A model generated the notes under the pieces. That model saw only the letters and a list, made by a program, of their open reading frames with translations, had not been told where the DNA came from and searched no databases. A stretch of 64,000 nt of DNA from Streptococcus suis (lineage in GTDB: Bacteria; Bacillota; Bacilli; Lactobacillales; Streptococcaceae), in the NCBI RefSeq assembly GCF_902702775.1, contig NZ_LR738724.1, positions 1,364,001-1,428,000 on the forward strand. Direction: 5' to 3'. Position numbers and translations under genes: made by a program. Within the stretch, counting starts at the first letter, position 1. Each line of letters opens with the position of its first letter. Positions 1 through 64,000 of the stretch are shown here, piece after piece.

Positions 1-340
1 AACGGGTCCAGTCAAACACAGGCATGAAATTGTAGCATACAACTGGAATACCTGCAGCTCCGACATTACGGATGGACGTTTTATAGTTTTCGATTAACGC
101 ATCACGATTTGGCTTCCCTTGTTTGATGTCTTCATGAACAGGAATGGATTCAATAACAGTAATTTCAAGTCCTGCCTCTTCTACCATTTTTTTCAGCTCT
201 AGAATATTTTCAAGGGGCCAAGCTTGACCAACTGGCACATCATAGACAGCAGTTACAATCCCCTGCATACCAGGAATCGCCTTAATCTCTTCAAGTGTCA
301 CAGGATCCTTTTTCCCATACCATCGAAATGACATTTTCAT
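1..340 (-). CDS. uxuA: Mannonate dehydratase UxuA, N-terminal part (cut by window edge)
   Basis: The 113 visible codons start at the ATG ending at 340, eight bases after a good GGAGAG ribosome site. The N-terminus reads [19 protein letters not shown], followed by the [17 protein letters not shown] and [14 protein letters not shown] segments of the UxuA family, which dehydrates D-mannonate to 2-keto-3-deoxygluconate (KDG) in the cytoplasm. It is the last visible gene of the kdgA-uxaC-uxuA transcript, 13 bp after uxaC. The rest lies beyond the left edge, so integrity and the metal-binding residues cannot be judged. Identification is by recognised N-terminal sequence and pathway context. Confidence 0.9.
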
Positions 341-353
341 GATTTACTCTCCT

Positions 354-1754
354 TTATTGTTCAAAAAATTCTTTGGCATTGTAATAGGATATGGCTTCTA
401 CAAACCGCCCTAAACGATTGTAATCTTCAGGCACTTCTTCATCAACAATCCATTGGCCGACATAAGTCGCTAAAATACGTCTGAAATAATCATGTCGTTG
501 ATAAGACAAAAAGCTACGCGAATCTGTCAACATCCCAACAAAATTAGCAAGCATGCCCTGTTCTGCATAGGCATTCATCTGGTCAATCATACCCAACTTT
601 GTGTCATTGAACCACCAACCAGCACCAAATTGTAGCTGGCTACGAAGCCCTTCCTCATTGGACTGGAAATTCGCCAAAGTATTGGCTAGAGCAATGTTGT
701 AACTTGGATTGAGATTGTACCAAATCATTTTTGGAAGGGCATTTTCCTTGACCAAGTTATCTAACAAACGATTCAAATTCACAGTCAGATATGTCTGGTC
801 TCCAATCGAATCCACACCTACATCTGCTCCAAGTTTTTCAAACAGTCCGGTATGGTTGTTCCGTAGGGCACCAAAGTGAACTTGGGTCACAAAACCATGT
901 TTCTTGTACAATCGACATAATTCTCTAAAGATGGCAGTCTGCCATTTATTGATACTGGATTGGCCAGCCTCTTTACCTGCAAGTCTTGCTAGTAAAATAT
1001 CATCAAGCTCTTCAAGGCTTGCTTCTTCGTATGAAATAGCCGTAAAGCTAATGTCACTTGCTCGGCAACCGTGTTGAGCAAAATAGGAAACGCGCTGACC
1101 AAGTGCCTCTACAAAACGTGCAAAGTCTCTTACCGCTACCCCTGTTACTTCCTCCAAGCGTTTAATAAATGGATTGAAATTTCGATGTTCTATAAAGGCT
1201 TCATCTGGGCGAAAAGTTGGTGCCACTACAGTATCTATAGTTGAGTCCTCAGCCAAGCGCTTATGCCATTCCAAGCTATCTAGTGGATGGTCAGTTGTCC
1301 CAATAAAGGTCACCCTAGCATCCGCAATCAGCTTCCGTGGACTCATTTGATGTTCTTGTAAATAAGCATTGAGCTGATGATAGAGTCGCTCTGCATTTTC
1401 TTTGGTCAACAATTCCTCAACACCAAAAACTCGTCGCAATTCTAAATGACTCCAATGATAGAGAGGATTTCCGAAAGCCCGTTCCAAGGTTCTTGCCCAG
1501 GCCTTAAACTTATCTAGTTTACTTGCTGAACCTGTGATTTCTTCTTCTGAGATACCATTAGCCCGCATCAAGCGCCACTTATAATGGTCACCCCCCAGCC
1601 ACAGATCAACAATATCTTCATAAACCTTATCTTCAAAAATTTCCTTAGGATCCAAGTGGCAATGGAAATCATAGATAGGAAGCTCTGCTATTTTCCCATA
1701 AAGCTCCTTAGCAGGCTCATTTTTTAGCATAAAGTTTTTATCATTAAAACTCAT
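354..1754 (-). CDS. uxaC: Glucuronate isomerase UxaC
   Basis: The 466-residue cytoplasmic isomerase converts D-glucuronate to D-fructuronate (and galacturonate to tagaturonate). The length is usual for the family. The amidohydrolase-type HxH motif (YDFHCHLDP, His31 and His33) and the conserved C-terminal [20 protein letters not shown] block are visible. I chose the ATG at 1754 (MSFNDKNF) because GGAGG lies five bases upstream. The longer reading frame would begin inside kdgA without such a site. The start is one base after the kdgA stop, so translation is probably coupled. It is the second gene of the glucuronate catabolic transcript. Confidence 0.95.
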
Positions 1755-1755
1755 T

Positions 1756-2376
1756 TCATCCCTCCAAAGCTGCAACAAAACTGCGAGCAATCGTCGTTAC
1801 ACTTTCATAGCCTTCAGCCTGCACTCGACTTGCCAGAGCCGAACCGACTCCAACAGCACAAGCACCTGCCTTTTTCCAATCTGCAACATTTTCAACCGAT
1901 ACACCACCAGAAGGCATCAAATCCACTTGGGGTACAGGGCCGTGAATATCCTTGATAAATCCAGGTCCCAACACACCACCAGGGAAAAGCTTGATAATAG
2001 GACAACCCGCCTGACTAGCTGTAACAATCTCTGTTGCAGTTGCACAGCCTGGGAAGTAGAATACCTCAGCCTCTTGCGCCAAGTCTTGAATTTCTTTATC
2101 AAAATGAGGACTAACCAAAAAACTAGCACCTGCATCAATGGCCGCTTGTGCCAGCTTAAGATTCATTACTGTTCCCGCCCCGATGACTACGGAAGAATCG
2201 TCTGAGAACTCCTCTTGTAATTCTTTGATAACTGTCGCTGCATTTGGAGTCGAAAATGTAATTTCAATATTTCGAATACCTCCCAAAATCGCATGACGAG
2301 CGATTTCTTTCGCATCTTCTTCATCTTTTCCGCGAATCACTGCGAAAAAGTAATTTTCTTTTAATTGCTTTAACAT
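1756..2376 (-). CDS. kdgA: KDPG aldolase (2-dehydro-3-deoxyphosphogluconate aldolase)
   Basis: This 206-residue class I aldolase of the KdgA/Eda family splits 2-keto-3-deoxy-6-phosphogluconate into pyruvate and glyceraldehyde 3-phosphate, the last step of glucuronate breakdown. The Schiff-base lysine is visible in [11 protein letters not shown] (Lys129), with the partner glutamate in RNIEITF (Glu38) and the phosphate-binding MPSGGV loop. The start is the ATG at 2376 with GGAGGT four bases upstream. A TTG four codons earlier is less likely. It is the first gene of the kdgA-uxaC-uxuA transcript, directly behind the promoter, operator and cre site at 2391-2444. Confidence 0.95.
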
Positions 2377-2390
2377 CTTGACCTCCAATT

Positions 2391-2405
2391 AGAAAGCGTT
2401 GTCAT
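2391..2405 (-). promoter_or_regulatory. cre site (CcpA) upstream of kdgA
   Basis: On the minus strand this reads ATGACAACGCTTTCT, one mismatch from the cre consensus WTGNAANCGNWNNCW. It lies just downstream of the predicted transcription start of kdgA, a position where CcpA would block elongation in the presence of glucose. Binding is inferred from sequence only. Confidence 0.65.
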
Positions 2406-2415
2406 TTATAGTTAT

Positions 2416-2444
2416 AGTATACAATTCATCAGATGATTTGTCAA
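2416..2444 (-). promoter_or_regulatory. kdgA promoter with GntR-type operator in the spacer
   Basis: On the minus strand there is a consensus -35 TTGACA (2439-2444), a 17-base spacer and a -10 TATACT (2416-2421). The spacer is filled by the near-perfect palindrome CAAATCATCTGATGAATTG (2422-2440). The same arrangement occurs in front of the GPH symporter gene at 7772-7800, so this is very likely the operator of the neighbouring GntR regulator. Promoter elements are seen directly; the regulator assignment is inference. Confidence 0.85.
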
Positions 2445-2445
2445 T

Positions 2446-2482
2446 AAAAAAAGCAAAAAATACCCAGAAGAATTCTTCTGGG
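2446..2482 (-). terminator. Rho-independent terminator after gntR
   Basis: A perfect inverted repeat, CCCAGAAG-AATT-CTTCTGGG (2463-2482), is followed on the minus strand by TATTTTTTGCTTTTTTT. It closes the symporter-kdgK-uidA-gntR transcript just before the kdgA promoter. Confidence 0.9.
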
Positions 2483-2499
2483 CAATTTATTTTGTATTT

Positions 2500-3216
2500 C
2501 TATTTATGATCATTGAGACCATGCAAGGTCATATCTTTATCGAACCATTCGCTTAAAACAACCTGTCTTACTGATATAATATGTGCTAACATGCTATCAT
2601 ATGCTGCAACAGGGTGGCGTTGCTTGATAGCCATTAAGATGTTCCTGTGGGCCTGTAAACTATCCGATTTCATCTGACGATTTGAGTAATTTTCATTGAT
2701 CAGATGAATAGATTGATTAATGACTGGCATCAGACTTGTCATAGCCAGATTCCCACTCATCTCAGCCAGCATACAGTGGAATTTCACATCCAACTCCAGA
2801 TGCTTCGTGTCTCCAGCAGCAACGGCCTCTTCAATAGCAAGGACAATTTCTTCTAGTCGAGCAATGTCTTCGTCCGAGGCAAACTGAGCGACACGCTCCG
2901 CAATTCTCGGTTCAAGCAAATACCGCACTTCAAACAAATCTGTCGTCAACTTTACACGGTCTCTTACCAAAGAAAAACCTAGGGGATCCTCTGATACTCC
3001 TTTTTTAGAGCTGATATAGGTTCCCGACCCTTGGCGCACCTCCAGAATATTTCGAGTAGCCAAACTTCGAACAGCTTCACGAACAGTCGAACGTCCAACT
3101 TCTAAATCTTGGGCCAATTCATACTCATTTGGAAGCTTGTCACCAACTTCATATCCTCTTTCCAAAATCAATTCCAATAAGCGTTCCGATGCTTTTTCTA
3201 CCAAGGGTTTCGCCAT
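2500..3216 (-). CDS. GntR/FadR-family regulator of the glucuronate genes
   Basis: This 238-residue regulator has an N-terminal winged helix-turn-helix (about residues 10-70: LPNEYELAQDLEVGRSTVRE, wing VRQGSGTY) and an FCD ligand domain (about 90-225, with the D-x-x-F-H motif in LDVKFHCMLAEMSGN). This is the UxuR/ExuR/KdgR layout, whose ligand is usually a hexuronate intermediate. I chose the ATG at 3216 (MAKPLVEK) with GGAGG nine bases upstream; an in-frame start seven codons earlier has no better site. It is the last gene of the symporter operon. The shared palindromes at 2422-2440 and 7778-7796 are its likely operators. Confidence 0.9.
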   Translation of the reverse strand: MAKPLVEKASERLLELILERGYEVGDKLPNEYELAQDLEVGRSTVREAVRSLATRNILEVRQGSGTYISSKKGVSEDPLGFSLVRDRVKLTTDLFEVRYLLEPRIAERVAQFASDEDIARLEEIVLAIEEAVAAGDTKHLELDVKFHCMLAEMSGNLAMTSLMPVINQSIHLINENYSNRQMKSDSLQAHRNILMAIKQRHPVAAYDSMLAHIISVRQVVLSEWFDKDMTLHGLNDHK

Positions 3217-3261
3217 GTGCTTGGTCCTCCAATACAACTTTCTATTTGCTACTATTATAGC

Positions 3262-5061
3262 TCATTTCCTCTTATAATGGTAGTTTGGAATGGCAGTCCA
3301 ACGTTTCTTTATTTCTCTAACAATTTGCTTCGGTTGACGATTCCGTGAGAATAACCCCTTATGATTTCCTTGAATCCGAATGAGACCAACCGTGGTTTCA
3401 AAATCAGCAAAATTCCAGACCTGCTCACCAACTAAATTAGGAATTGAATCAAATACTCGATGGTTCATATCATAGTAATCCACTTGAAATTCCTCTGTAT
3501 AAGGAATATCCCACATCGAATGCAACCCTGGAAGGGTATCTGCACCATATTCCGTCATCAAAATCGGCTTGTCAGGATAAAGTTTTTGCCAGATCTCTAA
3601 TTCTTGACGGAGCCCTTTCTCTGCCGCCTTCAAGTCACCATGAGCAACATACCAACCATAGTAACGATTGAGACAGATAACATCGACCAAATCCATAACC
3701 TCATCCTTATCAGGCGTTGCTTTAATAATATTGACTAAGGTCACAGGACGCTTAGAAGGATCCCTGTCCCTCATGCGCTGAATCAAAGGTTCAAAGTAAG
3801 CACGTGCTCCCTTTTCATGCCCTGCCGGTTCATTGGCAACAACCCACATCACTACAGAAGGATGATTCTTATCACGCGCTATCAATTCATCAATCACCAG
3901 CTCATGAGCCTCCTTGGTTTGCATAACTTCCCAAGTATTTTTTACTTCTTCAGAGTCACCTGTCAAATTCAAGGCTGCATTGAAAAGCTGGAACAGTCCA
4001 ACTGCTGGCACTTCATCAAGGACGACGATTCCCAAACGATCTGCCAGCCGCATCATTTCCTCAGAATAGGGATAATGGGATGTCCTAAAAGAATTTGCTC
4101 CAATATCCTTCAGTAAATTCAAATCCATCAGATTGGCTGCTTCATTGAAACCACGACCATTAATAAAGGTATCTTCGTGTTTACCAAATCCCTTGAAATA
4201 GAAAGGTTTTCCATTGATGAAAAACTGCCCATTTTCAACCGCAACACTACGAATGCCGAATTGTTCTGAGTAGGTATCTAGCAAGTTTTCTCCGTCAAAT
4301 AATTCAACTTTAGCAGTATAGAGATAGGCATCCAAGACCTCCCAAAGGCGTGGATGTTCACTGACCATTTGTCCGTTTTCAAGAAGACCTACTTCCTGTC
4401 CCTCTTGATCTAAAATAGACACACGGATGGAATCGTACTGCCCAACTATCTTCACATCAACATTCACTACCGCCTGAGTCAAATCTTGATTTAGCTCCGT
4501 CCGAATAACAATATCCTCAATTCTATTTTTGGGACGTTTATAGAGATGGACTGTCCGCTGGATACCAGCATAGTTGAAAAAGTCAAAATTCTCCTTGACG
4601 GTCTTCACAATTTGACCATTCCCATCCACTTCTTCGCTATAATTCCCTACTGGAAGGGTTGTGTAATTCAACTCATTATTGGCACAGACTGTCAAACGGA
4701 ATTGGTCAGCGTTGTATAAGTTTGATGGAATCAAGCATTCAAAAGGTGTGAAACCACCCTTATGCTCTCCGATTAGCTGGCCATCTGCATAGACTTTGGC
4801 CTGATGCGTCACCGAACCAAAACGCACAACCAACTCCTCATCAGCTGATACGACAGGGAGAGCCACCATGAGTTCATACCAATTATCTCCGACAAAACGG
4901 CGCTTTGCTTTATCGACAACAACATCATTAAAGGAACTCGGTACAACCATTACTTCATCTGTATCTAACAGACTATGAACATCATTGTTCCCTTGCTTAA
5001 AAGCCCATATTCCATTTAAAGAATAAACTGAGCGTGTTTTTGTTTGTATAGGATACAACAT
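3262..5061 (-). CDS. uidA: Beta-glucuronidase (GH2)
   Basis: This 599-residue glycoside hydrolase family 2 enzyme has close to the length of E. coli UidA (603). It has a jelly-roll sugar-binding domain, an immunoglobulin-like domain and a C-terminal TIM barrel. The acid/base Glu411 lies in WVVANEPAGHEKGAR and the nucleophile Glu504 in LMTEYGADTLPGLHS, both matching the E. coli active site. There is no signal peptide, so it acts in the cytoplasm on glucuronides brought in by the GPH symporter. The ATG has AAGGA six bases upstream. It lies 15 bp after kdgK. Confidence 0.96.
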   Translation of the reverse strand: MLYPIQTKTRSVYSLNGIWAFKQGNNDVHSLLDTDEVMVVPSSFNDVVVDKAKRRFVGDNWYELMVALPVVSADEELVVRFGSVTHQAKVYADGQLIGEHKGGFTPFECLIPSNLYNADQFRLTVCANNELNYTTLPVGNYSEEVDGNGQIVKTVKENFDFFNYAGIQRTVHLYKRPKNRIEDIVIRTELNQDLTQAVVNVDVKIVGQYDSIRVSILDQEGQEVGLLENGQMVSEHPRLWEVLDAYLYTAKVELFDGENLLDTYSEQFGIRSVAVENGQFFINGKPFYFKGFGKHEDTFINGRGFNEAANLMDLNLLKDIGANSFRTSHYPYSEEMMRLADRLGIVVLDEVPAVGLFQLFNAALNLTGDSEEVKNTWEVMQTKEAHELVIDELIARDKNHPSVVMWVVANEPAGHEKGARAYFEPLIQRMRDRDPSKRPVTLVNIIKATPDKDEVMDLVDVICLNRYYGWYVAHGDLKAAEKGLRQELEIWQKLYPDKPILMTEYGADTLPGLHSMWDIPYTEEFQVDYYDMNHRVFDSIPNLVGEQVWNFADFETTVGLIRIQGNHKGLFSRNRQPKQIVREIKKRWTAIPNYHYKRK

Positions 5062-5076
5062 ACTTTTTCCTTCTTT

Positions 5077-6105
5077 CTATCGTTTTATTTCACGTGACCC
5101 TTTTTTCAATAGCAAATCAATATCTGATTGACTGATGACATTAATGTCCCCTTCAATGGTATGTTTGAATTGAAAACTAGCCATCCCCAAGTCGACTATT
5201 TCCTGTGGCGTTTTTTCCTGCAAATAACCCAAAATAATTCCTGCTGTAAAGGCATCCCCTGTCCCAACTCGGTCCAAAACTTGAATGGATTCTTTTTCCG
5301 TTTCATAAAGAATACCATCTTGATACAAGTATGCCTTCAGCAAATATTCATTATTGTAGGTCATTTCCCTCTGGGTAAAAGCAAGACTTTGCAAAGAATA
5401 AGTCTCCGCCAAACCCTTAACCACCGCCAACAAAACTTCTTTATTTTCATAAGGGCGCTTCAACCCCAATTCATCCTTCACATCTTTACCAGATTCATTG
5501 AAGAGTTGAATAGGCTCTAGACCAAAGCAAATATCTGCTAAACCTACAAAAGGAGATAATTTCTCCCTCGCTTCTTCAAAAGAAGACCACAAACTTTCTC
5601 GATAATTCAAGTCAAAGGAAACCTTAACACCCTGCCCCTTTGCCATTTCCATCAAACGAAAGGCCAGTCGGTAAATATCTGGATTCAAAGCGACCGTTAT
5701 ACCACTCACATGAAACCAATCGATACCGTCAAACATACCTTCCAAATCATAGTCTTCTTCCTTGGATAAGCTGAAAGCAGAATAATCACGGTCGTAGGTC
5801 ACCTGACTAGGTCTAAGAGAGAAACCCTTTTGATAATAATAAAGACCCAGCCTTCCCTCTTTTCGAATCACATATTTCTGTCCAATCTGCCTTGCAAAAA
5901 GAAAGTGTTCTGCCATTTTCCCCACTTCATTCTTAGGCAGTGCCGTCACCAACTCGACTGAGTGACCAAGCTGAGCCAAGCTGGCTAAAACATTCAACTC
6001 CGAACCACCAAACTGACAATCCAAACTCGTAGCCTGTGTTAAGGTCTGATAATGAGGAGGAGATAGCCGCAATAAAACTTCTCCAAATGCTAAGATTTTT
6101 TTCAT
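5077..6105 (-). CDS. kdgK: 2-dehydro-3-deoxygluconokinase (PfkB family)
   Basis: This 342-residue sugar kinase phosphorylates KDG to KDPG, the substrate of KdgA. The ribokinase/PfkB fold is shown by the N-terminal FGEVLLRLSP and FGGSELNV segments and the C-terminal anion-hole motif DRVGTGDAFTAG with catalytic Asp284. The start is the ATG at 6105 (MKKILAFGEV) with AGGAGG four bases upstream; the longer in-frame extension runs into the intergenic hairpin and is not supported. It is the second gene of the symporter transcript. Substrate is assigned from operon context as well as family. Confidence 0.93.
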   Translation of the reverse strand: MKKILAFGEVLLRLSPPHYQTLTQATSLDCQFGGSELNVLASLAQLGHSVELVTALPKNEVGKMAEHFLFARQIGQKYVIRKEGRLGLYYYQKGFSLRPSQVTYDRDYSAFSLSKEEDYDLEGMFDGIDWFHVSGITVALNPDIYRLAFRLMEMAKGQGVKVSFDLNYRESLWSSFEEAREKLSPFVGLADICFGLEPIQLFNESGKDVKDELGLKRPYENKEVLLAVVKGLAETYSLQSLAFTQREMTYNNEYLLKAYLYQDGILYETEKESIQVLDRVGTGDAFTAGIILGYLQEKTPQEIVDLGMASFQFKHTIEGDINVISQSDIDLLLKKGSREIKR

Positions 6106-6123
6106 ACCGCCTCCTAGATGAAA

Positions 6124-6151
6124 GACCCAGCTGGTATCCTCCAACTAGGTC
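6124..6151 (-). other. Intergenic hairpin between symporter gene and kdgK
   Basis: An 11-bp stem with two wobble pairs (GACCTAGTTGG / CCAGCTGGGTC) and a six-base loop, without a U-run. It could be an RNA processing or stability element that sets symporter and kdgK levels apart. Function is inferred only. Confidence 0.5.
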
Positions 6152-6160
6152 GTTAATGTA

Positions 6161-7714
6161 TTATTTATCGTCGTATTGATCAACCTTATATTGAGTTACA
6201 TCAACATAATCCATATCAGATAATGGAACATTTTTCGCAATCGCACGTACACGTTCTTCGTCTTTTGCCGCTTTCATAACATGGATTTTTTCTTGAATAC
6301 GAGCCATTTCTTCACGGTCTAGTTTGTAGAATTTCATCAAGAACAAGGATACGCTCAATACCGCTGCTGGAATCACTGTCAACAGGACAATCAGTGCCAT
6401 TCTCAAATCTGTTGAAAATGCTGTTTCAACAGTTGGGTACTCTTTACCAAAACCGATACCTGCTAATACAAATCCAACAACCATTGGAGCAAATGAAGAA
6501 GCAATTGAGTCTGTCAATGAGAAGATAGTCCCAATCATACCTGACAAGTAACGACCAGATACTGAAGTTTCATAGTCTGTAATATCCGCACCCATGGTCA
6601 ATACCAAACCAGATGGAGCACTAGATGCGTAGCGAGCAATGATATAAACAACAAAGAAACCGATTGTGTAGAGATTCCAATTTGTCAAATCCAACATACC
6701 TGGTTTAGCTGAAAAGAGCATTGCTGCCAAGGTTACAAGGCCAGCAATCCCAAGTTGAAGCGCTGTAATATAGGCAAAACGTAAACCTTTACGACGAGCC
6801 AATTGCGCAGCACCAACTGTTACAAGAATACCTGGCAAAATCAAAAGCATAGACATTTTTCCAGAAAGAGCATAGTCACCGAAGATAATACCATACAGCA
6901 TCACCCCGATAACGGAATCTCCAAACAGTTGAGCAACAAATTTTACAAAGGCTGCAGAGATTGAAAGAACCTGCAAAGGTTTGTTTCCTTTGATAACTTT
7001 CCAGTAGTCTTTCAACTTCGTTTCTTGTGTCTTCTCACCAAGACCAAAGTATTTCTTATTGTCTTTTTCCCAAATACCGATAATAGCAAGAATACCCAGA
7101 ACAGCTGAAATTACTACTACACCGAGGAACAATTCTTGGAAGAAACTTGGAGTGAAACCACCATGTTTCGGAACCAATGTCCCTGATACAACAACCTGAC
7201 TACCAGTCATCAACACAGTTGTGGCAATACCATCAACAATATTAAAGATTGGACGTTGCTTTGGATCATTGGTAAGCGCAACTTGTCCTGCTTTTGTAAT
7301 GGTCTGTTGCAATGAATAACCAATTTTATGGATAATCAAAACAAGGATGAATAGAGGAAGACGGAGACTCTCACTAACTCCACTTAAACCTAACATCATA
7401 AAAAGAGAAGCTGCTGTAATGATATTCCCCAAAACCAAGATAGGACGATATTTACCAAACTTAGTATCCGTTTTATCAATGATAACTCCGATTGTAGGAT
7501 CAATGAAACCATCAAAGATACGAATATAGCCCATGAGTTGACTAACAAACAGGGCTGCAAGACCAAGCACACCTGTCGATAAATAAGTCACAAAAGTAAA
7601 GGCAACCAAGTAAATATTCGTCGATGAATTGTTCATCGCAAATAATATGATTTGCCATAACTTGGCTTTGTTATAAGTAACGTCTTCGACACGTTGCTCA
7701 ACATGTTTTTCCAT
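6161..7714 (-). CDS. GPH-family glucuronide:cation symporter
   Basis: This 517-residue, roughly twelve-helix membrane protein belongs to the glycoside-pentoside-hexuronide (GPH) branch of the MFS. The GPH loop RIFDGFIDPTIGVIIDKTDT followed by KFGKYRP is clear near residues 85-112. Family members include UidB and xylose/melibiose symporters. Being first in the operon with kdgK, uidA and the GntR regulator, it most likely imports beta-glucuronides or glucuronate. The ATG has AGGAGG nine bases upstream. A C-terminal cytoplasmic tail of about 60 residues follows the last helix. Exact substrate is not visible. Confidence 0.92.
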   Translation of the reverse strand: MEKHVEQRVEDVTYNKAKLWQIILFAMNNSSTNIYLVAFTFVTYLSTGVLGLAALFVSQLMGYIRIFDGFIDPTIGVIIDKTDTKFGKYRPILVLGNIITAASLFMMLGLSGVSESLRLPLFILVLIIHKIGYSLQQTITKAGQVALTNDPKQRPIFNIVDGIATTVLMTGSQVVVSGTLVPKHGGFTPSFFQELFLGVVVISAVLGILAIIGIWEKDNKKYFGLGEKTQETKLKDYWKVIKGNKPLQVLSISAAFVKFVAQLFGDSVIGVMLYGIIFGDYALSGKMSMLLILPGILVTVGAAQLARRKGLRFAYITALQLGIAGLVTLAAMLFSAKPGMLDLTNWNLYTIGFFVVYIIARYASSAPSGLVLTMGADITDYETSVSGRYLSGMIGTIFSLTDSIASSFAPMVVGFVLAGIGFGKEYPTVETAFSTDLRMALIVLLTVIPAAVLSVSLFLMKFYKLDREEMARIQEKIHVMKAAKDEERVRAIAKNVPLSDMDYVDVTQYKVDQYDDK

Positions 7715-7749
7715 TGGAAATTCCTCCTAAATGTTTTCTACGACAAAGT

Positions 7750-7764
7750 CGTAAGCGTTTTCTT
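7750..7764 (-). promoter_or_regulatory. cre-like site upstream of the symporter gene
   Basis: On the minus strand this reads AAGAAAACGCTTACG, two mismatches at the ends of the cre consensus. It lies just downstream of the promoter, as at kdgA, supporting catabolite repression of both transcripts. Confidence 0.6.
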
Positions 7765-7771
7765 TAACTAT

Positions 7772-7800
7772 ATTCTAATATTCATCAGATGATTTGTCAA
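7772..7800 (-). promoter_or_regulatory. Symporter-operon promoter with GntR-type operator in the spacer
   Basis: On the minus strand, -35 TTGACA (7795-7800), a 17-base spacer and -10 TAGAAT (7772-7777). The spacer carries CAAATCATCTGATGAATA, nearly identical to the operator at 2422-2440. The two promoters share geometry as well as sequence. Confidence 0.85.
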
Positions 7801-7829
7801 CTGTTTTTGTAAATATTTTTAATTATACG

Positions 7830-7861
7830 CAAAAAAAGACGATTTTACGTGAAAATCGTCT
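7830..7861 (-). terminator. Terminator after endA
   Basis: A ten-base-pair stem (AGACGATTTT / AAAATCGTCT, 7837-7861) is followed on the minus strand by a run of seven T. It ends the murA-epuA-endA transcript and lies just upstream of the symporter promoter. Confidence 0.88.
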
Positions 7862-7900
7862 GATATATTTGATTTGGCAAGAGAGAATTCGTCTGACTAT

Positions 7901-8740
7901 TTATTCATTCACCGTAATTTCCCCACTATGATAGTTGATACTGAGACCACTCTGCACATTTGGAACGAACACATTGAACTCTAGGCTACCATCTGCTGCT
8001 TTTGCCTCTAGATGACTTCCGACTGGAACAAGGTCTTCACTCTCAGCATACACCAAGGTCACACGATAGCGGACACGCTTATTTTTATCCAAGGCCCGCC
8101 GAATCTGACTTTCAAAATAATTCTGCCCAGTTGAAGTTTGGTCGTTAGCTTGGTTGGACCAAGCTGTTTGAACTGCAATATTCTTAGGATTGCTGGTTGA
8201 AGCATCGAAACCAGACAATCCACCAATCAAAGCATAACCTAGGAGGTGACCACGGTCCACTGCATGGTCATATTCTCCAGTTAAATCATGGACCTGGTGC
8301 CAACCCGCAGGTGTCCAAGAAGTCCGACCGTTTCCTGTTTCTTCACGGTCCTTATACTGACGTGTAGATTTGGCTAAAAGCGCATTGGCTACTGTTGGAA
8401 CCGTTTCTCCCTGGACTGTTTTTGTCTTATTATCACCATAAGGAACACTGGCAACCGAGGCATCTAAATCCGTTTGATTTCCGTTAATAATAAATGCTCC
8501 AGCACCATTCCATTCAATCGAATTCCCCAGTTGCTTTTTTACATCTTCTGTCAATACCGAACTAGCCAGTTCCTGACTAGGTGTGCCTTCACTTGCCTTA
8601 GACTGATTGACATAATAGGAATAATCCGCAACATTACTGCTCTTGTTATCGCTTAAAAGATAGCCACCCGCTACTACAACAATCGTAGCCAATAAGCTGA
8701 GCAGACTCATTGCTTGTTTTTTTACATTTTTCTTCGTCAT
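7901..8740 (-). CDS. endA: Membrane-anchored DNA-entry nuclease EndA
   Basis: This 279-residue DNA/RNA non-specific nuclease of the beta-beta-alpha-metal type has an N-terminal membrane anchor at residues 10-30 ([19 protein letters not shown]). The catalytic DRGH motif is at 162-165 (His165 general base), and the metal-ligand region TAWSNQAN follows at about 192. It resembles pneumococcal EndA in length, anchor and genomic position after murA and epuA. In pneumococcus EndA degrades one strand during DNA uptake and digests neutrophil traps. Here the role is inferred by homology. The terminator at 7830-7861 ends this transcript. Confidence 0.93.
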
Positions 8741-8769
8741 TTTCTCTCCATCAAAAAAGCAGGTCCAGC

Positions 8770-8961
8770 CTACTTTCCTGTAAATTTACCGATTAGTTCT
8801 TGCCACTTAGCTGGTGACAACACCGCAAATACATTGTCTCCATCTCCTATGACACCGTAACCAACCATTAATCCTAAAATAAACACCAAAATAGCAATCA
8901 ACAAAACAACTGCTACTAAGATTAAATTTTTACCAACATAGCTAAGATTATCCTTATCCAT
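8770..8961 (-). CDS. epuA: EpuA-like small membrane protein
   Basis: This small protein of about 63 residues has one long hydrophobic segment ([25 protein letters not shown]) and a short hydrophilic C-terminus. Length and position between murA and endA match EpuA of pneumococcus (Pfam family EpuA, sometimes labelled an RNA polymerase beta-linked protein without clear function). The start overlaps the end of murA. ATG codons at 8961 and 8967 both follow a GGAG at about 8970; I prefer 8961 for spacing. Its biochemical role is unknown. Confidence 0.75.
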
Positions 8962-10237
8962 TTTCATCTTCTCCACTCACACGTTCAATCGTTGCACCTA
9001 AAGCAGCTAATTTTTCATGGAAACGATAATATCCTCGGTCTAAGTGCGTTAATTTACCTACAATCGTCTCACCTTCAGCAACCAAACCAGCCAGAATCAA
9101 GGCGGCACTTGCTCGTAAATCAGTAGACATAACCTGAGCACCTTGCAGAGCTTGTCCTCCCGTGATGATAGCTGTATCTCGTAAAATTTCCGAATGCAAA
9201 TCCATCCGACGCATTTCTTCCAAATGCTGGAAACGATTCTCAAATACCGTTTCAATCATGGTAGATTCACCCTTTGCAACTGCCATTAGAGCTGTAAATT
9301 GAGCCTGCATATCCGTTGGGAAGCCTGGGTGTGGCAAGGTTTTTACTGTTACAGGTTTAAGCTTATCCACTTGCGAACGAACTCGAATCCCTTCATCTTC
9401 TTCCGTCACCTCAACTCCCATCTCCAACATCTTAGAAATGAGTGGACGGTTGTGCTCCCAGACCGCATCTTTCACCAAGACATCGCCACCAGTCATTGCT
9501 GCTGCCACCATAAAGGTACCCGCTTCGATACGATCTTGCACCACTTGGTGTTCTGCGCCAGTCAATTCTTCTACACCAGTAACCGTAATCGTCTCTGTGC
9601 CTGCCCCCTTAACTTTAGCCCCCATTTTATTTAGGAAAATAGCCAAGTCAACAATTTCAGGTTCGCGCGCTGCATTTTCCAATACCGTTGTGCCCTGCGC
9701 CAGAGTTGCAGCCATCATCAAATTTTGCGTTGCCCCAACACTTGGGAAATCAAGATAGATATGAGCTCCCTGCAAGTTCTCTGCACTCGCTTCAATATAA
9801 CCAGCTCGCTGTTTAATTTTAGCCCCCATAGCTTGCAAACCTTTTAAGTGCAAATCTATTGGACGACTACCAATTGTACAACCTCCTGGCATAGAAACCT
9901 TAGCATAACCATTGCGTGCCAAAATCGGACCAAGAATAACAATAGAGGCGCGCATTTGACTCACATACTTATAAGGAGTTTCACTACCAAGTTTACCTGT
10001 TGCGTCAATATCGATAGTCTTTGTTTCCTCGTCAAATTTCACACGAACTCCCAGACCACGTACAACATTATTCATTGTATAGACATCAGACAAAATAGGA
10101 ACCTGAGTCAATTTGGTTTGCCCTTGACTTGCTAGAACTGTTGCTGCCAATAAAGGCAGAACGGCATTCTTCGCCCCCTCAATCTCAACCTGTCCTTTCA
10201 AACCGTTTTTACTACCTGTAACAATAATTGTATCCAT
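8954..10237 (-). CDS. murA: UDP-N-acetylglucosamine 1-carboxyvinyltransferase
   Basis: This 427-residue enzyme transfers enolpyruvate from PEP to UDP-GlcNAc, the first committed step of peptidoglycan synthesis. The active-site Cys120 is in [15 protein letters not shown], with Lys23-Asn24 in [11 protein letters not shown]; full length is typical. Cys at this position means fosfomycin could act on it. Streptococci usually carry two MurA paralogues; by its position downstream of the ATP synthase operon this looks like MurA1. It overlaps the following epuA and follows the DUF1146 gene by 23 bp. Confidence 0.96.
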
Positions 10238-10260
10238 TTCTTATCCTTTTCTTACTTAAA

Positions 10261-10485
10261 TCACATATTTGCAAAAGAGCGTCCCATCATCAACAATTCT
10301 AAAAAGAAAGTCGAGACCAAGTACCCCAGTGCTATTGCCAGAAAGAGAATCAGCAAATTGATTTTACGCTGATTGTCCCCCGTCACCTTCAACCACCGTG
10401 ACCAATCAACTGTTGTAACCAAGAGATGATGAGCCAGATAGATAAACAATATATGACTAAAAAACTGTAAAATTGAAATTACCAT
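10261..10485 (-). CDS. DUF1146 (YwzB-like) small membrane protein
   Basis: This 74-residue protein has two hydrophobic helices, about residues 1-20 and 42-66, with the DUF1146-like segment LFIYLAHHLL..VDWSRWLKVTGDN between them. Such genes sit between atpC and murA in many Firmicutes; function is unknown. I chose the ATG at 10485 (MVISILQF). An ATG 18 codons upstream, six bases from atpC, gives 92 residues with a non-membrane extension and no clear ribosome site. The chosen ATG is six bases after an extended -10 (10492-10500), so the mRNA may be leaderless. Confidence 0.7.
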   Translation of the reverse strand: MVISILQFFSHILFIYLAHHLLVTTVDWSRWLKVTGDNQRKINLLILFLAIALGYLVSTFFLELLMMGRSFANM

Positions 10486-10491
10486 GTTTCC

Positions 10492-10500
10492 ATTATACCA
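10492..10500 (-). promoter_or_regulatory. Extended -10 promoter directly upstream of the DUF1146 gene
   Basis: On the minus strand TGGTATAAT ends six bases before the chosen ATG. No convincing -35 is seen, as expected for an extended -10. It would let the DUF1146-murA-epuA-endA genes be transcribed separately from the ATP synthase operon. Confidence 0.6.
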
Positions 10501-10544
10501 TGAAATTAAAAAATGGAACTGAACCAAGTTCAATCCCATATAGA

Positions 10545-10961
10545 TTAATGTTTCCCAACACGAATACGATTTATCGCACGTTGGAGGGCGACTGTTGCAC
10601 GCATCTCCATATCAATATTACGAGCAGTCTGTGCTTCTTCCAATTCACGTTCCGCGCGCAATTTGGCACGTTCCGCACGACTAATATCAATATCCCGTTC
10701 CCGCTCAGCGGAATCAGAAATGACCGTAATAATATCCTTGTTGACTTCAATGATTCCACCATTGACCGCAATCCAGTCTACATGGTTTTCATCATCAACA
10801 CGACGCACTTTCATTTCACCGATTTCCAAAACTGCAATCAGTTCTTCATGTCCAGAATAGACACCCATCTCACCATCAACCGTTTTGACCAAAACAAATG
10901 CTGCATGATGGTCATATTTGATACCGTCTGGTGTTACGATTTGTACAGTCATTTGTCCCAT
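10545..10961 (-). CDS. atpC: F-type ATP synthase epsilon subunit
   Basis: This 138-residue central-stalk subunit couples gamma rotation and can inhibit ATP hydrolysis. The N-terminal beta-sandwich ([37 protein letters not shown]) and a C-terminal helical hairpin with many Arg and Glu (about 88-135) are visible. The ATG at 10961 (MGQMTVQ) has GAGGTGG upstream, and family members start alike. It is the last of eight atp genes, ten bases after atpD. Confidence 0.95.
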
Positions 10962-10970
10962 AAGCCACCT

Positions 10971-13275
<2,305 letters not shown>

Positions 13276-13286
13276 TATTCACTCCT

Positions 13287-14789
13287 TTACTTAAAGACAG
13301 ACTGGTCTTTGAAAGCTTGGATAGCAGCATTCAATTCATCTGTGTCAGGAAGATCTTTTGTTGTACGAATAACATCCAAAAGACCATCGTAGTGCAAATC
13401 AAAATATGCGTACAGTTCTTCTTCAAATGCCAAAATGTCATCAATTGGCACTGAATCCAAGAAGCCATTTGTCAAAGCATACAAAATCAAAACCTGTTTT
13501 TCAACTGGGAGTGGCTTATGCAATGGCTGTTTCAACACTTCCACAGTCCGACGACCACGGTTGAGTTTGGCCTGAGTTGCTGCATCCAAATCCGAACCGA
13601 ATTGCGTAAAGGCCTCCAATTCACGATAAGAAGCTAAGTCGATACGAAGGGTACCTGCAACCTTTTTCATGGCCTTAATCTGTGCAGAGCCACCTACACG
13701 TGATACAGAAGAACCCGCATCAATGGCTGGACGGATACCAGAGTTGAATAAATCGTCCTTCAAGAAGATTTGTCCATCCGTGATTGAAATCACGTTGGTA
13801 GCGATGTAAGCTGAAATATCTCCCGCTTGTGTTTCGATAAATGGTAGAGCTGTAATAGAACCACCGCCCAATTCATCTGAAACCTTTGCTGAACGCTCTA
13901 GCAAACGACTGTGCAAGTAGAATACATCCCCTGGATAGGCTTCACGACCCGGAGGACGACGAAGCAAGAGAGATAATTCACGGTAAGCTACCGCTTGTTT
14001 TGACAAATCATCGTAAACAATCAAGACGTGTTTGCCTTCATACATGAACTCTTCTGCCATTGCAACACCAGCATAAGGAGCCAAGAAAAGCAATGGAGAC
14101 GGTTGTGAAGCAGATGCAGTTACTACGATTGTGTAATCCAAAGCACCGTATTGACGAAGCGTTTCAACCTGAGTACGAACAGTTGACTCTTTCTGACCGA
14201 TAGCCACATAGATACAAATCATGTCTTGGCCTTTTTGGTTGAGAATAGCATCAATAGCTACAGATGTCTTCCCTGTCTGACGGTCACCGATAATCAATTC
14301 ACGCTGACCACGACCAATCGGAACCAAAGCGTCAATCGCCTTAAGACCAGTTTGAAGCGGTTCATTAACCGACTTACGTTGCATAACACCTGGTGCTGGA
14401 TATTCAATCGGACGAGTCTTACTAGTACGAATTTCACCAAGACCATCCACAGGTTGACCAAGTGGGTTGATGACACGACCAATCAAAGCCGAACCAACTG
14501 GTACTTCCATAATTTTACCAGTACGACGAACAACTGACCCTTCACGAATATCGGTAAATTGTCCGAGAATAATGATACCAACATCGTTGGTTTCTAAGTT
14601 TTGTGCCATACCAATGGTGCCATTTTCAAATACCAAAAGCTCTCCACTCATGGCATTGTCAAGACCTTGCGCACGGGCGATACCGTCACCGATATAGGTT
14701 ACGACACCAGTCTCTGTGTAGTCAAAGTCAGGCTGAAAGCCTTCAATTTGTTGTTTTAGTAAAGCGCTAATTTCTTGTGCATTAATCAA
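13287..14789 (-). CDS. atpA: F-type ATP synthase alpha subunit (TTG start)
   Basis: This 500-residue non-catalytic nucleotide-binding subunit has P-loop GDRQTGKT at 168-175, the conserved VGQKEST-like region [12 protein letters not shown] and the arginine-finger segment SSVSRVGG. The N-terminus [17 protein letters not shown] matches streptococcal AtpA. The initiating codon at 14787-14789 is TTG, because no in-frame ATG lies nearby and the protein would otherwise lose conserved residues. A purine-rich AAAGTGGTG lies a few bases upstream. It lies 21 bp after atpH. Confidence 0.95.
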
Positions 14790-14810
14790 AAGAACACCAC
14801 TTTCTATTTT

Positions 14811-15344
<534 letters not shown>

Positions 15345-15860
15345 CTACTTGTCTCCTAGTTTGTCCAAATAACGGTCAATCAAGTTACTATGAGCTTGTT
15401 GGTCCAAATCTTCCAAAATAATTTTGCTTGCAAGATCAACTGCCAATTCAGCAACTTGAACACGCAAGTTTTCTTGTGCTTCACGTTTTTCAGCTTCAAT
15501 TTCCAATTGAGCTTTTTGCTTCAATCCTTGAATTTCAACATCTGCTTGCTCAAGAATACGTTTTTTCTCTAGTTTTGCGCGTTCAACCGCGTCTTGAATA
15601 ATCTTTTGACTTTCAATACGTCCCTGTACCAACTCATCTTCACGTTGTTGAACAAGGTTCGCTGCTGCTGTTAGTTTTTCTTCTGCAGCATCAATATCAT
15701 TTGCAATCTTATTGGCACGTTCTTCAAAAATACCTGTAATTTTATCCCATGCAAAAACACGAATAAGAATAATAAGTATTGTAAATGAGGCTGTTACCAA
15801 GATAAAGTTTCCAAGAATGGTACTAGATTGCATTGTAATAGTTGTTGCCATAGTTGTCAT
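15345..15860 (-). CDS. atpF: F-type ATP synthase b subunit
   Basis: This 171-residue protein has a single N-terminal membrane helix (LGNFILVTASFTILIILIRVFAW, about 15-38). A long charged coiled coil rich in Glu, Lys and Gln (about 45-145) forms the stator stalk. The conserved ELAVDLASKII segment is near the C-terminus. The start is the ATG at 15860 with AGGA upstream; a second ATG three codons later is possible. It lies eight bases after atpB. Confidence 0.95.
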   Translation of the reverse strand: MTTMATTITMQSSTILGNFILVTASFTILIILIRVFAWDKITGIFEERANKIANDIDAAEEKLTAAANLVQQREDELVQGRIESQKIIQDAVERAKLEKKRILEQADVEIQGLKQKAQLEIEAEKREAQENLRVQVAELAVDLASKIILEDLDQQAHSNLIDRYLDKLGDK

Positions 15861-15868
15861 TCCCTTTC

Positions 15869-16585
15869 CTATTCACTCTCACCACTAATTTTTTTATTTA
15901 AGTACATAGATACCAACATGATAAATACATATCCCTGCAAGCATGAAATGAATACAGAAAATGCTGTCCAAACAACGTTTAGAGCAAAGGCAATTGGATA
16001 TGCAAGTGCACTTTGTTGAGATAATTGTAGAAGAAGAGAGACAAGCACTTCACCAGCATAAATATTACCGTACAGACGAAGAGCAAGCGACACAAGGTTG
16101 GTCACTTCTTCCAAAATGTTCATTGGAGCCATAGCCCAGGGTGTCACAAAAGATTTGAGGTACGCCTTGAAACCGCGACGACGAATACCTTCAACATGAC
16201 AAAATACTGTTGCAATTGTTGCCAAACCGAAATCGTAAGCCATATTGGCCGTTGGAGAAGTCCACAAATTATGTCCTTCTGCTGTTTCCAATTTGGTCAT
16301 CAAACCTAGATTATTAGCAACCAAAAGAAAAGTAAAGACTGTAAAGAAGAACAAGGAATACCGCTTTGCTTCCGCATCGCCAAGATTCCCTTTTGTAAAA
16401 TTGATGGTCAATTCGTAAACGTACTCCAAAACATTCTGTTTTCCTTTTGGCTTGAGCTCCATCCGACGACTAGCCCAAAAAACAAGTAAGAAAATAATGG
16501 AAATGGTAATGACAGAAACCAATACCATGGTCAGGTCAAAGGTTACGGGACCAAGGGTAAGGGTTGGACTTAAATGTTCTTCCAA
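15869..16585 (-). CDS. atpB: F-type ATP synthase a subunit
   Basis: This 238-residue membrane subunit forms the proton half-channels against the c ring. Five to six hydrophobic segments are visible. The essential arginine is Arg170 in [16 protein letters not shown]. The order c-a-b-delta-alpha-gamma-beta-epsilon, with c before a, is the streptococcal/enterococcal arrangement rather than the E. coli one. No atpI-like gene precedes it in this window. Confidence 0.96.
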
Positions 16586-16621
16586 TGGAGGTTCCCCCCT
16601 TTTCTATTTCTCTATTTTCTA

Positions 16622-16822
16622 CTATTTCAAGACAAATGTCATAGCCAAGGTTACGAAGAAAGTTCCCTCGATAAAGGCAACACCCAAAAATACACCAGCC
16701 ATCAATTTACTTTGCATTTCTGGTTGACGTGCAGTCGAACTAAGGTATGAAGCCACCAACAGTCCCTCACCGATACTTACACCAAGACAGGCCAATCCAA
16801 GGGCCAATGCGCCTAAACTCAT
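16622..16822 (-). CDS. atpE: F-type ATP synthase c subunit
   Basis: This 66-residue proteolipid forms a two-helix hairpin. The proton-binding carboxylate is Glu52 in GVAFIEGTFFVTLA in the second helix, and the polar loop is ARQPEMQ. It is the first gene of the operon, with AAGGAG upstream of the ATG at 16822 and the promoter at 16857-16885. Confidence 0.95.
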   Translation of the reverse strand: MSLGALALGLACLGVSIGEGLLVASYLSSTARQPEMQSKLMAGVFLGVAFIEGTFFVTLAMTFVLK

Positions 16823-16856
16823 AACGAATTCTCCTTTTAAAATTTAATACCATGTA

Positions 16857-16885
16857 AGGATACTCCTAAAACATCTATTTGTCAA
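16857..16885 (-). promoter_or_regulatory. atp operon promoter
   Basis: On the minus strand, -35 TTGACA (16880-16885), a 17-base spacer and -10 TATCCT (16857-16862), about 35 bp upstream of atpE. A cre-like core AAACGCTTACA lies upstream at about 16900-16910, but its left end departs from consensus. Confidence 0.8.
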
Positions 16886-16924
16886 GAAAATACCGCCATT
16901 GTAAGCGTTTAATTCATTTTTACA

Positions 16925-16957
16925 AAATAAAAAGAAAAGACTGTTTCATCTTTTCTT
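16925..16957 (-). terminator. Terminator after the lipid kinase gene
   Basis: An AT-rich nine-base-pair stem (AAGAAAAGA / TCTTTTCTT, 16932-16957) is followed on the minus strand by TTTATTTTG. It is weak but sits two bases after the stop of the preceding gene. Confidence 0.6.
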
Positions 16958-16958
16958 C

Positions 16959-18002
16959 CTATTTAATAGTTTCATTAATATGGTCTGTTTCTTCAATGAA
17001 GCGTTTGGCCATATCTTCTCGATTCATCTGATCAGTATCAAGAGTGATTGCATGGTCAGAAACCAGATCTGTATCTGCGAAAAACTCTATATGGTTTGAT
17101 AGGTTGTACAGACGTACAGGGGCTTCCCCACCAAACTCTCCATCTAGATTGAGCAGTAGACGGTTATCTGGGTTAAGATTTTCGATGGATAGGCTCTTGG
17201 TTTTTATGTATTCAACTAAATCACTATCAATGTGTTTGCCACCGTCTAAGACTTGACGAATCAGATGCAGAATTTCAAATAAATTCCCTGTTTTAACCAT
17301 CAATAAGGTAAAATTACCATCATCTAACTTAGCATCTGGAACGATCTGTTCAAACCCTCCAATTGAATTGGTTAAGGCAACAAAAATCATTGAAACCGAG
17401 CCTTCAAACACGCCCTCGTCATGCTCTACACGAACAGGTGTAAATTGTACTTGTGGCAGGAGTTCTGCTCCTTTTACCACATAGGCCAAATAGCCAAACA
17501 TGGTCTTAAGTTGACTTGGAACACTGTAGGTCAATTCCGTAAGTGTACCTGCCGCAGCAATGTTGATAAAATAATGTTCTTGATGAAAACCATTTTTTTG
17601 ATTTTTGACTAAACCAATATCCATTAAAATGGTCTGCTGCTTACCAATAACCTTAGCTGCTTCTACAGGATTTCCCCTGGGCACTTTTAATGCACGCGCA
17701 TAGTCATTGGTGGTGCCAGTCGGTATGATGGCCATCTGCGGACGTTTTTCAAGCGGAGCAATTCCATTGACGACTTCATTGATTGTTCCATCTCCACCAG
17801 CCGCAATAATCAAGTCAAAGCCTGCAAGTGCCGCACGTGTAGCCTCATTTTTTGCAGAGTCTTTCTCAGCAGTTGTTTGGAAAGCTGAAGTTTCATAACC
17901 GTAACCTTCCAAAATGTCCAATACTTCGGCCACATTTTTCTTCATGATTTCTTGACCTGAGGTCGGATTATATATTAGTCTAGCACGTTTTCTTTCTTCC
18001 AT
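16959..18002 (-). CDS. dgkB: Diacylglycerol kinase-family lipid kinase (DgkB-like)
   Basis: This 347-residue soluble lipid kinase belongs to the DagK catalytic family. The nucleotide-binding motifs AAGGDGTINEVVNG (GGDGT at 69-73) and PTGTTNDYARAL (96-105) are clear, as is the N-terminal RLIYNPTSGQ. In Bacillus, DgkB returns diacylglycerol, a by-product of lipoteichoic acid synthesis, to phosphatidate. I chose the ATG at 18002 (MEERKRARL), ten bases after the ligA stop; the longer frame overlaps ligA. The ligA-dgkB pair is probably cotranscribed. Confidence 0.85.
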   Translation of the reverse strand: MEERKRARLIYNPTSGQEIMKKNVAEVLDILEGYGYETSAFQTTAEKDSAKNEATRAALAGFDLIIAAGGDGTINEVVNGIAPLEKRPQMAIIPTGTTNDYARALKVPRGNPVEAAKVIGKQQTILMDIGLVKNQKNGFHQEHYFINIAAAGTLTELTYSVPSQLKTMFGYLAYVVKGAELLPQVQFTPVRVEHDEGVFEGSVSMIFVALTNSIGGFEQIVPDAKLDDGNFTLLMVKTGNLFEILHLIRQVLDGGKHIDSDLVEYIKTKSLSIENLNPDNRLLLNLDGEFGGEAPVRLYNLSNHIEFFADTDLVSDHAITLDTDQMNREDMAKRFIEETDHINETIK

Positions 18003-18012
18003 CGTTTTACCT

Positions 18013-19986
<1,974 letters not shown>

Positions 19987-20059
19987 TGATTTGAGGGTGC
20001 GAACTATATTTGCGCTTCAATAAAAACAGATTCCTTTAGATAATTTTTAGTAAAAAATG

Positions 20060-20065
20060 TATAAT
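20060..20065 (+). promoter_or_regulatory. Promoter of the small-protein/permease operon (-10)
   Basis: TATAAT at 20060-20065, with a weak TTTAGA -35 candidate at 20035-20040 (19-base spacer). It is about 28 bp upstream of the first gene and divergent from ligA. Confidence 0.55.
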
Positions 20066-20093
20066 GTGTATATAAAATTTTTGGAGGTGCCCT

Positions 20094-20240
20094 ATGGCTG
20101 TAACCTATAAACGACAAGATGATTTAGAAAAGATGCTGGAAGAATTTGCTTCATTTGAAAAACTGGAAGAAATTGAGTATCCTGATCCAAAATCAAAAGA
20201 AAATTCCGAGAAAAACAACTTGAATCAGGATAAAAAATAA
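20094..20240 (+). CDS. Small acidic hypothetical protein (48 aa)
   Basis: The 48-codon frame begins with ATG five bases after a strong GGAGGTG. It encodes a soluble, highly charged peptide starting MAVTYKRQDDLEKMLEEF and ending in Lys/Asn-rich sequence, with no membrane segment. It lies one base before the permease gene, which argues for coupled translation. It resembles short streptococcal hypothetical proteins found at permease loci, but I cannot name a function. Confidence 0.8.
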   Translation: MAVTYKRQDDLEKMLEEFASFEKLEEIEYPDPKSKENSEKNNLNQDKK

Positions 20241-20241
20241 T

Positions 20242-21147
20242 ATGTTCGGTCTTGATCAATTACCTACCTCCGTCCTACAGGCGGGGGCTATTTTCCTATC
20301 TATCATGATTGAAGCCTTGCCCTTTGTGTTGATTGGAGCATTGATTTCTGGCTTTATTGATGTGTTTATCACCCCTGAAAAAGTCCATAAACTCCTTCCC
20401 AAGAACAAGTTTCTTGCCATTCTATTTGGAACCTTTATCGGCTTCATTTTTCCGTCTTGCGAATGTGGTATTGTCCCTATTGTCAATCGGCTATTAGAGA
20501 AAAAAGTACCTAATTATACTGCTGTTCCCTTTTTAGTAACGGCTCCTGTGATTAATCCCATCGTCCTTTTTGCAACCTTTACTGCTTTTGGCAATTCCCT
20601 ACTTTTCGCCTTCTATAGAGCCCTAGGAGCCATCATTGTATCCCTAGTATTGGGAATCATTCTTGGTTTTTTCGTAAAAGGACCCATTCTTAGAGGAAGC
20701 AAGTTTGACCATCACCAGCATGATTATTCGGATAAAACCAGCTGGCAAAAAGTTGGCTTCGCACTTATTCATGCCATTGATGAATTTTTTGATACGGGGC
20801 GTTACCTAGTCTTTGGTTGTCTATTTGCCAGTCTCGTACAAGTCTATATTCCAACTGCTGTCCTGACTACCATCGGTCACAGTCCATTAACAGCTATTTT
20901 ACTGATGATGTTGCTGGCCTTTCTTCTTTCCCTATGTTCTGAAGCCGATGCCTTTATTGGTGCATCACTACTATCCAGCTTCGGATTCGCCCCAGTAATG
21001 GCTTTCTTAGTTATCGGACCCATGGTGGATGTTAAAAACTTGCTCATGATGAAACATTATTTCAAGGGGAAATTTATAGCCGGTTTTATCATTACTATCA
21101 CTCTCGTTATTTTGGGATATAGTCTGATACTTGGAGGTGTAGTATGA
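20242..21147 (+). CDS. Permease of the YraQ/DUF318 (ArsP_1) family
   Basis: This 301-residue membrane protein has about eight helices. The family hallmark FIFPSCECGIVPIVNRLL (Cys-Glu-Cys in a re-entrant segment, about residues 70-88) and the repeated-fold segment LCSEADAFIGASLL (about 232-245) are visible. Homologues move metals, metalloids or organoarsenicals, often paired with a TIGR03943 protein as here. A His-rich cytosolic loop (FDHHQHDYSD, about 154-163) could bind metal. The stop overlaps the start of the next gene by four bases. Substrate is unknown. Confidence 0.85.
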   Translation: MFGLDQLPTSVLQAGAIFLSIMIEALPFVLIGALISGFIDVFITPEKVHKLLPKNKFLAILFGTFIGFIFPSCECGIVPIVNRLLEKKVPNYTAVPFLVTAPVINPIVLFATFTAFGNSLLFAFYRALGAIIVSLVLGIILGFFVKGPILRGSKFDHHQHDYSDKTSWQKVGFALIHAIDEFFDTGRYLVFGCLFASLVQVYIPTAVLTTIGHSPLTAILLMMLLAFLLSLCSEADAFIGASLLSSFGFAPVMAFLVIGPMVDVKNLLMMKHYFKGKFIAGFIITITLVILGYSLILGGVV

Positions 21148-21959
21148 TTCGTTTTTTAATTCTTGCAGGCTATTTTGAGATGACCATGTATCTTTATGTC
21201 TCTGGAAAATTAGACCAATACATCAATCTGCACTATAGCTATCTAGCCTATCTATCCATGGTTTTATCTTTCATACTTGCCATCGTACAATTATATGTCT
21301 GGGTAAAAGAAATTCGAGTACATAGCCATTTAAATAGCAAAATTGCCAAACTATCAAGCATTGGACTATTGCTCATTCCTCTTGCTATAGCCTGGCTCTT
21401 TCCTACGGTAAGCCTGGATTCAACAACTGTTGCTGCCAAGGGCTATCATTTCCCACTAGCAGCAGAAAACGATGCTAATACACAAAACCAAGAAGGGACG
21501 ACTGTTCAGTATCTCAAGCCTGATACTTCTATTTATTTTACGAAATCTGCCTATCAAAACCAGATGCGTGAAATTGCTGATCGGTACTTGGCTGAAGAAA
21601 CCATTGTCGTTACTAATGAAAACTATATGGAAGTGATGGAAGCAATCTACGACTATCCTACGGAATTTTCAGGAAAAACGATTGAAATGATTGGATTTGT
21701 CTACAATGACCCTGACAATAGCCAGCAATTTTTCCTTTTCCGCTTTGGTATTATTCACTGCATTGCTGATTCTGGGGTATATGGCTTACTCTCTACGGGG
21801 GCTACCACAGAATTTCCTAACAATACTTGGGTAAAAGCCAGAGGAACAGTCAAGGTTTCCTACCACACATCGTTGAAACAAAATCTCCCAACACTTGAAT
21901 TACAATCGATGGTTCAGATTGAACAGCCAGATTCCCCGTATGTCTACCGTGTTTTCTAA
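21144..21959 (+). CDS. TIGR03943/DUF1980-type permease partner protein
   Basis: This 271-residue protein has three N-terminal helices (about 1-20, 30-52, 66-86) and a larger extracytoplasmic domain. The domain carries the family-like segments GKTIEMIGFVYNDP and FRFGIIHCIADSGVYGLL. It is encoded by an ATGA overlap with the permease gene, the usual pairing for this family, so the two probably act as one transporter or sensor-transporter. The Cys in IIHCIADS is a possible metal ligand. Function beyond that is not known. Confidence 0.8.
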   Translation: MIRFLILAGYFEMTMYLYVSGKLDQYINLHYSYLAYLSMVLSFILAIVQLYVWVKEIRVHSHLNSKIAKLSSIGLLLIPLAIAWLFPTVSLDSTTVAAKGYHFPLAAENDANTQNQEGTTVQYLKPDTSIYFTKSAYQNQMREIADRYLAEETIVVTNENYMEVMEAIYDYPTEFSGKTIEMIGFVYNDPDNSQQFFLFRFGIIHCIADSGVYGLLSTGATTEFPNNTWVKARGTVKVSYHTSLKQNLPTLELQSMVQIEQPDSPYVYRVF

Positions 21960-21996
21960 TAATTCCAACTCAAAAAGTGAATTTTCTGACAATTTG

Positions 21997-22005
21997 TGGT
22001 ATACT
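21997..22005 (+). promoter_or_regulatory. zwf promoter (extended -10)
   Basis: TGGTATACT, an extended -10, lies 32 bp upstream of the zwf ATG. The -35 region is poor. Confidence 0.65.
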
Positions 22006-22037
22006 ATTAATGATATTCAACAGATAGGAATGAAATT

Positions 22038-23525
22038 ATGTCATCACATGTATTGTTTACAATTTTTGGTGCTAGTGGCGACCTTGCCAAACGCAAACTC
22101 TATCCATCCCTCTTCCGTCTTTATAAGGCAGGCCATATCCGAGAAAATTTTGCAGTAATTGGTACAGCTCGCAGACCCTGGACCAAGGAATTTTTTGAGC
22201 AAACCGTCATTGAATCACTAGGTGATCTGCCTGACACACCACGTCAAGCTCATGAATTTGCAAGTCATTTCTACTACCAAAGCCACGATGTCAATGACAC
22301 GGAACATTATGTAGCTCTTCGTAAATTGCAGGATGACTTGTGTGAAAAATACGATACCCAGCACAACAAGGTCTTCTTCCTCTCTATGGCACCTGAATTT
22401 TTCGGAACTATTGCCAAACACCTCAAGTCTGAGCAGATCGTTGATGGACAAGGTTTTGAACGCTTGATTATTGAAAAACCTTTCGGAACTAGCCTTGCTA
22501 CAGCTACCAAACTCAATGATGAATTGGCAGCAGCCTTCAATGAAGACCAAATCTACCGTATCGACCATTACCTAGGCAAGGAAATGGTACAAAATATCTT
22601 TGCGGTTCGCTTTGCCAATATCATTTTTGAGCATATTTGGAACCGCGATTACATCGATAACGTCCAAATTACATTTGCTGAAGCGATTGGTGTTGAGGAT
22701 CGTGGGGGCTACTACGATCATTCTGGCGCCTTAAAAGACATGGTGCAAAACCATGCCCTTCAAGTCCTATCCCTTCTAGCAATGGATAAGCCAGCCAGCT
22801 TCAAAGAGGAAGATGTCCGCGCTGAAAAGATCAAGGTCTTCCAACACCTTCGTCAGCCTTCTGATGAGGACCTCAAACGCAACTTCATCCGTGGTCAATA
22901 TGCAGCAGGTTCCATCGACGGAAAAGACTATGTTAGCTACTTGGATGAACCAAATATTGCCGAAGGTTCTCAGACAGAAACCTTTGCAGGAGGTGTCTTC
23001 TTCGTTGATACTGACCGTTTCCGTGATGTACCTTTCTTCTTCCGTACAGGTAAACGTCTGACAGAAAAGGGCACGCGCGTGACCATCATCTTCAAGCATG
23101 CGGAAGATATTTTTGGTCAGCCTTCTGAGGCCAATGTATTGACCATCTTCATCCAACCAACTGAAGGCTTTATGCTCTCTATCAACGGTAAGGAAGTTGG
23201 TTCCCATTTTGCTCTTACACCTGCCAAACTCAACTTCCGCCACAATGCAACTGCTCTTGGAAATTCACCCGAAGCCTACGAAAAACTATTTTTCGATGTC
23301 CTAAATGGTGATTCTACTAACTTTAGCCATTGGGAAGAAGTGAAGGCGAGCTGGAGCTTGATTGACCGCATTGTTGATTTGTGGGCAAGCAATCAAGTCC
23401 CACTCCACACCTATCCAGCTGGAACTATGGGACCTGAGGCAGCATTTGATTTGCTAGAAAGCTACGGTTGCAAGTGGGTTTGGACACCTGATGTATGGTA
23501 TCGTGAACGTGGCTTATTGAAGTAG
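22038..23525 (+). CDS. zwf: Glucose-6-phosphate dehydrogenase
   Basis: This 495-residue enzyme of the oxidative pentose phosphate pathway oxidises glucose-6-phosphate to 6-phosphogluconolactone with NADP. The dinucleotide-binding motif GASGDLAKRK is at residues 11-20, EKPFG at 146-150 and the substrate/catalytic motif RIDHYLGKE at 174-182, where His179 sits. Length is typical. AGGA lies upstream of the ATG. It has its own promoter, separate from the permease genes 78 bp upstream. Confidence 0.96.
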   Translation: MSSHVLFTIFGASGDLAKRKLYPSLFRLYKAGHIRENFAVIGTARRPWTKEFFEQTVIESLGDLPDTPRQAHEFASHFYYQSHDVNDTEHYVALRKLQDDLCEKYDTQHNKVFFLSMAPEFFGTIAKHLKSEQIVDGQGFERLIIEKPFGTSLATATKLNDELAAAFNEDQIYRIDHYLGKEMVQNIFAVRFANIIFEHIWNRDYIDNVQITFAEAIGVEDRGGYYDHSGALKDMVQNHALQVLSLLAMDKPASFKEEDVRAEKIKVFQHLRQPSDEDLKRNFIRGQYAAGSIDGKDYVSYLDEPNIAEGSQTETFAGGVFFVDTDRFRDVPFFFRTGKRLTEKGTRVTIIFKHAEDIFGQPSEANVLTIFIQPTEGFMLSINGKEVGSHFALTPAKLNFRHNATALGNSPEAYEKLFFDVLNGDSTNFSHWEEVKASWSLIDRIVDLWASNQVPLHTYPAGTMGPEAAFDLLESYGCKWVWTPDVWYRERGLLK

Positions 23526-23528
23526 TCA

Positions 23529-23676
23529 TTTAGTTTATCTTTGATTACTTCGTTAACTCGCTTTGCCGTACTCCACGAAAGTGACTTGCTTCGCATGTCT
23601 TATTTCCAACCTAGAACAGCCTCTGGGCTGTTCTAGCAACCTACAGTTCGTTGCCTTGTACTAAAAGCAAACTAAA
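23529..23676. repeat. MITE-like intergenic repeat (about 148 bp)
   Basis: Bounded by the inverted termini TTTAGTTT (23529-23536) and AAACTAAA (23669-23676). An internal 11-bp hairpin stands at 23611-23636 (CTAGAACAGCC / GGCTGTTCTAG). It encodes nothing. The TTACTTCGTTAACTCGC-type core resembles dispersed streptococcal intergenic repeats. I saw no second copy in this window. Confidence 0.55.
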
Positions 23677-23689
23677 CGACTACATATAA

Positions 23690-23713
23690 AAACTGGAGCA
23701 ATCCAGTTTTTTT
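23690..23713 (+). terminator. Terminator after zwf
   Basis: AAACTGGA-GCAA-TCCAGTTT followed by T (23690-23713). It is directly upstream of the alkylation-repair gene. Confidence 0.88.
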
Positions 23714-23724
23714 CGGAGATATTT

Positions 23725-24399
23725 ATGACTGAAATGAACACCATTCTCACCCAACTTGAAGCAGCCAGCCATGCTGGCACCCTCAAGCGTTATGAAAAAA
23801 TTGGCGAAACCAAGCCCTACTACGGCGTTCCAATGGGAGCTATTTCTGGTATCGCCAAGGCCTATAAAAATCGACTGGACTTGTTTGCTCCACTCTGGCA
23901 AACAGGTGTCCTAGAAGCACAATATTTAGCTATTCAAATTGCAAAAAATAAGCCTGATCAGCTTCCCCAAGCTGACCTAGAGAATTGCCTCAATGAAGAA
24001 GTTTCTGTTAATGTCCTAGACAAACTGGCTTCTATCATTCTCAGCAAACGAAAAGACAGCAAGGATTGGGAAGAAATCTTACTTGCCAAAGACGAGGCCA
24101 TCTTTAACAGACTTGGCTGGTTCCTCAGTGCCAAATACTTTGCTGGAAAAACAGCAACAAACCAAGAAATTGAAGAAACTCTAGAACATATTCGCCTGCA
24201 TTTGCAAACCGCAGACCCGCAGGTTCAATGGACCATGAACCAATGCTTGGTGGAGATTGCCGTTGCCTATCCTGACTATCTGGAGCAAGGTTTTGCAATC
24301 GGTCAGGAACTCGCTGTCTATTCCGATATGAAGGTTCCAAAAGGCTGTACTTCTGCCTACGCACCCGACTGGATTGAGGCATTATTGAGGAGGAAATAA
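23725..24399 (+). CDS. DNA alkylation repair protein (AlkD-like HEAT-repeat family)
   Basis: This 224-residue alpha-helical protein has the pattern of the DNA alkylation repair family: N-terminal GVPMGAISGIAKAYKN, WFLSAKYFAG in the middle and the conserved C-terminus KVPKGCTSAYAPDWIEALLRR. Members with AlkD activity excise bulky or cationic alkylated bases, but several subfamilies lack proven glycosylase activity. The catalytic Asp/Trp set cannot be confirmed by eye. It follows the zwf terminator and is one base before a GNAT gene, so the two are probably cotranscribed. Confidence 0.75.
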   Translation: MTEMNTILTQLEAASHAGTLKRYEKIGETKPYYGVPMGAISGIAKAYKNRLDLFAPLWQTGVLEAQYLAIQIAKNKPDQLPQADLENCLNEEVSVNVLDKLASIILSKRKDSKDWEEILLAKDEAIFNRLGWFLSAKYFAGKTATNQEIEETLEHIRLHLQTADPQVQWTMNQCLVEIAVAYPDYLEQGFAIGQELAVYSDMKVPKGCTSAYAPDWIEALLRRK

Positions 24400-24400
24400 G

Positions 24401-24958
24401 ATGCAACATAAAGGAACTCAGATTTTAGAAACAGAACGCCTAGTTTTACGCCCTTTTCAAGCAAGCGATGTTGAATCAGTTTTCCAAAACTGGACTTCAG
24501 ATGAAAAGGTTACCACCTATCTGACCTGGCCAACTCATCAGACACTCCAAGATACTGAAGACTATGTCCAGTTCTGTCTTCAATCCTATTCACAGGAAAA
24601 AACATACAGGTGGGTAATTGAGCTCAAAGAAAATCAGCAACCCATTGGAGATATTTCCGTTGTTAGCCTTGATGAAAGAGTCCAAGCTGCTGAATTAGGT
24701 TGGGTGTTGGGCAGTAAATGGTGGGGGCAAAGTTATATGACCGAAGCTCTTGAAGCTGTTAATCACTATTTATTGGAGGAAGTGGGCTGTTTACGGATTA
24801 CAGCTGTTCACGATAGTGAAAATCGTCCTTCTGGTCGTGTCATGGAAAAAGTCGGTATGACCTATGAAGGAACTCTCCGCCAAGCCGCTCGAAACAATCG
24901 TGGTATTGTGGATATTGCCATTTACTCACTGTTGCATACAGATAGAAAAAGTCGCTAG
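24401..24958 (+). CDS. GNAT acetyltransferase, RimJ/RimL type
   Basis: This 185-residue protein starts ILETERLVLRPFQASDVE, the typical RimJ/RimL opening. The acetyl-CoA-binding region is around GWVLGSKWWGQSYMTEAL (about 103-120), followed by NRPSGRVMEKVGMTYEGTLRQ. Such enzymes acetylate protein N-termini or small molecules; the acceptor here is unknown. GGAGG lies upstream of the ATG, and the frame begins one base after the alkylation-repair gene. Confidence 0.85.
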   Translation: MQHKGTQILETERLVLRPFQASDVESVFQNWTSDEKVTTYLTWPTHQTLQDTEDYVQFCLQSYSQEKTYRWVIELKENQQPIGDISVVSLDERVQAAELGWVLGSKWWGQSYMTEALEAVNHYLLEEVGCLRITAVHDSENRPSGRVMEKVGMTYEGTLRQAARNNRGIVDIAIYSLLHTDRKSR

Positions 24959-24979
24959 TTTTTCAACTAACGACTTTTT
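24946..24979. terminator. Bidirectional terminator between GNAT gene and ftsY
   Basis: AAAAAGTCGCTAG / CTAACGACTTTTT, a 13-base stem with one mismatch and T-runs on both strands, between convergent genes. The left arm includes the end of the GNAT reading frame. Confidence 0.85.
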
Positions 24980-24985
24980 TCAATA

Positions 24986-26260
24986 TTACACCAATCCTTC
25001 CAAGAGTCCACGCATGAACTCTTCGGATTTGAATTCACCGATATCATCGATTTTCTCACCGAAACCAATCAGTTTAACTGGAATATCCAGTTCCTGACGG
25101 ATGGCAAGAACGACACCACCCTTGGCTGTACCGTCTAGCTTGGTCAAGACTAGCCCAGTCAATGGAGTAATTTTTGCAAATTCCTTGGCTTGGCTAAGGG
25201 CGTTTTGACCTGTGGAGGCATCCAGTGCTAAGAGAGTTTCATGCGGTGCATCAGGCAGAGTCCGTTTGATGATGCGACCAATTTTTTCCAGCTCTGCCAT
25301 GAGATTTTCTTTATTTTGCAAACGACCTGCTGTGTCAATCATGAGAATATCCACACCTTCTGCCACGGCACGTTTTACCCCATCAAAGACCACACTAGCT
25401 GGGTCTGACTTTTCTGGACCTGTGACCACAGGCACATCGACACGGCGACCCCACTCAGCCAGCTGGGCTACCGCACCCGCACGGAAGGTGTCCGCTGCGA
25501 CCAACATGACCGTCTTGCCAGCCTGCTTGTACTTGTAGGCTAACTTACCGATAGAGGTCGTCTTCCCAACGCCGTTGACACCGACAAAGAGCATGACTGT
25601 CAAATCATCTTGGAAATTGATTTGCTCGCTGAACTGACCATCTTTTTCGTAAATATCCACCAATTTTTCGATGATAACCCGACGGAGTTCATCTGTCTTC
25701 TTGGCATTTTGTAGCTTGGCCTCATAGCGGAGCTCCTCTGTCAGAGTCGAAGCTACTTGCACACCAACGTCTGACAAAATCAGCATTTCTTCCAACTCTT
25801 CGAAAAATTCTTCATCAACCGAACGGAAATTGGCAAAGAATTCATTGAGCCTTGCCCCAAATCCTGTACGCGTCTTTTTCAAGGTACGCTGGTACTTGTC
25901 CTGCTCACTTTCTTGCTCTACTGGAACAACTTCCTCAACAGGCTCTTCCTTGACCTTGGTTTGAATAGCAGGGTCAAAGCCTTGTTCCTGCGCTTCCTTA
26001 ACACGAGCTGCAGCGGCTTCTTTGGCTGCATAATATTGAGCCATCATGTCTAAGGTCCGTTGTTTCTGAGCTTCTTGTTCAGCTGTCAATTCAGGCTCTG
26101 CTACTTCAGACTGGAACTCTTCCATTTCTTGAGTAGCTGACTCAACTTCAGTAGTTACTGTATCTTCGCTAGAAGCCGACTGCTCCCTTTCCACTTCTTC
26201 AACAAGAGCAACCTGCTCCTCTTGTTTTTCTTGTCCAAATAATCGATCAAATAATCCCAT
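24986..26260 (-). CDS. ftsY: Signal recognition particle receptor FtsY
   Basis: This 424-residue SRP-receptor GTPase delivers ribosomes to the Sec translocon. A long acidic, Glu/Gln-rich N-terminal A domain (about 1-125) precedes the NG domain. The P-loop GVNGVGKT is at 227-234, DTFRAGAVAQLAEW at 257-270, and MIDTAGR and TKLDGTAKGG follow. The gene lies two bases after a HAD phosphatase gene and appears to be the third gene of a HAD-HAD-ftsY transcript. Confidence 0.96.
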   Translation of the reverse strand: MGLFDRLFGQEKQEEQVALVEEVEREQSASSEDTVTTEVESATQEMEEFQSEVAEPELTAEQEAQKQRTLDMMAQYYAAKEAAAARVKEAQEQGFDPAIQTKVKEEPVEEVVPVEQESEQDKYQRTLKKTRTGFGARLNEFFANFRSVDEEFFEELEEMLILSDVGVQVASTLTEELRYEAKLQNAKKTDELRRVIIEKLVDIYEKDGQFSEQINFQDDLTVMLFVGVNGVGKTTSIGKLAYKYKQAGKTVMLVAADTFRAGAVAQLAEWGRRVDVPVVTGPEKSDPASVVFDGVKRAVAEGVDILMIDTAGRLQNKENLMAELEKIGRIIKRTLPDAPHETLLALDASTGQNALSQAKEFAKITPLTGLVLTKLDGTAKGGVVLAIRQELDIPVKLIGFGEKIDDIGEFKSEEFMRGLLEGLV

Positions 26261-26262
26261 AC

Positions 26263-27075
26263 TTAGTCCTCATTCAATACATAGTGCTCGATGGCCCAAG
26301 CAATACCATCTTCATCATTAGTTTTGGGTAAGACTACCTTGGCTGCTGATTTGATTTCTTCAGTTGCGTTTGCCATGGCAACCCCTAAACCAGCCCATTC
26401 AATCATAGACAAGTCATTTCCTTCATCACCACAGGACATGACTTCTGACTGGTCAATCCCCAGATGTCCAATCAACTTGGCCAAACCGTTTGCCTTGTGA
26501 ACCCCTTTAGGACTCCACTCAAGCAAGATATCCCGCGATTTGAAAATCTCGAAACGATCGTACAATTCCTCAGGAATTTTTGGAATTTGACCATCTAGAA
26601 ATGCTGCATCTACTGCTGAGACTGCCTTATTGTAGACAAACTCTTCTGGCAGCTCCTCATCTGAAACATTGATTTTATTCAAAAGTGGATTGGCTGTTAG
26701 GTAAAGAGATTCATGGGCAGCTGGAAGCGAGTAAACATCTCCGCCGTACAAAACATCCAATGGCAAATCCAATTCATTTGTCACACGACGGATGGTACGG
26801 ACATCTTCAATGGTGAAACCCGTTTTATCTAAAATCCGGCCAGTATTTTCCTGAACCAGACCACCATTAAAAGTGATAGAATATTGATTTTCTCCAAGTA
26901 AATCTAGTTCTTCTAAGAAACCTCCAATAGCCTGCAAGGGACGACCTGTGGTTAGAACCACATAGACGCCACAATCACGTGCTGCTTGCAAGGCCTTTTT
27001 ATTGGCCTCTGAAATCCGTTTATCAGATGTCAGAAGCGTTCCATCTAAATCCAACGCAATCAACTTAATTGCCAT
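26263..27075 (-). CDS. Cof-type HAD sugar-phosphatase (YidA-like)
   Basis: This 270-residue HAD-superfamily IIB phosphatase has motif I DLDGTLL with nucleophile Asp9, TTGRP (motif II) and the motif IV segment MSCGDEGNDLSMIEWAGLGVAMANA. The cap domain is inserted between motifs II and III. The family dephosphorylates sugar phosphates with broad specificity; the physiological substrate is unknown. It overlaps the upstream HAD gene by 11 bases and is followed directly by ftsY. Confidence 0.88.
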   Translation of the reverse strand: MAIKLIALDLDGTLLTSDKRISEANKKALQAARDCGVYVVLTTGRPLQAIGGFLEELDLLGENQYSITFNGGLVQENTGRILDKTGFTIEDVRTIRRVTNELDLPLDVLYGGDVYSLPAAHESLYLTANPLLNKINVSDEELPEEFVYNKAVSAVDAAFLDGQIPKIPEELYDRFEIFKSRDILLEWSPKGVHKANGLAKLIGHLGIDQSEVMSCGDEGNDLSMIEWAGLGVAMANATEEIKSAAKVVLPKTNDEDGIAWAIEHYVLNED

Positions 27076-27874
27076 TTGCTAATTCCTCCATGTATTCTAT
27101 GACAGATTCATCATCACAATGACCAATGACTAGGTCTGCTTGAGCCTTTACCTCATCTATGGCATTCGCAGTTGCGATTGAGACTGCTGCCTGTTTCAAC
27201 ATCTCCAGATCATTTTGGTTGTCTCCAAAGGCAATCAGTTCCTTTCCTGTTAGACTAAGGTGTTGGCACAAATGAGATAAACCAATTCCCTTGTGTACAC
27301 CTGACAAAATAATATCGATCGAGGTAAAACCAGTTGTAACAGCAGTCAATTGTTTGAAATGATGATTAATCCAGTCTTGAGTTGACTGACGATTGGATTC
27401 ATCGACATAGAGATTCAACTTAATAATCGGCTCAGAAATATCTTCAAACTGTTCCACCAAAGCAATATCGTGATAATAGTCCGATAAAATATTATAAAGT
27501 CCAGTGTCAACTGCTTTCAGCATATAAGAAGCTGTTAAGCCAGATAAGGTCACATGTTGTGCAGCTACGTGCCCACTCTGCACCAGTTCCTCTACTAAAG
27601 AAAGGTAAGTTGCCGGCTGAATGGGATCATCCAGGTAGATGGTCTGATTGCGATAAACAACAACTGCTCCGTTCTCAGCTACCAAAGCGATGTCATCTAA
27701 AAATTCTTCAAATAACTGTTTGAGACTCGGCAGAGAACGACCACTTGCCGCCACAAACAAGTAGCCTTTTTCCTTAAACGTCTCCAACAAATTTCGAAAC
27801 CGATTGGCATCAAATCCATGGTCACTTCGTAAAAAGGTACCATCCATATCCGTTGCGATAATTTTCTTATACAT
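27065..27874 (-). CDS. Cof-type HAD hydrolase
   Basis: This 269-residue HAD IIB hydrolase has motif I ATDMDGTFL, motif II AASGRS, a lysine near HKGIGLSHL and motif IV AFGDNQNDLEMLKQA. I chose the ATG at 27874 (MYKKIIATDMDG) with GGAGG nine bases upstream. A longer frame from a TTG reads through the promoter region and is rejected. It is a distant paralogue of the downstream HAD gene. Substrate unknown. Confidence 0.87.
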   Translation of the reverse strand: MYKKIIATDMDGTFLRSDHGFDANRFRNLLETFKEKGYLFVAASGRSLPSLKQLFEEFLDDIALVAENGAVVVYRNQTIYLDDPIQPATYLSLVEELVQSGHVAAQHVTLSGLTASYMLKAVDTGLYNILSDYYHDIALVEQFEDISEPIIKLNLYVDESNRQSTQDWINHHFKQLTAVTTGFTSIDIILSGVHKGIGLSHLCQHLSLTGKELIAFGDNQNDLEMLKQAAVSIATANAIDEVKAQADLVIGHCDDESVIEYMEELANGN

Positions 27875-27901
27875 AACAAACAACCTCCGTCCAGTCCTTT
27901 T

Positions 27902-27910
27902 ATTATACCA
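27902..27910 (-). promoter_or_regulatory. Extended -10 promoter of the HAD-HAD-ftsY transcript
   Basis: On the minus strand TGGTATAAT, 27 bp upstream of the HAD start. It separates this transcript from rnc-smc. Confidence 0.6.
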
Positions 27911-27939
27911 TTTATCCACACTATTTCCTATTTTTCCTA

Positions 27940-27969
27940 AAGGAAAAAACCTGGAAATTTCCAAGTTTT
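27940..27969 (-). terminator. Terminator after smc
   Basis: On the minus strand AAAACTTGGAA and TTCCAGGTTTT pair (with G-U) and run into TTTTTT. It starts seven bases after the smc stop. Confidence 0.78.
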
Positions 27970-27975
27970 CCTATT

Positions 27976-30900
27976 TTAGTCTGTAAAAGTGTCCACATCT
28001 TTCAGTTTAACAGAAACAATCTTGGACACACCAGATTCCTGCATGGTCACCCCATACATAGCATCTGCTGCCGCCATGGTCCCTTTCCGGTGGGTCACGA
28101 CGATAAACTGGCTGTCCTTGTCAAATCGGTTGAGGTAGTCCCCAAAACGCTTGACATTGGCCTCGTCCAAGGCTGCCTCCACCTCGTCCAAGATGACAAA
28201 AGGAATGGTCTTGACGCGGATAATGGAAAATAGCAGAGCGAGGGCCGAGAGGGCTTTTTCGCCACCTGACATGAGGTTGAGCGATTGGATTTTCTTACCC
28301 GGAGGCTGAACTGAAATCTCCACACCCGCAGTCAAAATGTCCTGCTCCGTCAAAATCAAGTCCGCAGAACCACCGCCAAACATCTGTCTGAAAGTCTGCT
28401 TGAAGCTTTCGCGAATGGCTTCAAAGGTAACCTTAAAGCGTTCCTTGACTTCATCATCCATTTCATGAATGGTATTCAAGAGCAAATCACGCGCCGACAA
28501 AATATCCGTCCGTTGCTCATTGAGGAAGGTCAGACGGTTATTGACCTCATCATACTGCTCAATAGCATCCAAATTGACTGGCCCCAAAGCACGAATAGCT
28601 CTTTCTAGGTCTTTGAGGCTTTGTTCAGCAACTGCAAGATTCTCAACTTCCTTGGCCTGAGACTGGGCAGCTTCAAAACTCAATTTAAAATGCTCGGTCA
28701 AATTACCAAGTAAAGTCCGTAATTTATCGCCCGCTTGCTCACAATCCGCCTCTAACTTAGCCTGCTTACGAATCAAATCATCATTCTTAGTCCGAGCTTG
28801 TTGCAATCTTTCTTCCAAGTCTTCAAACTGCCCATCAATATCTTCCAATTCAAACTTTAAGCGAATTAGAATCTGATTGGTCTGGTTTTGCTTATCAGAT
28901 GCGGCCTGCAATTGTTCTTCAAGAATCTCAATACTAGTATCTTCAAGAGCTTCTAGCTTCTGGTCAATCATATCCTCTAAAAGAGAAATTTCCTTATCTG
29001 CAACCACTTTTTCTTCTTGCAAACGTCTCAGATCTGTCTGTTCAAAACGAAGTTGGCTAGTGAGTTCAGCCTGTTCCAAAGTTAGTTGACCCTTCTGAGT
29101 CTGTAGTTTCTGCAAGCTTTCTTGAATACTGTCGCGATTATCACGAACTTGATTGATTTGTTGATCCAAGGCTAGTTTTTTCTCATTCAAGGCTTGGACA
29201 TTTACTTCTTCCTTAGCAGCAGCCTCTTCTAGCTCAGTCAAAATGGTCGGACTGACCTGACTCATTTGCAGGTCATACTGGGCTGATAGCTGAACCAGGC
29301 TATTTTCTGCCTGTTCCTGATGAATCCTTGCGCTCTGCTGGTTCAATCTAGCTTCTTCCCCCTCCGCCTTAATCGTTTCCAAGGCTTCTCTGGTCTGGTC
29401 TAAGCTAGTTTTCTTAGCTGCAACCAAGCTTTCTTGCTCCTGCAACTGGCTAGACAGCTCTGCTATTTCTCCTAAAAGAGCATCCAGTTCTGGTTTGATA
29501 AAGGTCGTGCTATTATTTCGATTGCTACCACCAGCAAAGGATCCACCAGGACGGATTTCCGCTCCATCCATGGTCACCATACGCACTTGAAACTTGGTTG
29601 CCCGCGCTGCCTGATTGGCATGGTCAATGGTATCAAAAATCGCGATAGTGCCTAGCAAATTTTGGAAAATCGCATCTAAATTTGGCTGATAAGTCACCAA
29701 ATCACTTGCAAGCCCCAAGAATCCTTCTGAAGATTCTAGTAAAGAGACTTGCTGTCCAGAAAGCTGACGTGGCTTAATAGTTGTTAGAGGTAAGAAGGTT
29801 GCCCGTCCTTGCCGTTTTTCTTTCAAAAATGCGATAGCTCGTTTAGCAGTCGCTTCATCTTCAACGATGACGTTTTGACTAGCACCGCCAAGAGCAATTT
29901 CCAAAGCCGTTTGGTAACGAGTATCAAAGGTCAATTGTTCACTGACTGCTCCAATAATTCCTCCTAAGCTTGGCGCCGCCTGTAAGACAGCCTTAACCCC
30001 TGCGTAGAAATTGGAATGATTTTTTAAAATAGCTTCTAAACTAGACTGGCGAGCCTGCTTACCTTTCAACTGATCCAGCAAATCAAACAAGCGACCTTGC
30101 TCAGCCTGATAAGCAGTCTGGACTTGATCCAATTCTGTTTTTTTGATCTGATAGCCCTCAAGTAACTGGCGTAAAACGTGATCAGCTTCTTCCAAACTTT
30201 TCCGACTCTTATCAAGTACTTCTTGAGCTATTTGTTTTTCCGTCTGTAAGCGTGCCAAGTCTTCCGATTTACTCTCAGAAAGACTGATTTGATTGGCAAT
30301 ATCCTGCTGAATCTTGGTCAGACGGTTTGAAGCTTCTGCCTCTTCCTGCATCAGAGCAACATACTGTTCGCGCAGATGATCTAAAACCTGATCAGGATCT
30401 TCTGAAAAGTAGGAAATTTCTTTGTCTACCGCAGCAATATCTTCTTTCAAGCTAGACAAGGAACTATCTAATTGCGCAAGTGTTTCTTGCTTTTGCTCAA
30501 TCTGTTCTGCCAACTGCTCTCGTCGATTCAACAAGTTTTCCAAACGCGCCTGCGCTTCTTGACGACTTGATTCGTTTTGACTAGATTCCAGTTTATGGAC
30601 CTCAATTTTTCGCTCTAAATCACTGATTAACTTGGTCAAATCCAACAGAACTGCCTGTTCACGCTCCAATTGTTCTGACAGGCGGTGGCGCTTCTCTTTC
30701 AAATTCTGATTTTCTTGCTCCAGCTCAGAACGCTGTTTGTAGTAGCTAGTCAATTCAGTTTTGACAGATTCTAGTTCGGCTTCTTTTTCCGATAACTTTT
30801 CCTTACCAAGCGACAACTGAGCCACCAAAACATCTAAGTATAATTCCTTACGTTGACCATCTAATTCTAGAAATTTCTTAGCAGTTTGTGCCTGTTTCTC

Positions 30901-31515
30901 CAATGGTTTGACCTGATTATCCAGTTCATAGATAATATCGTCCAAGCGGTCCAAATTCCCTTGAGCCTGAGCCAGCTTACTTTCTGTTTCTTTCTTACGG
31001 GTCTTGTATTTTAAGACCCCTGCCGCCTCTTCAAAAATTGCACGGCGTTCCTCAGGTTTTGAATTAAAAATGGCCTCAACCCGCCCTTGAGAAATAATAG
31101 AGAAAGAATCCCGACCCAAGCCAGTATCCATGAAAAGATCATGAATATCCCGTAGACGAACCTTTTTCCCATCAATCAAGTACTCACTATCACCAGAACG
31201 ATAAATGTGGCGTTCAACCTTAATTTCCTTAGCCTTATCCGCGATAAATCCGCTAGAATTATCCAAGGTCACGACTACCGAGGCATAGTTAAGAGCCTTA
31301 CGGCTTTCCGTTCCTGCAAAGATAACATCTGGCATCTTGCCTCCACGTAAGCTTTTAGCAGACGACTCTCCCAAGGCCCAACGTAGACTTTCTGTAATAT
31401 TGGACTTGCCAGAACCATTCGGCCCTACAACAGCAGTCACTCCACGGTCAAAGACGACTTTGGTCTTATCCGCAAAGGACTTAAAGCCCTGCATTTCAAT
31501 TGATTTTAGATACAT
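27976..31515 (-). CDS. smc: Chromosome partition protein SMC
   Basis: This 1179-residue ABC-type ATPase condenses and segregates the chromosome with ScpA/ScpB. Walker A is GPNGSGKSNI at 31-40 and the Q-loop region GRDSFSIISQGRVEAIF follows. Two long coiled coils (about 165-495 and 675-1010) flank the hinge (about 500-670, with GGSFAGGSNRN). The signature LMSGGEKALSALALLF is at about 1082-1097, with Walker B FVILDEVEAALDEAN. Length is normal for Firmicutes. It begins two bases after rnc. Confidence 0.97.
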   Translation of the reverse strand: MYLKSIEMQGFKSFADKTKVVFDRGVTAVVGPNGSGKSNITESLRWALGESSAKSLRGGKMPDVIFAGTESRKALNYASVVVTLDNSSGFIADKAKEIKVERHIYRSGDSEYLIDGKKVRLRDIHDLFMDTGLGRDSFSIISQGRVEAIFNSKPEERRAIFEEAAGVLKYKTRKKETESKLAQAQGNLDRLDDIIYELDNQVKPLEKQAQTAKKFLELDGQRKELYLDVLVAQLSLGKEKLSEKEAELESVKTELTSYYKQRSELEQENQNLKEKRHRLSEQLEREQAVLLDLTKLISDLERKIEVHKLESSQNESSRQEAQARLENLLNRREQLAEQIEQKQETLAQLDSSLSSLKEDIAAVDKEISYFSEDPDQVLDHLREQYVALMQEEAEASNRLTKIQQDIANQISLSESKSEDLARLQTEKQIAQEVLDKSRKSLEEADHVLRQLLEGYQIKKTELDQVQTAYQAEQGRLFDLLDQLKGKQARQSSLEAILKNHSNFYAGVKAVLQAAPSLGGIIGAVSEQLTFDTRYQTALEIALGGASQNVIVEDEATAKRAIAFLKEKRQGRATFLPLTTIKPRQLSGQQVSLLESSEGFLGLASDLVTYQPNLDAIFQNLLGTIAIFDTIDHANQAARATKFQVRMVTMDGAEIRPGGSFAGGSNRNNSTTFIKPELDALLGEIAELSSQLQEQESLVAAKKTSLDQTREALETIKAEGEEARLNQQSARIHQEQAENSLVQLSAQYDLQMSQVSPTILTELEEAAAKEEVNVQALNEKKLALDQQINQVRDNRDSIQESLQKLQTQKGQLTLEQAELTSQLRFEQTDLRRLQEEKVVADKEISLLEDMIDQKLEALEDTSIEILEEQLQAASDKQNQTNQILIRLKFELEDIDGQFEDLEERLQQARTKNDDLIRKQAKLEADCEQAGDKLRTLLGNLTEHFKLSFEAAQSQAKEVENLAVAEQSLKDLERAIRALGPVNLDAIEQYDEVNNRLTFLNEQRTDILSARDLLLNTIHEMDDEVKERFKVTFEAIRESFKQTFRQMFGGGSADLILTEQDILTAGVEISVQPPGKKIQSLNLMSGGEKALSALALLFSIIRVKTIPFVILDEVEAALDEANVKRFGDYLNRFDKDSQFIVVTHRKGTMAAADAMYGVTMQESGVSKIVSVKLKDVDTFTD

Positions 31516-31517
31516 AC

Positions 31518-32204
31518 CTATCCTCTAGCCTCCACAGCATTTTTGGCGGCGGCTTGTTCAGCTAATTTCTTAGAGCGACCACGACCACGACCAATCACAC
31601 GCTGATCAGCAGATACCTCCACTTCAAAGGTCTTATCATGGGCAGGACCAGACTCAGCTATTACTTGATACGAAATAGCAATCTCACCATTGACCTGCAA
31701 AATTTCCTGCAAAGCAGTCTTATAGTCGGTCACGCGCTCAAAATTCCCTTTTTCTAAACGAGGAATCATGACCTTATGGATAAATTCCTCCACGGTCTTT
31801 TCCCCTTTGTCCAATAGCAGAGCTCCTAAGAACGCCTCGAAAGCATCTCCTAAAATAGTATCGCGATTTCGTCCTCCAGACTTCTCTTCCCCCTTACCAA
31901 GACGAAGAAACCGATCAAAACCACAAGCACGTGAAAAACCAGCCAAAGACTCCTCACGTACAAAGGTCGAACGCAACTTGGACATCTCACCTTCGGGTCT
32001 ATCAGGATATTTTTGATAGAGATATTTGGAAATCATCAACTGGAGAACAGCGTCTCCTAAAAATTCCAAGCGCTCATTATGTGAAATTTTTAGAAGGCGA
32101 TGCTCATTGGCATAAGAAGTATGGGTAAAAGCCGTTTCTAATAAATTCAAATCCGAAAAATCAATCCCAAAATCAGCCAATAATTTTGCATGTAAATCTT
32201 TCAT
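31518..32204 (-). CDS. rnc: Ribonuclease III
   Basis: This 228-residue double-strand RNA endonuclease has the RNase III signature [12 protein letters not shown] at 43-54 with metal-binding Glu and Asp, and a second acidic pair around [14 protein letters not shown]. The C-terminal dsRNA-binding domain (about 155-226) ends [20 protein letters not shown]. It processes rRNA precursors. GGAGC lies upstream of the ATG, and the rnc-smc pair is the usual streptococcal arrangement. Confidence 0.96.
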
Positions 32205-32262
32205 CTATATGCTCCTTTCTAACTTAAACGAAATAGATGGTTTACATTTACTCCGTCCTAAC

Positions 32263-32271
32263 ATTATACCA
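32263..32271 (-). promoter_or_regulatory. rnc-smc promoter (extended -10)
   Basis: On the minus strand TGGTATAAT, about 58 bp before the rnc ATG. It is divergent from the acyltransferase promoter at 32340-32368. Confidence 0.65.
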
Positions 32272-32339
32272 TATTTTCCACTGGACTTCTCTTGTCAACT
32301 AAGTTTCAGCCAGCACCTCTCCACATCTTTTTGCAAACA

Positions 32340-32368
32340 TTTACATATTCATCAGATTTCGATAAAAT
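32340..32368 (+). promoter_or_regulatory. Acyltransferase gene promoter
   Basis: -35 TTTACA (32340-32345), 17-base spacer, -10 TAAAAT (32363-32368), ending 24 bp before the ATG. Confidence 0.7.
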
Positions 32369-32392
32369 GGAAGAAAAAAGAAAAATGTTAAC

Positions 32393-33382
32393 ATGCAAAA
32401 TAAGACAAAACCACTCAATACATCCCTGCTCTCCTTCATCCAGTTCATCGGAGCTATTTTAGTCATCGCCCTCCATTGCCGCAGATTATTTGAAGCAGAC
32501 CAGTTCCACTTCATCCAAAAATCCATCTTTAGCCGCATGGTCGTTCCCTACTTCATGGTCACAGCCAGCTTCTTCCTCCGACGTAACTATCCCAGCCTCT
32601 CCAAACAATACCTGATCCGCTACAGCAAACAATACCTGACCTGGTCCATCCTCTACCTCCCCTTCTACCTCATCTACCTAACACTCCAAGAAATCCCCTT
32701 CCCCTACTATCCCCTCGCACTCCTAGTCGGACTGACCTACACCGGCACCAGCTACCAACTCTGGTACATGCCCGCTTTCTTTCTAGGTCTTGTCCTCGTT
32801 CATTTTTCCTTGGAGAAATGGGGCTGGCGCATCACAGGTTGTCTAGCCTGCCTTCTCTATCTCCTAGGCTCAGTCGAAACCTACTCCTCCTACCTGGCAG
32901 AATCGATTTTCCTGACCGCATTTGACAGCTACAAAACCTTCTTTTTCACCAGCCGCAACGGCCTCTTCTACGCACCGATTTTTGTCCTGACAGGCTTTTA
33001 TCTAGCCGACAAACTCAATCAACCCATTTTCCAATACAGACAAAAAAACAAACTACTTGTCTGCATAGCTCTTTTAACTTTTGAGGCTACAATCATCTAT
33101 CTCAATCAGGGCTACGACAAGAACTTTCTATTTAGCCTGATTCCATTCACAGCCTATCTAGTCGCCTGGACTCTAACCACAGACCTCTTCCGCCAGAAAA
33201 AATTCCAATTTCTCAAAGAATACGCCAGCTATTATTATTTTATCCATGTTATCCCAGTCGAAATCAGCTTTTTCTTCCTAGAAACTAGTGCCCTGACCAA
33301 AATACAGCAAGGTTGGTTAGTCTTCCTTATCACCATCATCACTTGCCAACTGCTCAGCTGGTTAATCATTAATACTCAATGA
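32393..33382 (+). CDS. Acyltransferase-3 family membrane protein
   Basis: This 329-residue polytopic protein of about ten helices matches the acyltransferase-3 pattern: an N-terminal FIQFIGAILVIALHCRRLF, with the histidine typical of helix 1, then SRMVVPYFMVTASFFLRRNY, and YQLWYMPAFFLGLVLVH in the middle. Such proteins O-acetylate cell-wall or surface glycans; the membrane part of VanT racemases is also related. No clear ribosome site precedes the ATG. Third codon positions are strongly C-rich, unlike the minus-strand neighbours. The stop codon lies inside a MITE-like repeat. Acceptor unknown. Confidence 0.8.
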   Translation: MQNKTKPLNTSLLSFIQFIGAILVIALHCRRLFEADQFHFIQKSIFSRMVVPYFMVTASFFLRRNYPSLSKQYLIRYSKQYLTWSILYLPFYLIYLTLQEIPFPYYPLALLVGLTYTGTSYQLWYMPAFFLGLVLVHFSLEKWGWRITGCLACLLYLLGSVETYSSYLAESIFLTAFDSYKTFFFTSRNGLFYAPIFVLTGFYLADKLNQPIFQYRQKNKLLVCIALLTFEATIIYLNQGYDKNFLFSLIPFTAYLVAWTLTTDLFRQKKFQFLKEYASYYYFIHVIPVEISFFFLETSALTKIQQGWLVFLITIITCQLLSWLIINTQ

Positions 33383-33532
33383 AAATCAAAAACAGACTAG
33401 CTCCAACAGTCTGGGAATAGACTGTTGGAGGTCGGAAATTAGACGAACTTGGTTCGTGACCGTAAGATGCGGATAGAACTGAAGTTCATCAAATCAAGTC
33501 AACAACGTCTGATTTTGATTTTCGAAGAGTAT
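33372..33532. repeat. MITE-like streptococcal repeat with terminal inverted repeats
   Basis: 161 bp bounded by imperfect inverted ends, ATACTC..GAAAATCAAAA at 33372-33392 and its complement TTTTGATTTTC..GAGTAT ending at 33532. A perfect 12-bp hairpin (CTCCAACAGTCT / AGACTGTTGGAG) is at 33401-33430. No coding capacity. The end sequence resembles a dispersed repeat common in streptococcal intergenic DNA. Confidence 0.7.
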
Positions 33533-33545
33533 AAGCACAAAAGAA

Positions 33546-33576
33546 CCTTGTAAGACTTAACTTACAAGGCTTTTTT
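33546..33576. terminator. Terminator between convergent acyltransferase and ArsR genes
   Basis: CCTTGTAAG / CTTACAAGG (33546-33569) followed by six T on the plus strand; on the minus strand the hairpin is followed by a shorter TTCTTTT. Probably serves both directions. Confidence 0.85.
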
Positions 33577-34615
33577 ACAAATCAAAATCCTCTTTCAACT
33601 TATCAATCACCTGTTGGAGTAAATCCCGATTGACACTGTATTTGACATTCTTGTCTTTGGCATTAAAGAGAAGCAGGTCGCCGTTAATCAGCTTTTGAGT
33701 GTGGAAGGATACTGCTGCCCCTGTAATAGCCAATCGCTCTGCAATATCCTTGCTCTTGGCATGGGGCTTGGTCAACTCCACCAAGACCTGATAACGCGTG
33801 CTATCACTGATGACTTTAAGAGCCGTTGTCAAATCATCCAGATCTAGCTCGTCATTTGAGAGCATTATCTGATCAATTCGACAGGAAGCCAGCAAAGCAA
33901 CTTTCATATTGTCAAATTGTTCATTACCATAATAAGCAAACCAATAATTCCAAGGACTGAGGACGAAGAATTGGGCAGTTTCCACTCCTAAAGCATCCAA
34001 GCCAGTCATGGACAACTGCTTGGACTCTCGATAGAGTTTTTCAATGTCAAATTCCTGAGCAAATTCTTCCCTCTCTGCCCTTGCCTCTTCAAAGTAAGGC
34101 TGATAGATTGGAAGCAGCTTGTCTAAGAGAGTGACAGACCGCTCAACAGTTTCCAAAGGATTGCGAATAGCCAGTGACCAGTACCACTTCTCTGCTGGCT
34201 TTTTATCCGTTTTTTCCAAGAGTTCCATGAGGCTGAGGTCTTTCTCGCGATGTCCGTCATTTTCAGACGCCAACATGGTCCGCATGGCCTCTTCTACTTC
34301 TTCTTGAGACAGCTTTACAATCAACTGACAGGCTTCCTCAATCGTTTTTGGATCCTGCCCATCATTCAAGAGATAGAAATAAAGACTATGCAAAATGTTA
34401 AAGATATGACCCCAAACAAAGACCTCGTTGACTTCCTGACGAAAATCTGTCAACTTTTCTTCAATCTCATCACGAATGTCCAAGGCATCTTTGAGAATGT
34501 CTCTCTCTTTTTGTGACAAATCCACCTCAAACGGCTCCTCACGCTCCTTAACAATCAAGGGAATAAAGAACTTTTCGACAATCTCGCTTCTATAATCTCG
34601 GTAATCTAATTTCAT
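33575..34615 (-). CDS. ArsR-type winged-helix regulator with large N-terminal domain
   Basis: This 346-residue protein has an ArsR-like DNA-binding domain at the C-terminus (about 255-335: LKVISDSTRYQVLVELTKP, then DIAERLAITGAAVSFHTQKL as the HTH). The N-terminal part is about 240 residues, helix-rich and acidic, probably sensing or dimerising; it lacks obvious metal-binding cysteines. It lies six to twelve bases after the second MFS gene, so it is the third gene of that operon and its likely regulator. The start could be the ATG at 34615 or two codons earlier. Confidence 0.85.
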   Translation of the reverse strand: MKLDYRDYRSEIVEKFFIPLIVKEREEPFEVDLSQKERDILKDALDIRDEIEEKLTDFRQEVNEVFVWGHIFNILHSLYFYLLNDGQDPKTIEEACQLIVKLSQEEVEEAMRTMLASENDGHREKDLSLMELLEKTDKKPAEKWYWSLAIRNPLETVERSVTLLDKLLPIYQPYFEEARAEREEFAQEFDIEKLYRESKQLSMTGLDALGVETAQFFVLSPWNYWFAYYGNEQFDNMKVALLASCRIDQIMLSNDELDLDDLTTALKVISDSTRYQVLVELTKPHAKSKDIAERLAITGAAVSFHTQKLINGDLLLFNAKDKNVKYSVNRDLLQQVIDKLKEDFDL

Positions 34616-34626
34616 ACGCATACTTT

Positions 34627-35895
34627 CTAAACTTGAGCTACTTCATTTTTAGGTTTATGACCCACAAGAATAGTATAGCCTACTAGCCCCACAGAAAGCA
34701 AGAGGAAGATAAGGGAGATGCTTGTGACAGACAAAAGTGTCACCATCAGAGCTACCAAGGCTTGACCTGCAAGCATGCCAATATTAAATATAGTCCCCAT
34801 TCCTGCATTGATTGTCGCCAATTTATCCTCTGGCAATTCATTCATTATCAGGGCATACAATTTTGGATTGATAATACCAGCCGTCATGGTATTGAGTAAG
34901 ATAACTACCATTACAATATAGATATTATGAAAGTAAAATCCGACAAACAGCATGACCGACAAACCTGTACAAAATTTGAGCAGGTTGGATAAGCTGACAT
35001 GTTTGAAGAAAGCCATGCCTAAACTAGAACCAAGGATGTAGCCGACAGAAAAGAGATTAAAGACCAAGGCAAGAGTTATTCCAGAATTGACAATCACGAA
35101 GTCTGGAAATTCCTTCATAGCCAGGATAACCAAGGGAGATACGGCACTAATAACCGTATTGATACCCGCAATGGTCAGAATAGAAGTCTTTAGTACAGGG
35201 ATGTTTTGAATGGCTTGATAAGATTCTTTTAGGCTCTGACCGACTCCTTTGATAAGGCCTGCTTCTGTTTCAGTTTGTTCAACTTCTTGGATAGGATTTT
35301 CTTTCAACAACTTGGCAAAAGCTGGACGAAGACCTGACATAATCGCAAGACTGACCAAGAAGGTCCCTGCATTGAAAAAGGCGAGATTCTGGTAAGACAT
35401 GAAGCCGATGAGAATAGCACCGCTAGATCGAAAGACAATCATCAAGATGCCGCCCACGGTATTCTTAAAAGCCATGGCTGTTTCACGGTCTTCTGCTGCA
35501 ACAACCCGCAGGCTAAGTGGCATATAAAGACCGTTTTCATATTGGCCAGCCAAGTCAGACAGGAAATTCACCATACAAACGACTGCTACAATCCAGAGAG
35601 CTGGTGTAAATCCCATTAGGAAGCCAACAAGTGCATATAAACCGAAACGTACAACTAAGGTAGCTAGAATGGTATCCAATTTGTTTTTTGTCCGATCAGC
35701 CCAGATTCCCATAAAAAGTCCCGACAAGATTGGCAGAGTTTCAGAAACCGTAATCATAGCCAGAGCAAACTTGGTATCTGGTAGAAACAGGACATAGTTC
35801 ATCAGAGCTAGATAGTAAAGCGTATCTCCAAAGTTGGAAATCACATCTGCTAGGTAACTGAACAAGAATATTTTATTACAGATAATTTTTTTCAC
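34627..35895 (-). CDS. MFS efflux-type transporter, copy 2
   Basis: This 422-residue, roughly twelve-helix MFS protein is of the MefA/MFS_3-like type, with the motif A loop GIWADRTKNKLDTI near residues 62-77. It is a close tandem paralogue of the upstream gene; long stretches such as ISNFGDTLYYLALMNYVLFL are identical. The first codon is GTG, with AAGGAA nine bases upstream. It is probably the result of a local duplication, and the pair may form separate pumps with shifted substrates. Nothing in the sequence gives the substrate. Confidence 0.87.
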   Translation of the reverse strand: MKKIICNKIFLFSYLADVISNFGDTLYYLALMNYVLFLPDTKFALAMITVSETLPILSGLFMGIWADRTKNKLDTILATLVVRFGLYALVGFLMGFTPALWIVAVVCMVNFLSDLAGQYENGLYMPLSLRVVAAEDRETAMAFKNTVGGILMIVFRSSGAILIGFMSYQNLAFFNAGTFLVSLAIMSGLRPAFAKLLKENPIQEVEQTETEAGLIKGVGQSLKESYQAIQNIPVLKTSILTIAGINTVISAVSPLVILAMKEFPDFVIVNSGITLALVFNLFSVGYILGSSLGMAFFKHVSLSNLLKFCTGLSVMLFVGFYFHNIYIVMVVILLNTMTAGIINPKLYALIMNELPEDKLATINAGMGTIFNIGMLAGQALVALMVTLLSVTSISLIFLLLSVGLVGYTILVGHKPKNEVAQV

Positions 35896-35930
35896 AAGCG
35901 ATTTTCCTTCTAGTAGTCAAATTTTTCTAT

Positions 35931-37199
35931 CTATGCACTAGCTACAATCTTTTCAGGATTTTTTCCTGTAAAAATGCTATATCCCAACAATCCCACAGAA
36001 AGCAAGAGGAAGATAAGGGAAATACTGGTCGGAGACAAGAACATTACCATCAATGACACCAAGGCTTGACCTGCTACCATACCAATCTGACAGAAGGCAT
36101 CAATCCCTCCACCAACTGTCGCCAATTTATCCTCTGGCAATTCATTCATAACCAGAGCACCCATTTTCGGATTGAAAATTCCCAAAGTCATTGCCGTTAC
36201 GAAGAGAACAGCTAGCACCATATAGATATTGTGAAGAAAAATCCCTGAAAAAAGTAAGACTGGCATAAGAGTAGAGAACTTGAGCAGGTTGATTAGACTG
36301 ACATTTTTAAAGGCTGCCATCCCCACGCTTGAACCCAAAATACTACCAACTGAGAAGAGAATGGAAATCAAAGCCACCGTTGTCCCCGCATTGACAATTA
36401 CAAAATCTGAAAACTCCTTCATATTTAAAACCACCAAGGGAGAGAGAGCTGTAAAGATGGCATTCAAGCTAGCAATGGTGATGATTGACGCTTTAAGTAC
36501 GGGAATATTCTGCACAGCTTGGTAGGATTCTTTGAGGCTCTGACCAATTCCTTTGACAATCCCAGCTTCAGTTTCTACTTGCTCGGCCTGCTGGATAGGA
36601 TTTTCTTTCAGTAATTTAGCAAAAGCTGGACGAAGAATTGCCATAATAGCCAGACTAACCAAGAAGGTACCAGCATTGAAGAAGGCAAGTTGTTGATAAG
36701 ACATAAATCCGATCAGGATGGCTCCGCTGGCTTGAAATGCAATCTGAAAGAGTGATTTGACTGTCATTTTGAAGGCCATGGCTGTTTCGCGATCCTCTGC
36801 TGCCACAACCCGCAGGCTGACAGGCAGATAAAGACCATTTTCATATTGACCTGCCAAATCAGACAAGAAGTTGATGACACATACGACTGCTACAATCCAG
36901 AGAGCTGGGGCAAAGCCCATTAAGAGACCAACAAGGGTATACAGGCCGACACGAACCAGCAGGGTTGCAAGAATGGTATCCAATTTATTTTTCGTCTTAT
37001 CTGCCCAAATCCCGATAAAGAGACCTGCCAAAATCGGCAAAGTTTCAGAAGCCGTAATCATAGCCAAGGCAAACTTGGTATCTGGTAGAAACAGGACATA
37101 GTTCATCAAAGCCAGATAGTAAAGCGTATCTCCAAAGTTAGAAATCAAGTCTGCCACAAAGCTAGATAGAAATAATTTATTGTTGACTAGTTTTTTCAT
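35931..37199 (-). CDS. MFS efflux-type transporter, copy 1
   Basis: This 422-residue MFS protein is the first gene of the MFS-MFS-ArsR operon. I chose the ATG at 37199 (MKKLVNNKLFL), six bases after AGGAG; the ATG two codons earlier would touch the ribosome site. Motif A reads GIWADKTKNKLDTI. The central cytosolic loop (about 190-215) and helices 7-12 differ most between the two copies. Drug or peptide export is the common role of the family; substrate unknown. Confidence 0.87.
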   Translation of the reverse strand: MKKLVNNKLFLSSFVADLISNFGDTLYYLALMNYVLFLPDTKFALAMITASETLPILAGLFIGIWADKTKNKLDTILATLLVRVGLYTLVGLLMGFAPALWIVAVVCVINFLSDLAGQYENGLYLPVSLRVVAAEDRETAMAFKMTVKSLFQIAFQASGAILIGFMSYQQLAFFNAGTFLVSLAIMAILRPAFAKLLKENPIQQAEQVETEAGIVKGIGQSLKESYQAVQNIPVLKASIITIASLNAIFTALSPLVVLNMKEFSDFVIVNAGTTVALISILFSVGSILGSSVGMAAFKNVSLINLLKFSTLMPVLLFSGIFLHNIYMVLAVLFVTAMTLGIFNPKMGALVMNELPEDKLATVGGGIDAFCQIGMVAGQALVSLMVMFLSPTSISLIFLLLSVGLLGYSIFTGKNPEKIVASA

Positions 37200-37220
37200 A
37201 AACATCTCCTTAAACTTAGA

Positions 37221-37313
37221 TTAAATATTTGTTTAATATTATTTTACACTTTATTTAAATAAAGTCAATACTTAATTTTATAAAAATTAAATATTTTTTA
37301 AGCATTTGTTTAA
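37221..37313 (-). promoter_or_regulatory. MFS operon promoter with palindrome and paired boxes
   Basis: On the minus strand, -35 TTGACT (37263-37268), a 16-base spacer and -10 TAAAAT (37241-37246). The perfect 18-bp palindrome ACTTTATTTAAATAAAGT (37248-37265) fills the spacer. Two related 16-mers, TTAAATATTTGTTTAA (37221-37236) and TTAAGCATTTGTTTAA (37298-37313), flank the promoter. These are candidate operators for the ArsR-type regulator encoded at the end of the operon. Confidence 0.75.
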
Positions 37314-37336
37314 TTTTTGTTCCATCTGACTTTTTC

Positions 37337-37365
37337 TTGACAAGATTAGCACAGTTTGTTATAGT
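37337..37365 (+). promoter_or_regulatory. DUF1846 gene promoter
   Basis: -35 TTGACA (37337-37342), 17-base spacer, -10 TATAGT (37360-37365). Transcription should start near 37372, about 100 bases before the ATG. Confidence 0.85.
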
Positions 37366-37371
37366 ATTGTT

Positions 37372-37436
37372 CGGGCACCTCTTTTGAGAGGTCGGAGAAA
37401 AGGCTCCCTAGTTTTAGGGAGCTATTTTTGTTTTTC
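37372..37436 (+). ncRNA. Structured leader with internal terminator ahead of the DUF1846 gene
   Basis: The predicted leader holds a first hairpin ACCTCT-TTTG-AGAGGT (37377-37392). A full intrinsic terminator GCTCCCTA-GTTT-TAGGGAGC (37403-37422) with TATTTTTGTTTTT follows, all between the promoter and the ribosome site. GGAG (37394-37397) could instead pair with CTCC (37404-37407) and break the terminator. This looks like an attenuator, or a short RNA of about 65 nt. I do not recognise it as a known riboswitch class. Confidence 0.7.
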
Positions 37437-37470
37437 CCAGAGAAAATTACACATTTGGAGGACTTATTGG

Positions 37471-38958
37471 ATGAAGAAAATCGCATTTGATTCAAATAAA
37501 TATTTGAATTTGCAACGTGACCATATTTTAGAACGAATTGCTCAGTTTGAAGGCAAGCTCTATATGGAATTTGGCGGAAAAATGCTGGAAGATTTCCACG
37601 CAGCCCGTGTTTTACCTGGCTATGAACCAGATAACAAAATCAAACTCCTCCAAGAGTTGAAAGACCAAGTAGAAATCGTCATCGCCATCAATGCCAGTAA
37701 TATCGAACATTCTAAGGCACGTGGCGACTTGGGTATTTCTTATGACCAAGAAGTCTTCCGCTTGATTGACACCTTCAATGATATTGATATTTATGTTGGT
37801 TCTGTCGTCATTACCCAATACCGCAACCAACCAGCTGCGGATGCCTTCCGCAAGCAGTTGGAAAAACATGGTATCAAGTCCTATCTCCACTACCCAATCA
37901 AAGGCTATCCTTCTGATATTGACCACATCATCTCACCAGAAGGTATGGGCAAAAATGACTACATCGAAACCAGTCGCAATCTCGTCGTTGTTACCGCACC
38001 TGGACCTGGTTCAGGTAAATTGGCGACTTGTATCTCCCAACTTTACCACGACCAACTGCACGGCGTAACATCAGGCTATGCTAAGTTTGAAACCTTCCCT
38101 GTCTGGAACTTGCCTCTCCACCACCCAGTCAACCTGGCCTATGAGGCGGCAACTGCCGACCTGGACGACCTCAACATGATCGACCCCTTCCACCTGCAAA
38201 CCTACGGCAAAACTGCGGTCAACTACAACCGTGACATCGAAGTATTCCCTGTCCTCAACCGTACCTTTGAACGTATTTTGAACAAATCACCATATGCCTC
38301 ACCGACAGACATGGGGGTCAACATGGTGGGCTACTCCATCGTAGACGAAGAGGCTGCGATCGAAGCATCCAAGCAAGAAATCATCCGCCGCTACTACCAG
38401 ACCTTGGTTGATTTCAAGGCAGAGCGGGTGAGCGAGCAAGCAGTTAAAAAGATTGAGCTCCTCATGAATGAAGTCGGTGTGACACCAGCCGATCGTAAGG
38501 TTGTTATCGCTGCGCGCGAAAAAGCAGAGCTGACAACTAGCCCTGCCCTTGCTATTCAGTTGCCAACTGGAGAGATTGTAACAGGTAAAACATCAGACCT
38601 CCTCAAACCAACTGCAACTGTTCTTCTCAATGCCATCAAGCAAATCGCACAAATCGATGATGAAACACTTCTCATCGAACCAAATTACATCCGCCCAATT
38701 CAAGAATTGAAGGCAGATTATCTGGATAAAACCAATACACGACTCGATGCAAGTGAGATTCTTAACGCCCTTGCCATCACTGCACAAGACAGCCCTCTTG
38801 CAGCGAGTGCCATGAAAGAATTAGGGCAATTAAATGGTAGCGAAGCCCATTCGACTGTTATCCTATCCGATGAAGATAAGAGTGTCCTTCGTAAGCTTGG
38901 GATCAATTTAACATTTGATCCAATTTACCAACACAATAAGTTTTATCAGAAAAACTAA
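37471..38958 (+). CDS. DUF1846 (UPF0371) family protein
   Basis: This 495-residue cytoplasmic protein is widely conserved in streptococci: [20 protein letters not shown] at the start, the glycine-rich [21 protein letters not shown] (about 169-189, P-loop-like), and [18 protein letters not shown]. Structures of the family exist, but the function is not settled. The ATG at 37471 has GGAGG nine bases upstream. An in-frame extension to 37384 would run through the leader terminator and is rejected. Despite the neighbourhood it is not a transporter or dehydrogenase. Confidence 0.9.
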
Positions 38959-38961
38959 GCA

Positions 38962-38995
38962 CAAAAATAGACTTGCCTCGGCAAGTCTATTTTTG
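38962..38995. terminator. Bidirectional terminator between DUF1846 gene and ptsI
   Basis: A long perfect inverted repeat (CAAAAATAGACTTGCC / GGCAAGTCTATTTTTG) with A- and T-runs at its ends, between convergent genes. Confidence 0.92.
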
Positions 38996-39044
38996 TTATA
39001 GAAAAAACAAGGATATTTCTACCCCTGTTTTCCCTTTTTATCTA

Positions 39045-40778
39045 TTAGTTGAAATCAACATACTCTTTTTGAAGTTCAAGAACTTCTTCTGCCGTTGCAC
39101 ATTCTGTCAAGGCACGGTGAGCATATTCTTCCATCTTAGCTGTATCAAGTTTCTTCATAAGGCTACGTGTACGAAGTACAGATGTTGCACTCATAGAGAA
39201 CTCATCCAAGCCCATACCTACAAGAAGTGGAACAGCTTGTTGGTCACCAGCCATCTCACCACACATACCAGCCCATTTGCCTTCTGCATGCGCAGCCTTG
39301 ATAACGTTGTTGATCAAGCGAAGGATTGATGGGTTGTATGGTTGGTAGAGGTATGAAACTTGCTCGTTCATACGGTCTGCAGCCATTGTGTACTGGATAA
39401 GGTCGTTCGTACCGATTGAGAAGAAGTCAACTTCTTTTGCAAATTGGTCTGCAAGCATTGCTGCTGCAGGGATTTCAATCATGATACCAACTTGGATATC
39501 ATCTGCAACTGCTACACCTTCAGCCAACAAGTTTGCTTTTTCTTCTTCAAGGATTGCTTTTGCTGCACGGAATTCAGTCAACAAGGCAACCATTGGGAAC
39601 ATGATACGAAGTTTACCATGTACAGATGAACGAAGAAGGGCACGCAACTGAGTACGGAACATTTGGTTGCCGGTCTCAGAGATAGAGATACGAAGGGCAC
39701 GGAAACCAAGGAATGGGTTCATTTCGTGTGGAAGGTCGAAGTAAGGAAGCTCCTTATCACCACCAATATCCATTGTACGAACCACAACAGGCTTGCCATT
39801 CATACCTTCAAGAACAGCCTTGTAAGCTTCGTATTGCTCATCTTCTGTTGGGAAGTCTTGCGAATCCATGTACAAGAATTCTGTACGGTAAAGACCAACT
39901 GCTTCAGCACCGTTATCGTTTACACCTTCAACGTCTTTTGGTGTACCGATGTTTGCTGCCAATTCAAAGTGTTTGCCGTCAGCTGTAACTGTTTGAGCAT
40001 CTTTCAAAAGAGCCCATTCAGCTTTTTGCTTAGCATAGGCTTCACCAGCTGCTTTAAATTCTGCAATCACTTCTTCAGAAGGGTTAATCACTACATCACC
40101 TGTGATACCGTTAACAGCCAATACATCACCGTCTTTAACGATTTCAGTAATGTTATTTGTACCCAAAACAGCAGCAATTTCAAGTGTACGAGCCATGATA
40201 GCTGAGTGACTTGTACGACCACCAATGTTCGTTACAAAAGCTTTTACAAACTGTTTGTTTAATTGCGCTGTATCTGAAGGTGTCAAGTCATGCGCGATAA
40301 CGATTGACTCTTCGTCGATAGTTGCTGGGTTTGGCAAGCGAACACCAAGCAAGTGTGCCAACACACGTTTTGCTACGTCACGAATATCTGCAGCACGCTC
40401 TTGCATGTATGGGTTATCTTCCATACCTTCAAAGATAGCGATAAACATATCCGTAACTTCTTTCAAACCAGTCTCAGCGTTTGTTTTCTTCGCACGAATT
40501 GTTTCCTTAATCTGACCAATCATTTCTGGGTCAGCAAGAACCATCAAGTGTGCATCAAATACGGCTGCGGCCTCTTCACCTAGGCTAGCTACTGCGTTCT
40601 CACGAATAACAGAAAGCTCGTTTTGAGATGCTTCTAGAGCAGCATCCAAACGAGCTTCCTCTGCATTTGTATCTTCAACTGTAACAGTTTCGAAGGACAA
40701 ATCTGGCTGAACGAGTAGATATGCCTTAGCAACAGCAACACCATCTGATGCTGCGATTCCTTTAAGCATTTCTGTCAT
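39045..40778 (-). CDS. ptsI: PTS enzyme I
   Basis: This 577-residue phosphoenolpyruvate-protein phosphotransferase takes phosphate from PEP and passes it to HPr. The phosphorylated His191 lies in [17 protein letters not shown]-binding motifs [10 protein letters not shown] and [33 protein letters not shown] with the active cysteine region GMCGEMAGD follow. I chose the ATG at 40778 ([13 protein letters not shown]), four bases after the ptsH stop. A longer frame starts inside ptsH. Cytoplasmic, soluble; homodimer in the family. Confidence 0.96.
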
Positions 40779-40782
40779 ATTC

Positions 40783-41046
40783 TTATGCCAATCCTTCTTT
40801 TTCCATTGTTTCAGTGATAGCTGCGATTGCGTCGTCAGCATCAGCACCTTCAGCAGAGATTGTTACGTCAGCGCCTTGACCAACACCAAGACTCATAACA
40901 CCCATGATAGATTTAAGGTTAACAGACTTTTCTTTGTAGTTCAAAGTGATGTCTGAAGCAAACTTACTAGCTGTTTGCACAAGCAAAGTTGCCGGACGTG
41001 CGTGGATACCTGTTTCTGCCACAATGTGGAAGTCTTTTGAAGCCAT
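40783..41046 (-). CDS. ptsH: HPr phosphocarrier protein
   Basis: This 87-residue HPr has the PTS phosphorylation site His15 ([10 protein letters not shown]) and the regulatory Ser46 ([12 protein letters not shown]). HPr kinase modifies Ser46 so that HPr serves as corepressor of CcpA. This ties it to the cre sites seen elsewhere in the window. AAGGAG lies upstream of the ATG. It is the first gene of ptsH-ptsI. Confidence 0.97.
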
Positions 41047-41108
41047 ATTTGGATTCTCCTTTATTTTTACAAAATTGTGAGTTATTTGTGATAACCCTTA
41101 CAAAGGAC

Positions 41109-41137
41109 ATTATACCACTTTTTGAAATCATTTTCAA
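41109..41137 (-). promoter_or_regulatory. ptsHI promoter
   Basis: On the minus strand, -35 TTGAAA (41132-41137), a 17-base spacer ending in TGG, and -10 TATAAT (41109-41114); a strong extended -10 promoter about 60 bp before ptsH. Confidence 0.85.
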
Positions 41138-41201
41138 GATTTTTTTACCTTTCTTTCATGTTTCTGTCATAAAAAGAGAGGTTCATTTTACTTTTTCTTC
41201 A

Positions 41202-42383
41202 TTAAATAGAATCTATTAGAACTTCTGAAAATTGACTAGTAGATAGATGAGCAACGTCCAAAATTTTAGCAAAATCAAGCGTAACATTTTTATTTATAAA
41301 AGCGTCTTCCAAGGCCTGAATAATCAAAGTTGCCGCTTCTTTCCAGCCTATATATTCCAACATCATACAAGCCGAAAGCAAGAGGGAACATGGATTAGCC
41401 AGATCCTTTCCTGCAATATCAGGAGCAGTTCCATGTGTCGCTTCAAAGATAGCATGACCTGTCTGATAATTAATGTTAGCACCTGGTGAGATGCCTATTC
41501 CTCCGACCTGTGCCGCAAGAGCATCTGATGCATAATCTCCATTTAGATTTGTAAGAGCAACCACTTGGAAGTTTTCCGGCGCCAATAAAATCTGCTGCAG
41601 AAAGTTATCCGCAATAATGTCATTTACTACCAAAGTCCCCTCTGCAAGTTCTGTAGCAAATTCTTCTTTCGCCAATTCATAACCCCACTTGCGGAAACCG
41701 CCTTCTGTAAACTTTTGAATATTTCCCTTATGAACTAAGGTCACTATCTTCAGTTGATGTTCTAAGGCATATTCTATTGCAGAGCGAATGAGGCGTTTAC
41801 TCCCTTCTTCCGAAATCGGTTTGATACCAATACTTGAAGATTCTGGAAAACGAATATTTACCACTCCCATTTCTTCTTGCAGAAAGGAAATGACTTTGGC
41901 AACTTCATCTGAACCAGCCTCCCATTCAATACCTGCATAAATATCTTCTGTATTTTCACGAAAAATAGTAATATCTGTCTTTCCAGGCTCTTTCAGCGGA
42001 CTTGGCACTCCCTTAAAATAGCGAATCGGGCGCACACAGGCATACAAATCTAATTCTTGACGAAGTGCAACATTAAGAGAACGATGACCTTTCCCAATCG
42101 GCGTCCCCAAAGGACCTTTGATTGCAACTAAATACTCACGGATTATTGACAATGTCTCATTCGGCAAAGAAGTTCCCGTTAATTCATAAGCCTTTTCTCC
42201 TGCAAAAACCTCCCTCCACTGAATAGAACGTTGACCTGCATAGGCTTTTTTCACTGCAGCATCAATAACTTTTTGACTGACTGACCAAATATCCCTGCCA
42301 ATACCATCTCCTTCAATATAAGGAATAACGGGACAATCTGGGACGATTAACCGTCCCTCTCTCATCAGGATTTTTTCTGCCAT
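41202..42383 (-). CDS. icd: Isocitrate dehydrogenase, probably NAD-dependent
   Basis: This 393-residue enzyme converts isocitrate to 2-oxoglutarate. The substrate-binding Ser102 is in [16 protein letters not shown], with [14 protein letters not shown] at the N-terminus. In the cofactor loop [17 protein letters not shown], Asp322, Ile323 and Ala329 replace the Lys344, Tyr345 and Val351 that bind the NADP phosphate in E. coli. This residue set is linked to NAD use. It starts two bases after the gltA stop, as third gene of acnA-gltA-icd. No strong terminator is visible after it. Confidence 0.93.
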
Positions 42384-42385
42384 AT

Positions 42386-43504
42386 TTACCTCTTTCCAAT
42401 CGGGATGTAAACCAAATTCCTACCACCTAAGTAGGAAGAGCGCGGACGAATCAATTTATTATTTTTCCGTTGTTCCTGGACATGTGCAATCCACCCCGCC
42501 ATACGGCTCATTGCAAAAATCAATGTAAAAATATCACTATCAATACCTAGCACATGGTAAACTGTCGCCGAATAAAAATCTACGTTTGGAATTAAACCTT
42601 TTTTGTTTTTAATAAAACTCTCTACTTCCTCTGACAATCTATAAAACGCTTCATCGTCTGTTCCGAATGTCAAATCACGCGCCATCTCCTTCAAGTACTC
42701 TTGACGAGGATCAACCGTTTTATAGACTCGATGGCCGAATCCCATAATTTTTTCCTTCGAATCCAGCTTCTTCTGCAAATATCTCTCGGCATCACCACCC
42801 TCACGAATAGCCAGCAACATGTCAAACACTCGTTCATTTGCACCACCATGCAATGAGCCTTTCAGAGTCCCAATTGCCGTGGTGACACAAGAATATAAAT
42901 CCGTTAACGTTGATGCCGTGACACGCGCAGCAAAAGTAGACGCATTCAATTCATGATCAGCATGAAGCACCAAAGCTTTGTTAAACGCTTTGATTTGCAA
43001 ATCACTCGGCTCCTCACCGTTCAGCATATAAAGAAAATTCGCCGCAAAACCAAGATCAGCCCGCGGTTCGATTGGAACCAATCCGCGTCTCAAACGAGCA
43101 AATGTTGCAATAATTGTCGGAACCTTGGCCATAATCTGAATAGATTGTTCATACAAAGCTTCTAACGAATTCTCCTCAGCGTGTACATTATATACTCCAA
43201 GGAGAGATACTGTCGAACGCAATACGCTCATAGGATGCAAATGTCGCCGCGATTGAATCAGAATACATTGCTCTACCGCATCTGAAATCGCATATTCTTT
43301 TCGCAGGCTTTTCTCAAAATAATTTAATTCAATCTGAGTTGGCAAATGCAGGTTCCACAGAAGATAGATGACTTCCTCAAAAGAAGCGTTATTCTCCATC
43401 AATTCAGCAATGTCATATCCTGCATAGGACAAGCGGTCATTTTCAATTGCACTGATTCGCGTATCACAGGCAATCGCATCTTTTAACCCATTCGTTTCTG
43501 TCAT
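42386..43504 (-). CDS. gltA: Citrate synthase
   Basis: This 372-residue type I short-form citrate synthase (also called citZ in Firmicutes) condenses acetyl-CoA and oxaloacetate. Catalytic residues are visible in LHGGANE (His), MGFGHRVYK (His) and IPNVDFYSA (Asp). The [10 protein letters not shown] segment is conserved. The ATG overlaps the acnA stop by four bases (ATGA), so translation is coupled. It supplies the acnA-icd branch that makes 2-oxoglutarate for glutamate. Confidence 0.95.
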
Positions 43505-46170
43505 ACCTTTCCTCCTAGTTTCTTTCTTACTACCATAGGTAAAATACCTCCGTGACGATAATAACGAATATCCGCCTCTGCATCAAACCGCACCAGAGCT
43601 TGAAACTCCTTTGTAACATCGTCTGTTTGCACATGGACTGTTACAATTTGACCAACACTGACATCTTCTGGCAAGTCGATTGTATAGCTTTCGTGTCCAG
43701 TCAAGCCAAGACTTTCTGCCGACTGACCTTCTAAAAATTGTAAAGGAAGAACACCCATCATCACTAAGTTTGAACGGTGAATCCGCTCAAATGACTCAGC
43801 AAGAACAGCCTTCACACCAAGTAAACTTGAACCTTTGGCTGCCCAATCACGGCTTGACCCCATCCCATAGTCTTTACCAGCAATAACAATACTACCGATA
43901 CCAGCTTCCTTATATCTCATAGCCGCATCATAGATTGAAAGAATCTCATCACCAACTCTTGTCCAACCACCAATTTTTCCATCTGCCAGCTCATTCTTTA
44001 TACGAATATTTGCAAAAGTCCCACGCATCATGACTTCGTGATTTCCACGACGACTTCCATAAGAATTAAAATCCTTATAAACAATGCCATTTTCTTCGAG
44101 ATAACGAGCGGCTGGACTCAATCGTGCAATATTCCCTGCCGGGGAAATATGATCTGTCGTTACAGAATCGCCAAATTTAGCCAAAACAGATAAATTTTCC
44201 AGTGGTTTTATGGATAAATCTGCCTGCATATTGTCAAAATAGGGCGGATTTTGAATATAGGTAGAAGAGGAATTCCAATTGTAATTCTTATCTGTCTTTG
44301 TTTCAATCGCATTCCAAGCCTGACTATCTGTAAATACCTGTTGGTATTCTTCCTTATAAAGGTCACGAGTCACATAACGCTCAATGTAGTCATCTACTTC
44401 CTCACGACTTGGCATAATGTCCGCAAGGTAGACAGCTTGTTGCTTCTCGTCATACCCCAGCGGATCCCTTGTTAAATCTACATTCATATTTCCCGCAATA
44501 GCATAGGCAACTACTAGCGGAGGGCTCGCTAAGAAATTAGCTTTTACCAATGGATTAATCCGTCCTTCAAAGTTACGATTTCCAGATAATACCGCAGAAA
44601 CCAATAAATCTTCTTCCTTAATCGCCTCCGCTACTTCGGGACGCAGATCACCTGAGTTACCGATACAAGTTGTACAACCATAACCAACCAAATTGAACCC
44701 TAAGGCATCTAGATAGGTCTGTAAACCTGATTTTTTCAAATAGCCAGTCACTACTTTTGAGCCTGGTGCCAATGACGTCTTGACTGTCTTAGAAACTGCC
44801 AGACCTTTTTCTACCGCATTTTTTGCCAGTAATCCTGCCGCCAAAAGGACATACGGATTGGATGTATTTGTACATGAGGTAATCGCCGCAATAGCAACAT
44901 GACCTGTTTGAATTTGCTCCTCTCCTTCAACATACTTAACCGTGGCTGTTTTATCTAACTCTGCTTCCTCCAAACCAAATCCACGCACACCTACTTCACG
45001 TATTAAACTAGCCTGAAACTCTGCTTTTGCATCTGTTAATTCGATCAAATCTTGTGGTCTTTTAGGACCAGAAATAGATGGAACTACTGTCGATAAATCC
45101 AATTCTAAAACCTTGCTATAAGACGGAAAATGTTCAGCATCATAGAATAAATAATTAGCCTTAGCATAGGCTTCTGTCAACTCCACGTGCTCCTCCGAAC
45201 GGTTGGTCAATCTCATATAATGTAAAGTTTCTCCATCAATCGGGAAATAGCCACAAGTCGCACCGTATTCTGGAGCCATATTAGAAACAGTTGCTCGATC
45301 CGCTAATGTAAGAGAAGATAAACCTGGTCCAAAGAATTCGACAAACTTCCCAACTACATTTTCCTGACGTAGAAGTTGAGTGACTTTAAGCGCCAAATCC
45401 GTTGCAGTGGCAACCTTAGGCAATTGCCCAGCTAGGCGAACACCAATCACCTCAGGGATAGGAAAATAAGATGCTTCACCCAACATTGCAGCTTCCGCCT
45501 CAATACCACCCACACCCCAACCAAGTACACCAATACCATTAATCATGGTCGTATGACTGTCTGTACCAAACATAGAATCTGGATAAAGCAAGCCATCCTT
45601 GTTGATAATAACATCGCTTAGAAATTCAATGTTTACCTGATGGATAATTCCTGTCGCTGGAGGCACTGCACGATAATTTTCAAAGGAATTCTCTGCCCAT
45701 TTCAGAAATTCATAGCGTTCATTATTTCTTTCGAACTCTAAGTCAATATTTTTCTCCAGAGCATCTTCAGTCCCAAAAAAATCAACTTGAACAGAGTGGT
45801 CGATGACTAAATCCACTGGAATTTCTGGGTTAATCAATTCAGGGTTTCCACCTGCTTTCACCACCGCATCACGCATGGAGGCTAAATCTACCACAACAGG
45901 AACACCTGTAAAATCTTGCAAAATAACACGACTAGGTTTAAAGGGGATTTCTCCTTTAGGAGATGCCGCCTGATAATGAAGCAACTCCATTATGTGATTT
46001 TTTGTAACGTCTACGCCATCTTCTTTTCTTAAAAGACTTTCTAATAAAATACGAATAGTATAGGGAAGTGAATGAATATCCACTTTTTCTTCCGTTGAAA
46101 TCGAATCCAATGCATAATATGAATATTCTCTCCCTTTATGAAACAAGCTTTTTCTATGTAATTTTTCCAT
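43501..46170 (-). CDS. acnA: Aconitate hydratase
   Basis: This 889-residue [4Fe-4S] aconitase of the AcnA/IRP1 type has cluster cysteines in [11 protein letters not shown] and [14 protein letters not shown] (about 430-505). The swivel domain contains [20 protein letters not shown] (about 765-785). It converts citrate to isocitrate. GAGG lies nine bases before the ATG at 46170. It is first in the acnA-gltA-icd operon. The rest of the TCA cycle is not in the window, as expected for streptococci. Confidence 0.95.
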
Positions 46171-46200
46171 ATTTTATAACCTCTTTCAGCATTATTGAAT

Positions 46201-46230
46201 AGTATAGTACAAAATGTAATATATATTCAA
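46201..46230 (-). promoter_or_regulatory. acnA-gltA-icd promoter
   Basis: On the minus strand, -35 TTGAAT (46225-46230), an 18-base spacer and -10 TATACT (46201-46206), 30 bp upstream of acnA. Confidence 0.7.
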
Positions 46231-46362
46231 TACATGTATAACTATAAATGTTATATTTTGTGACAACGTATGTTTCCTTCAAAATATTATGACATTTGCA
46301 GAAAAGCTAATCTATATTTTACCGAGAGATTGTTAGGGTTATCAAACTAAATAGAAACAGCT

Positions 46363-46377
46363 ATGTAAACGCTATTT
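46363..46377 (+). promoter_or_regulatory. cre-like site in the acnA-nrdH intergenic region
   Basis: ATGTAAACGCTATTT matches the cre consensus at all fixed positions but one. It lies about 190 bp from both divergent genes, so it is not clear which it would regulate. The remaining part of this 386-bp intergenic region holds the two promoters and the NrdR boxes listed separately. Confidence 0.45.
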
Positions 46378-46403
46378 TTCGACTTAGCGGCAATGAGCGG
46401 AGG

Positions 46404-46450
46404 TACAATATATGGTGTTTTATAAAAATATTATGCACTATATTTTGTGA
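46404..46450 (+). promoter_or_regulatory. Paired NrdR boxes upstream of nrdHE
   Basis: TACAATATATGGTGTT (46404-46419) and GCACTATATTTTGTGA (46435-46450) both match the NrdR box pattern (ACAnWATATnnnGTGT). They start exactly 31 bp apart, three helical turns, the spacing typical of NrdR pairs. NrdR represses ribonucleotide reductase genes when dATP is high. The nrdR gene itself is not in the window. Confidence 0.82.
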
Positions 46451-46469
46451 TTTTAAATAAACTTCCTTC

Positions 46470-46498
46470 TTGACTTTAACCTTAAAATCTTGTATCCT
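46470..46498 (+). promoter_or_regulatory. nrdHE promoter
   Basis: -35 TTGACT (46470-46475), 17-base spacer, -10 TATCCT (46493-46498). A small leader hairpin GGGATT / AATCCC follows at 46516-46534, before AAGGAGA and the nrdH ATG. Confidence 0.8.
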
Positions 46499-46556
46499 AG
46501 ATTGGTAACAAAATTGGGATTTTTTATTAATCCCTCATGGACAAAGGAGAAATTGA

Positions 46557-46775
46557 ATGGTAACGATCTATTCAAAAAATGATTGTGTACAGTGTAAAAT
46601 GACCAAGAAATTCTTGGACCAACATAGTGTAGATTATAAAGAAATCAATCTAGATGAACAGCCTGAATTTATCGATCACGTAAAAGGTCTCGGTTTCTCA
46701 GCTGCACCTGTTATCGAAACTGAAAATGATGTTTTCTCAGGTTTTCAACCAGGAAAACTAAAAGCCTTGGTTTAA
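46557..46775 (+). CDS. nrdH: Glutaredoxin-like NrdH electron donor
   Basis: This 72-residue thioredoxin-fold redoxin reduces class Ib ribonucleotide reductase. The redox pair is Cys10 and Cys13 in NDCVQCKMTKKFL, with cis-proline segment SAAPVIE at about 49-55 and the terminal SGFQPGKL block. AAGGAGA lies upstream of the ATG. It is the first gene, 32 bp before nrdE. The usual partner gene nrdI is not seen in the window. Confidence 0.95.
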   Translation: MVTIYSKNDCVQCKMTKKFLDQHSVDYKEINLDEQPEFIDHVKGLGFSAAPVIETENDVFSGFQPGKLKALV

Positions 46776-46807
46776 CTCCCTACTGTTTATAGAAAGAGAT
46801 TGCGACT

Positions 46808-48967
46808 ATGAGTTTAAAAGAGCTAGGCGATGTGTCCTACTTCCGTTTAAATAACGAAATCAACCGTCCTGTTAATGGGCAAATCCCACTCCACAAGGAC
46901 CAAGAAGCGGTTAAGGCCTTCTTTAAAGAAAACGTCCTCCCAAATACCAAGCAATTTGATTCCATTTTGGACAAGATTGCCTTCTTATTAGAAGAAAATT
47001 ATCTTGAGAAAGAATTTTTGGACCAATACAGTTCAGAATTTATCATTAAAATTGATCAATTCTTGAAAGACCAAAATTTCCGCTTCAAGTCTTTCATGGC
47101 TGCCTACAAGTTCTACAATCAGTATGCCCTCAAAACAAATGATGGCGCCTATTACTTGGAAAGTATGGAAGATCGTGTTCTCTTCAACGCCTTGTATTTT
47201 GCAGAAGGAAATGAAGAGTTGGCACTCAACTTGGCTAACGAAATGATTCACCTTCGTTACCAGCCAGCAACACCTTCTTTCCTCAACGCAGGTCGTGCCC
47301 GCCGTGGTGAGTTGGTATCGTGTTTCCTCATTCAAGTCACTGACGATATGAACTCGATCGGGCGTTCTATCAACTCTGCTCTGCAATTGTCCCGTATCGG
47401 TGGTGGTGTCGGTATTTCCCTTAGCAACTTGCGTGAGGCAGGTGCTCCAATCAAGGGCTATGAAGGGGCGGCTTCTGGGGTTGTTCCTGTTATGAAACTC
47501 TTCGAAGACAGCTTCTCCTATTCTAACCAGCTTGGGCAACGCCAAGGGGCTGGGGTAGTGTATCTGGATGTTTTCCACCCAGATATTATTTCCTTCCTTT
47601 CGACTAAGAAAGAAAATGCCGACGAGAAAGTTCGTGTGAAGACCTTATCACTCGGTATCACCGTTCCTGATAAATTCTACGAATTGGCACGTAAAAATGA
47701 AGACATGTACCTCTTCAGCCCATACTCAGTTGAGTTGGAATACGGTGTCCCTTATAGCTACCTTGACATCACAGAAAAATACGATGAATTGGTGGCAAAC
47801 CCTCGCATTCGTAAGACAAAAATCAAGGCACGCGACTTGGAAACAGAAATTTCTAAACTGCAACAAGAGTCTGGCTATCCTTACGTCATCAACATCGATA
47901 CAGCTAACCGTAGCAACCCTGTTGACGGCAAGATTATCATGTCAAACCTCTGTTCGGAAATCCTTCAAGTTCAAACACCAAGCATTCTTAATGATTCGCA
48001 AGAATACTTGACCATGGGTACTGACGTTTCATGTAACCTCGGTTCAACTAATATCGTTAACCTGATGAAGTCACCTGATTTTGGACGTTCTGTTCGTACA
48101 ATGACACGCGCTTTGACTTATGTCACAGATCATTCACACATTTCTGCTGTACCATCTATTGAAGCAGGAAACAGTCAGGCGCATTCAATCGGTCTTGGTG
48201 CCATGGGACTTCATTCTTACTTGGCTCAGAACTTGATTGATTACGGATCAAAAACAGCCGTAGAATTTACCAACATCTACTTCATGCTCCTCAACTACTG
48301 GACCTTGGTAGAATCAAATAACATTGCCCGCGAACGCAAGGCAACTTTCCATAATTTTGACAAATCAAAATACGCAGACGGCACTTATTTCGATAAATAC
48401 GTGACTGGTGACTACCAACCACAATCTGACCGTGTCAAAGAACTCTTTGAAGGGATTTTCATTCCAAGCGGACAAGATTGGGCTGACCTCCGTGAGAAAG
48501 TCATGGCAGATGGTCTTTACCACCAAAACCGACTAGCTGTTGCTCCAAACGGTTCTATCAGCTACATCAACGATGTCTCTGCTTCTATTCATCCAATCAC
48601 ACAACGGATTGAGGAACGCCAAGAGAAGAAAATCGGTAAAATCTACTATCCAGCAGCTGGCTTGGCAACAGAAACTATTCCATTCTACAAGTCTGCCTAC
48701 GATATGGATATGCGTAAGGTCATTGATGTCTACGCTGCTGCAACAGAACACGTCGACCAAGGTTTGTCACTCACTCTTTTCCTTCGCAGCGAGCTTCCAA
48801 AAGAACTCTATGAATGGAAAAAAGAGAACAAACAAACCACACGTGACCTCTCTATCCTTCGTAACTACGCCTTCAACAAAGGTATCAAGTCTATCTACTA
48901 CATCCGTACCTTTACCGATGACGGCGAAGAAGTCGGCGCAAACCAATGTGAAAGTTGTGTGATTTAA
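46808..48967 (+). CDS. nrdE: Class Ib ribonucleotide reductase alpha subunit
   Basis: This 719-residue catalytic subunit reduces ribonucleoside diphosphates. FLNAGRARRGELVSCFLIQV contains the first active-site cysteine; SNLCSEILQ carries the thiyl-radical cysteine. The C-terminal redox pair Cys714/Cys717 (QCESCVI) accepts electrons from NrdH. No ATP-cone is present at the N-terminus, as is normal for NrdE. It is full length. It is followed by 574 bp of repeats before nrdF rather than the usual close spacing. Confidence 0.96.
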   Translation: MSLKELGDVSYFRLNNEINRPVNGQIPLHKDQEAVKAFFKENVLPNTKQFDSILDKIAFLLEENYLEKEFLDQYSSEFIIKIDQFLKDQNFRFKSFMAAYKFYNQYALKTNDGAYYLESMEDRVLFNALYFAEGNEELALNLANEMIHLRYQPATPSFLNAGRARRGELVSCFLIQVTDDMNSIGRSINSALQLSRIGGGVGISLSNLREAGAPIKGYEGAASGVVPVMKLFEDSFSYSNQLGQRQGAGVVYLDVFHPDIISFLSTKKENADEKVRVKTLSLGITVPDKFYELARKNEDMYLFSPYSVELEYGVPYSYLDITEKYDELVANPRIRKTKIKARDLETEISKLQQESGYPYVINIDTANRSNPVDGKIIMSNLCSEILQVQTPSILNDSQEYLTMGTDVSCNLGSTNIVNLMKSPDFGRSVRTMTRALTYVTDHSHISAVPSIEAGNSQAHSIGLGAMGLHSYLAQNLIDYGSKTAVEFTNIYFMLLNYWTLVESNNIARERKATFHNFDKSKYADGTYFDKYVTGDYQPQSDRVKELFEGIFIPSGQDWADLREKVMADGLYHQNRLAVAPNGSISYINDVSASIHPITQRIEERQEKKIGKIYYPAAGLATETIPFYKSAYDMDMRKVIDVYAAATEHVDQGLSLTLFLRSELPKELYEWKKENKQTTRDLSILRNYAFNKGIKSIYYIRTFTDDGEEVGANQCESCVI

Positions 48968-49170
48968 GACACTAACATTCATTGATGCTAAAGCATCTAA
49001 TGAATGCACGGTACTGACTATTTGGTCAGTACCTAAGTGGCTTACTACCTCGAAAAGTCGTTAAGTTCGAACGACTTTTCTCAGGTCGTAACTTGCAAGG
49101 GTTTAGCTGTTGGTAAACCAACTAGCTAATCTACGCTAACCGCTATCGGCGGATTAGCTAGCTACCTCAC
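48965..49170. repeat. Hairpin-rich repeat unit A between nrdE and nrdF
   Basis: Non-coding unit of about 200 bp, repeated 240 bp downstream. It contains nested inverted repeats: GGTACTGAC / GTCAGTACC (49010-49033), an 11-bp stem GAAAAGTCGTT / AACGACTTTTC (49052-49080), and weaker TTGGT/ACCAA and TTAGC/GCTAA arms further on. Compared with unit B it has about nine extra bases near its left end. Confidence 0.8.
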
Positions 49171-49172
49171 TA

Positions 49173-49211
49173 ACTCCGAAACTGAAGAAATATCGTCTTC
49201 AGTTTCGGAGT
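49173..49211. repeat. Perfect 16-bp hairpin between the repeat units
   Basis: ACTCCGAAACTGAAGA (49173-49188) and its exact complement (49196-49211) around a seven-base loop. It has no U-run, so it is not a standard terminator. Confidence 0.85.
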
Positions 49212-49215
49212 GTCG

Positions 49216-49410
49216 TAAGACACTAATGCTAAAGCATCTAATGAATGCACGGTACTGACTATTTGGTCAATACCTAAGTGGCTTACTACCTCGAAAAGTC
49301 GTTAAGTTCGAACGACTTTTCTCAGGTCGTAACTTGCAAGGGATTAGCTGTTGGCAAGCCAACTACCGTATCTACGCTAACTGCTATTGGTGGCTTAGCT
49401 TACTACCTTA
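49216..49410. repeat. Hairpin-rich repeat unit B between nrdE and nrdF
   Basis: Second copy of the unit at 48965-49170. The first 130 bases are almost identical (one change, GTCAATACC for GTCAGTACC); the right part has diverged. The same 11-bp GAAAAGTCGTT hairpin is kept. No reading frame in either copy looks real. Confidence 0.8.
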
Positions 49411-49455
49411 CGACACTGTCGTTCATGATGTAAAGCAACTAATGAGCGCTCGATT

Positions 49456-49481
49456 AAAAATCCCTTTTAGGGGATTTTTTT
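49456..49481 (+). terminator. Terminator after the nrdHE repeats
   Basis: AAAAATCCC / GGGATTTTTTT around a short loop with a T-run, upstream of the nrdF promoter. It indicates that nrdHE and nrdF are largely separate transcripts. Confidence 0.85.
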
Positions 49482-49500
49482 ACAGGCTACTATCTATTTG

Positions 49501-49509
49501 TGATATAAT
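49501..49509 (+). promoter_or_regulatory. nrdF promoter (extended -10)
   Basis: TGATATAAT ends 32 bp before the nrdF ATG; the -35 (TACAGG) is poor. No NrdR box was found here. Confidence 0.7.
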
Positions 49510-49541
49510 ATTTGAAGTATAAGAAAAAGAAAGAGAATATG

Positions 49542-50501
49542 ATGGAAACCTACTACAAAGCCATAAACTGGAACGCCATTGAGGATGTTATTGACAAGTC
49601 AACTTGGGAAAAGTTGACCGAGCAATTCTGGCTCGATACACGTATCCCATTATCAAACGACTTGGATGACTGGCGTAAACTTACTGCTGAAGAAAAAGAC
49701 CTGGTTGGCAAGGTCTTTGGTGGATTAACCCTCTTGGATACCCTTCAATCTGAAACAGGTGTCCAAGCTCTTCGCAACGATATTCGTACACCGCACGAAG
49801 AAGCTGTTTACAACAATATCCAATTCATGGAATCTGTTCACGCCAAGTCTTACTCTTCTATCTTCTCAACCTTGAACACCAAGTCTGAGATTGAAGACAT
49901 CTTTGAATGGACCAACAGCAACGAATACTTGCAACGCAAGGCAAAGATTATCAACGAAATCTACGAAACAGGTACACCACTTGAAAAGAAAGTAGCCAGC
50001 GTTTTCCTAGAAACCTTCCTCTTCTACTCTGGTTTCTTCACGCCACTCTACTACCTTGGTAACAACAAATTGGCCAACGTTGCGGAAATCATCAAGCTGA
50101 TCATCCGTGACGAGTCAGTTCACGGTACCTACATCGGTTACAAGTTCCAACTTGGTTTCAATGAATTGCCAGAAGAGGAGCAAGATAAACTCCGCGATTG
50201 GATGTACGACCTGCTCTACCAACTTTATGAAAACGAAGAAGGCTACACACGCTCCCTCTATGATGCAGTTGGCTGGACTGAGGAAGTCTTGACTTTCCTT
50301 CGTTACAATGCCAACAAAGCCCTCATGAACTTGGGACAGGATCCACTCTTCCCAGATTCAGCAGATGATGTCAACCCAATCATTATGAACGGTATCTCAA
50401 CCGGTACATCTAACCACGACTTCTTCTCCCAAGTTGGTAACGGCTATCTGCTCGGTGAAGTAGAAGCCATGCAGGATGATGATTATCTTTACGGTTTATA
50501 A
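49542..50501 (+). CDS. nrdF: Class Ib ribonucleotide reductase beta subunit
   Basis: This 319-residue radical-generating subunit has a dimetal (Mn or Fe) site. Ligands Asp66, Glu97 and His100 and the radical Tyr104 are visible in LLDTLQSETG and NNIQFMESVHAKSYSSIF, matching the NrdF numbering of enterobacteria within one residue. Later ligands lie in FLETFLFYSGFF and IIRDESVHGTYIGYKF. The start is METYYKAINW; an adjacent ATG one codon earlier is equally possible. It has its own promoter. Confidence 0.95.
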   Translation: METYYKAINWNAIEDVIDKSTWEKLTEQFWLDTRIPLSNDLDDWRKLTAEEKDLVGKVFGGLTLLDTLQSETGVQALRNDIRTPHEEAVYNNIQFMESVHAKSYSSIFSTLNTKSEIEDIFEWTNSNEYLQRKAKIINEIYETGTPLEKKVASVFLETFLFYSGFFTPLYYLGNNKLANVAEIIKLIIRDESVHGTYIGYKFQLGFNELPEEEQDKLRDWMYDLLYQLYENEEGYTRSLYDAVGWTEEVLTFLRYNANKALMNLGQDPLFPDSADDVNPIIMNGISTGTSNHDFFSQVGNGYLLGEVEAMQDDDYLYGL

Positions 50502-50507
50502 TCAAAA

Positions 50508-50538
50508 AAGCAGTTCAATCCGAGCTGCTTATTTTTTA
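50508..50538. terminator. Terminator between convergent nrdF and CPBP protease gene
   Basis: AAGCAG / CTGCTT with inner pairing TC/GA, followed by ATTTTTT on the plus strand and by TTTTTTGAT on the minus strand. Confidence 0.75.
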
Positions 50539-51210
50539 TACTAAAAATACAATCATCAAATAAGAAATACCGTTGTTGAGCATATGTAGCGCAATCGGAT
50601 AACGAATATCACGTTTGATCAGATAGAGCCATCCTAGATTGAGTCCCATCGTGAAATAAATCAAAAATTGAGGAAGGGTTGCCGGCATATGGACTAGACT
50701 AAATAAAGACCCCGTTACAACAAGATAGATTCCAACAGCCTTCATATCTGCCATTTTAGGGAAGAAATAGGTCGCTAAAAATCCACGGAAGATCAATTCT
50801 TCTAAAATGGGAGCAAAAACCACTACTGAGCTAAATGCAATCAAGGGATAAGCTGATACGAATTCGATTACAAGCTTTTGGTTTTCACTTTCTGGGACTG
50901 GTACAATAAATTGGAAGATAAAAAATGCAATATAGAGTAATATCGGCCATTGAATCTTTTGGAACCATGAAGCTGTCACACGATAGTCAACAGAATGACG
51001 TGGATAGATATACTTCCATAACAGAATAATGAGCGCAATAGAGAGAACAAGACCAATTATCGCACAAATCCAAATTGTACTATCAATCAACTGGGCAGGA
51101 ATATCAGGAATCGTTTGTAAGGTTGGTCCTACCATTAGAAAACCTGAAGCAATTTGATAGGCAACAAAGTATAGAAATAGTAATGCAGCGTGTTTGATAA
51201 ATTTCAACAT
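50536..51210 (-). CDS. CPBP-family intramembrane metalloprotease
   Basis: This 224-residue protein of about six helices belongs to the CPBP (Abi/CAAX) glutamic-type protease family. Motif 1 EELIFRG (Glu137-Glu138, Arg142), motif 2 SLVHM (His174) and motif 3 LHMLNN (His209) are all present, so it is probably active. Such proteins are known as bacteriocin self-immunity factors (for example the SkkI/PlnI type) or as maturases of small peptides. It is the last gene of the membrane-protein cluster. Confidence 0.88.
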   Translation of the reverse strand: MLKFIKHAALLFLYFVAYQIASGFLMVGPTLQTIPDIPAQLIDSTIWICAIIGLVLSIALIILLWKYIYPRHSVDYRVTASWFQKIQWPILLYIAFFIFQFIVPVPESENQKLVIEFVSAYPLIAFSSVVVFAPILEELIFRGFLATYFFPKMADMKAVGIYLVVTGSLFSLVHMPATLPQFLIYFTMGLNLGWLYLIKRDIRYPIALHMLNNGISYLMIVFLV

Positions 51211-51219
51211 ATTCCCTCC

Positions 51220-51411
51220 CTACAAGCTCAAGTCAATAATATTATCGACCCGAACCAACTTGGTTTCAAGCTCCCCATTCGCTAATTCACGAGAAATTTT
51301 AACCCACTCCTCATCAACTGCCAAAATAGTGTATTCATAAGTAATAGAAAATTCCTCATCAAAGCGGATTTTGGCTTTACTTCCGACCAATTCTTTCAAT
51401 AAAACTGACAT
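51220..51411 (-). CDS. Small conserved hypothetical protein (63 aa)
   Basis: This 63-residue soluble protein is predicted mostly beta (KAKIRFDEEFSITYEYTILAVDEEWVKI, ending KLVRVDNIIDLSL), reminiscent of small SH3- or Sm-like folds. The ATG at 51411 has AAGGAG eight bases upstream; the longer frame has no such site. It lies nine bases before the CPBP gene and is the only clearly non-membrane small protein at this end of the cluster. I cannot assign a function. Confidence 0.75.
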   Translation of the reverse strand: MSVLLKELVGSKAKIRFDEEFSITYEYTILAVDEEWVKISRELANGELETKLVRVDNIIDLSL

Positions 51412-51461
51412 CTGATTTTCTCCTTTTGTAGTTTTCTGCAATTTTTTACCCTAGCTTGCAA

Positions 51462-51536
51462 TTACTTCACTTTTTTCCTATCTGATAGAGAATTGAAAAA
51501 TAGAAATCCTACTAGAATCCATAAAAATAGTTCCAT
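51462..51536 (-). CDS. Candidate 24-aa single-span membrane peptide
   Basis: The short frame starts with ATG five bases after GGAGG and encodes MELFLWILVGFLFFNSL followed by a basic tail (SDRKKVK). That is one membrane helix with a positively charged C-terminus. It fills the gap between the CPBP gene (nine bases before it) and the next gene. Size and layout resemble small membrane peptides or type I toxin-like peptides, but it matches none that I recognise. Confidence 0.55.
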   Translation of the reverse strand: MELFLWILVGFLFFNSLSDRKKVK

Positions 51537-51545
51537 CCTATCCTC

Positions 51546-52235
51546 CTATATCAAGCCCAGACTTTGCATCAGTAGCATCAACAAAAATCCGAGAAGATTA
51601 TTCAGACTGTGTAGAATAAGTGCATTGGTATATTTGCCAGAAATACGATAGGCGAGTCCCAGGACCAGGCCCATACCTCCGTAGACAACCCAAGATCCGC
51701 TATTGGTCGGATTGTGAATAAGTCCAAACAGAAAACTCGATAGCAATAATCCCACAATCGAATCCTTACCAAAGACTTTCCCCATAAGAATCCCTCTGAA
51801 AAGCAGTTCCTCCAAAACTGGAGCAAAGAAAACTGCAAAGAGAAATAAAACTAAGGTTGGCAAGCCTGAATTGTTGATAATTTCCTGATTGGCAGTCGTT
51901 TGACCGTATCCCTCTTCCAGCATAATCAATTGCCCGCCAATTATTTTCAGACCAAACATAACGATAAAGGCAAGGGCTACAAAACCAAAATTCGCACCTA
52001 TCCCCCACTTCTGCTCACCTTTCCACAGACCTAATTTACCAGTCAAGATAAGACCAAGCACTACAGCAACCAACAAGAAGGCAGCAGCAATCAGAAGGTT
52101 ATTCCCATCAAAATTTGGTAGAGTAAACATAGCCATCTGGGTCAATACATTAAGGGCAACGACAGCTAGTCCCACTAAGAGAAACTTCCAATTTTTAACC
52201 ACATTCCAATCTTTGACACTTCCAAGTCTATTCAT
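51546..52235 (-). CDS. CPBP-family intramembrane metalloprotease
   Basis: This 229-residue protein of seven or eight helices has motifs EELLFRG (Glu142-Glu143, Arg147), GLIHN (His174) and LHSLNN (His209). I chose the ATG at 52235 (MNRLGSVKDW), eight bases after AAGGAG; the longer frame overlaps the upstream gene without a site. It differs clearly from the other CPBP protein in the cluster outside the motifs, so it is not a recent duplicate. Likely role: peptide processing or self-protection in the membrane. Confidence 0.88.
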   Translation of the reverse strand: MNRLGSVKDWNVVKNWKFLLVGLAVVALNVLTQMAMFTLPNFDGNNLLIAAAFLLVAVVLGLILTGKLGLWKGEQKWGIGANFGFVALAFIVMFGLKIIGGQLIMLEEGYGQTTANQEIINNSGLPTLVLFLFAVFFAPVLEELLFRGILMGKVFGKDSIVGLLLSSFLFGLIHNPTNSGSWVVYGGMGLVLGLAYRISGKYTNALILHSLNNLLGFLLMLLMQSLGLI

Positions 52236-52260
52236 AGCAATCTCCTTCACATACACAAAA

Positions 52261-52446
52261 TCAGTTTTCATTACTTTCTTTTTCGATCAATAGCAGAGCA
52301 GGCAAGCCCAAAACCATCGGCAAGAGGATATTCAGGGTTGACAAATCAATCTGCCCAGTAGCCAGCCACTCTCCGAAAATATAGCCAACTGCGTAGAGAC
52401 CAAGGCCGATTAATAGGACAAGATAAATTTTCATAAAGACTTTCAT
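52261..52446 (-). CDS. Small membrane protein (61 aa, two helices)
   Basis: This 61-residue protein has two hydrophobic segments (about 5-25 and 38-54) and a short acidic tail (EKESNEN). GGAG lies eight bases before the ATG. It lies between the DUF3278 and CPBP genes with short gaps. It resembles no family I can name. Confidence 0.7.
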   Translation of the reverse strand: MKVFMKIYLVLLIGLGLYAVGYIFGEWLATGQIDLSTLNILLPMVLGLPALLLIEKESNEN

Positions 52447-52464
52447 GAGCTAACTCCATTTAAA

Positions 52465-52974
52465 CTAAATAAGCTTGATTTTCTTACGGTTGACAATATA
52501 GAAACTAAGGAATCCAACAAGAGTCATCAAGACAACTGTCATGGGAGTGACAAACTGGAAATACTCGGCTGCAGATGTCCCGCTTTCCTGTGGAATTTGT
52601 AACTGCCAGAGACCAATACTAACTAACAGACCGTAGACAGCAATCTGTAGGGTTTGAAACAGAGTTCGTTTCATCATTTTCTTCCGAGCCAATTTCACAT
52701 CAGCCTTTGCAACAAACAATTTATCCAGTCCCAACTGTTTGATAATGGCGTCCTGTTTGAATTGAGAATAAACCAACGTCAAGAAGAGGCTGATTCCCAT
52801 GACATCTTCTCCCAGCGCAAAGCTAACTAGAAAGCTCAGCAGTGTCACTGTCATAAAGAGCATATACATATTGTTGCCGAAATTCGTCAAGGTCGCATAA
52901 GACACCTCATCTAACTCACCAACAATATCATAGAAATAACGAATTGCTTTGATGTGTACATTTTCCTTTTTCAT
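52465..52974 (-). CDS. DUF3278-type membrane protein
   Basis: This 169-residue protein has four hydrophobic segments in two pairs (about 32-52, 57-70, 108-125, 140-160) and a basic stretch KADVKLARKKMMKR between them. It resembles the DUF3278 family, which in streptococci is found next to XRE regulators, as here. Function unknown. AAAGGAAAA lies before the ATG; it follows the DUF3169 gene by 31 bp. Confidence 0.6.
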   Translation of the reverse strand: MKKENVHIKAIRYFYDIVGELDEVSYATLTNFGNNMYMLFMTVTLLSFLVSFALGEDVMGISLFLTLVYSQFKQDAIIKQLGLDKLFVAKADVKLARKKMMKRTLFQTLQIAVYGLLVSIGLWQLQIPQESGTSAAEYFQFVTPMTVVLMTLVGFLSFYIVNRKKIKLI

Positions 52975-53005
52975 AGCTAGTACCTAAAAACCTTTCATAA
53001 CATTC

Positions 53006-53770
53006 TTATTTGAAGTAACGACGGATCATGCGGACCTGCATGACATTGATGTAAATGTGAAGAAAGGCAACAACTAGAAATGCTGTAATTTGTCGCTCCT
53101 GCAATAGCATGCTAAGTACAAATAGGAATAGATACAAACCTGGTAACACGATTTGATTCAAAGTGAAGACGATTTGGAAACTCATTTCGTAGTTTGCTTG
53201 TTTCTCCCCCTCGTCCATTGCCTCCATAAAATCCTTCACTTCTTTTACCGTAGCAAAAGCAGACAACTGATAGTCACGAATTTTCTGAGTTAATTTCATG
53301 ATAAAAATCTGACCAATGAGAAGAATAACATAGAAAACTGCATCAAATATTGATCCGTACATGATCGCACTCTCTTCTAAGAAGGCAACACCAAAACCAA
53401 AACCTAATCCTAAATTTAAAAGAGTCAATGACGCAGCAATATTAAACATTATAATCGCATATTCTAGGTTACGATACATTTTCATATTTAGTTCATCTGC
53501 CCGTTCCTCATCCTCATCTGAAATCGAATGATAAAGTTTATACGATTGATTTGCCTTAAGCCCAAGATATACAGTTCCGGCGAAAATGACAAAAGTAACG
53601 ATACGCAAACAAAATAGAAAGTTATCTAGATTGACAAAAGACGGCAATCCAAACTTATCAATCATTACTCCAAAAAAGCCACAAAATGCTCCAAAAATTG
53701 CCCCTAAAAACAAATAGGTAAGGTTCCTCATCCATCTTTGTTTTGTTGTAATTTGTTTCCCCTGTTTCAT
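53006..53770 (-). CDS. DUF3169-type membrane protein
   Basis: This 254-residue protein has six hydrophobic segments and a charged cytosolic loop (SISDEDEERADELNMKMYRNLEY, about 83-105) typical of DUF3169 proteins. These commonly pair with a small XRE repressor in Firmicutes. Its ATG overlaps the stop of the XRE gene by four bases (ATGA), so the two are made together. A sensor or anti-repressor role is possible but unproven. Confidence 0.75.
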   Translation of the reverse strand: MKQGKQITTKQRWMRNLTYLFLGAIFGAFCGFFGVMIDKFGLPSFVNLDNFLFCLRIVTFVIFAGTVYLGLKANQSYKLYHSISDEDEERADELNMKMYRNLEYAIIMFNIAASLTLLNLGLGFGFGVAFLEESAIMYGSIFDAVFYVILLIGQIFIMKLTQKIRDYQLSAFATVKEVKDFMEAMDEGEKQANYEMSFQIVFTLNQIVLPGLYLFLFVLSMLLQERQITAFLVVAFLHIYINVMQVRMIRRYFK

Positions 53771-53982
53771 TCTCCAACCTCCACTAATTGAAAGACATTC
53801 TCCACATTTTCATTAAAAATTTGTGCTATACGCATGGCAATGACCACCGAGGGCGTATATTCCCCCCGCTCAATCAAGCTAATGGTCTGCCGTGATACTT
53901 CTGCTAACTTTGCTAGCTCTGTCTGATTGAGACCATCTCTGGCTCGCAATTCCTTGAGCCGATTTTTTAAGACATATTCCAT
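53767..53982 (-). CDS. XRE-family transcriptional regulator (71 aa)
   Basis: This 71-residue protein is almost only a helix-turn-helix: NRLKELRARDGLNQTELAKL, then EVSRQTISLIERGEYTPSVVIAMRIAQIF (residues about 15-55), ending in the acidic tail ENVFQLVEVGE. It is the YgzD/Cro-like small repressor type usually encoded with DUF3169 proteins. AAGGAAAA lies before the ATG. It is the only regulator in the cluster, so the inverted repeats at 55433-55499 are its best candidate operator. Confidence 0.9.
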   Translation of the reverse strand: MEYVLKNRLKELRARDGLNQTELAKLAEVSRQTISLIERGEYTPSVVIAMRIAQIFNENVENVFQLVEVGE

Positions 53983-53994
53983 GAGTTTTCCTTT

Positions 53995-54561
53995 CTAGGC
54001 TTGGTAGATAATCAAGCCAGTTTCTGTGTCTTCGACAGCTATATTTTCCTTGGCAAACTTGACCAATAAGAGATAGGCATAGTAGAAATCGCCTACACAA
54101 GCCACTGCATGCATAGTCACCAATATCAGATAAAGAGATACATCCATCCCCCAAAAAACTGCTACCATGGTCAAGCCCAAACTAATCACAACAAAGGGAG
54201 CCAGGCTAATCACTAGCATTTGCATCCTATTGTAGAGTGAACCTGGACTGGTCGCATAGGCCATGCCCGATTTCCATTTAAAACCAAACTTGACAGGATT
54301 TTCAGGACAAAAAATCTTGAAAAATAATCCATGAATAGCTTCATGCACAACTATTAAAAGAATATAGAGAGGGAAAAGCAACCATACCTCAGATACGGCC
54401 AGTTCCGAGTATTGCGAACCGTTAGCTATCAACCAACTGTCTATCATTCCAAATACAAAGGCAAATGGAAAGATGAGTACCACAGCAAGAATATTCAAGC
54501 CCCAGACAAACTTCTTATTTTCCATAATATTGACTTCATATAATTTCTTTTTCGCTTCCAT
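53995..54561 (-). CDS. DUF3267 zincin-like membrane metalloprotease
   Basis: This 188-residue protein has about four membrane helices. The HExxH zinc motif HEAIHGLFFKIF (His73, Glu74, His77) stands at the end of helix 2. DUF3267 proteins share this layout with site-2-type proteases, so peptide-bond cleavage in or near the membrane is likely but not shown. AAGGAG lies upstream of the ATG. It follows the 34-residue peptide gene by 27 bp and precedes the XRE gene by 12 bp. Confidence 0.82.
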   Translation of the reverse strand: MEAKKKLYEVNIMENKKFVWGLNILAVVLIFPFAFVFGMIDSWLIANGSQYSELAVSEVWLLFPLYILLIVVHEAIHGLFFKIFCPENPVKFGFKWKSGMAYATSPGSLYNRMQMLVISLAPFVVISLGLTMVAVFWGMDVSLYLILVTMHAVACVGDFYYAYLLLVKFAKENIAVEDTETGLIIYQA

Positions 54562-54588
54562 GCTTCTTCTCCTTCATTTTCCTACAAG

Positions 54589-54693
54589 CTAGACTAAACT
54601 ATATAGTCCTAGAGCAACTCCAATCAGTAAGCCAATAATACTTGCGCCTGCAATCACAATCGCTGCCATATCTGTTGAAATGTGTCGTTTCAT
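54589..54693 (-). CDS. Candidate 34-aa glycine-zipper membrane peptide
   Basis: The short frame has an excellent site (AGGAG six bases before the ATG). It encodes a hydrophilic start MKRHISTDMA and one membrane helix with regularly spaced glycines, GLLIGVALG (residues 21-29, GxxxGxxxG). It lies immediately upstream of the zincin-like protease gene, 20 bp after the previous gene. No double-glycine leader is seen. It may be an oligomerising membrane peptide, a bacteriocin-like product or a protease substrate. Confidence 0.65.
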   Translation of the reverse strand: MKRHISTDMAAIVIAGASIIGLLIGVALGLYSLV

Positions 54694-54713
54694 AAGGTTT
54701 CTCCTATCTTTCC

Positions 54714-54917
54714 TTAGCTTTTTTCACTATTTTTCTTTTTGTTAAATTGTAGAGCTAACACTAGTGTCGCCAACAAAGGAGGAAAGAGATAACTCATTTC
54801 CGTCAAACTAAGATCAAATCCTAGCAAGGCTAAAATTTTAAACACCAAAATATTTATCAAGAAGAGTGCAAAAAACAGTAGGACTACTTTCATTCCATTT
54901 TTAACTATCTTGTTCAT
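54714..54917 (-). CDS. Small membrane protein (67 aa, two helices)
   Basis: This 67-residue protein has two helices (about 10-30 and 40-58) and a basic, Lys/Asn/Ser tail. The start ATG overlaps the end of the 74-residue gene upstream by 17 bases; GGAGAAG lies upstream. It resembles its neighbour in layout (two helices, charged tail), so the two may be divergent duplicates. No known family recognised. Confidence 0.75.
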   Translation of the reverse strand: MNKIVKNGMKVVLLFFALFLINILVFKILALLGFDLSLTEMSYLFPPLLATLVLALQFNKKKNSEKS

Positions 54918-55125
54918 TTTTCTTCTCCTTTTCTCTGCTGAGAGTAACTTCTAAAAGAAGGAGAGAACTCGTCATCATCAAGAGTGGCATTGTATCTATC
55001 TCCTGACCAAATACAAATATTTGAACGAAACTATACATCAAGTATAGTGCAACTAGAATCTGCACTCCACGAACAACAGCTGTTCCTGAGATTAAAATTC
55101 CTTTTTTATTGTTATTGTTTTTCAT
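54901..55125 (-). CDS. Small membrane protein (74 aa, two helices)
   Basis: This 74-residue protein starts MKNNNNKKGILISG, has helices at about 20-40 and 48-62, and ends with the charged tail SREKEKKNEQDS. The ATG at 55125 follows a GGGGAAA stretch. A GTG four codons earlier is less likely. It is the second frame of the cluster after the interrupted gene at 55161-55349. Function unknown. Confidence 0.7.
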   Translation of the reverse strand: MKNNNNKKGILISGTAVVRGVQILVALYLMYSFVQIFVFGQEIDTMPLLMMTSSLLLLEVTLSREKEKKNEQDS

Positions 55126-55160
55126 AACTTTCCCCACTTACTTTCGACTAATTTTTCCTT

Positions 55161-55349
55161 TTACTCTTTTCTGATACCTAGTTTCCTCAAGCGCTCATCT
55201 GTCACTGCGATGGTGCAAATAGCAAGAACGACATGGGTTTTATCCAACTGCTACCACTTCATAATGTCAGCCAGCAGGACAAAAACAAGATAGATGATAG
55301 CGATAAGTTGTACAAAACGTTTGATGTCAATTTGATTTACCTTTTTCAT
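55161..55349 (-). pseudogene. Small membrane-protein gene interrupted by an in-frame TAG
   Basis: A frame of 62 sense codons runs from an ATG at 55349 (AGGAAA upstream) to a TAA at 55161, but codon 33 is TAG (55251-55253). The N-terminal 32 residues form one membrane helix (RFVQLIAIIYLVFVLLADI). The remainder (QLDKTHVVLAICTIAVTDE, then a basic end) would form a second helix and tail, matching the layout of the next two genes. It is either a recent nonsense mutation or a genuine 32-residue peptide. Confidence 0.6.
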
Positions 55350-55413
55350 AATTGTTTCCTGCTTTCTGTTTATTTACCTGATAAATTCGTTTTCATCTCT
55401 TTATCTTGATATC

Positions 55414-55442
55414 ATTGTAACACTTCCTTTTCTTTTTGACAA
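55414..55442 (-). promoter_or_regulatory. Promoter of the membrane-protein cluster
   Basis: On the minus strand, -35 TTGTCA (55437-55442), a 17-base spacer ending in TGT and -10 TACAAT (55414-55419). It is the only clear promoter seen upstream of the cluster genes, about 65 bp before the first frame. Confidence 0.75.
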
Positions 55443-55499
55443 CTATCTTTGTCAAAAAAACAACAATTTTTTTCAAAAAGTTTATGAAGTTTGTCAAAA
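55433..55499. promoter_or_regulatory. Candidate XRE operator: repeated TTTGTCAAAA
   Basis: An inverted pair TTTTTGACA / TGTCAAAAA (55433-55458) overlaps the -35, and a third copy TTTGTCAAAA lies at 55490-55499. This is the type of arrangement bound by small XRE dimers; assignment to the XRE protein at 53767-53982 is inference. Confidence 0.55.
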
Positions 55500-55517
55500 T
55501 GACTAGAATAACGCGCA

Positions 55518-55552
55518 AAAAACTCTTCTATCCATTGGATAGAAGAGTTTTT
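55518..55552 (-). terminator. Terminator after alaS
   Basis: A perfect 16-bp stem (AAAAACTCTTCTATCC and its complement) with loop ATT, then a T-run on the minus strand; ten bases after the alaS stop. Confidence 0.92.
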
Positions 55553-55561
55553 CAGTATAGA

Positions 55562-58180
55562 TTACAAGTTTTCTGCTACGCTGTTCAAGAGGGTTGGGAT
55601 AGCAGAGGCATCGCTACCACCTGCCATAGCCATATCTGGCTTACCACCACCACGACCTGCTACGATTGGAGCAAGGACTTTGATGAGGTTACCTGCATGA
55701 ACATCGCTTGATTTGCTAGCTACAAGGACATTGACCTTGTCACCGATTGCAGCAACCAGCACCAAGACATCTGAGTAATCTTTTTGTTTCCAGTTGTCAG
55801 CGAAGGTACGGAGGGCACCTGCATCTGATACTTGGACTTGGCTGGCAATGTAGCGAATGCCGTTAGCATCTTTGACATCTTTGAAGACATCACCAGCAGC
55901 GGCTGCCGCTGCTTTTTCTTTCAGAGCTGCATTTTCTTTTTGCAGATCACGAACTTGCTGAGCAAGACTTTCAACCTTGTTTGGTACTTCCTTGATCTGC
56001 GGTGACTTGATGGTTGCCGCTACTTCTTTGAGGGCATCTTCTTGGTCACGATAGGCAAGGAAGGCTTCACGGCCTGTTACCGCAATGATACGGCGAGTAC
56101 CTGAACCGATACCTTCTTCTTTCAAAATCTTGAAGATACCGATTTCAGCGGTGTTGCCAACGTGGGTACCACCACAGAGTTCAACAGAATAATCACCAAT
56201 TGTCACCACACGGACTTCTTTACCGTATTTTTCACCGAAGAGAGCCATGGCACCCATTTCCTTAGCTGTGTCAATATCAGTTTCAACTGTCACAACTGGA
56301 ATAGCATTCCAAATTTGCTCATTGACTTCTTCTTCGATACGACGAAGTTCTTCCGCAGTAACTGCCTCAAAGTGCGTAAAGTCAAAGCGGAGGAAGTCTT
56401 GCTCATTCAAGGAACCAGCCTGCGTTGCATGCTCACCGATAATATTGTGAAGAGCTGCATGGAGCAAGTGAGTTGCTGTGTGGTTCTTCTCAACACCCTT
56501 ACGTCGTTTTGTTTCGATTTCAAGTGTGTAGGTTTGACCAACTGAAATGCTTGCGGACAGTTCAACTGTGTGCAATGGTTGACCATTTGGTGCTTTCTGC
56601 ACATCGATGACAGTCGCAACAATGTCTCCAGCAGCATTTTTCACAAAACCATGGTCTGCAACCTGACCACCCATTTCTGCATAGAATGGTGTTTGGTCAA
56701 AGACAAGGAGGGCTTGACCTTCTGAAACTGCTTCTGTACGCGCATTATCAGCCACAATGACAGATAAGCTTGCCTCAAGAGCTGTTTGACCATAAACAAA
56801 GGTAGACTCTTCTGTGATAGCAGCCAGGGTTTCATTTTGCATACCCATTGAACCACCTTTGACAACTGAAGCACGGGCACGGTCTTGTTGCTCTTTCATA
56901 GCCGCTTCAAATCCCGCAATGTCAAGGGTCATACCACGGTGCTCAGCCAATTCTTCTGTCAATTCTACTTGGAAACCATAGGTATCATAGAGTTTGAAAA
57001 TATCACGACCATCAATCTCAGACTTGCCTTCTGCCGCCAATTTGTCCATCAATTGTTCAGCAAATTGTGAACCTGTATGGATAGTACGAGCAAATGACTC
57101 TTCTTCACTCTTAACAATCTTCTCGATGAAGGCACGTTTTTCAAGTACTTCTGGATAGTAGCTTTCCATGATATTACCAACTGTCTCCACCAGTTTGTAC
57201 AAGAATGGCTCTGTAATACCCAAACGTTGACCATGCATAGAAGCACGACGAAGCAAACGACGAAGGACATAACCACGGCCTTCATTTCCAGGAAGGGCAC
57301 CGTCACCGATAGCAAATGACAAAGCACGGATGTGGTCTGCGATAACCTTGAAGCTCATGTTGTCGCCATCTTGGTCATAGGTCTTACCAGAAATCTTTTC
57401 AACTTCACGAATGATTGGCAAGAAGAGGTCCGTTTCAAAGTTGGTCTTAGCCTCTTGGAAAATAGCTGCCAAACGCTCCAAACCTGCGCCCGTATCGATG
57501 TTTTTATTTGGCAATTCCTTGTATTCAGAGCGCGGAACCGCTGGATCAGCATTGAATTGTGACAGAACGATATTCCAAATCTCGATGTAACGGTCATTTT
57601 CAATATCTTCTTCCAAGAGACGGATACCAATGTTTTCAGGGTCAAAGTCAGTACCACGGTCAAAGAAAATCTCCGTATCTGGACCAGAAGGACCTGCACC
57701 GATTTCCCAGAAGTTATCTTCAAGCGGAATCAAGTGGCTTGGCTCAACACCAAGAGCAATCCATCGATTGTATGAATCCACATCATCTGGATAGTAAGTC
57801 ATATAGAGCTTGTCTTTTGGAAAGGCAAACCATTCTGGGCTTGTCAAGAGCTCAAAGCCCCACTCAATCGCTTCATCACGGAAATAATCACCAATAGAGA
57901 AGTTACCAAGCATTTCAAACATGGTGTGGTGGCGGGCTGTCTTACCAACGTTTTCAATATCGTTGGTACGGATGGATTTTTGGGCGTTTGTAATCCGTGG
58001 GTTATCAGGGATGACTGAGCCATCGAAATATTTTTTAAGAGTTGCCACACCAGAGTTGATCCACAAAAGAGTTGGATCATTTACTGGGACAAGATTTGCT
58101 GAAGGCTCAACAGAGTGCCCCTTTGATTTCCAGAAATCCAACCACATTTGACGAATTTGAGCAGAAGATAAATTTTTCAT
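55562..58180 (-). CDS. alaS: Alanyl-tRNA synthetase
   Basis: This 872-residue class II synthetase has an aminoacylation domain with motif-like [15 protein letters not shown] and [16 protein letters not shown]. The editing domain has zinc motif NHTATHLLH (about 565-575) and VELCGGTHV (about 665), and the C-terminal C-Ala domain has a coiled coil ([18 protein letters not shown]) and the glycine-rich [14 protein letters not shown]. Full length. The T-box leader at 58885-59069 with a GCU (Ala) specifier lies upstream, with the LURP-one gene in between. Confidence 0.97.
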
Positions 58181-58189
58181 AAACTAAGA

Positions 58190-58376
58190 TACCAAGAGCG
58201 TTAAGAAAGCGAGAAGAAAATAGGAGACCAACGCTGTGCGCCAGCGCACTAGGCGGTCTATCTTTTTCTCGACGCTTTTAGCTCGGGTTCAATTCAGAAA
58301 ATTATCTAAATTGAACCTTTCCTTTCATAAGTGATAGTTAGGCGGATTCAATTTAACGAAACAGTTAAACTGAATG
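58190..58376 (-). other. Hairpin-rich region between LURP-one gene and alaS
   Basis: The 208-bp gap holds a long imperfect stem (about 58197-58276) with an inner GTGCGC / GCGCAC hairpin (58236-58249). Two AT-rich hairpins follow: GGTTCAATT / AATTGAACC (58286-58317) and ATTCA..TTTAAC / GTTAAA..TGAAT (58346-58375). No U-run follows, so none is a clear terminator. It may be a repeat element or an RNA processing region; I do not recognise it. Confidence 0.6.
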
Positions 58377-58388
58377 ATTATTTCACGA

Positions 58389-58874
58389 TTAATTCGATGC
58401 ATCTTCCATCATTTCGACGTAGTCAATTGCGACCACCAAGGAAATGACCAAATCTGCATAGGAGTCCTCCAATACAGTAACGGAGTAATGAGAAGTTAAA
58501 TGAAAGAGTTCTTTGGAGATTTCGGCTACGAGCACACCATCTGGCCTTTTCAAGCGAAAATCCAAATCCCAGATATTTCCGTCTAGGATTAAACCTAGAT
58601 TTTCCACAGTATAGCGATCCTTGAAAAAAGTAAATTCCTTTTGCAAGTAGAAAGATTGACCATCTGCCATATCAATGGTAAACTGGGGCAGGAAGGTCAA
58701 AAACTTCTTAGTAATCTGACAAACTTCCCCACCTCTGGAATTGGTCACAATAAATCGTTTTGGAATTTCGAGAAAAGATCCCTCCACTTGATAAGCAAGA
58801 TCCCCAAAACTATCACAAATATCAAATTTTTCACCACCAAAAGTAAAGCGTTGTTTCACTTGAAATTGCTTCAT
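58389..58874 (-). CDS. LURP-one-related (LOR) family protein
   Basis: This 161-residue, mostly beta protein of the LURP-one/tubby-like family reads FQVKQRFTFGGEKFDICDSFGDLAYQVEGS, then PQFTIDMADGQSFYLQKEFTFFKDRY and WDLDFRLKRPDGVLVAEISKE. It has the repeated strand pattern typical of the fold. Bacterial members have no settled function. I chose the ATG at 58874 with GGAGG upstream; the 23-codon extension would be translated from the T-box itself. It is first behind the alanine T-box and probably cotranscribed with alaS. Confidence 0.85.
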   Translation of the reverse strand: MKQFQVKQRFTFGGEKFDICDSFGDLAYQVEGSFLEIPKRFIVTNSRGGEVCQITKKFLTFLPQFTIDMADGQSFYLQKEFTFFKDRYTVENLGLILDGNIWDLDFRLKRPDGVLVAEISKELFHLTSHYSVTVLEDSYADLVISLVVAIDYVEMMEDASN

Positions 58875-58884
58875 GATAACCTCC

Positions 58885-59069
58885 AAAAAAAATAACAAGA
58901 AACCAAACGAAGGGCGAAAAACCGCGGTACCACCTTCATTCAATGACTTGTCATTCTCATTTCATAACCTATATTCAATTGTTCCATTAAGTAGCAAGAT
59001 ACTTGGCTTAGATGGCTCGCAACAACCGCCAATTTTCTGAACTAAGTAATCAAGTATCTATTCTTAATA
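58885..59069 (-). promoter_or_regulatory. T-box leader, alanine specifier, ahead of LURP-one-alaS
   Basis: The T-box sequence AAGGTGGTACCGCGG lies at 58922-58936 (minus strand). Stem I pairs TATTAAG (59063-59069) with CTTAATG (58985-58991) and, above an internal loop, GATACTTG with CAAGTATC. The 3' side of that loop reads TTGCTA, giving specifier GCU (Ala, 58993-58995) followed by the usual purine. A terminator half CGCCCTTCG and a long U-run (58885-58895) follow. Uncharged tRNA-Ala should relieve termination. Confidence 0.88.
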
Positions 59070-59082
59070 AGTAAAGCGTCAA

Positions 59083-60084
59083 TTATTGACCTGAAGAACT
59101 AGAAGATTCTGTTGTTGAAGAAGAGCTTTCAGTCGACGAAGAGCTACTTTCCGTTGATGAAGAACTGCTTTCTTCTGTTGTCACATATTGTGAAAGAAGA
59201 TTTTGGAAGGCACTGTCTTTAACCTTAACGTTTGCTTTTTGGAGCGCTTCTTTCAGCACAGTAGCAACAAACGATGAATCACTTTGCTTTTGCGCCAAAA
59301 TAATTTCTTTCAACTTATCCTTGTAGTCTTCCCATTTGGCAGATTTTTCTGACTTCGCTTCCAGTTTTACAACATAGTAGCTAGTAGTATAAGTTTTTAA
59401 GTCAACTGCAGAAACAATTGAAGTTCCTACTTGACCTGCATCCAAGGCAAAGACCGCTTTTTGAACTTCTGTAGGAACAGTTGTTGAAGTTGAATCGAAT
59501 TTAACTTCGCCTCCATTGTCTTTTGTAGCAGTATCCGTAGAATTGTCTTTTGCCAATTGAGCAAAATCTGCACCTTCAGCTTGTGCTGCAGCTAAAACTT
59601 CTTTTGCTTTTGCTTCGTCTGTCAATTTAATGATACGTGCAGTCACTTCTGGTGTATAAGCGTCATAAGCCGCCTTGTAGTTCTCATCGGTCAATTCCTT
59701 CTCAGCAGCCTGTTTTACAGCATACTCAACTAATTTATTAGTACGGATTTGTTCTTTGTAAGTTTCTTGAGTCAAGCCAGCTGAAGAAAGAGCTGTTGCA
59801 AATGAATCACCATATTGCTCTGCCATTTTGTTATAAGCCTCGTCGACTTCTTTCGCAGTCACTTTGTCACCATACTGCTCTTCAAATACATTACTAATAA
59901 TCATTGACAATAGAACTTGTTGAGCTTGAGAGTTTGTTTTTACCTTCTCATAAAACTCAGACACAGTAATCGTGTTGCCTTTCATCGTAATGATATCTTT
60001 ATCAGCTGCATTGGAACAAGCAGCGAGTGTTACCGCAGCAAAGAGTGTTACTGCTCCCGCGAGAATTTTTTTAGTTTGCTTCAT
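59083..60084 (-). CDS. prsA: Foldase lipoprotein PrsA
   Basis: This 333-residue exported lipoprotein has a signal peptide with lipobox TLAAC (Cys23). A helical chaperone domain and a parvulin-type peptidyl-prolyl isomerase domain (about 145-245, EVTARIIKLTDEAKAKEVL..ADFAQLAKDNSTD) follow. It helps secreted proteins fold outside the membrane. The last 35 residues are an unusual Ser/Thr/Glu low-complexity tail made of SSSSSTE-like units. AAGGAGAG lies upstream. Its stop is 14 bp before the T-box leader. Confidence 0.93.
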   Translation of the reverse strand: MKQTKKILAGAVTLFAAVTLAACSNAADKDIITMKGNTITVSEFYEKVKTNSQAQQVLLSMIISNVFEEQYGDKVTAKEVDEAYNKMAEQYGDSFATALSSAGLTQETYKEQIRTNKLVEYAVKQAAEKELTDENYKAAYDAYTPEVTARIIKLTDEAKAKEVLAAAQAEGADFAQLAKDNSTDTATKDNGGEVKFDSTSTTVPTEVQKAVFALDAGQVGTSIVSAVDLKTYTTSYYVVKLEAKSEKSAKWEDYKDKLKEIILAQKQSDSSFVATVLKEALQKANVKVKDSAFQNLLSQYVTTEESSSSSTESSSSSTESSSSTTESSSSSGQ

Positions 60085-60119
60085 TTAAAGACTCTCTCCT
60101 TTTTTTCGTTAACCCTTTC

Positions 60120-60128
60120 ATTATAACA
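60120..60128 (-). promoter_or_regulatory. prsA promoter (extended -10)
   Basis: On the minus strand TGTTATAAT, about 35 bp before the prsA ATG. Confidence 0.6.
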
Positions 60129-60146
60129 CAAAAGCTTAAAAACTTC

Positions 60147-60866
60147 TTAAATTTCTGTATGTTTTAAGTCAACATTTTCCCTATTTTTTCTCAACATAAG
60201 GAGACCGTCACTCATGGAAACAAGACTAGCAGTCACATCTGGATTATCCAAAGTCGCATCGAATAAACGTTGCAATCCTTTGTAAATAGTGCGCTGCCCT
60301 CTTCTGACATCCTTGATGTCCTTGGCAACATCTCCTCCTTGGAAGATGTCATCCAAAATGATTAAACCGCCTACTTTGACCTTTTTCAAGACTTCTGGTA
60401 AAAATACAATATATTTTGATTTAGCAGAATCCATGAAAACAAAATCATATGTGTTATCTGGTAAAGTCGGAAGAATATCCATGGCTTCCCCTTCCAGCAA
60501 TTCAATCTGCTGGCGCTGATCATATTTGGCAAAGTTTTCCTTTGCAAAGCCAATCATTTCTTCATTTCGATCAATCGTTGTAATCTTCGAATGCGGGCTA
60601 TTATCAGCCATCAGTAACGCAGAGAAGCCAATAGCAGTTCCAATTTCTAAAATACGTTTAGGTTGGAGTGTCTGCATTAGTAAGCGGAAATAGGCTACCG
60701 TTTCATGAGGGATGACTGGAATATTTTCTTGACGAGCAAACTCTTCCAGTTCTTTCAAAAAACCTGTATTTTGCGCCTGACGTGTTCGCATAAAATCCAC
60801 AATTTCTTCCTTGACAACTGGACGGCGCATATTGTGATTTGCGTTTTTACTATATGATTCGACCAT
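60147..60866 (-). CDS. O-methyltransferase family 3 protein
   Basis: This 239-residue SAM-dependent methyltransferase is of the catechol-O-methyltransferase-like type. The SAM motif ILEIGTAIGFSALLMA (about 62-77), FVFMDSAKSKY (about 130) and LIILDDIFQGG (about 153) are visible. In Bacillus, the relative TrmR modifies a wobble-uridine of tRNA; this may be the same activity. I chose the ATG at 60866 (MVESYSKNANHNMRRP). It is seven bases after an extended -10 TGATATAAT, which leaves no room for a ribosome site. Confidence 0.82.
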   Translation of the reverse strand: MVESYSKNANHNMRRPVVKEEIVDFMRTRQAQNTGFLKELEEFARQENIPVIPHETVAYFRLLMQTLQPKRILEIGTAIGFSALLMADNSPHSKITTIDRNEEMIGFAKENFAKYDQRQQIELLEGEAMDILPTLPDNTYDFVFMDSAKSKYIVFLPEVLKKVKVGGLIILDDIFQGGDVAKDIKDVRRGQRTIYKGLQRLFDATLDNPDVTASLVSMSDGLLMLRKNRENVDLKHTEI

Positions 60867-60873
60867 AGAATCC

Positions 60874-60882
60874 ATTATATCA
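60874..60882 (-). promoter_or_regulatory. Extended -10 promoter directly upstream of the O-methyltransferase gene
   Basis: On the minus strand TGATATAAT, separated by seven bases from the chosen ATG at 60866. An upstream in-frame start would place the promoter inside the coding region. Confidence 0.55.
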
Positions 60883-60940
60883 TAAGCCGACAAGATTTTC
60901 TTCCTCAACACACTAAAAGGTAGGTTTCCCCACCTTTTCT

Positions 60941-61489
60941 TTACATATTTTTGGCGTAATCAATTCGATACCCTAAATTTCCAGCTAGTTCTTGAAGTCG
61001 AACAAAAGTCGCTTGCTTACTGAAAAAGAGATAGTAACTATCCGTGTCCATATCCACTGCCCCTAGACAAAAGTTTTCATCAAGATATTTGCTATCAACG
61101 ACTCTTGCCCATTCTGAAATAGAGGCAGCTGGATTTAATCCATCTGAATCCAATTTGAGAGAAATCCCTGCATTGCGGACTTGATGAAGACGGTCAAAAA
61201 AGTAGATAAAATCTTCAAGATTATCCTTATAATCACGCACACAAATATAATTAAAATGCTCTAGTAATTTTATCAAGATTAACCAAAGATTTTCCTTTTC
61301 AGACTCCCCAACACGGTCCAAGAAATCATCGAATGAATCTGGTTCTAGGATGCGTTCGATAGAGTCTAGAATCTGATTCGGATCACTAGCAAAAACCACA
61401 TCTCTAAGTTGGAGAAATAGCTCCCTGTCACCATTTGACATGAGGTCCGCCAGTTCAAAAATGTCCTGTAGCTGTTCTTCCGTTAACAT
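60941..61489 (-). CDS. Hypothetical protein, DUF6630-like
   Basis: This 182-residue acidic soluble protein has a helical N-terminal half (ELFLQLRDVVFASDPNQIL) and a C-terminal half with WARVVDSKYLDENFCLGAVDMDTDSYYLF. It resembles DUF6630-type immunity-like or hypothetical proteins, but I am not certain. GGAGG lies before the ATG. It is part of the pepF transcript by spacing (11 bp after the gene upstream). Confidence 0.6.
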   Translation of the reverse strand: MLTEEQLQDIFELADLMSNGDRELFLQLRDVVFASDPNQILDSIERILEPDSFDDFLDRVGESEKENLWLILIKLLEHFNYICVRDYKDNLEDFIYFFDRLHQVRNAGISLKLDSDGLNPAASISEWARVVDSKYLDENFCLGAVDMDTDSYYLFFSKQATFVRLQELAGNLGYRIDYAKNM

Positions 61490-61499
61490 AATACCTCCA

Positions 61500-61946
61500 T
61501 TATGAATTTGAAAAATCCCATCTTATATGCGGTGCTACTTGCTCTAAAAAATGGTAAATATCATTAAAATCTGCACCATCAAGCTTATTCAAATTGACGA
61601 CTGCAAGTAGTGCTCCCTTATTTCCTACGATTCGCAAACGTTTCGACTGATAGCCACGATAGACAGGAGAAACGATGTATCGAATCTCCGCAATCTCTTC
61701 TAACGAATGGCGCTGATAGTCTCCTCCTGCTCTGCTTTGATATTCTAAATACTCCTCATTCAAGACAAAGACAGCTCCCTGTTTGCGCAAGAAATAAGCA
61801 TATAATGCTGACGGAATATTCAGCAATAAATAACACAATCCTGAAACCACTGCTGGTTCCGGCTTTGTCATTAAGCCAATTCCAATCAAGACCAAACCAA
61901 TACTGACTGCAACTGGTACCACAATCGAACGTTTATAGGAAATCAT
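61500..61946 (-). CDS. Membrane protein with PH-like C-terminal domain
   Basis: This 148-residue protein has two N-terminal helices (about 8-26 and 32-52). A cytosolic beta-rich domain follows (FVLNEEYLEYQSRAGGDYQRHSLEEIAEIRYI) resembling the YcxB/PH-like domains. The start is the ATG at 61946, one base after the pepF stop, so it depends on pepF translation. Function unknown. Confidence 0.65.
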   Translation of the reverse strand: MISYKRSIVVPVAVSIGLVLIGIGLMTKPEPAVVSGLCYLLLNIPSALYAYFLRKQGAVFVLNEEYLEYQSRAGGDYQRHSLEEIAEIRYIVSPVYRGYQSKRLRIVGNKGALLAVVNLNKLDGADFNDIYHFLEQVAPHIRWDFSNS

Positions 61947-61947
61947 A

Positions 61948-63750
61948 TTAGAGGTGCACACCTTTCTCAACGAGAGCTTCTAATTCTTCCAAACGAGCTT
62001 CAAATACCTTGAAAGCATCGTTGAGGTAATCTTCCTTGGTCATGTCTACACCAGCTTTTGCAATGACATTGAGTGAGTAGTCTGAGCTACCAGCCTTCAA
62101 GTAGTTAAGATAGTTTTCTTTGTCTTCTGGACTACCATTGACAATTTTGTTTGCAAGAGCTGATGCTGCCGCAAAACCTGTCGCATATTGATAGACATAG
62201 AAATTGTAATAGAAGTGTGGAATGCGAGCCCACTCAAACTGGATTTCTGGATTTTCTTCTGCAGAAAGTCCGTAGTATTTCTCGTTTGTCTGACCGTACA
62301 ATTCATTGAGGAAATCAGCCGTCAAGACTTGACCTTCCTGGTCTGCCTTATAGATAGCCTGTTCAAACTCGGCAAATTGGGTCTGGCGGAAGACTGTACC
62401 ACGGAAACCATCTAGATAGTGATTGAGAATAGCAAAGCGTTCCTTGTCATCTTCTACTTCTGCCAAGAGTTTTTCTGTCAAAAGATTTTCATTGGTCGTT
62501 GAAGCAATTTCAGCCAAGAATAGGGAATAATGTCCATAGACATAGGGTTGAGTCTTACGAGTCAACATAGAATGGAGAGAATGCCCTGTTTCATGGATAA
62601 GAGTGTACATGTTATCCAAGTTATCCTGCCAGTTGAGAAGCATGAAGGCGTTGGTGTCGTAAGCACCTCCTGAGTATGCTCCTGAGCGTTTTCCTTCATT
62701 AACGTGGACATCAATCCAGCGGTTTTCGAAGGCTTCTTTTACAATAGCCGAATAATCCTCACCGAAAATTTCCAAGGTTTCTTGGCATTTCTTGAGTGCA
62801 TCTTCATAAGAAATCTTGGTACTGAAATCTGACAATGGCGTGTACATATCATACATCTTCAAGTCATCAATACCCAAGAGTTTCTTACGCAAATTGATAT
62901 AACGGTGCAAGAGCGGAAGGTGCTTGTTGACTGCCGCTACCAATGTATCGTAAACGGATTCTGGAATGAAATTAGCTGCAAGTGATGCGTGACGGGCTGA
63001 ATCGTACTTCCGCAAACGAGCTTTCAGGTTATTGACCTTGACATTAGACTGCAAAGTCTTAGCATAGGTATGCTGGAACTGCTCGTAGGTACCGTACATA
63101 GCCTCATATGCTTCTTGGCGGACGTCACGGTTTTTAGACTCCATAAAGTGAATGTAGTTACCGTGTGAAAGGGGCACCAAGTGACCGTCCTCATCTGCGA
63201 TTTCTGGGAAACGCAGGCTGGCATTGTCCAAGACTGAGAAGGTTTCAGCAGGTGATTCGAAAATCTCGCTGGTCGCTGCCAATACTTCTTCCACCTCTTG
63301 TGACAGGACATGGTCCTTAGCCGCTAAAAGTTTTTCAAATTGGTGGCTGTACTGAACAAGAGCTGGCTCCTCTGCCTTAAAGGCCTCCAACTGCTCTTCA
63401 GTAATGGCCATAAACTCAGGCTCATAGAAGGCAAAAGCCTGTGAAAAGACCGAATACAAGCCCATGGCTTTAGCTTGAAATTCCTGGTATTTGCCTTCAC
63501 GAGTATCTTGGTCGTTCTTCATAGACGCATAGACATAGAGTTTTTCAATGCGACGCATAAGACCAAGTTGCGTTTCGCTGATTGTCAAAAGGCTCTTCGC
63601 TGAGTCGAGCAAGTGACCTGCAAATTCTTTTGTTTTTTCAGTTTCAGCTTGTAAATCTGCAAGTTCTGCTTCCCAGGCTTCATCTGTTGGGAAAATAGTG
63701 GTCAAGTCCCACTGGTATTTTTCTTCAATTTCGTAACGTTGTTTAGACAT
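61948..63750 (-). CDS. pepF: Oligoendopeptidase F
   Basis: This 600-residue cytoplasmic M3B zinc peptidase cleaves oligopeptides of about 7-17 residues. The zinc motif [14 protein letters not shown] (HExxH, about residue 387) and the second ligand region [16 protein letters not shown] about 25 residues later are intact. Length is standard for PepF/PepB. GGAGG lies before the ATG. It is the first gene of a transcript with the PH-like and DUF6630-like genes. Confidence 0.95.
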
Positions 63751-63782
63751 AATTAATCCTCCGTATCCTTTATTCTAACATA

Positions 63783-63815
63783 AAAAATCCCCTCTTTCCA
63801 TAGGAAAGTGAGGGC
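63783..63815 (-). terminator. Terminator upstream of pepF
   Basis: On the minus strand CCCTC-A-CTTTCC pairs with GGAAAG-A-GGGG around TAT, then ATTTTTTA. It probably ends a transcript arriving from beyond the right edge. From here to 64000 I see no gene or recognised element; a 35-codon minus-strand frame there is not convincing. Confidence 0.78.
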
Positions 63816-64000
63816 TTATTGGTTACTATTCAACTGGAAAATAGTTTTTGGCATTCGCTATAGCAAGTCGCCACTAGGATAATAAAGTCTACAACCCTCA
63901 CCAACAGTAGCATGACTAACATAAAATAACGAACATATTTTCAAAAGCAATATATACACCTCCATCAGCTATCTCTATTTACATTGGTTTTCTATAAATT

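What the first reader, a model, noticed from the sequence alone, without database searches (positions are those of the whole stretch)
50536..55349. A compact cluster of membrane proteases, tiny membrane proteins and an XRE switch
About thirteen same-strand genes are packed between two terminators behind one clear promoter. They comprise two CPBP proteases with complete motifs, one HExxH DUF3267 protein, XRE plus DUF3169 and DUF3278 membrane proteins, and six or more peptides of 24-74 residues, mostly membrane-spanning. Three different membrane proteases next to several candidate hydrophobic substrates suggest a peptide-maturation, self-immunity or membrane-stress system. I do not know a described system with this composition.
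Basis: partly seen in the sequence, partly recalled or inferred. Interest (0 to 1): 0.78.

Follow-up and report, generated by a model that had tools for sequence, protein, structure and literature searches.

The report
Membrane-stress switch controlling membrane proteases
A bacterial operon in which a repressor and a membrane sensor, related to a pair that detects blocked protein export in Staphylococcus aureus, probably switches on membrane-embedded proteases; it is widespread in streptococci and could show how these cells clear stuck export signals from their membranes.

Summary
The cluster is real: one minus-strand operon between the alaS and nrdF terminators, twelve genes, ten intact. The 24- and 63-residue 'peptides' are pieces of one interrupted gene; the 32-residue one is the front of another.

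Its core is homologous to the AyrR/AyrA repressor-sensor pair of S. aureus ayrRABC (secretion stress). The XRE is 75% identical to that of Staphylococcus simiae and lies directly before a DUF3169 protein. The promoter overlaps a perfect palindrome, TTGACA-N8-TGTCAA, which also stands before the operon in many staphylococci and Bacillales. In the genus, palindrome plus -10 box occurs exactly once per genome in 97 of 147 genomes: 97 of 120 with DUF3169, 0 of 27 without.

In S. aureus the switch drives an ABC transporter. Here CPBP proteases lie beside it in 83 of 111 loci, against 0 of 20 control loci. The window form has two CPBP proteases, one site-2-protease-like DUF3267 protein and no transporter.

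Best reading: an inducible membrane quality-control operon that clears stuck signal peptides by intramembrane proteolysis. The switch is well supported by sequence; sensing and cleavage are inferred. New variant of a known kind.

The parts
55523..55547 (-). hairpin terminator of alaS, upstream boundary
   Evidence: fold z -9.2; sequence
55436..55455 (.). palindromic operator TTGACA-N8-TGTCAA, candidate AyrR site
   Evidence: only exact match in the 2.19 Mb genome; conserved in the genus and in Bacillales
55414..55442 (-). promoter: -35 TTGTCA (right half of the operator), 17-base spacer, -10 TACAAT with TG
   Evidence: spacing conserved
55251..55349 (-). gene m, interrupted: first 32 residues of a small membrane protein (60-67 aa in L020, L021, L111, L139)
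54901..55125 (-). gene l, 74-aa small membrane protein, paralogue of m by profile cross-hits
54714..54917 (-). gene k, 67-aa small membrane protein
54589..54693 (-). gene j, 34-aa single-span peptide; found in 8 of the 111 loci, twice in L123 and L176
53995..54561 (-). gene i, DUF3267 (PF11667) site-2-protease-like protein, HEAIH 73-77 and D158; only member in this genome
53767..53982 (-). gene h, XRE repressor, AyrR homologue (75% identical to Staphylococcus simiae)
53006..53770 (-). gene g, DUF3169 membrane protein, AyrA homologue, DEGE at 186-189; overlaps h by 4 bases
52465..52974 (-). gene f, DUF3278 membrane protein
52261..52446 (-). gene e, 61-aa small membrane protein
51546..52235 (-). 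gene d, CPBP (Rce1-like) protease, EELLFR, FGLIH, HSLNN
51220..51536 (-). gene cb, interrupted here (pieces 51462-51536 and 51220-51411); one 105-aa ORF in L020, L023, L024, L109, L123
50536..51210 (-). gene a, CPBP (Rce1-like) protease, EELIFR, FSLVH, HMLNN
50508..50530 (.). hairpin terminator shared with the convergent nrdF gene

Best explanation
The operon is an AyrR/AyrA-type membrane quality-control operon whose effectors are intramembrane proteases. The XRE protein (AyrR) holds the operon off by binding the palindrome that overlaps the -35 box. The DUF3169 protein (AyrA) senses preproteins or signal peptides that stay in the membrane and relieves repression. The DUF3267 protein and the two CPBP proteases are then made and cut those peptides within the membrane, which removes the signal and lets AyrR close the operon again. 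In relatives an ABC transporter is added that may pull such proteins out. The small membrane proteins may be adaptors or guides for the proteases. Shown here by sequence: the homology, the operator-promoter design and its single copy per genome, the recurring association with proteases, the intact protease motifs. Shown in print for S. aureus only: repression, sensing through AyrA, derepression when signal peptidase is blocked. Inferred: that the same signal acts here, that the proteases cut signal peptides, and the role of the small proteins.
Confidence: 0.6

Rival explanations
1. A general envelope-stress operon: the AyrR/AyrA-like switch is real, but it answers membrane damage (for example by antimicrobial peptides) rather than stuck preproteins, and the proteases trim membrane proteins at large.
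For: A PspC-domain gene sits in the operon in 32 of 111 loci; PspC is an envelope-stress domain (recalled). Craney and Romesberg themselves suggest that ayrRA without ayrBC may couple different membrane signals to other responses. Effector genes vary widely while the XRE is frozen.
Against: Operator, XRE and the AyrA motif are those of the system whose known inducer is stable signal peptides. The window operon has no PspC gene.
Confidence: 0.25
2. A peptide maturation and immunity cluster: the proteases process small membrane peptides encoded beside them and protect the producer.
For: A DUF3267 protease processes a membrane peptide in TMcin biosynthesis. The 34-aa peptide j is a plausible small substrate, restricted to 8 loci and duplicated in two of them.
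Against: The four intact small proteins have no cysteine and the TMcin partners (ABC exporter, DsbA-like protein) are absent from the window operon. Two of the supposed peptides are fragments of interrupted genes. The AyrR/AyrA switch and its operator recur in operons without peptide j.
Confidence: 0.12
3. A pile of unrelated membrane genes that happen to share a strand.
For: Gene content differs between loci, and two genes are interrupted here.
Against: Recurring order in several genomic contexts, 10-12 base gaps between AyrA or permease and CPBP in many loci, purifying selection on the ten intact genes compared, one conserved promoter-operator.
Confidence: 0.03

Closest known systems
ayrRABC of Staphylococcus aureus (secretion-stress operon; AyrR, AyrA, ABC transporter AyrBC)
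   Same: Small XRE repressor directly before a DUF3169 membrane protein with D-E-x-E; palindrome over the promoter in staphylococcal relatives of the same design.
   Different: No ABC transporter in the window; two CPBP proteases, a DUF3267 protease, DUF3278 and small membrane proteins instead. XRE is the sixth gene of the operon, not the first.
TMcin biosynthetic cluster (TmcA, TmcP, TmcE, TmcBC, TmcD)
   Same: A DUF3267 protein of the site-2 protease clan with HExxH and a distal Asp, next to small membrane proteins.
   Different: No small protein with the cysteine pair, no ABC exporter, no DsbA-like protein in the window operon.
CPBP glutamic intramembrane proteases such as MroQ
   Same: PF02517 with complete EExxxR, FxxxH and HxxxN motifs.
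   Different: Scores far below the curated MroQ cut-off (57 and 30 against 270 bits); context is an AyrR/AyrA operon, not agr.

Membership tests
AyrR/AyrA (ayrRA) switch | Small Cro/cI-type XRE repressor encoded directly before a DUF3169 gene | tested here: met
   Window genes h and g overlap by 4 bases; XRE 75% identical to S. simiae; PF11368 95.4 bits. S. aureus itself was not in the data; S. simiae stands in for it.
AyrR/AyrA (ayrRA) switch | DUF3169 protein with conserved D-E(a/g)E motif | tested here: met
   DEGE at 186-189; D and E invariant in 65 aligned sequences.
AyrR/AyrA (ayrRA) switch | Six membrane spans, motif in the loop between spans four and five | tested here: inconclusive
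   Only a crude hydropathy scan; the structure job for this protein was never accepted.
AyrR/AyrA (ayrRA) switch | Repressor binds upstream of its own operon | tested here: inconclusive
   A conserved palindrome over the -35 box fits; binding itself was not tested.
ayrRABC operon | ABC transporter AyrBC downstream of ayrA | tested here: not met
   None in the window operon. ATPase plus permease in 27 of 111 loci, with a permease of another Pfam family.
ayrRABC operon | Induction by signal-peptidase inhibition and bypass of signal peptidase | not testable with these tools
   Needs culture work.
TMcin biosynthetic cluster | Precursor with one membrane helix and two conserved cysteines | tested here: not met
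   No cysteine in e, j, k, l or the m fragment.
TMcin biosynthetic cluster | DUF3267 protease TmcP | tested here: met
   PF11667 87.3 bits; HEAIH and D158 invariant in 30 sequences.
TMcin biosynthetic cluster | ABC exporter TmcBC | tested here: not met
   No such gene in the window operon.
Site-2 protease clan (fold) | Fold similar to solved site-2 proteases | tested here: inconclusive
CPBP protease family | EExxxR, FxxxH and HxxxN motifs | tested here: met
   Both window proteins; 102 of 103 CPBP ORFs of 150 aa or more in the profiled loci.
MroQ | Curated NCBIfam cut-off of 270 bits | tested here: not met
   57.3 and 29.6 bits.

The most novel reading that the evidence does not exclude
The operon-encoded intramembrane proteases are an inducible signal-peptide-clearing system, and the streptococcal counterpart of the unidentified membrane-embedded protease that the S. 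aureus signal-peptidase bypass seems to need. The AyrR/AyrA switch is then a general Bacilli device that senses stuck signal peptides and, depending on lineage, answers with extraction (ABC transporter), with proteolysis (CPBP, DUF3267), or with both, the small membrane proteins acting as protease guides.
Probability: 0.3. Interest if true: 0.8.

Novelty: new variant of a known kind. Interest (0 to 1): 0.6.

Why it matters
How bacteria notice and clear stuck export signals is poorly understood, and signal peptidase is a drug target. If the reading holds, one conserved sensor-repressor pair across Bacilli controls different clearance machines, and in streptococci these include intramembrane proteases whose natural substrates are unknown. 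The single operator per genome makes the response a closed, testable unit: its whole regulon would be this operon.

Tried and rejected
Bacteriocin or peptide-maturation cluster: weighed against the TMcin description and not supported (see rivals). A wider regulon: the own genome holds one exact palindrome; the one-mismatch matches were not examined for promoters, and one-mismatch matches also occur in control DNA (4 in 300,020 bases). Some one-mismatch calls are a recurrent site inside another gene (for example L092), and some loci scored 'none' there because the XRE ORF start was set too far upstream; avoid this. One family of small membrane proteins: l and m cross-hit, but profile comparison gave no link to e or to the 45-locus small protein between XRE and DUF3169. 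Mobile origin: no DUF3169 hit in phages or plasmids. No solved relative of the CPBP protein d by sequence. Fold of DUF3169: not obtained. Foldseek on the DUF3267 model gave nothing significant.

Literature: answered searches were. I found no paper on streptococcal DUF3169 operons with proteases in them. Limits: Figure S2 of PMC5727409, which surveys staphylococcal and streptococcal loci, could not be seen; two earlier AyrR papers are not held. So the neighbourhoods may already be drawn there. PMC6004102 and PMC3142484 were seen as passages only and gave nothing used here.
Full report
What is there. The window lies in a single-contig genome of 2.19 Mb. Between alaS and nrdF runs a minus-strand gene series from 55349 to 50536. 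A strong hairpin terminator of alaS lies upstream (55523-55547, z -9.2) and a weaker one shared with nrdF lies downstream (50508-50530, z -2.4). The promoter-like site at 55442-55414 ties for the best match of the scan, although the scan as a whole found no more such sites than shuffles (19 against 21.7). In order the genes are m, l, k, j, i (DUF3267), h (XRE), g (DUF3169), f (DUF3278), e, d (CPBP), cb, a (CPBP); Pfam assignments are.

Two genes are interrupted. The 24-aa and 63-aa ORFs are pieces of cb, which is one 105-aa ORF in L020, L023, L024, L109 and L123. The 32-aa ORF is the front of m, which is open over 60-67 aa in L020, L021, L111 and L139, and separately broken in L110. Whether these breaks are fixed in the species or specific to this assembly was not tested. 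The ten intact genes show dN/dS below 1 in every pairwise comparison made: XRE 0.02-0.03, CPBP 0.07-0.24, DUF3267 0.13-0.14, DUF3169 0.15-0.16, DUF3278 0.13-0.14, e 0.10-0.23, k 0.12-0.25, l 0.25-0.36, j 0.31-0.59 (for DUF3267 against L024 synonymous change is saturated, and j has few changes).

What it is related to. DUF3169 is AyrA in S. aureus. Craney and Romesberg (PMC5727409, parts 1-3 of 4 read) report that AyrR represses ayrRABC, that accumulation of preproteins with stable signal peptides derepresses it, and that AyrA is needed to relay this. They note that ayrA homologues in staphylococci and streptococci are virtually always directly downstream of ayrR homologues, while ayrBC is often missing, and suggest other responses may be coupled. 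Morisaki et al. (PMC5013292, passages only; [quoted passage not shown] DUF3267 is the family of TmcP, which removes the leader of the membrane peptide TMcin and belongs to the site-2 protease clan (PMC13252029, preprint, parts 1-2 of 5 and a term search).

Tests of that relation. DUF3169 is found in 120 of 147 genomes of the genus and in 111 of 398 genomes drawn from the class, 93 of them over the curated cut-off. I fetched loci for 110 of the 120 genomes (111 loci; ten genomes left out: G005, G095, G120, G136, G137, G140, G145, G147, G149, G150), 20 further loci from other genomes of the class and 45 named loci, 16 of them Staphylococcus. S. aureus itself was not returned. The XRE lies on the same strand within 6 kb in 111 of 111 loci and beside DUF3169 in 65 of 65 of the others, duplicates included. 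The window XRE is 75% identical over 64 residues to that of S. simiae. DUF3169 is only weakly similar pairwise (E 0.01) but clear by profile (E 3.4e-11), with the D-E motif invariant in 65 sequences.

The operator. The window promoter overlaps TTGACA-N8-TGTCAA. Upstream of the XRE (within 2.5 kb) 76 of 111 loci have it exactly, 17 with one mismatch, 3 with two, 15 none by that count; 300,020 bases of control DNA have 0 exact, 4 with one and 32 with two mismatches. Some of the one-mismatch and none calls are artefacts of ORF starts or of another recurrent site. Among the 65 other loci, 29 match exactly, 20 with one mismatch, 11 with two, 5 worse. When the right half-site is read as -35, a -10-like hexamer stands 17 bases on in 89 of 89 exact sites of the 111 loci and in 24 of 26 of 61 other loci (four duplicates dropped), against 2.55 and 1.16 expected; 30 of the 89 also have one at 20. 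Over whole genomes, operator plus -10 occurs once in each of 97 of 147 genomes, never twice, and the reversed pattern never. All 97 have DUF3169; none of the 27 genomes without it has the site. The switch therefore seems to have one target per genome: its own operon.

What it controls. Around DUF3169, on the same strand within 6 kb, local profiles found CPBP in 83 of 111 loci, cb in 69, an ABC ATPase in 38, the profiled permease in 27, PspC in 32, DUF3267 in 28 and DUF3278 in 9. In 20 arbitrarily chosen 15-kb control loci, CPBP, DUF3169 and DUF3267 were in 0, XRE in 3 and ATPase in 3. The window genome has nine CPBP matches and one DUF3267, so chance neighbours are rare. By class: CPBP alone 39, CPBP with ABC 22, none of the three 22, CPBP with DUF3267 21, ABC with DUF3267 4, DUF3267 alone 2, all three 1; a protease of either family in 89 of 111. 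The loci are related: on a quick tree CPBP presence needs at least 9 changes, either protease 8, permease 14. The association occurs in more than one genomic context: 44 of 44 loci beside aspS, and most of those beside alaS and nrdF. The staphylococcal and Bacillales loci show neither protease family in the range scanned. A common form elsewhere in the genus is cb-XRE-(small protein or PspC)-DUF3169-ATPase-permease-CPBP with gaps of about 10 bases, that is, an ayrRABC-like order with a CPBP gene added. The permease is of another Pfam family than the staphylococcal one.

Mechanism. Steps shown for S. aureus and inferred here: AyrR blocks the promoter; AyrA relays the presence of stuck preproteins and relieves repression. 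Steps inferred only: the three proteases cut stuck signal peptides in the membrane, which ends the signal; the small membrane proteins assist, as TmcE does for TmcP. The main rival keeps the switch but makes the signal general membrane damage. Peptide maturation is less likely, and chance grouping is nearly excluded.

Novelty and score. The switch is known; its use, in a large share of the genus, with intramembrane proteases, its conserved operator-promoter across Bacilli and its single target per genome are what I did not find in print, with the caveat that Figure S2 of PMC5727409 was not visible. I rate it a new variant of a known kind, interest 0.6.

Noticed in passing
window 48980-49411: Two direct copies of a 191-base sequence, 92% identical, lie between the nrdE and nrdF genes.
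   Followed up: no
window 34627-37205: Two adjacent, clearly similar transporter-like genes of 422 and 424 aa stand in tandem, beside a gene of 348 aa.
   Followed up: no
window 41202-46170: Three adjacent genes that look like aconitase, citrate synthase and isocitrate dehydrogenase (names recalled from their sequences).
   Followed up: no
L110 5490-5693: Gene m is broken by a stop in this relative too, at a neighbouring codon to the one in the window, so the gene seems to be lost repeatedly.
   Followed up: partly
45 loci such as L078 8158-8358: A 60-68 aa membrane protein sits between the XRE and DUF3169 genes, sometimes in two copies; no profile link to the small proteins of the window.
   Followed up: partly
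L103, L104, L105, L106, L107, L154: Two DUF3169 genes in tandem behind one XRE gene.
   Followed up: no
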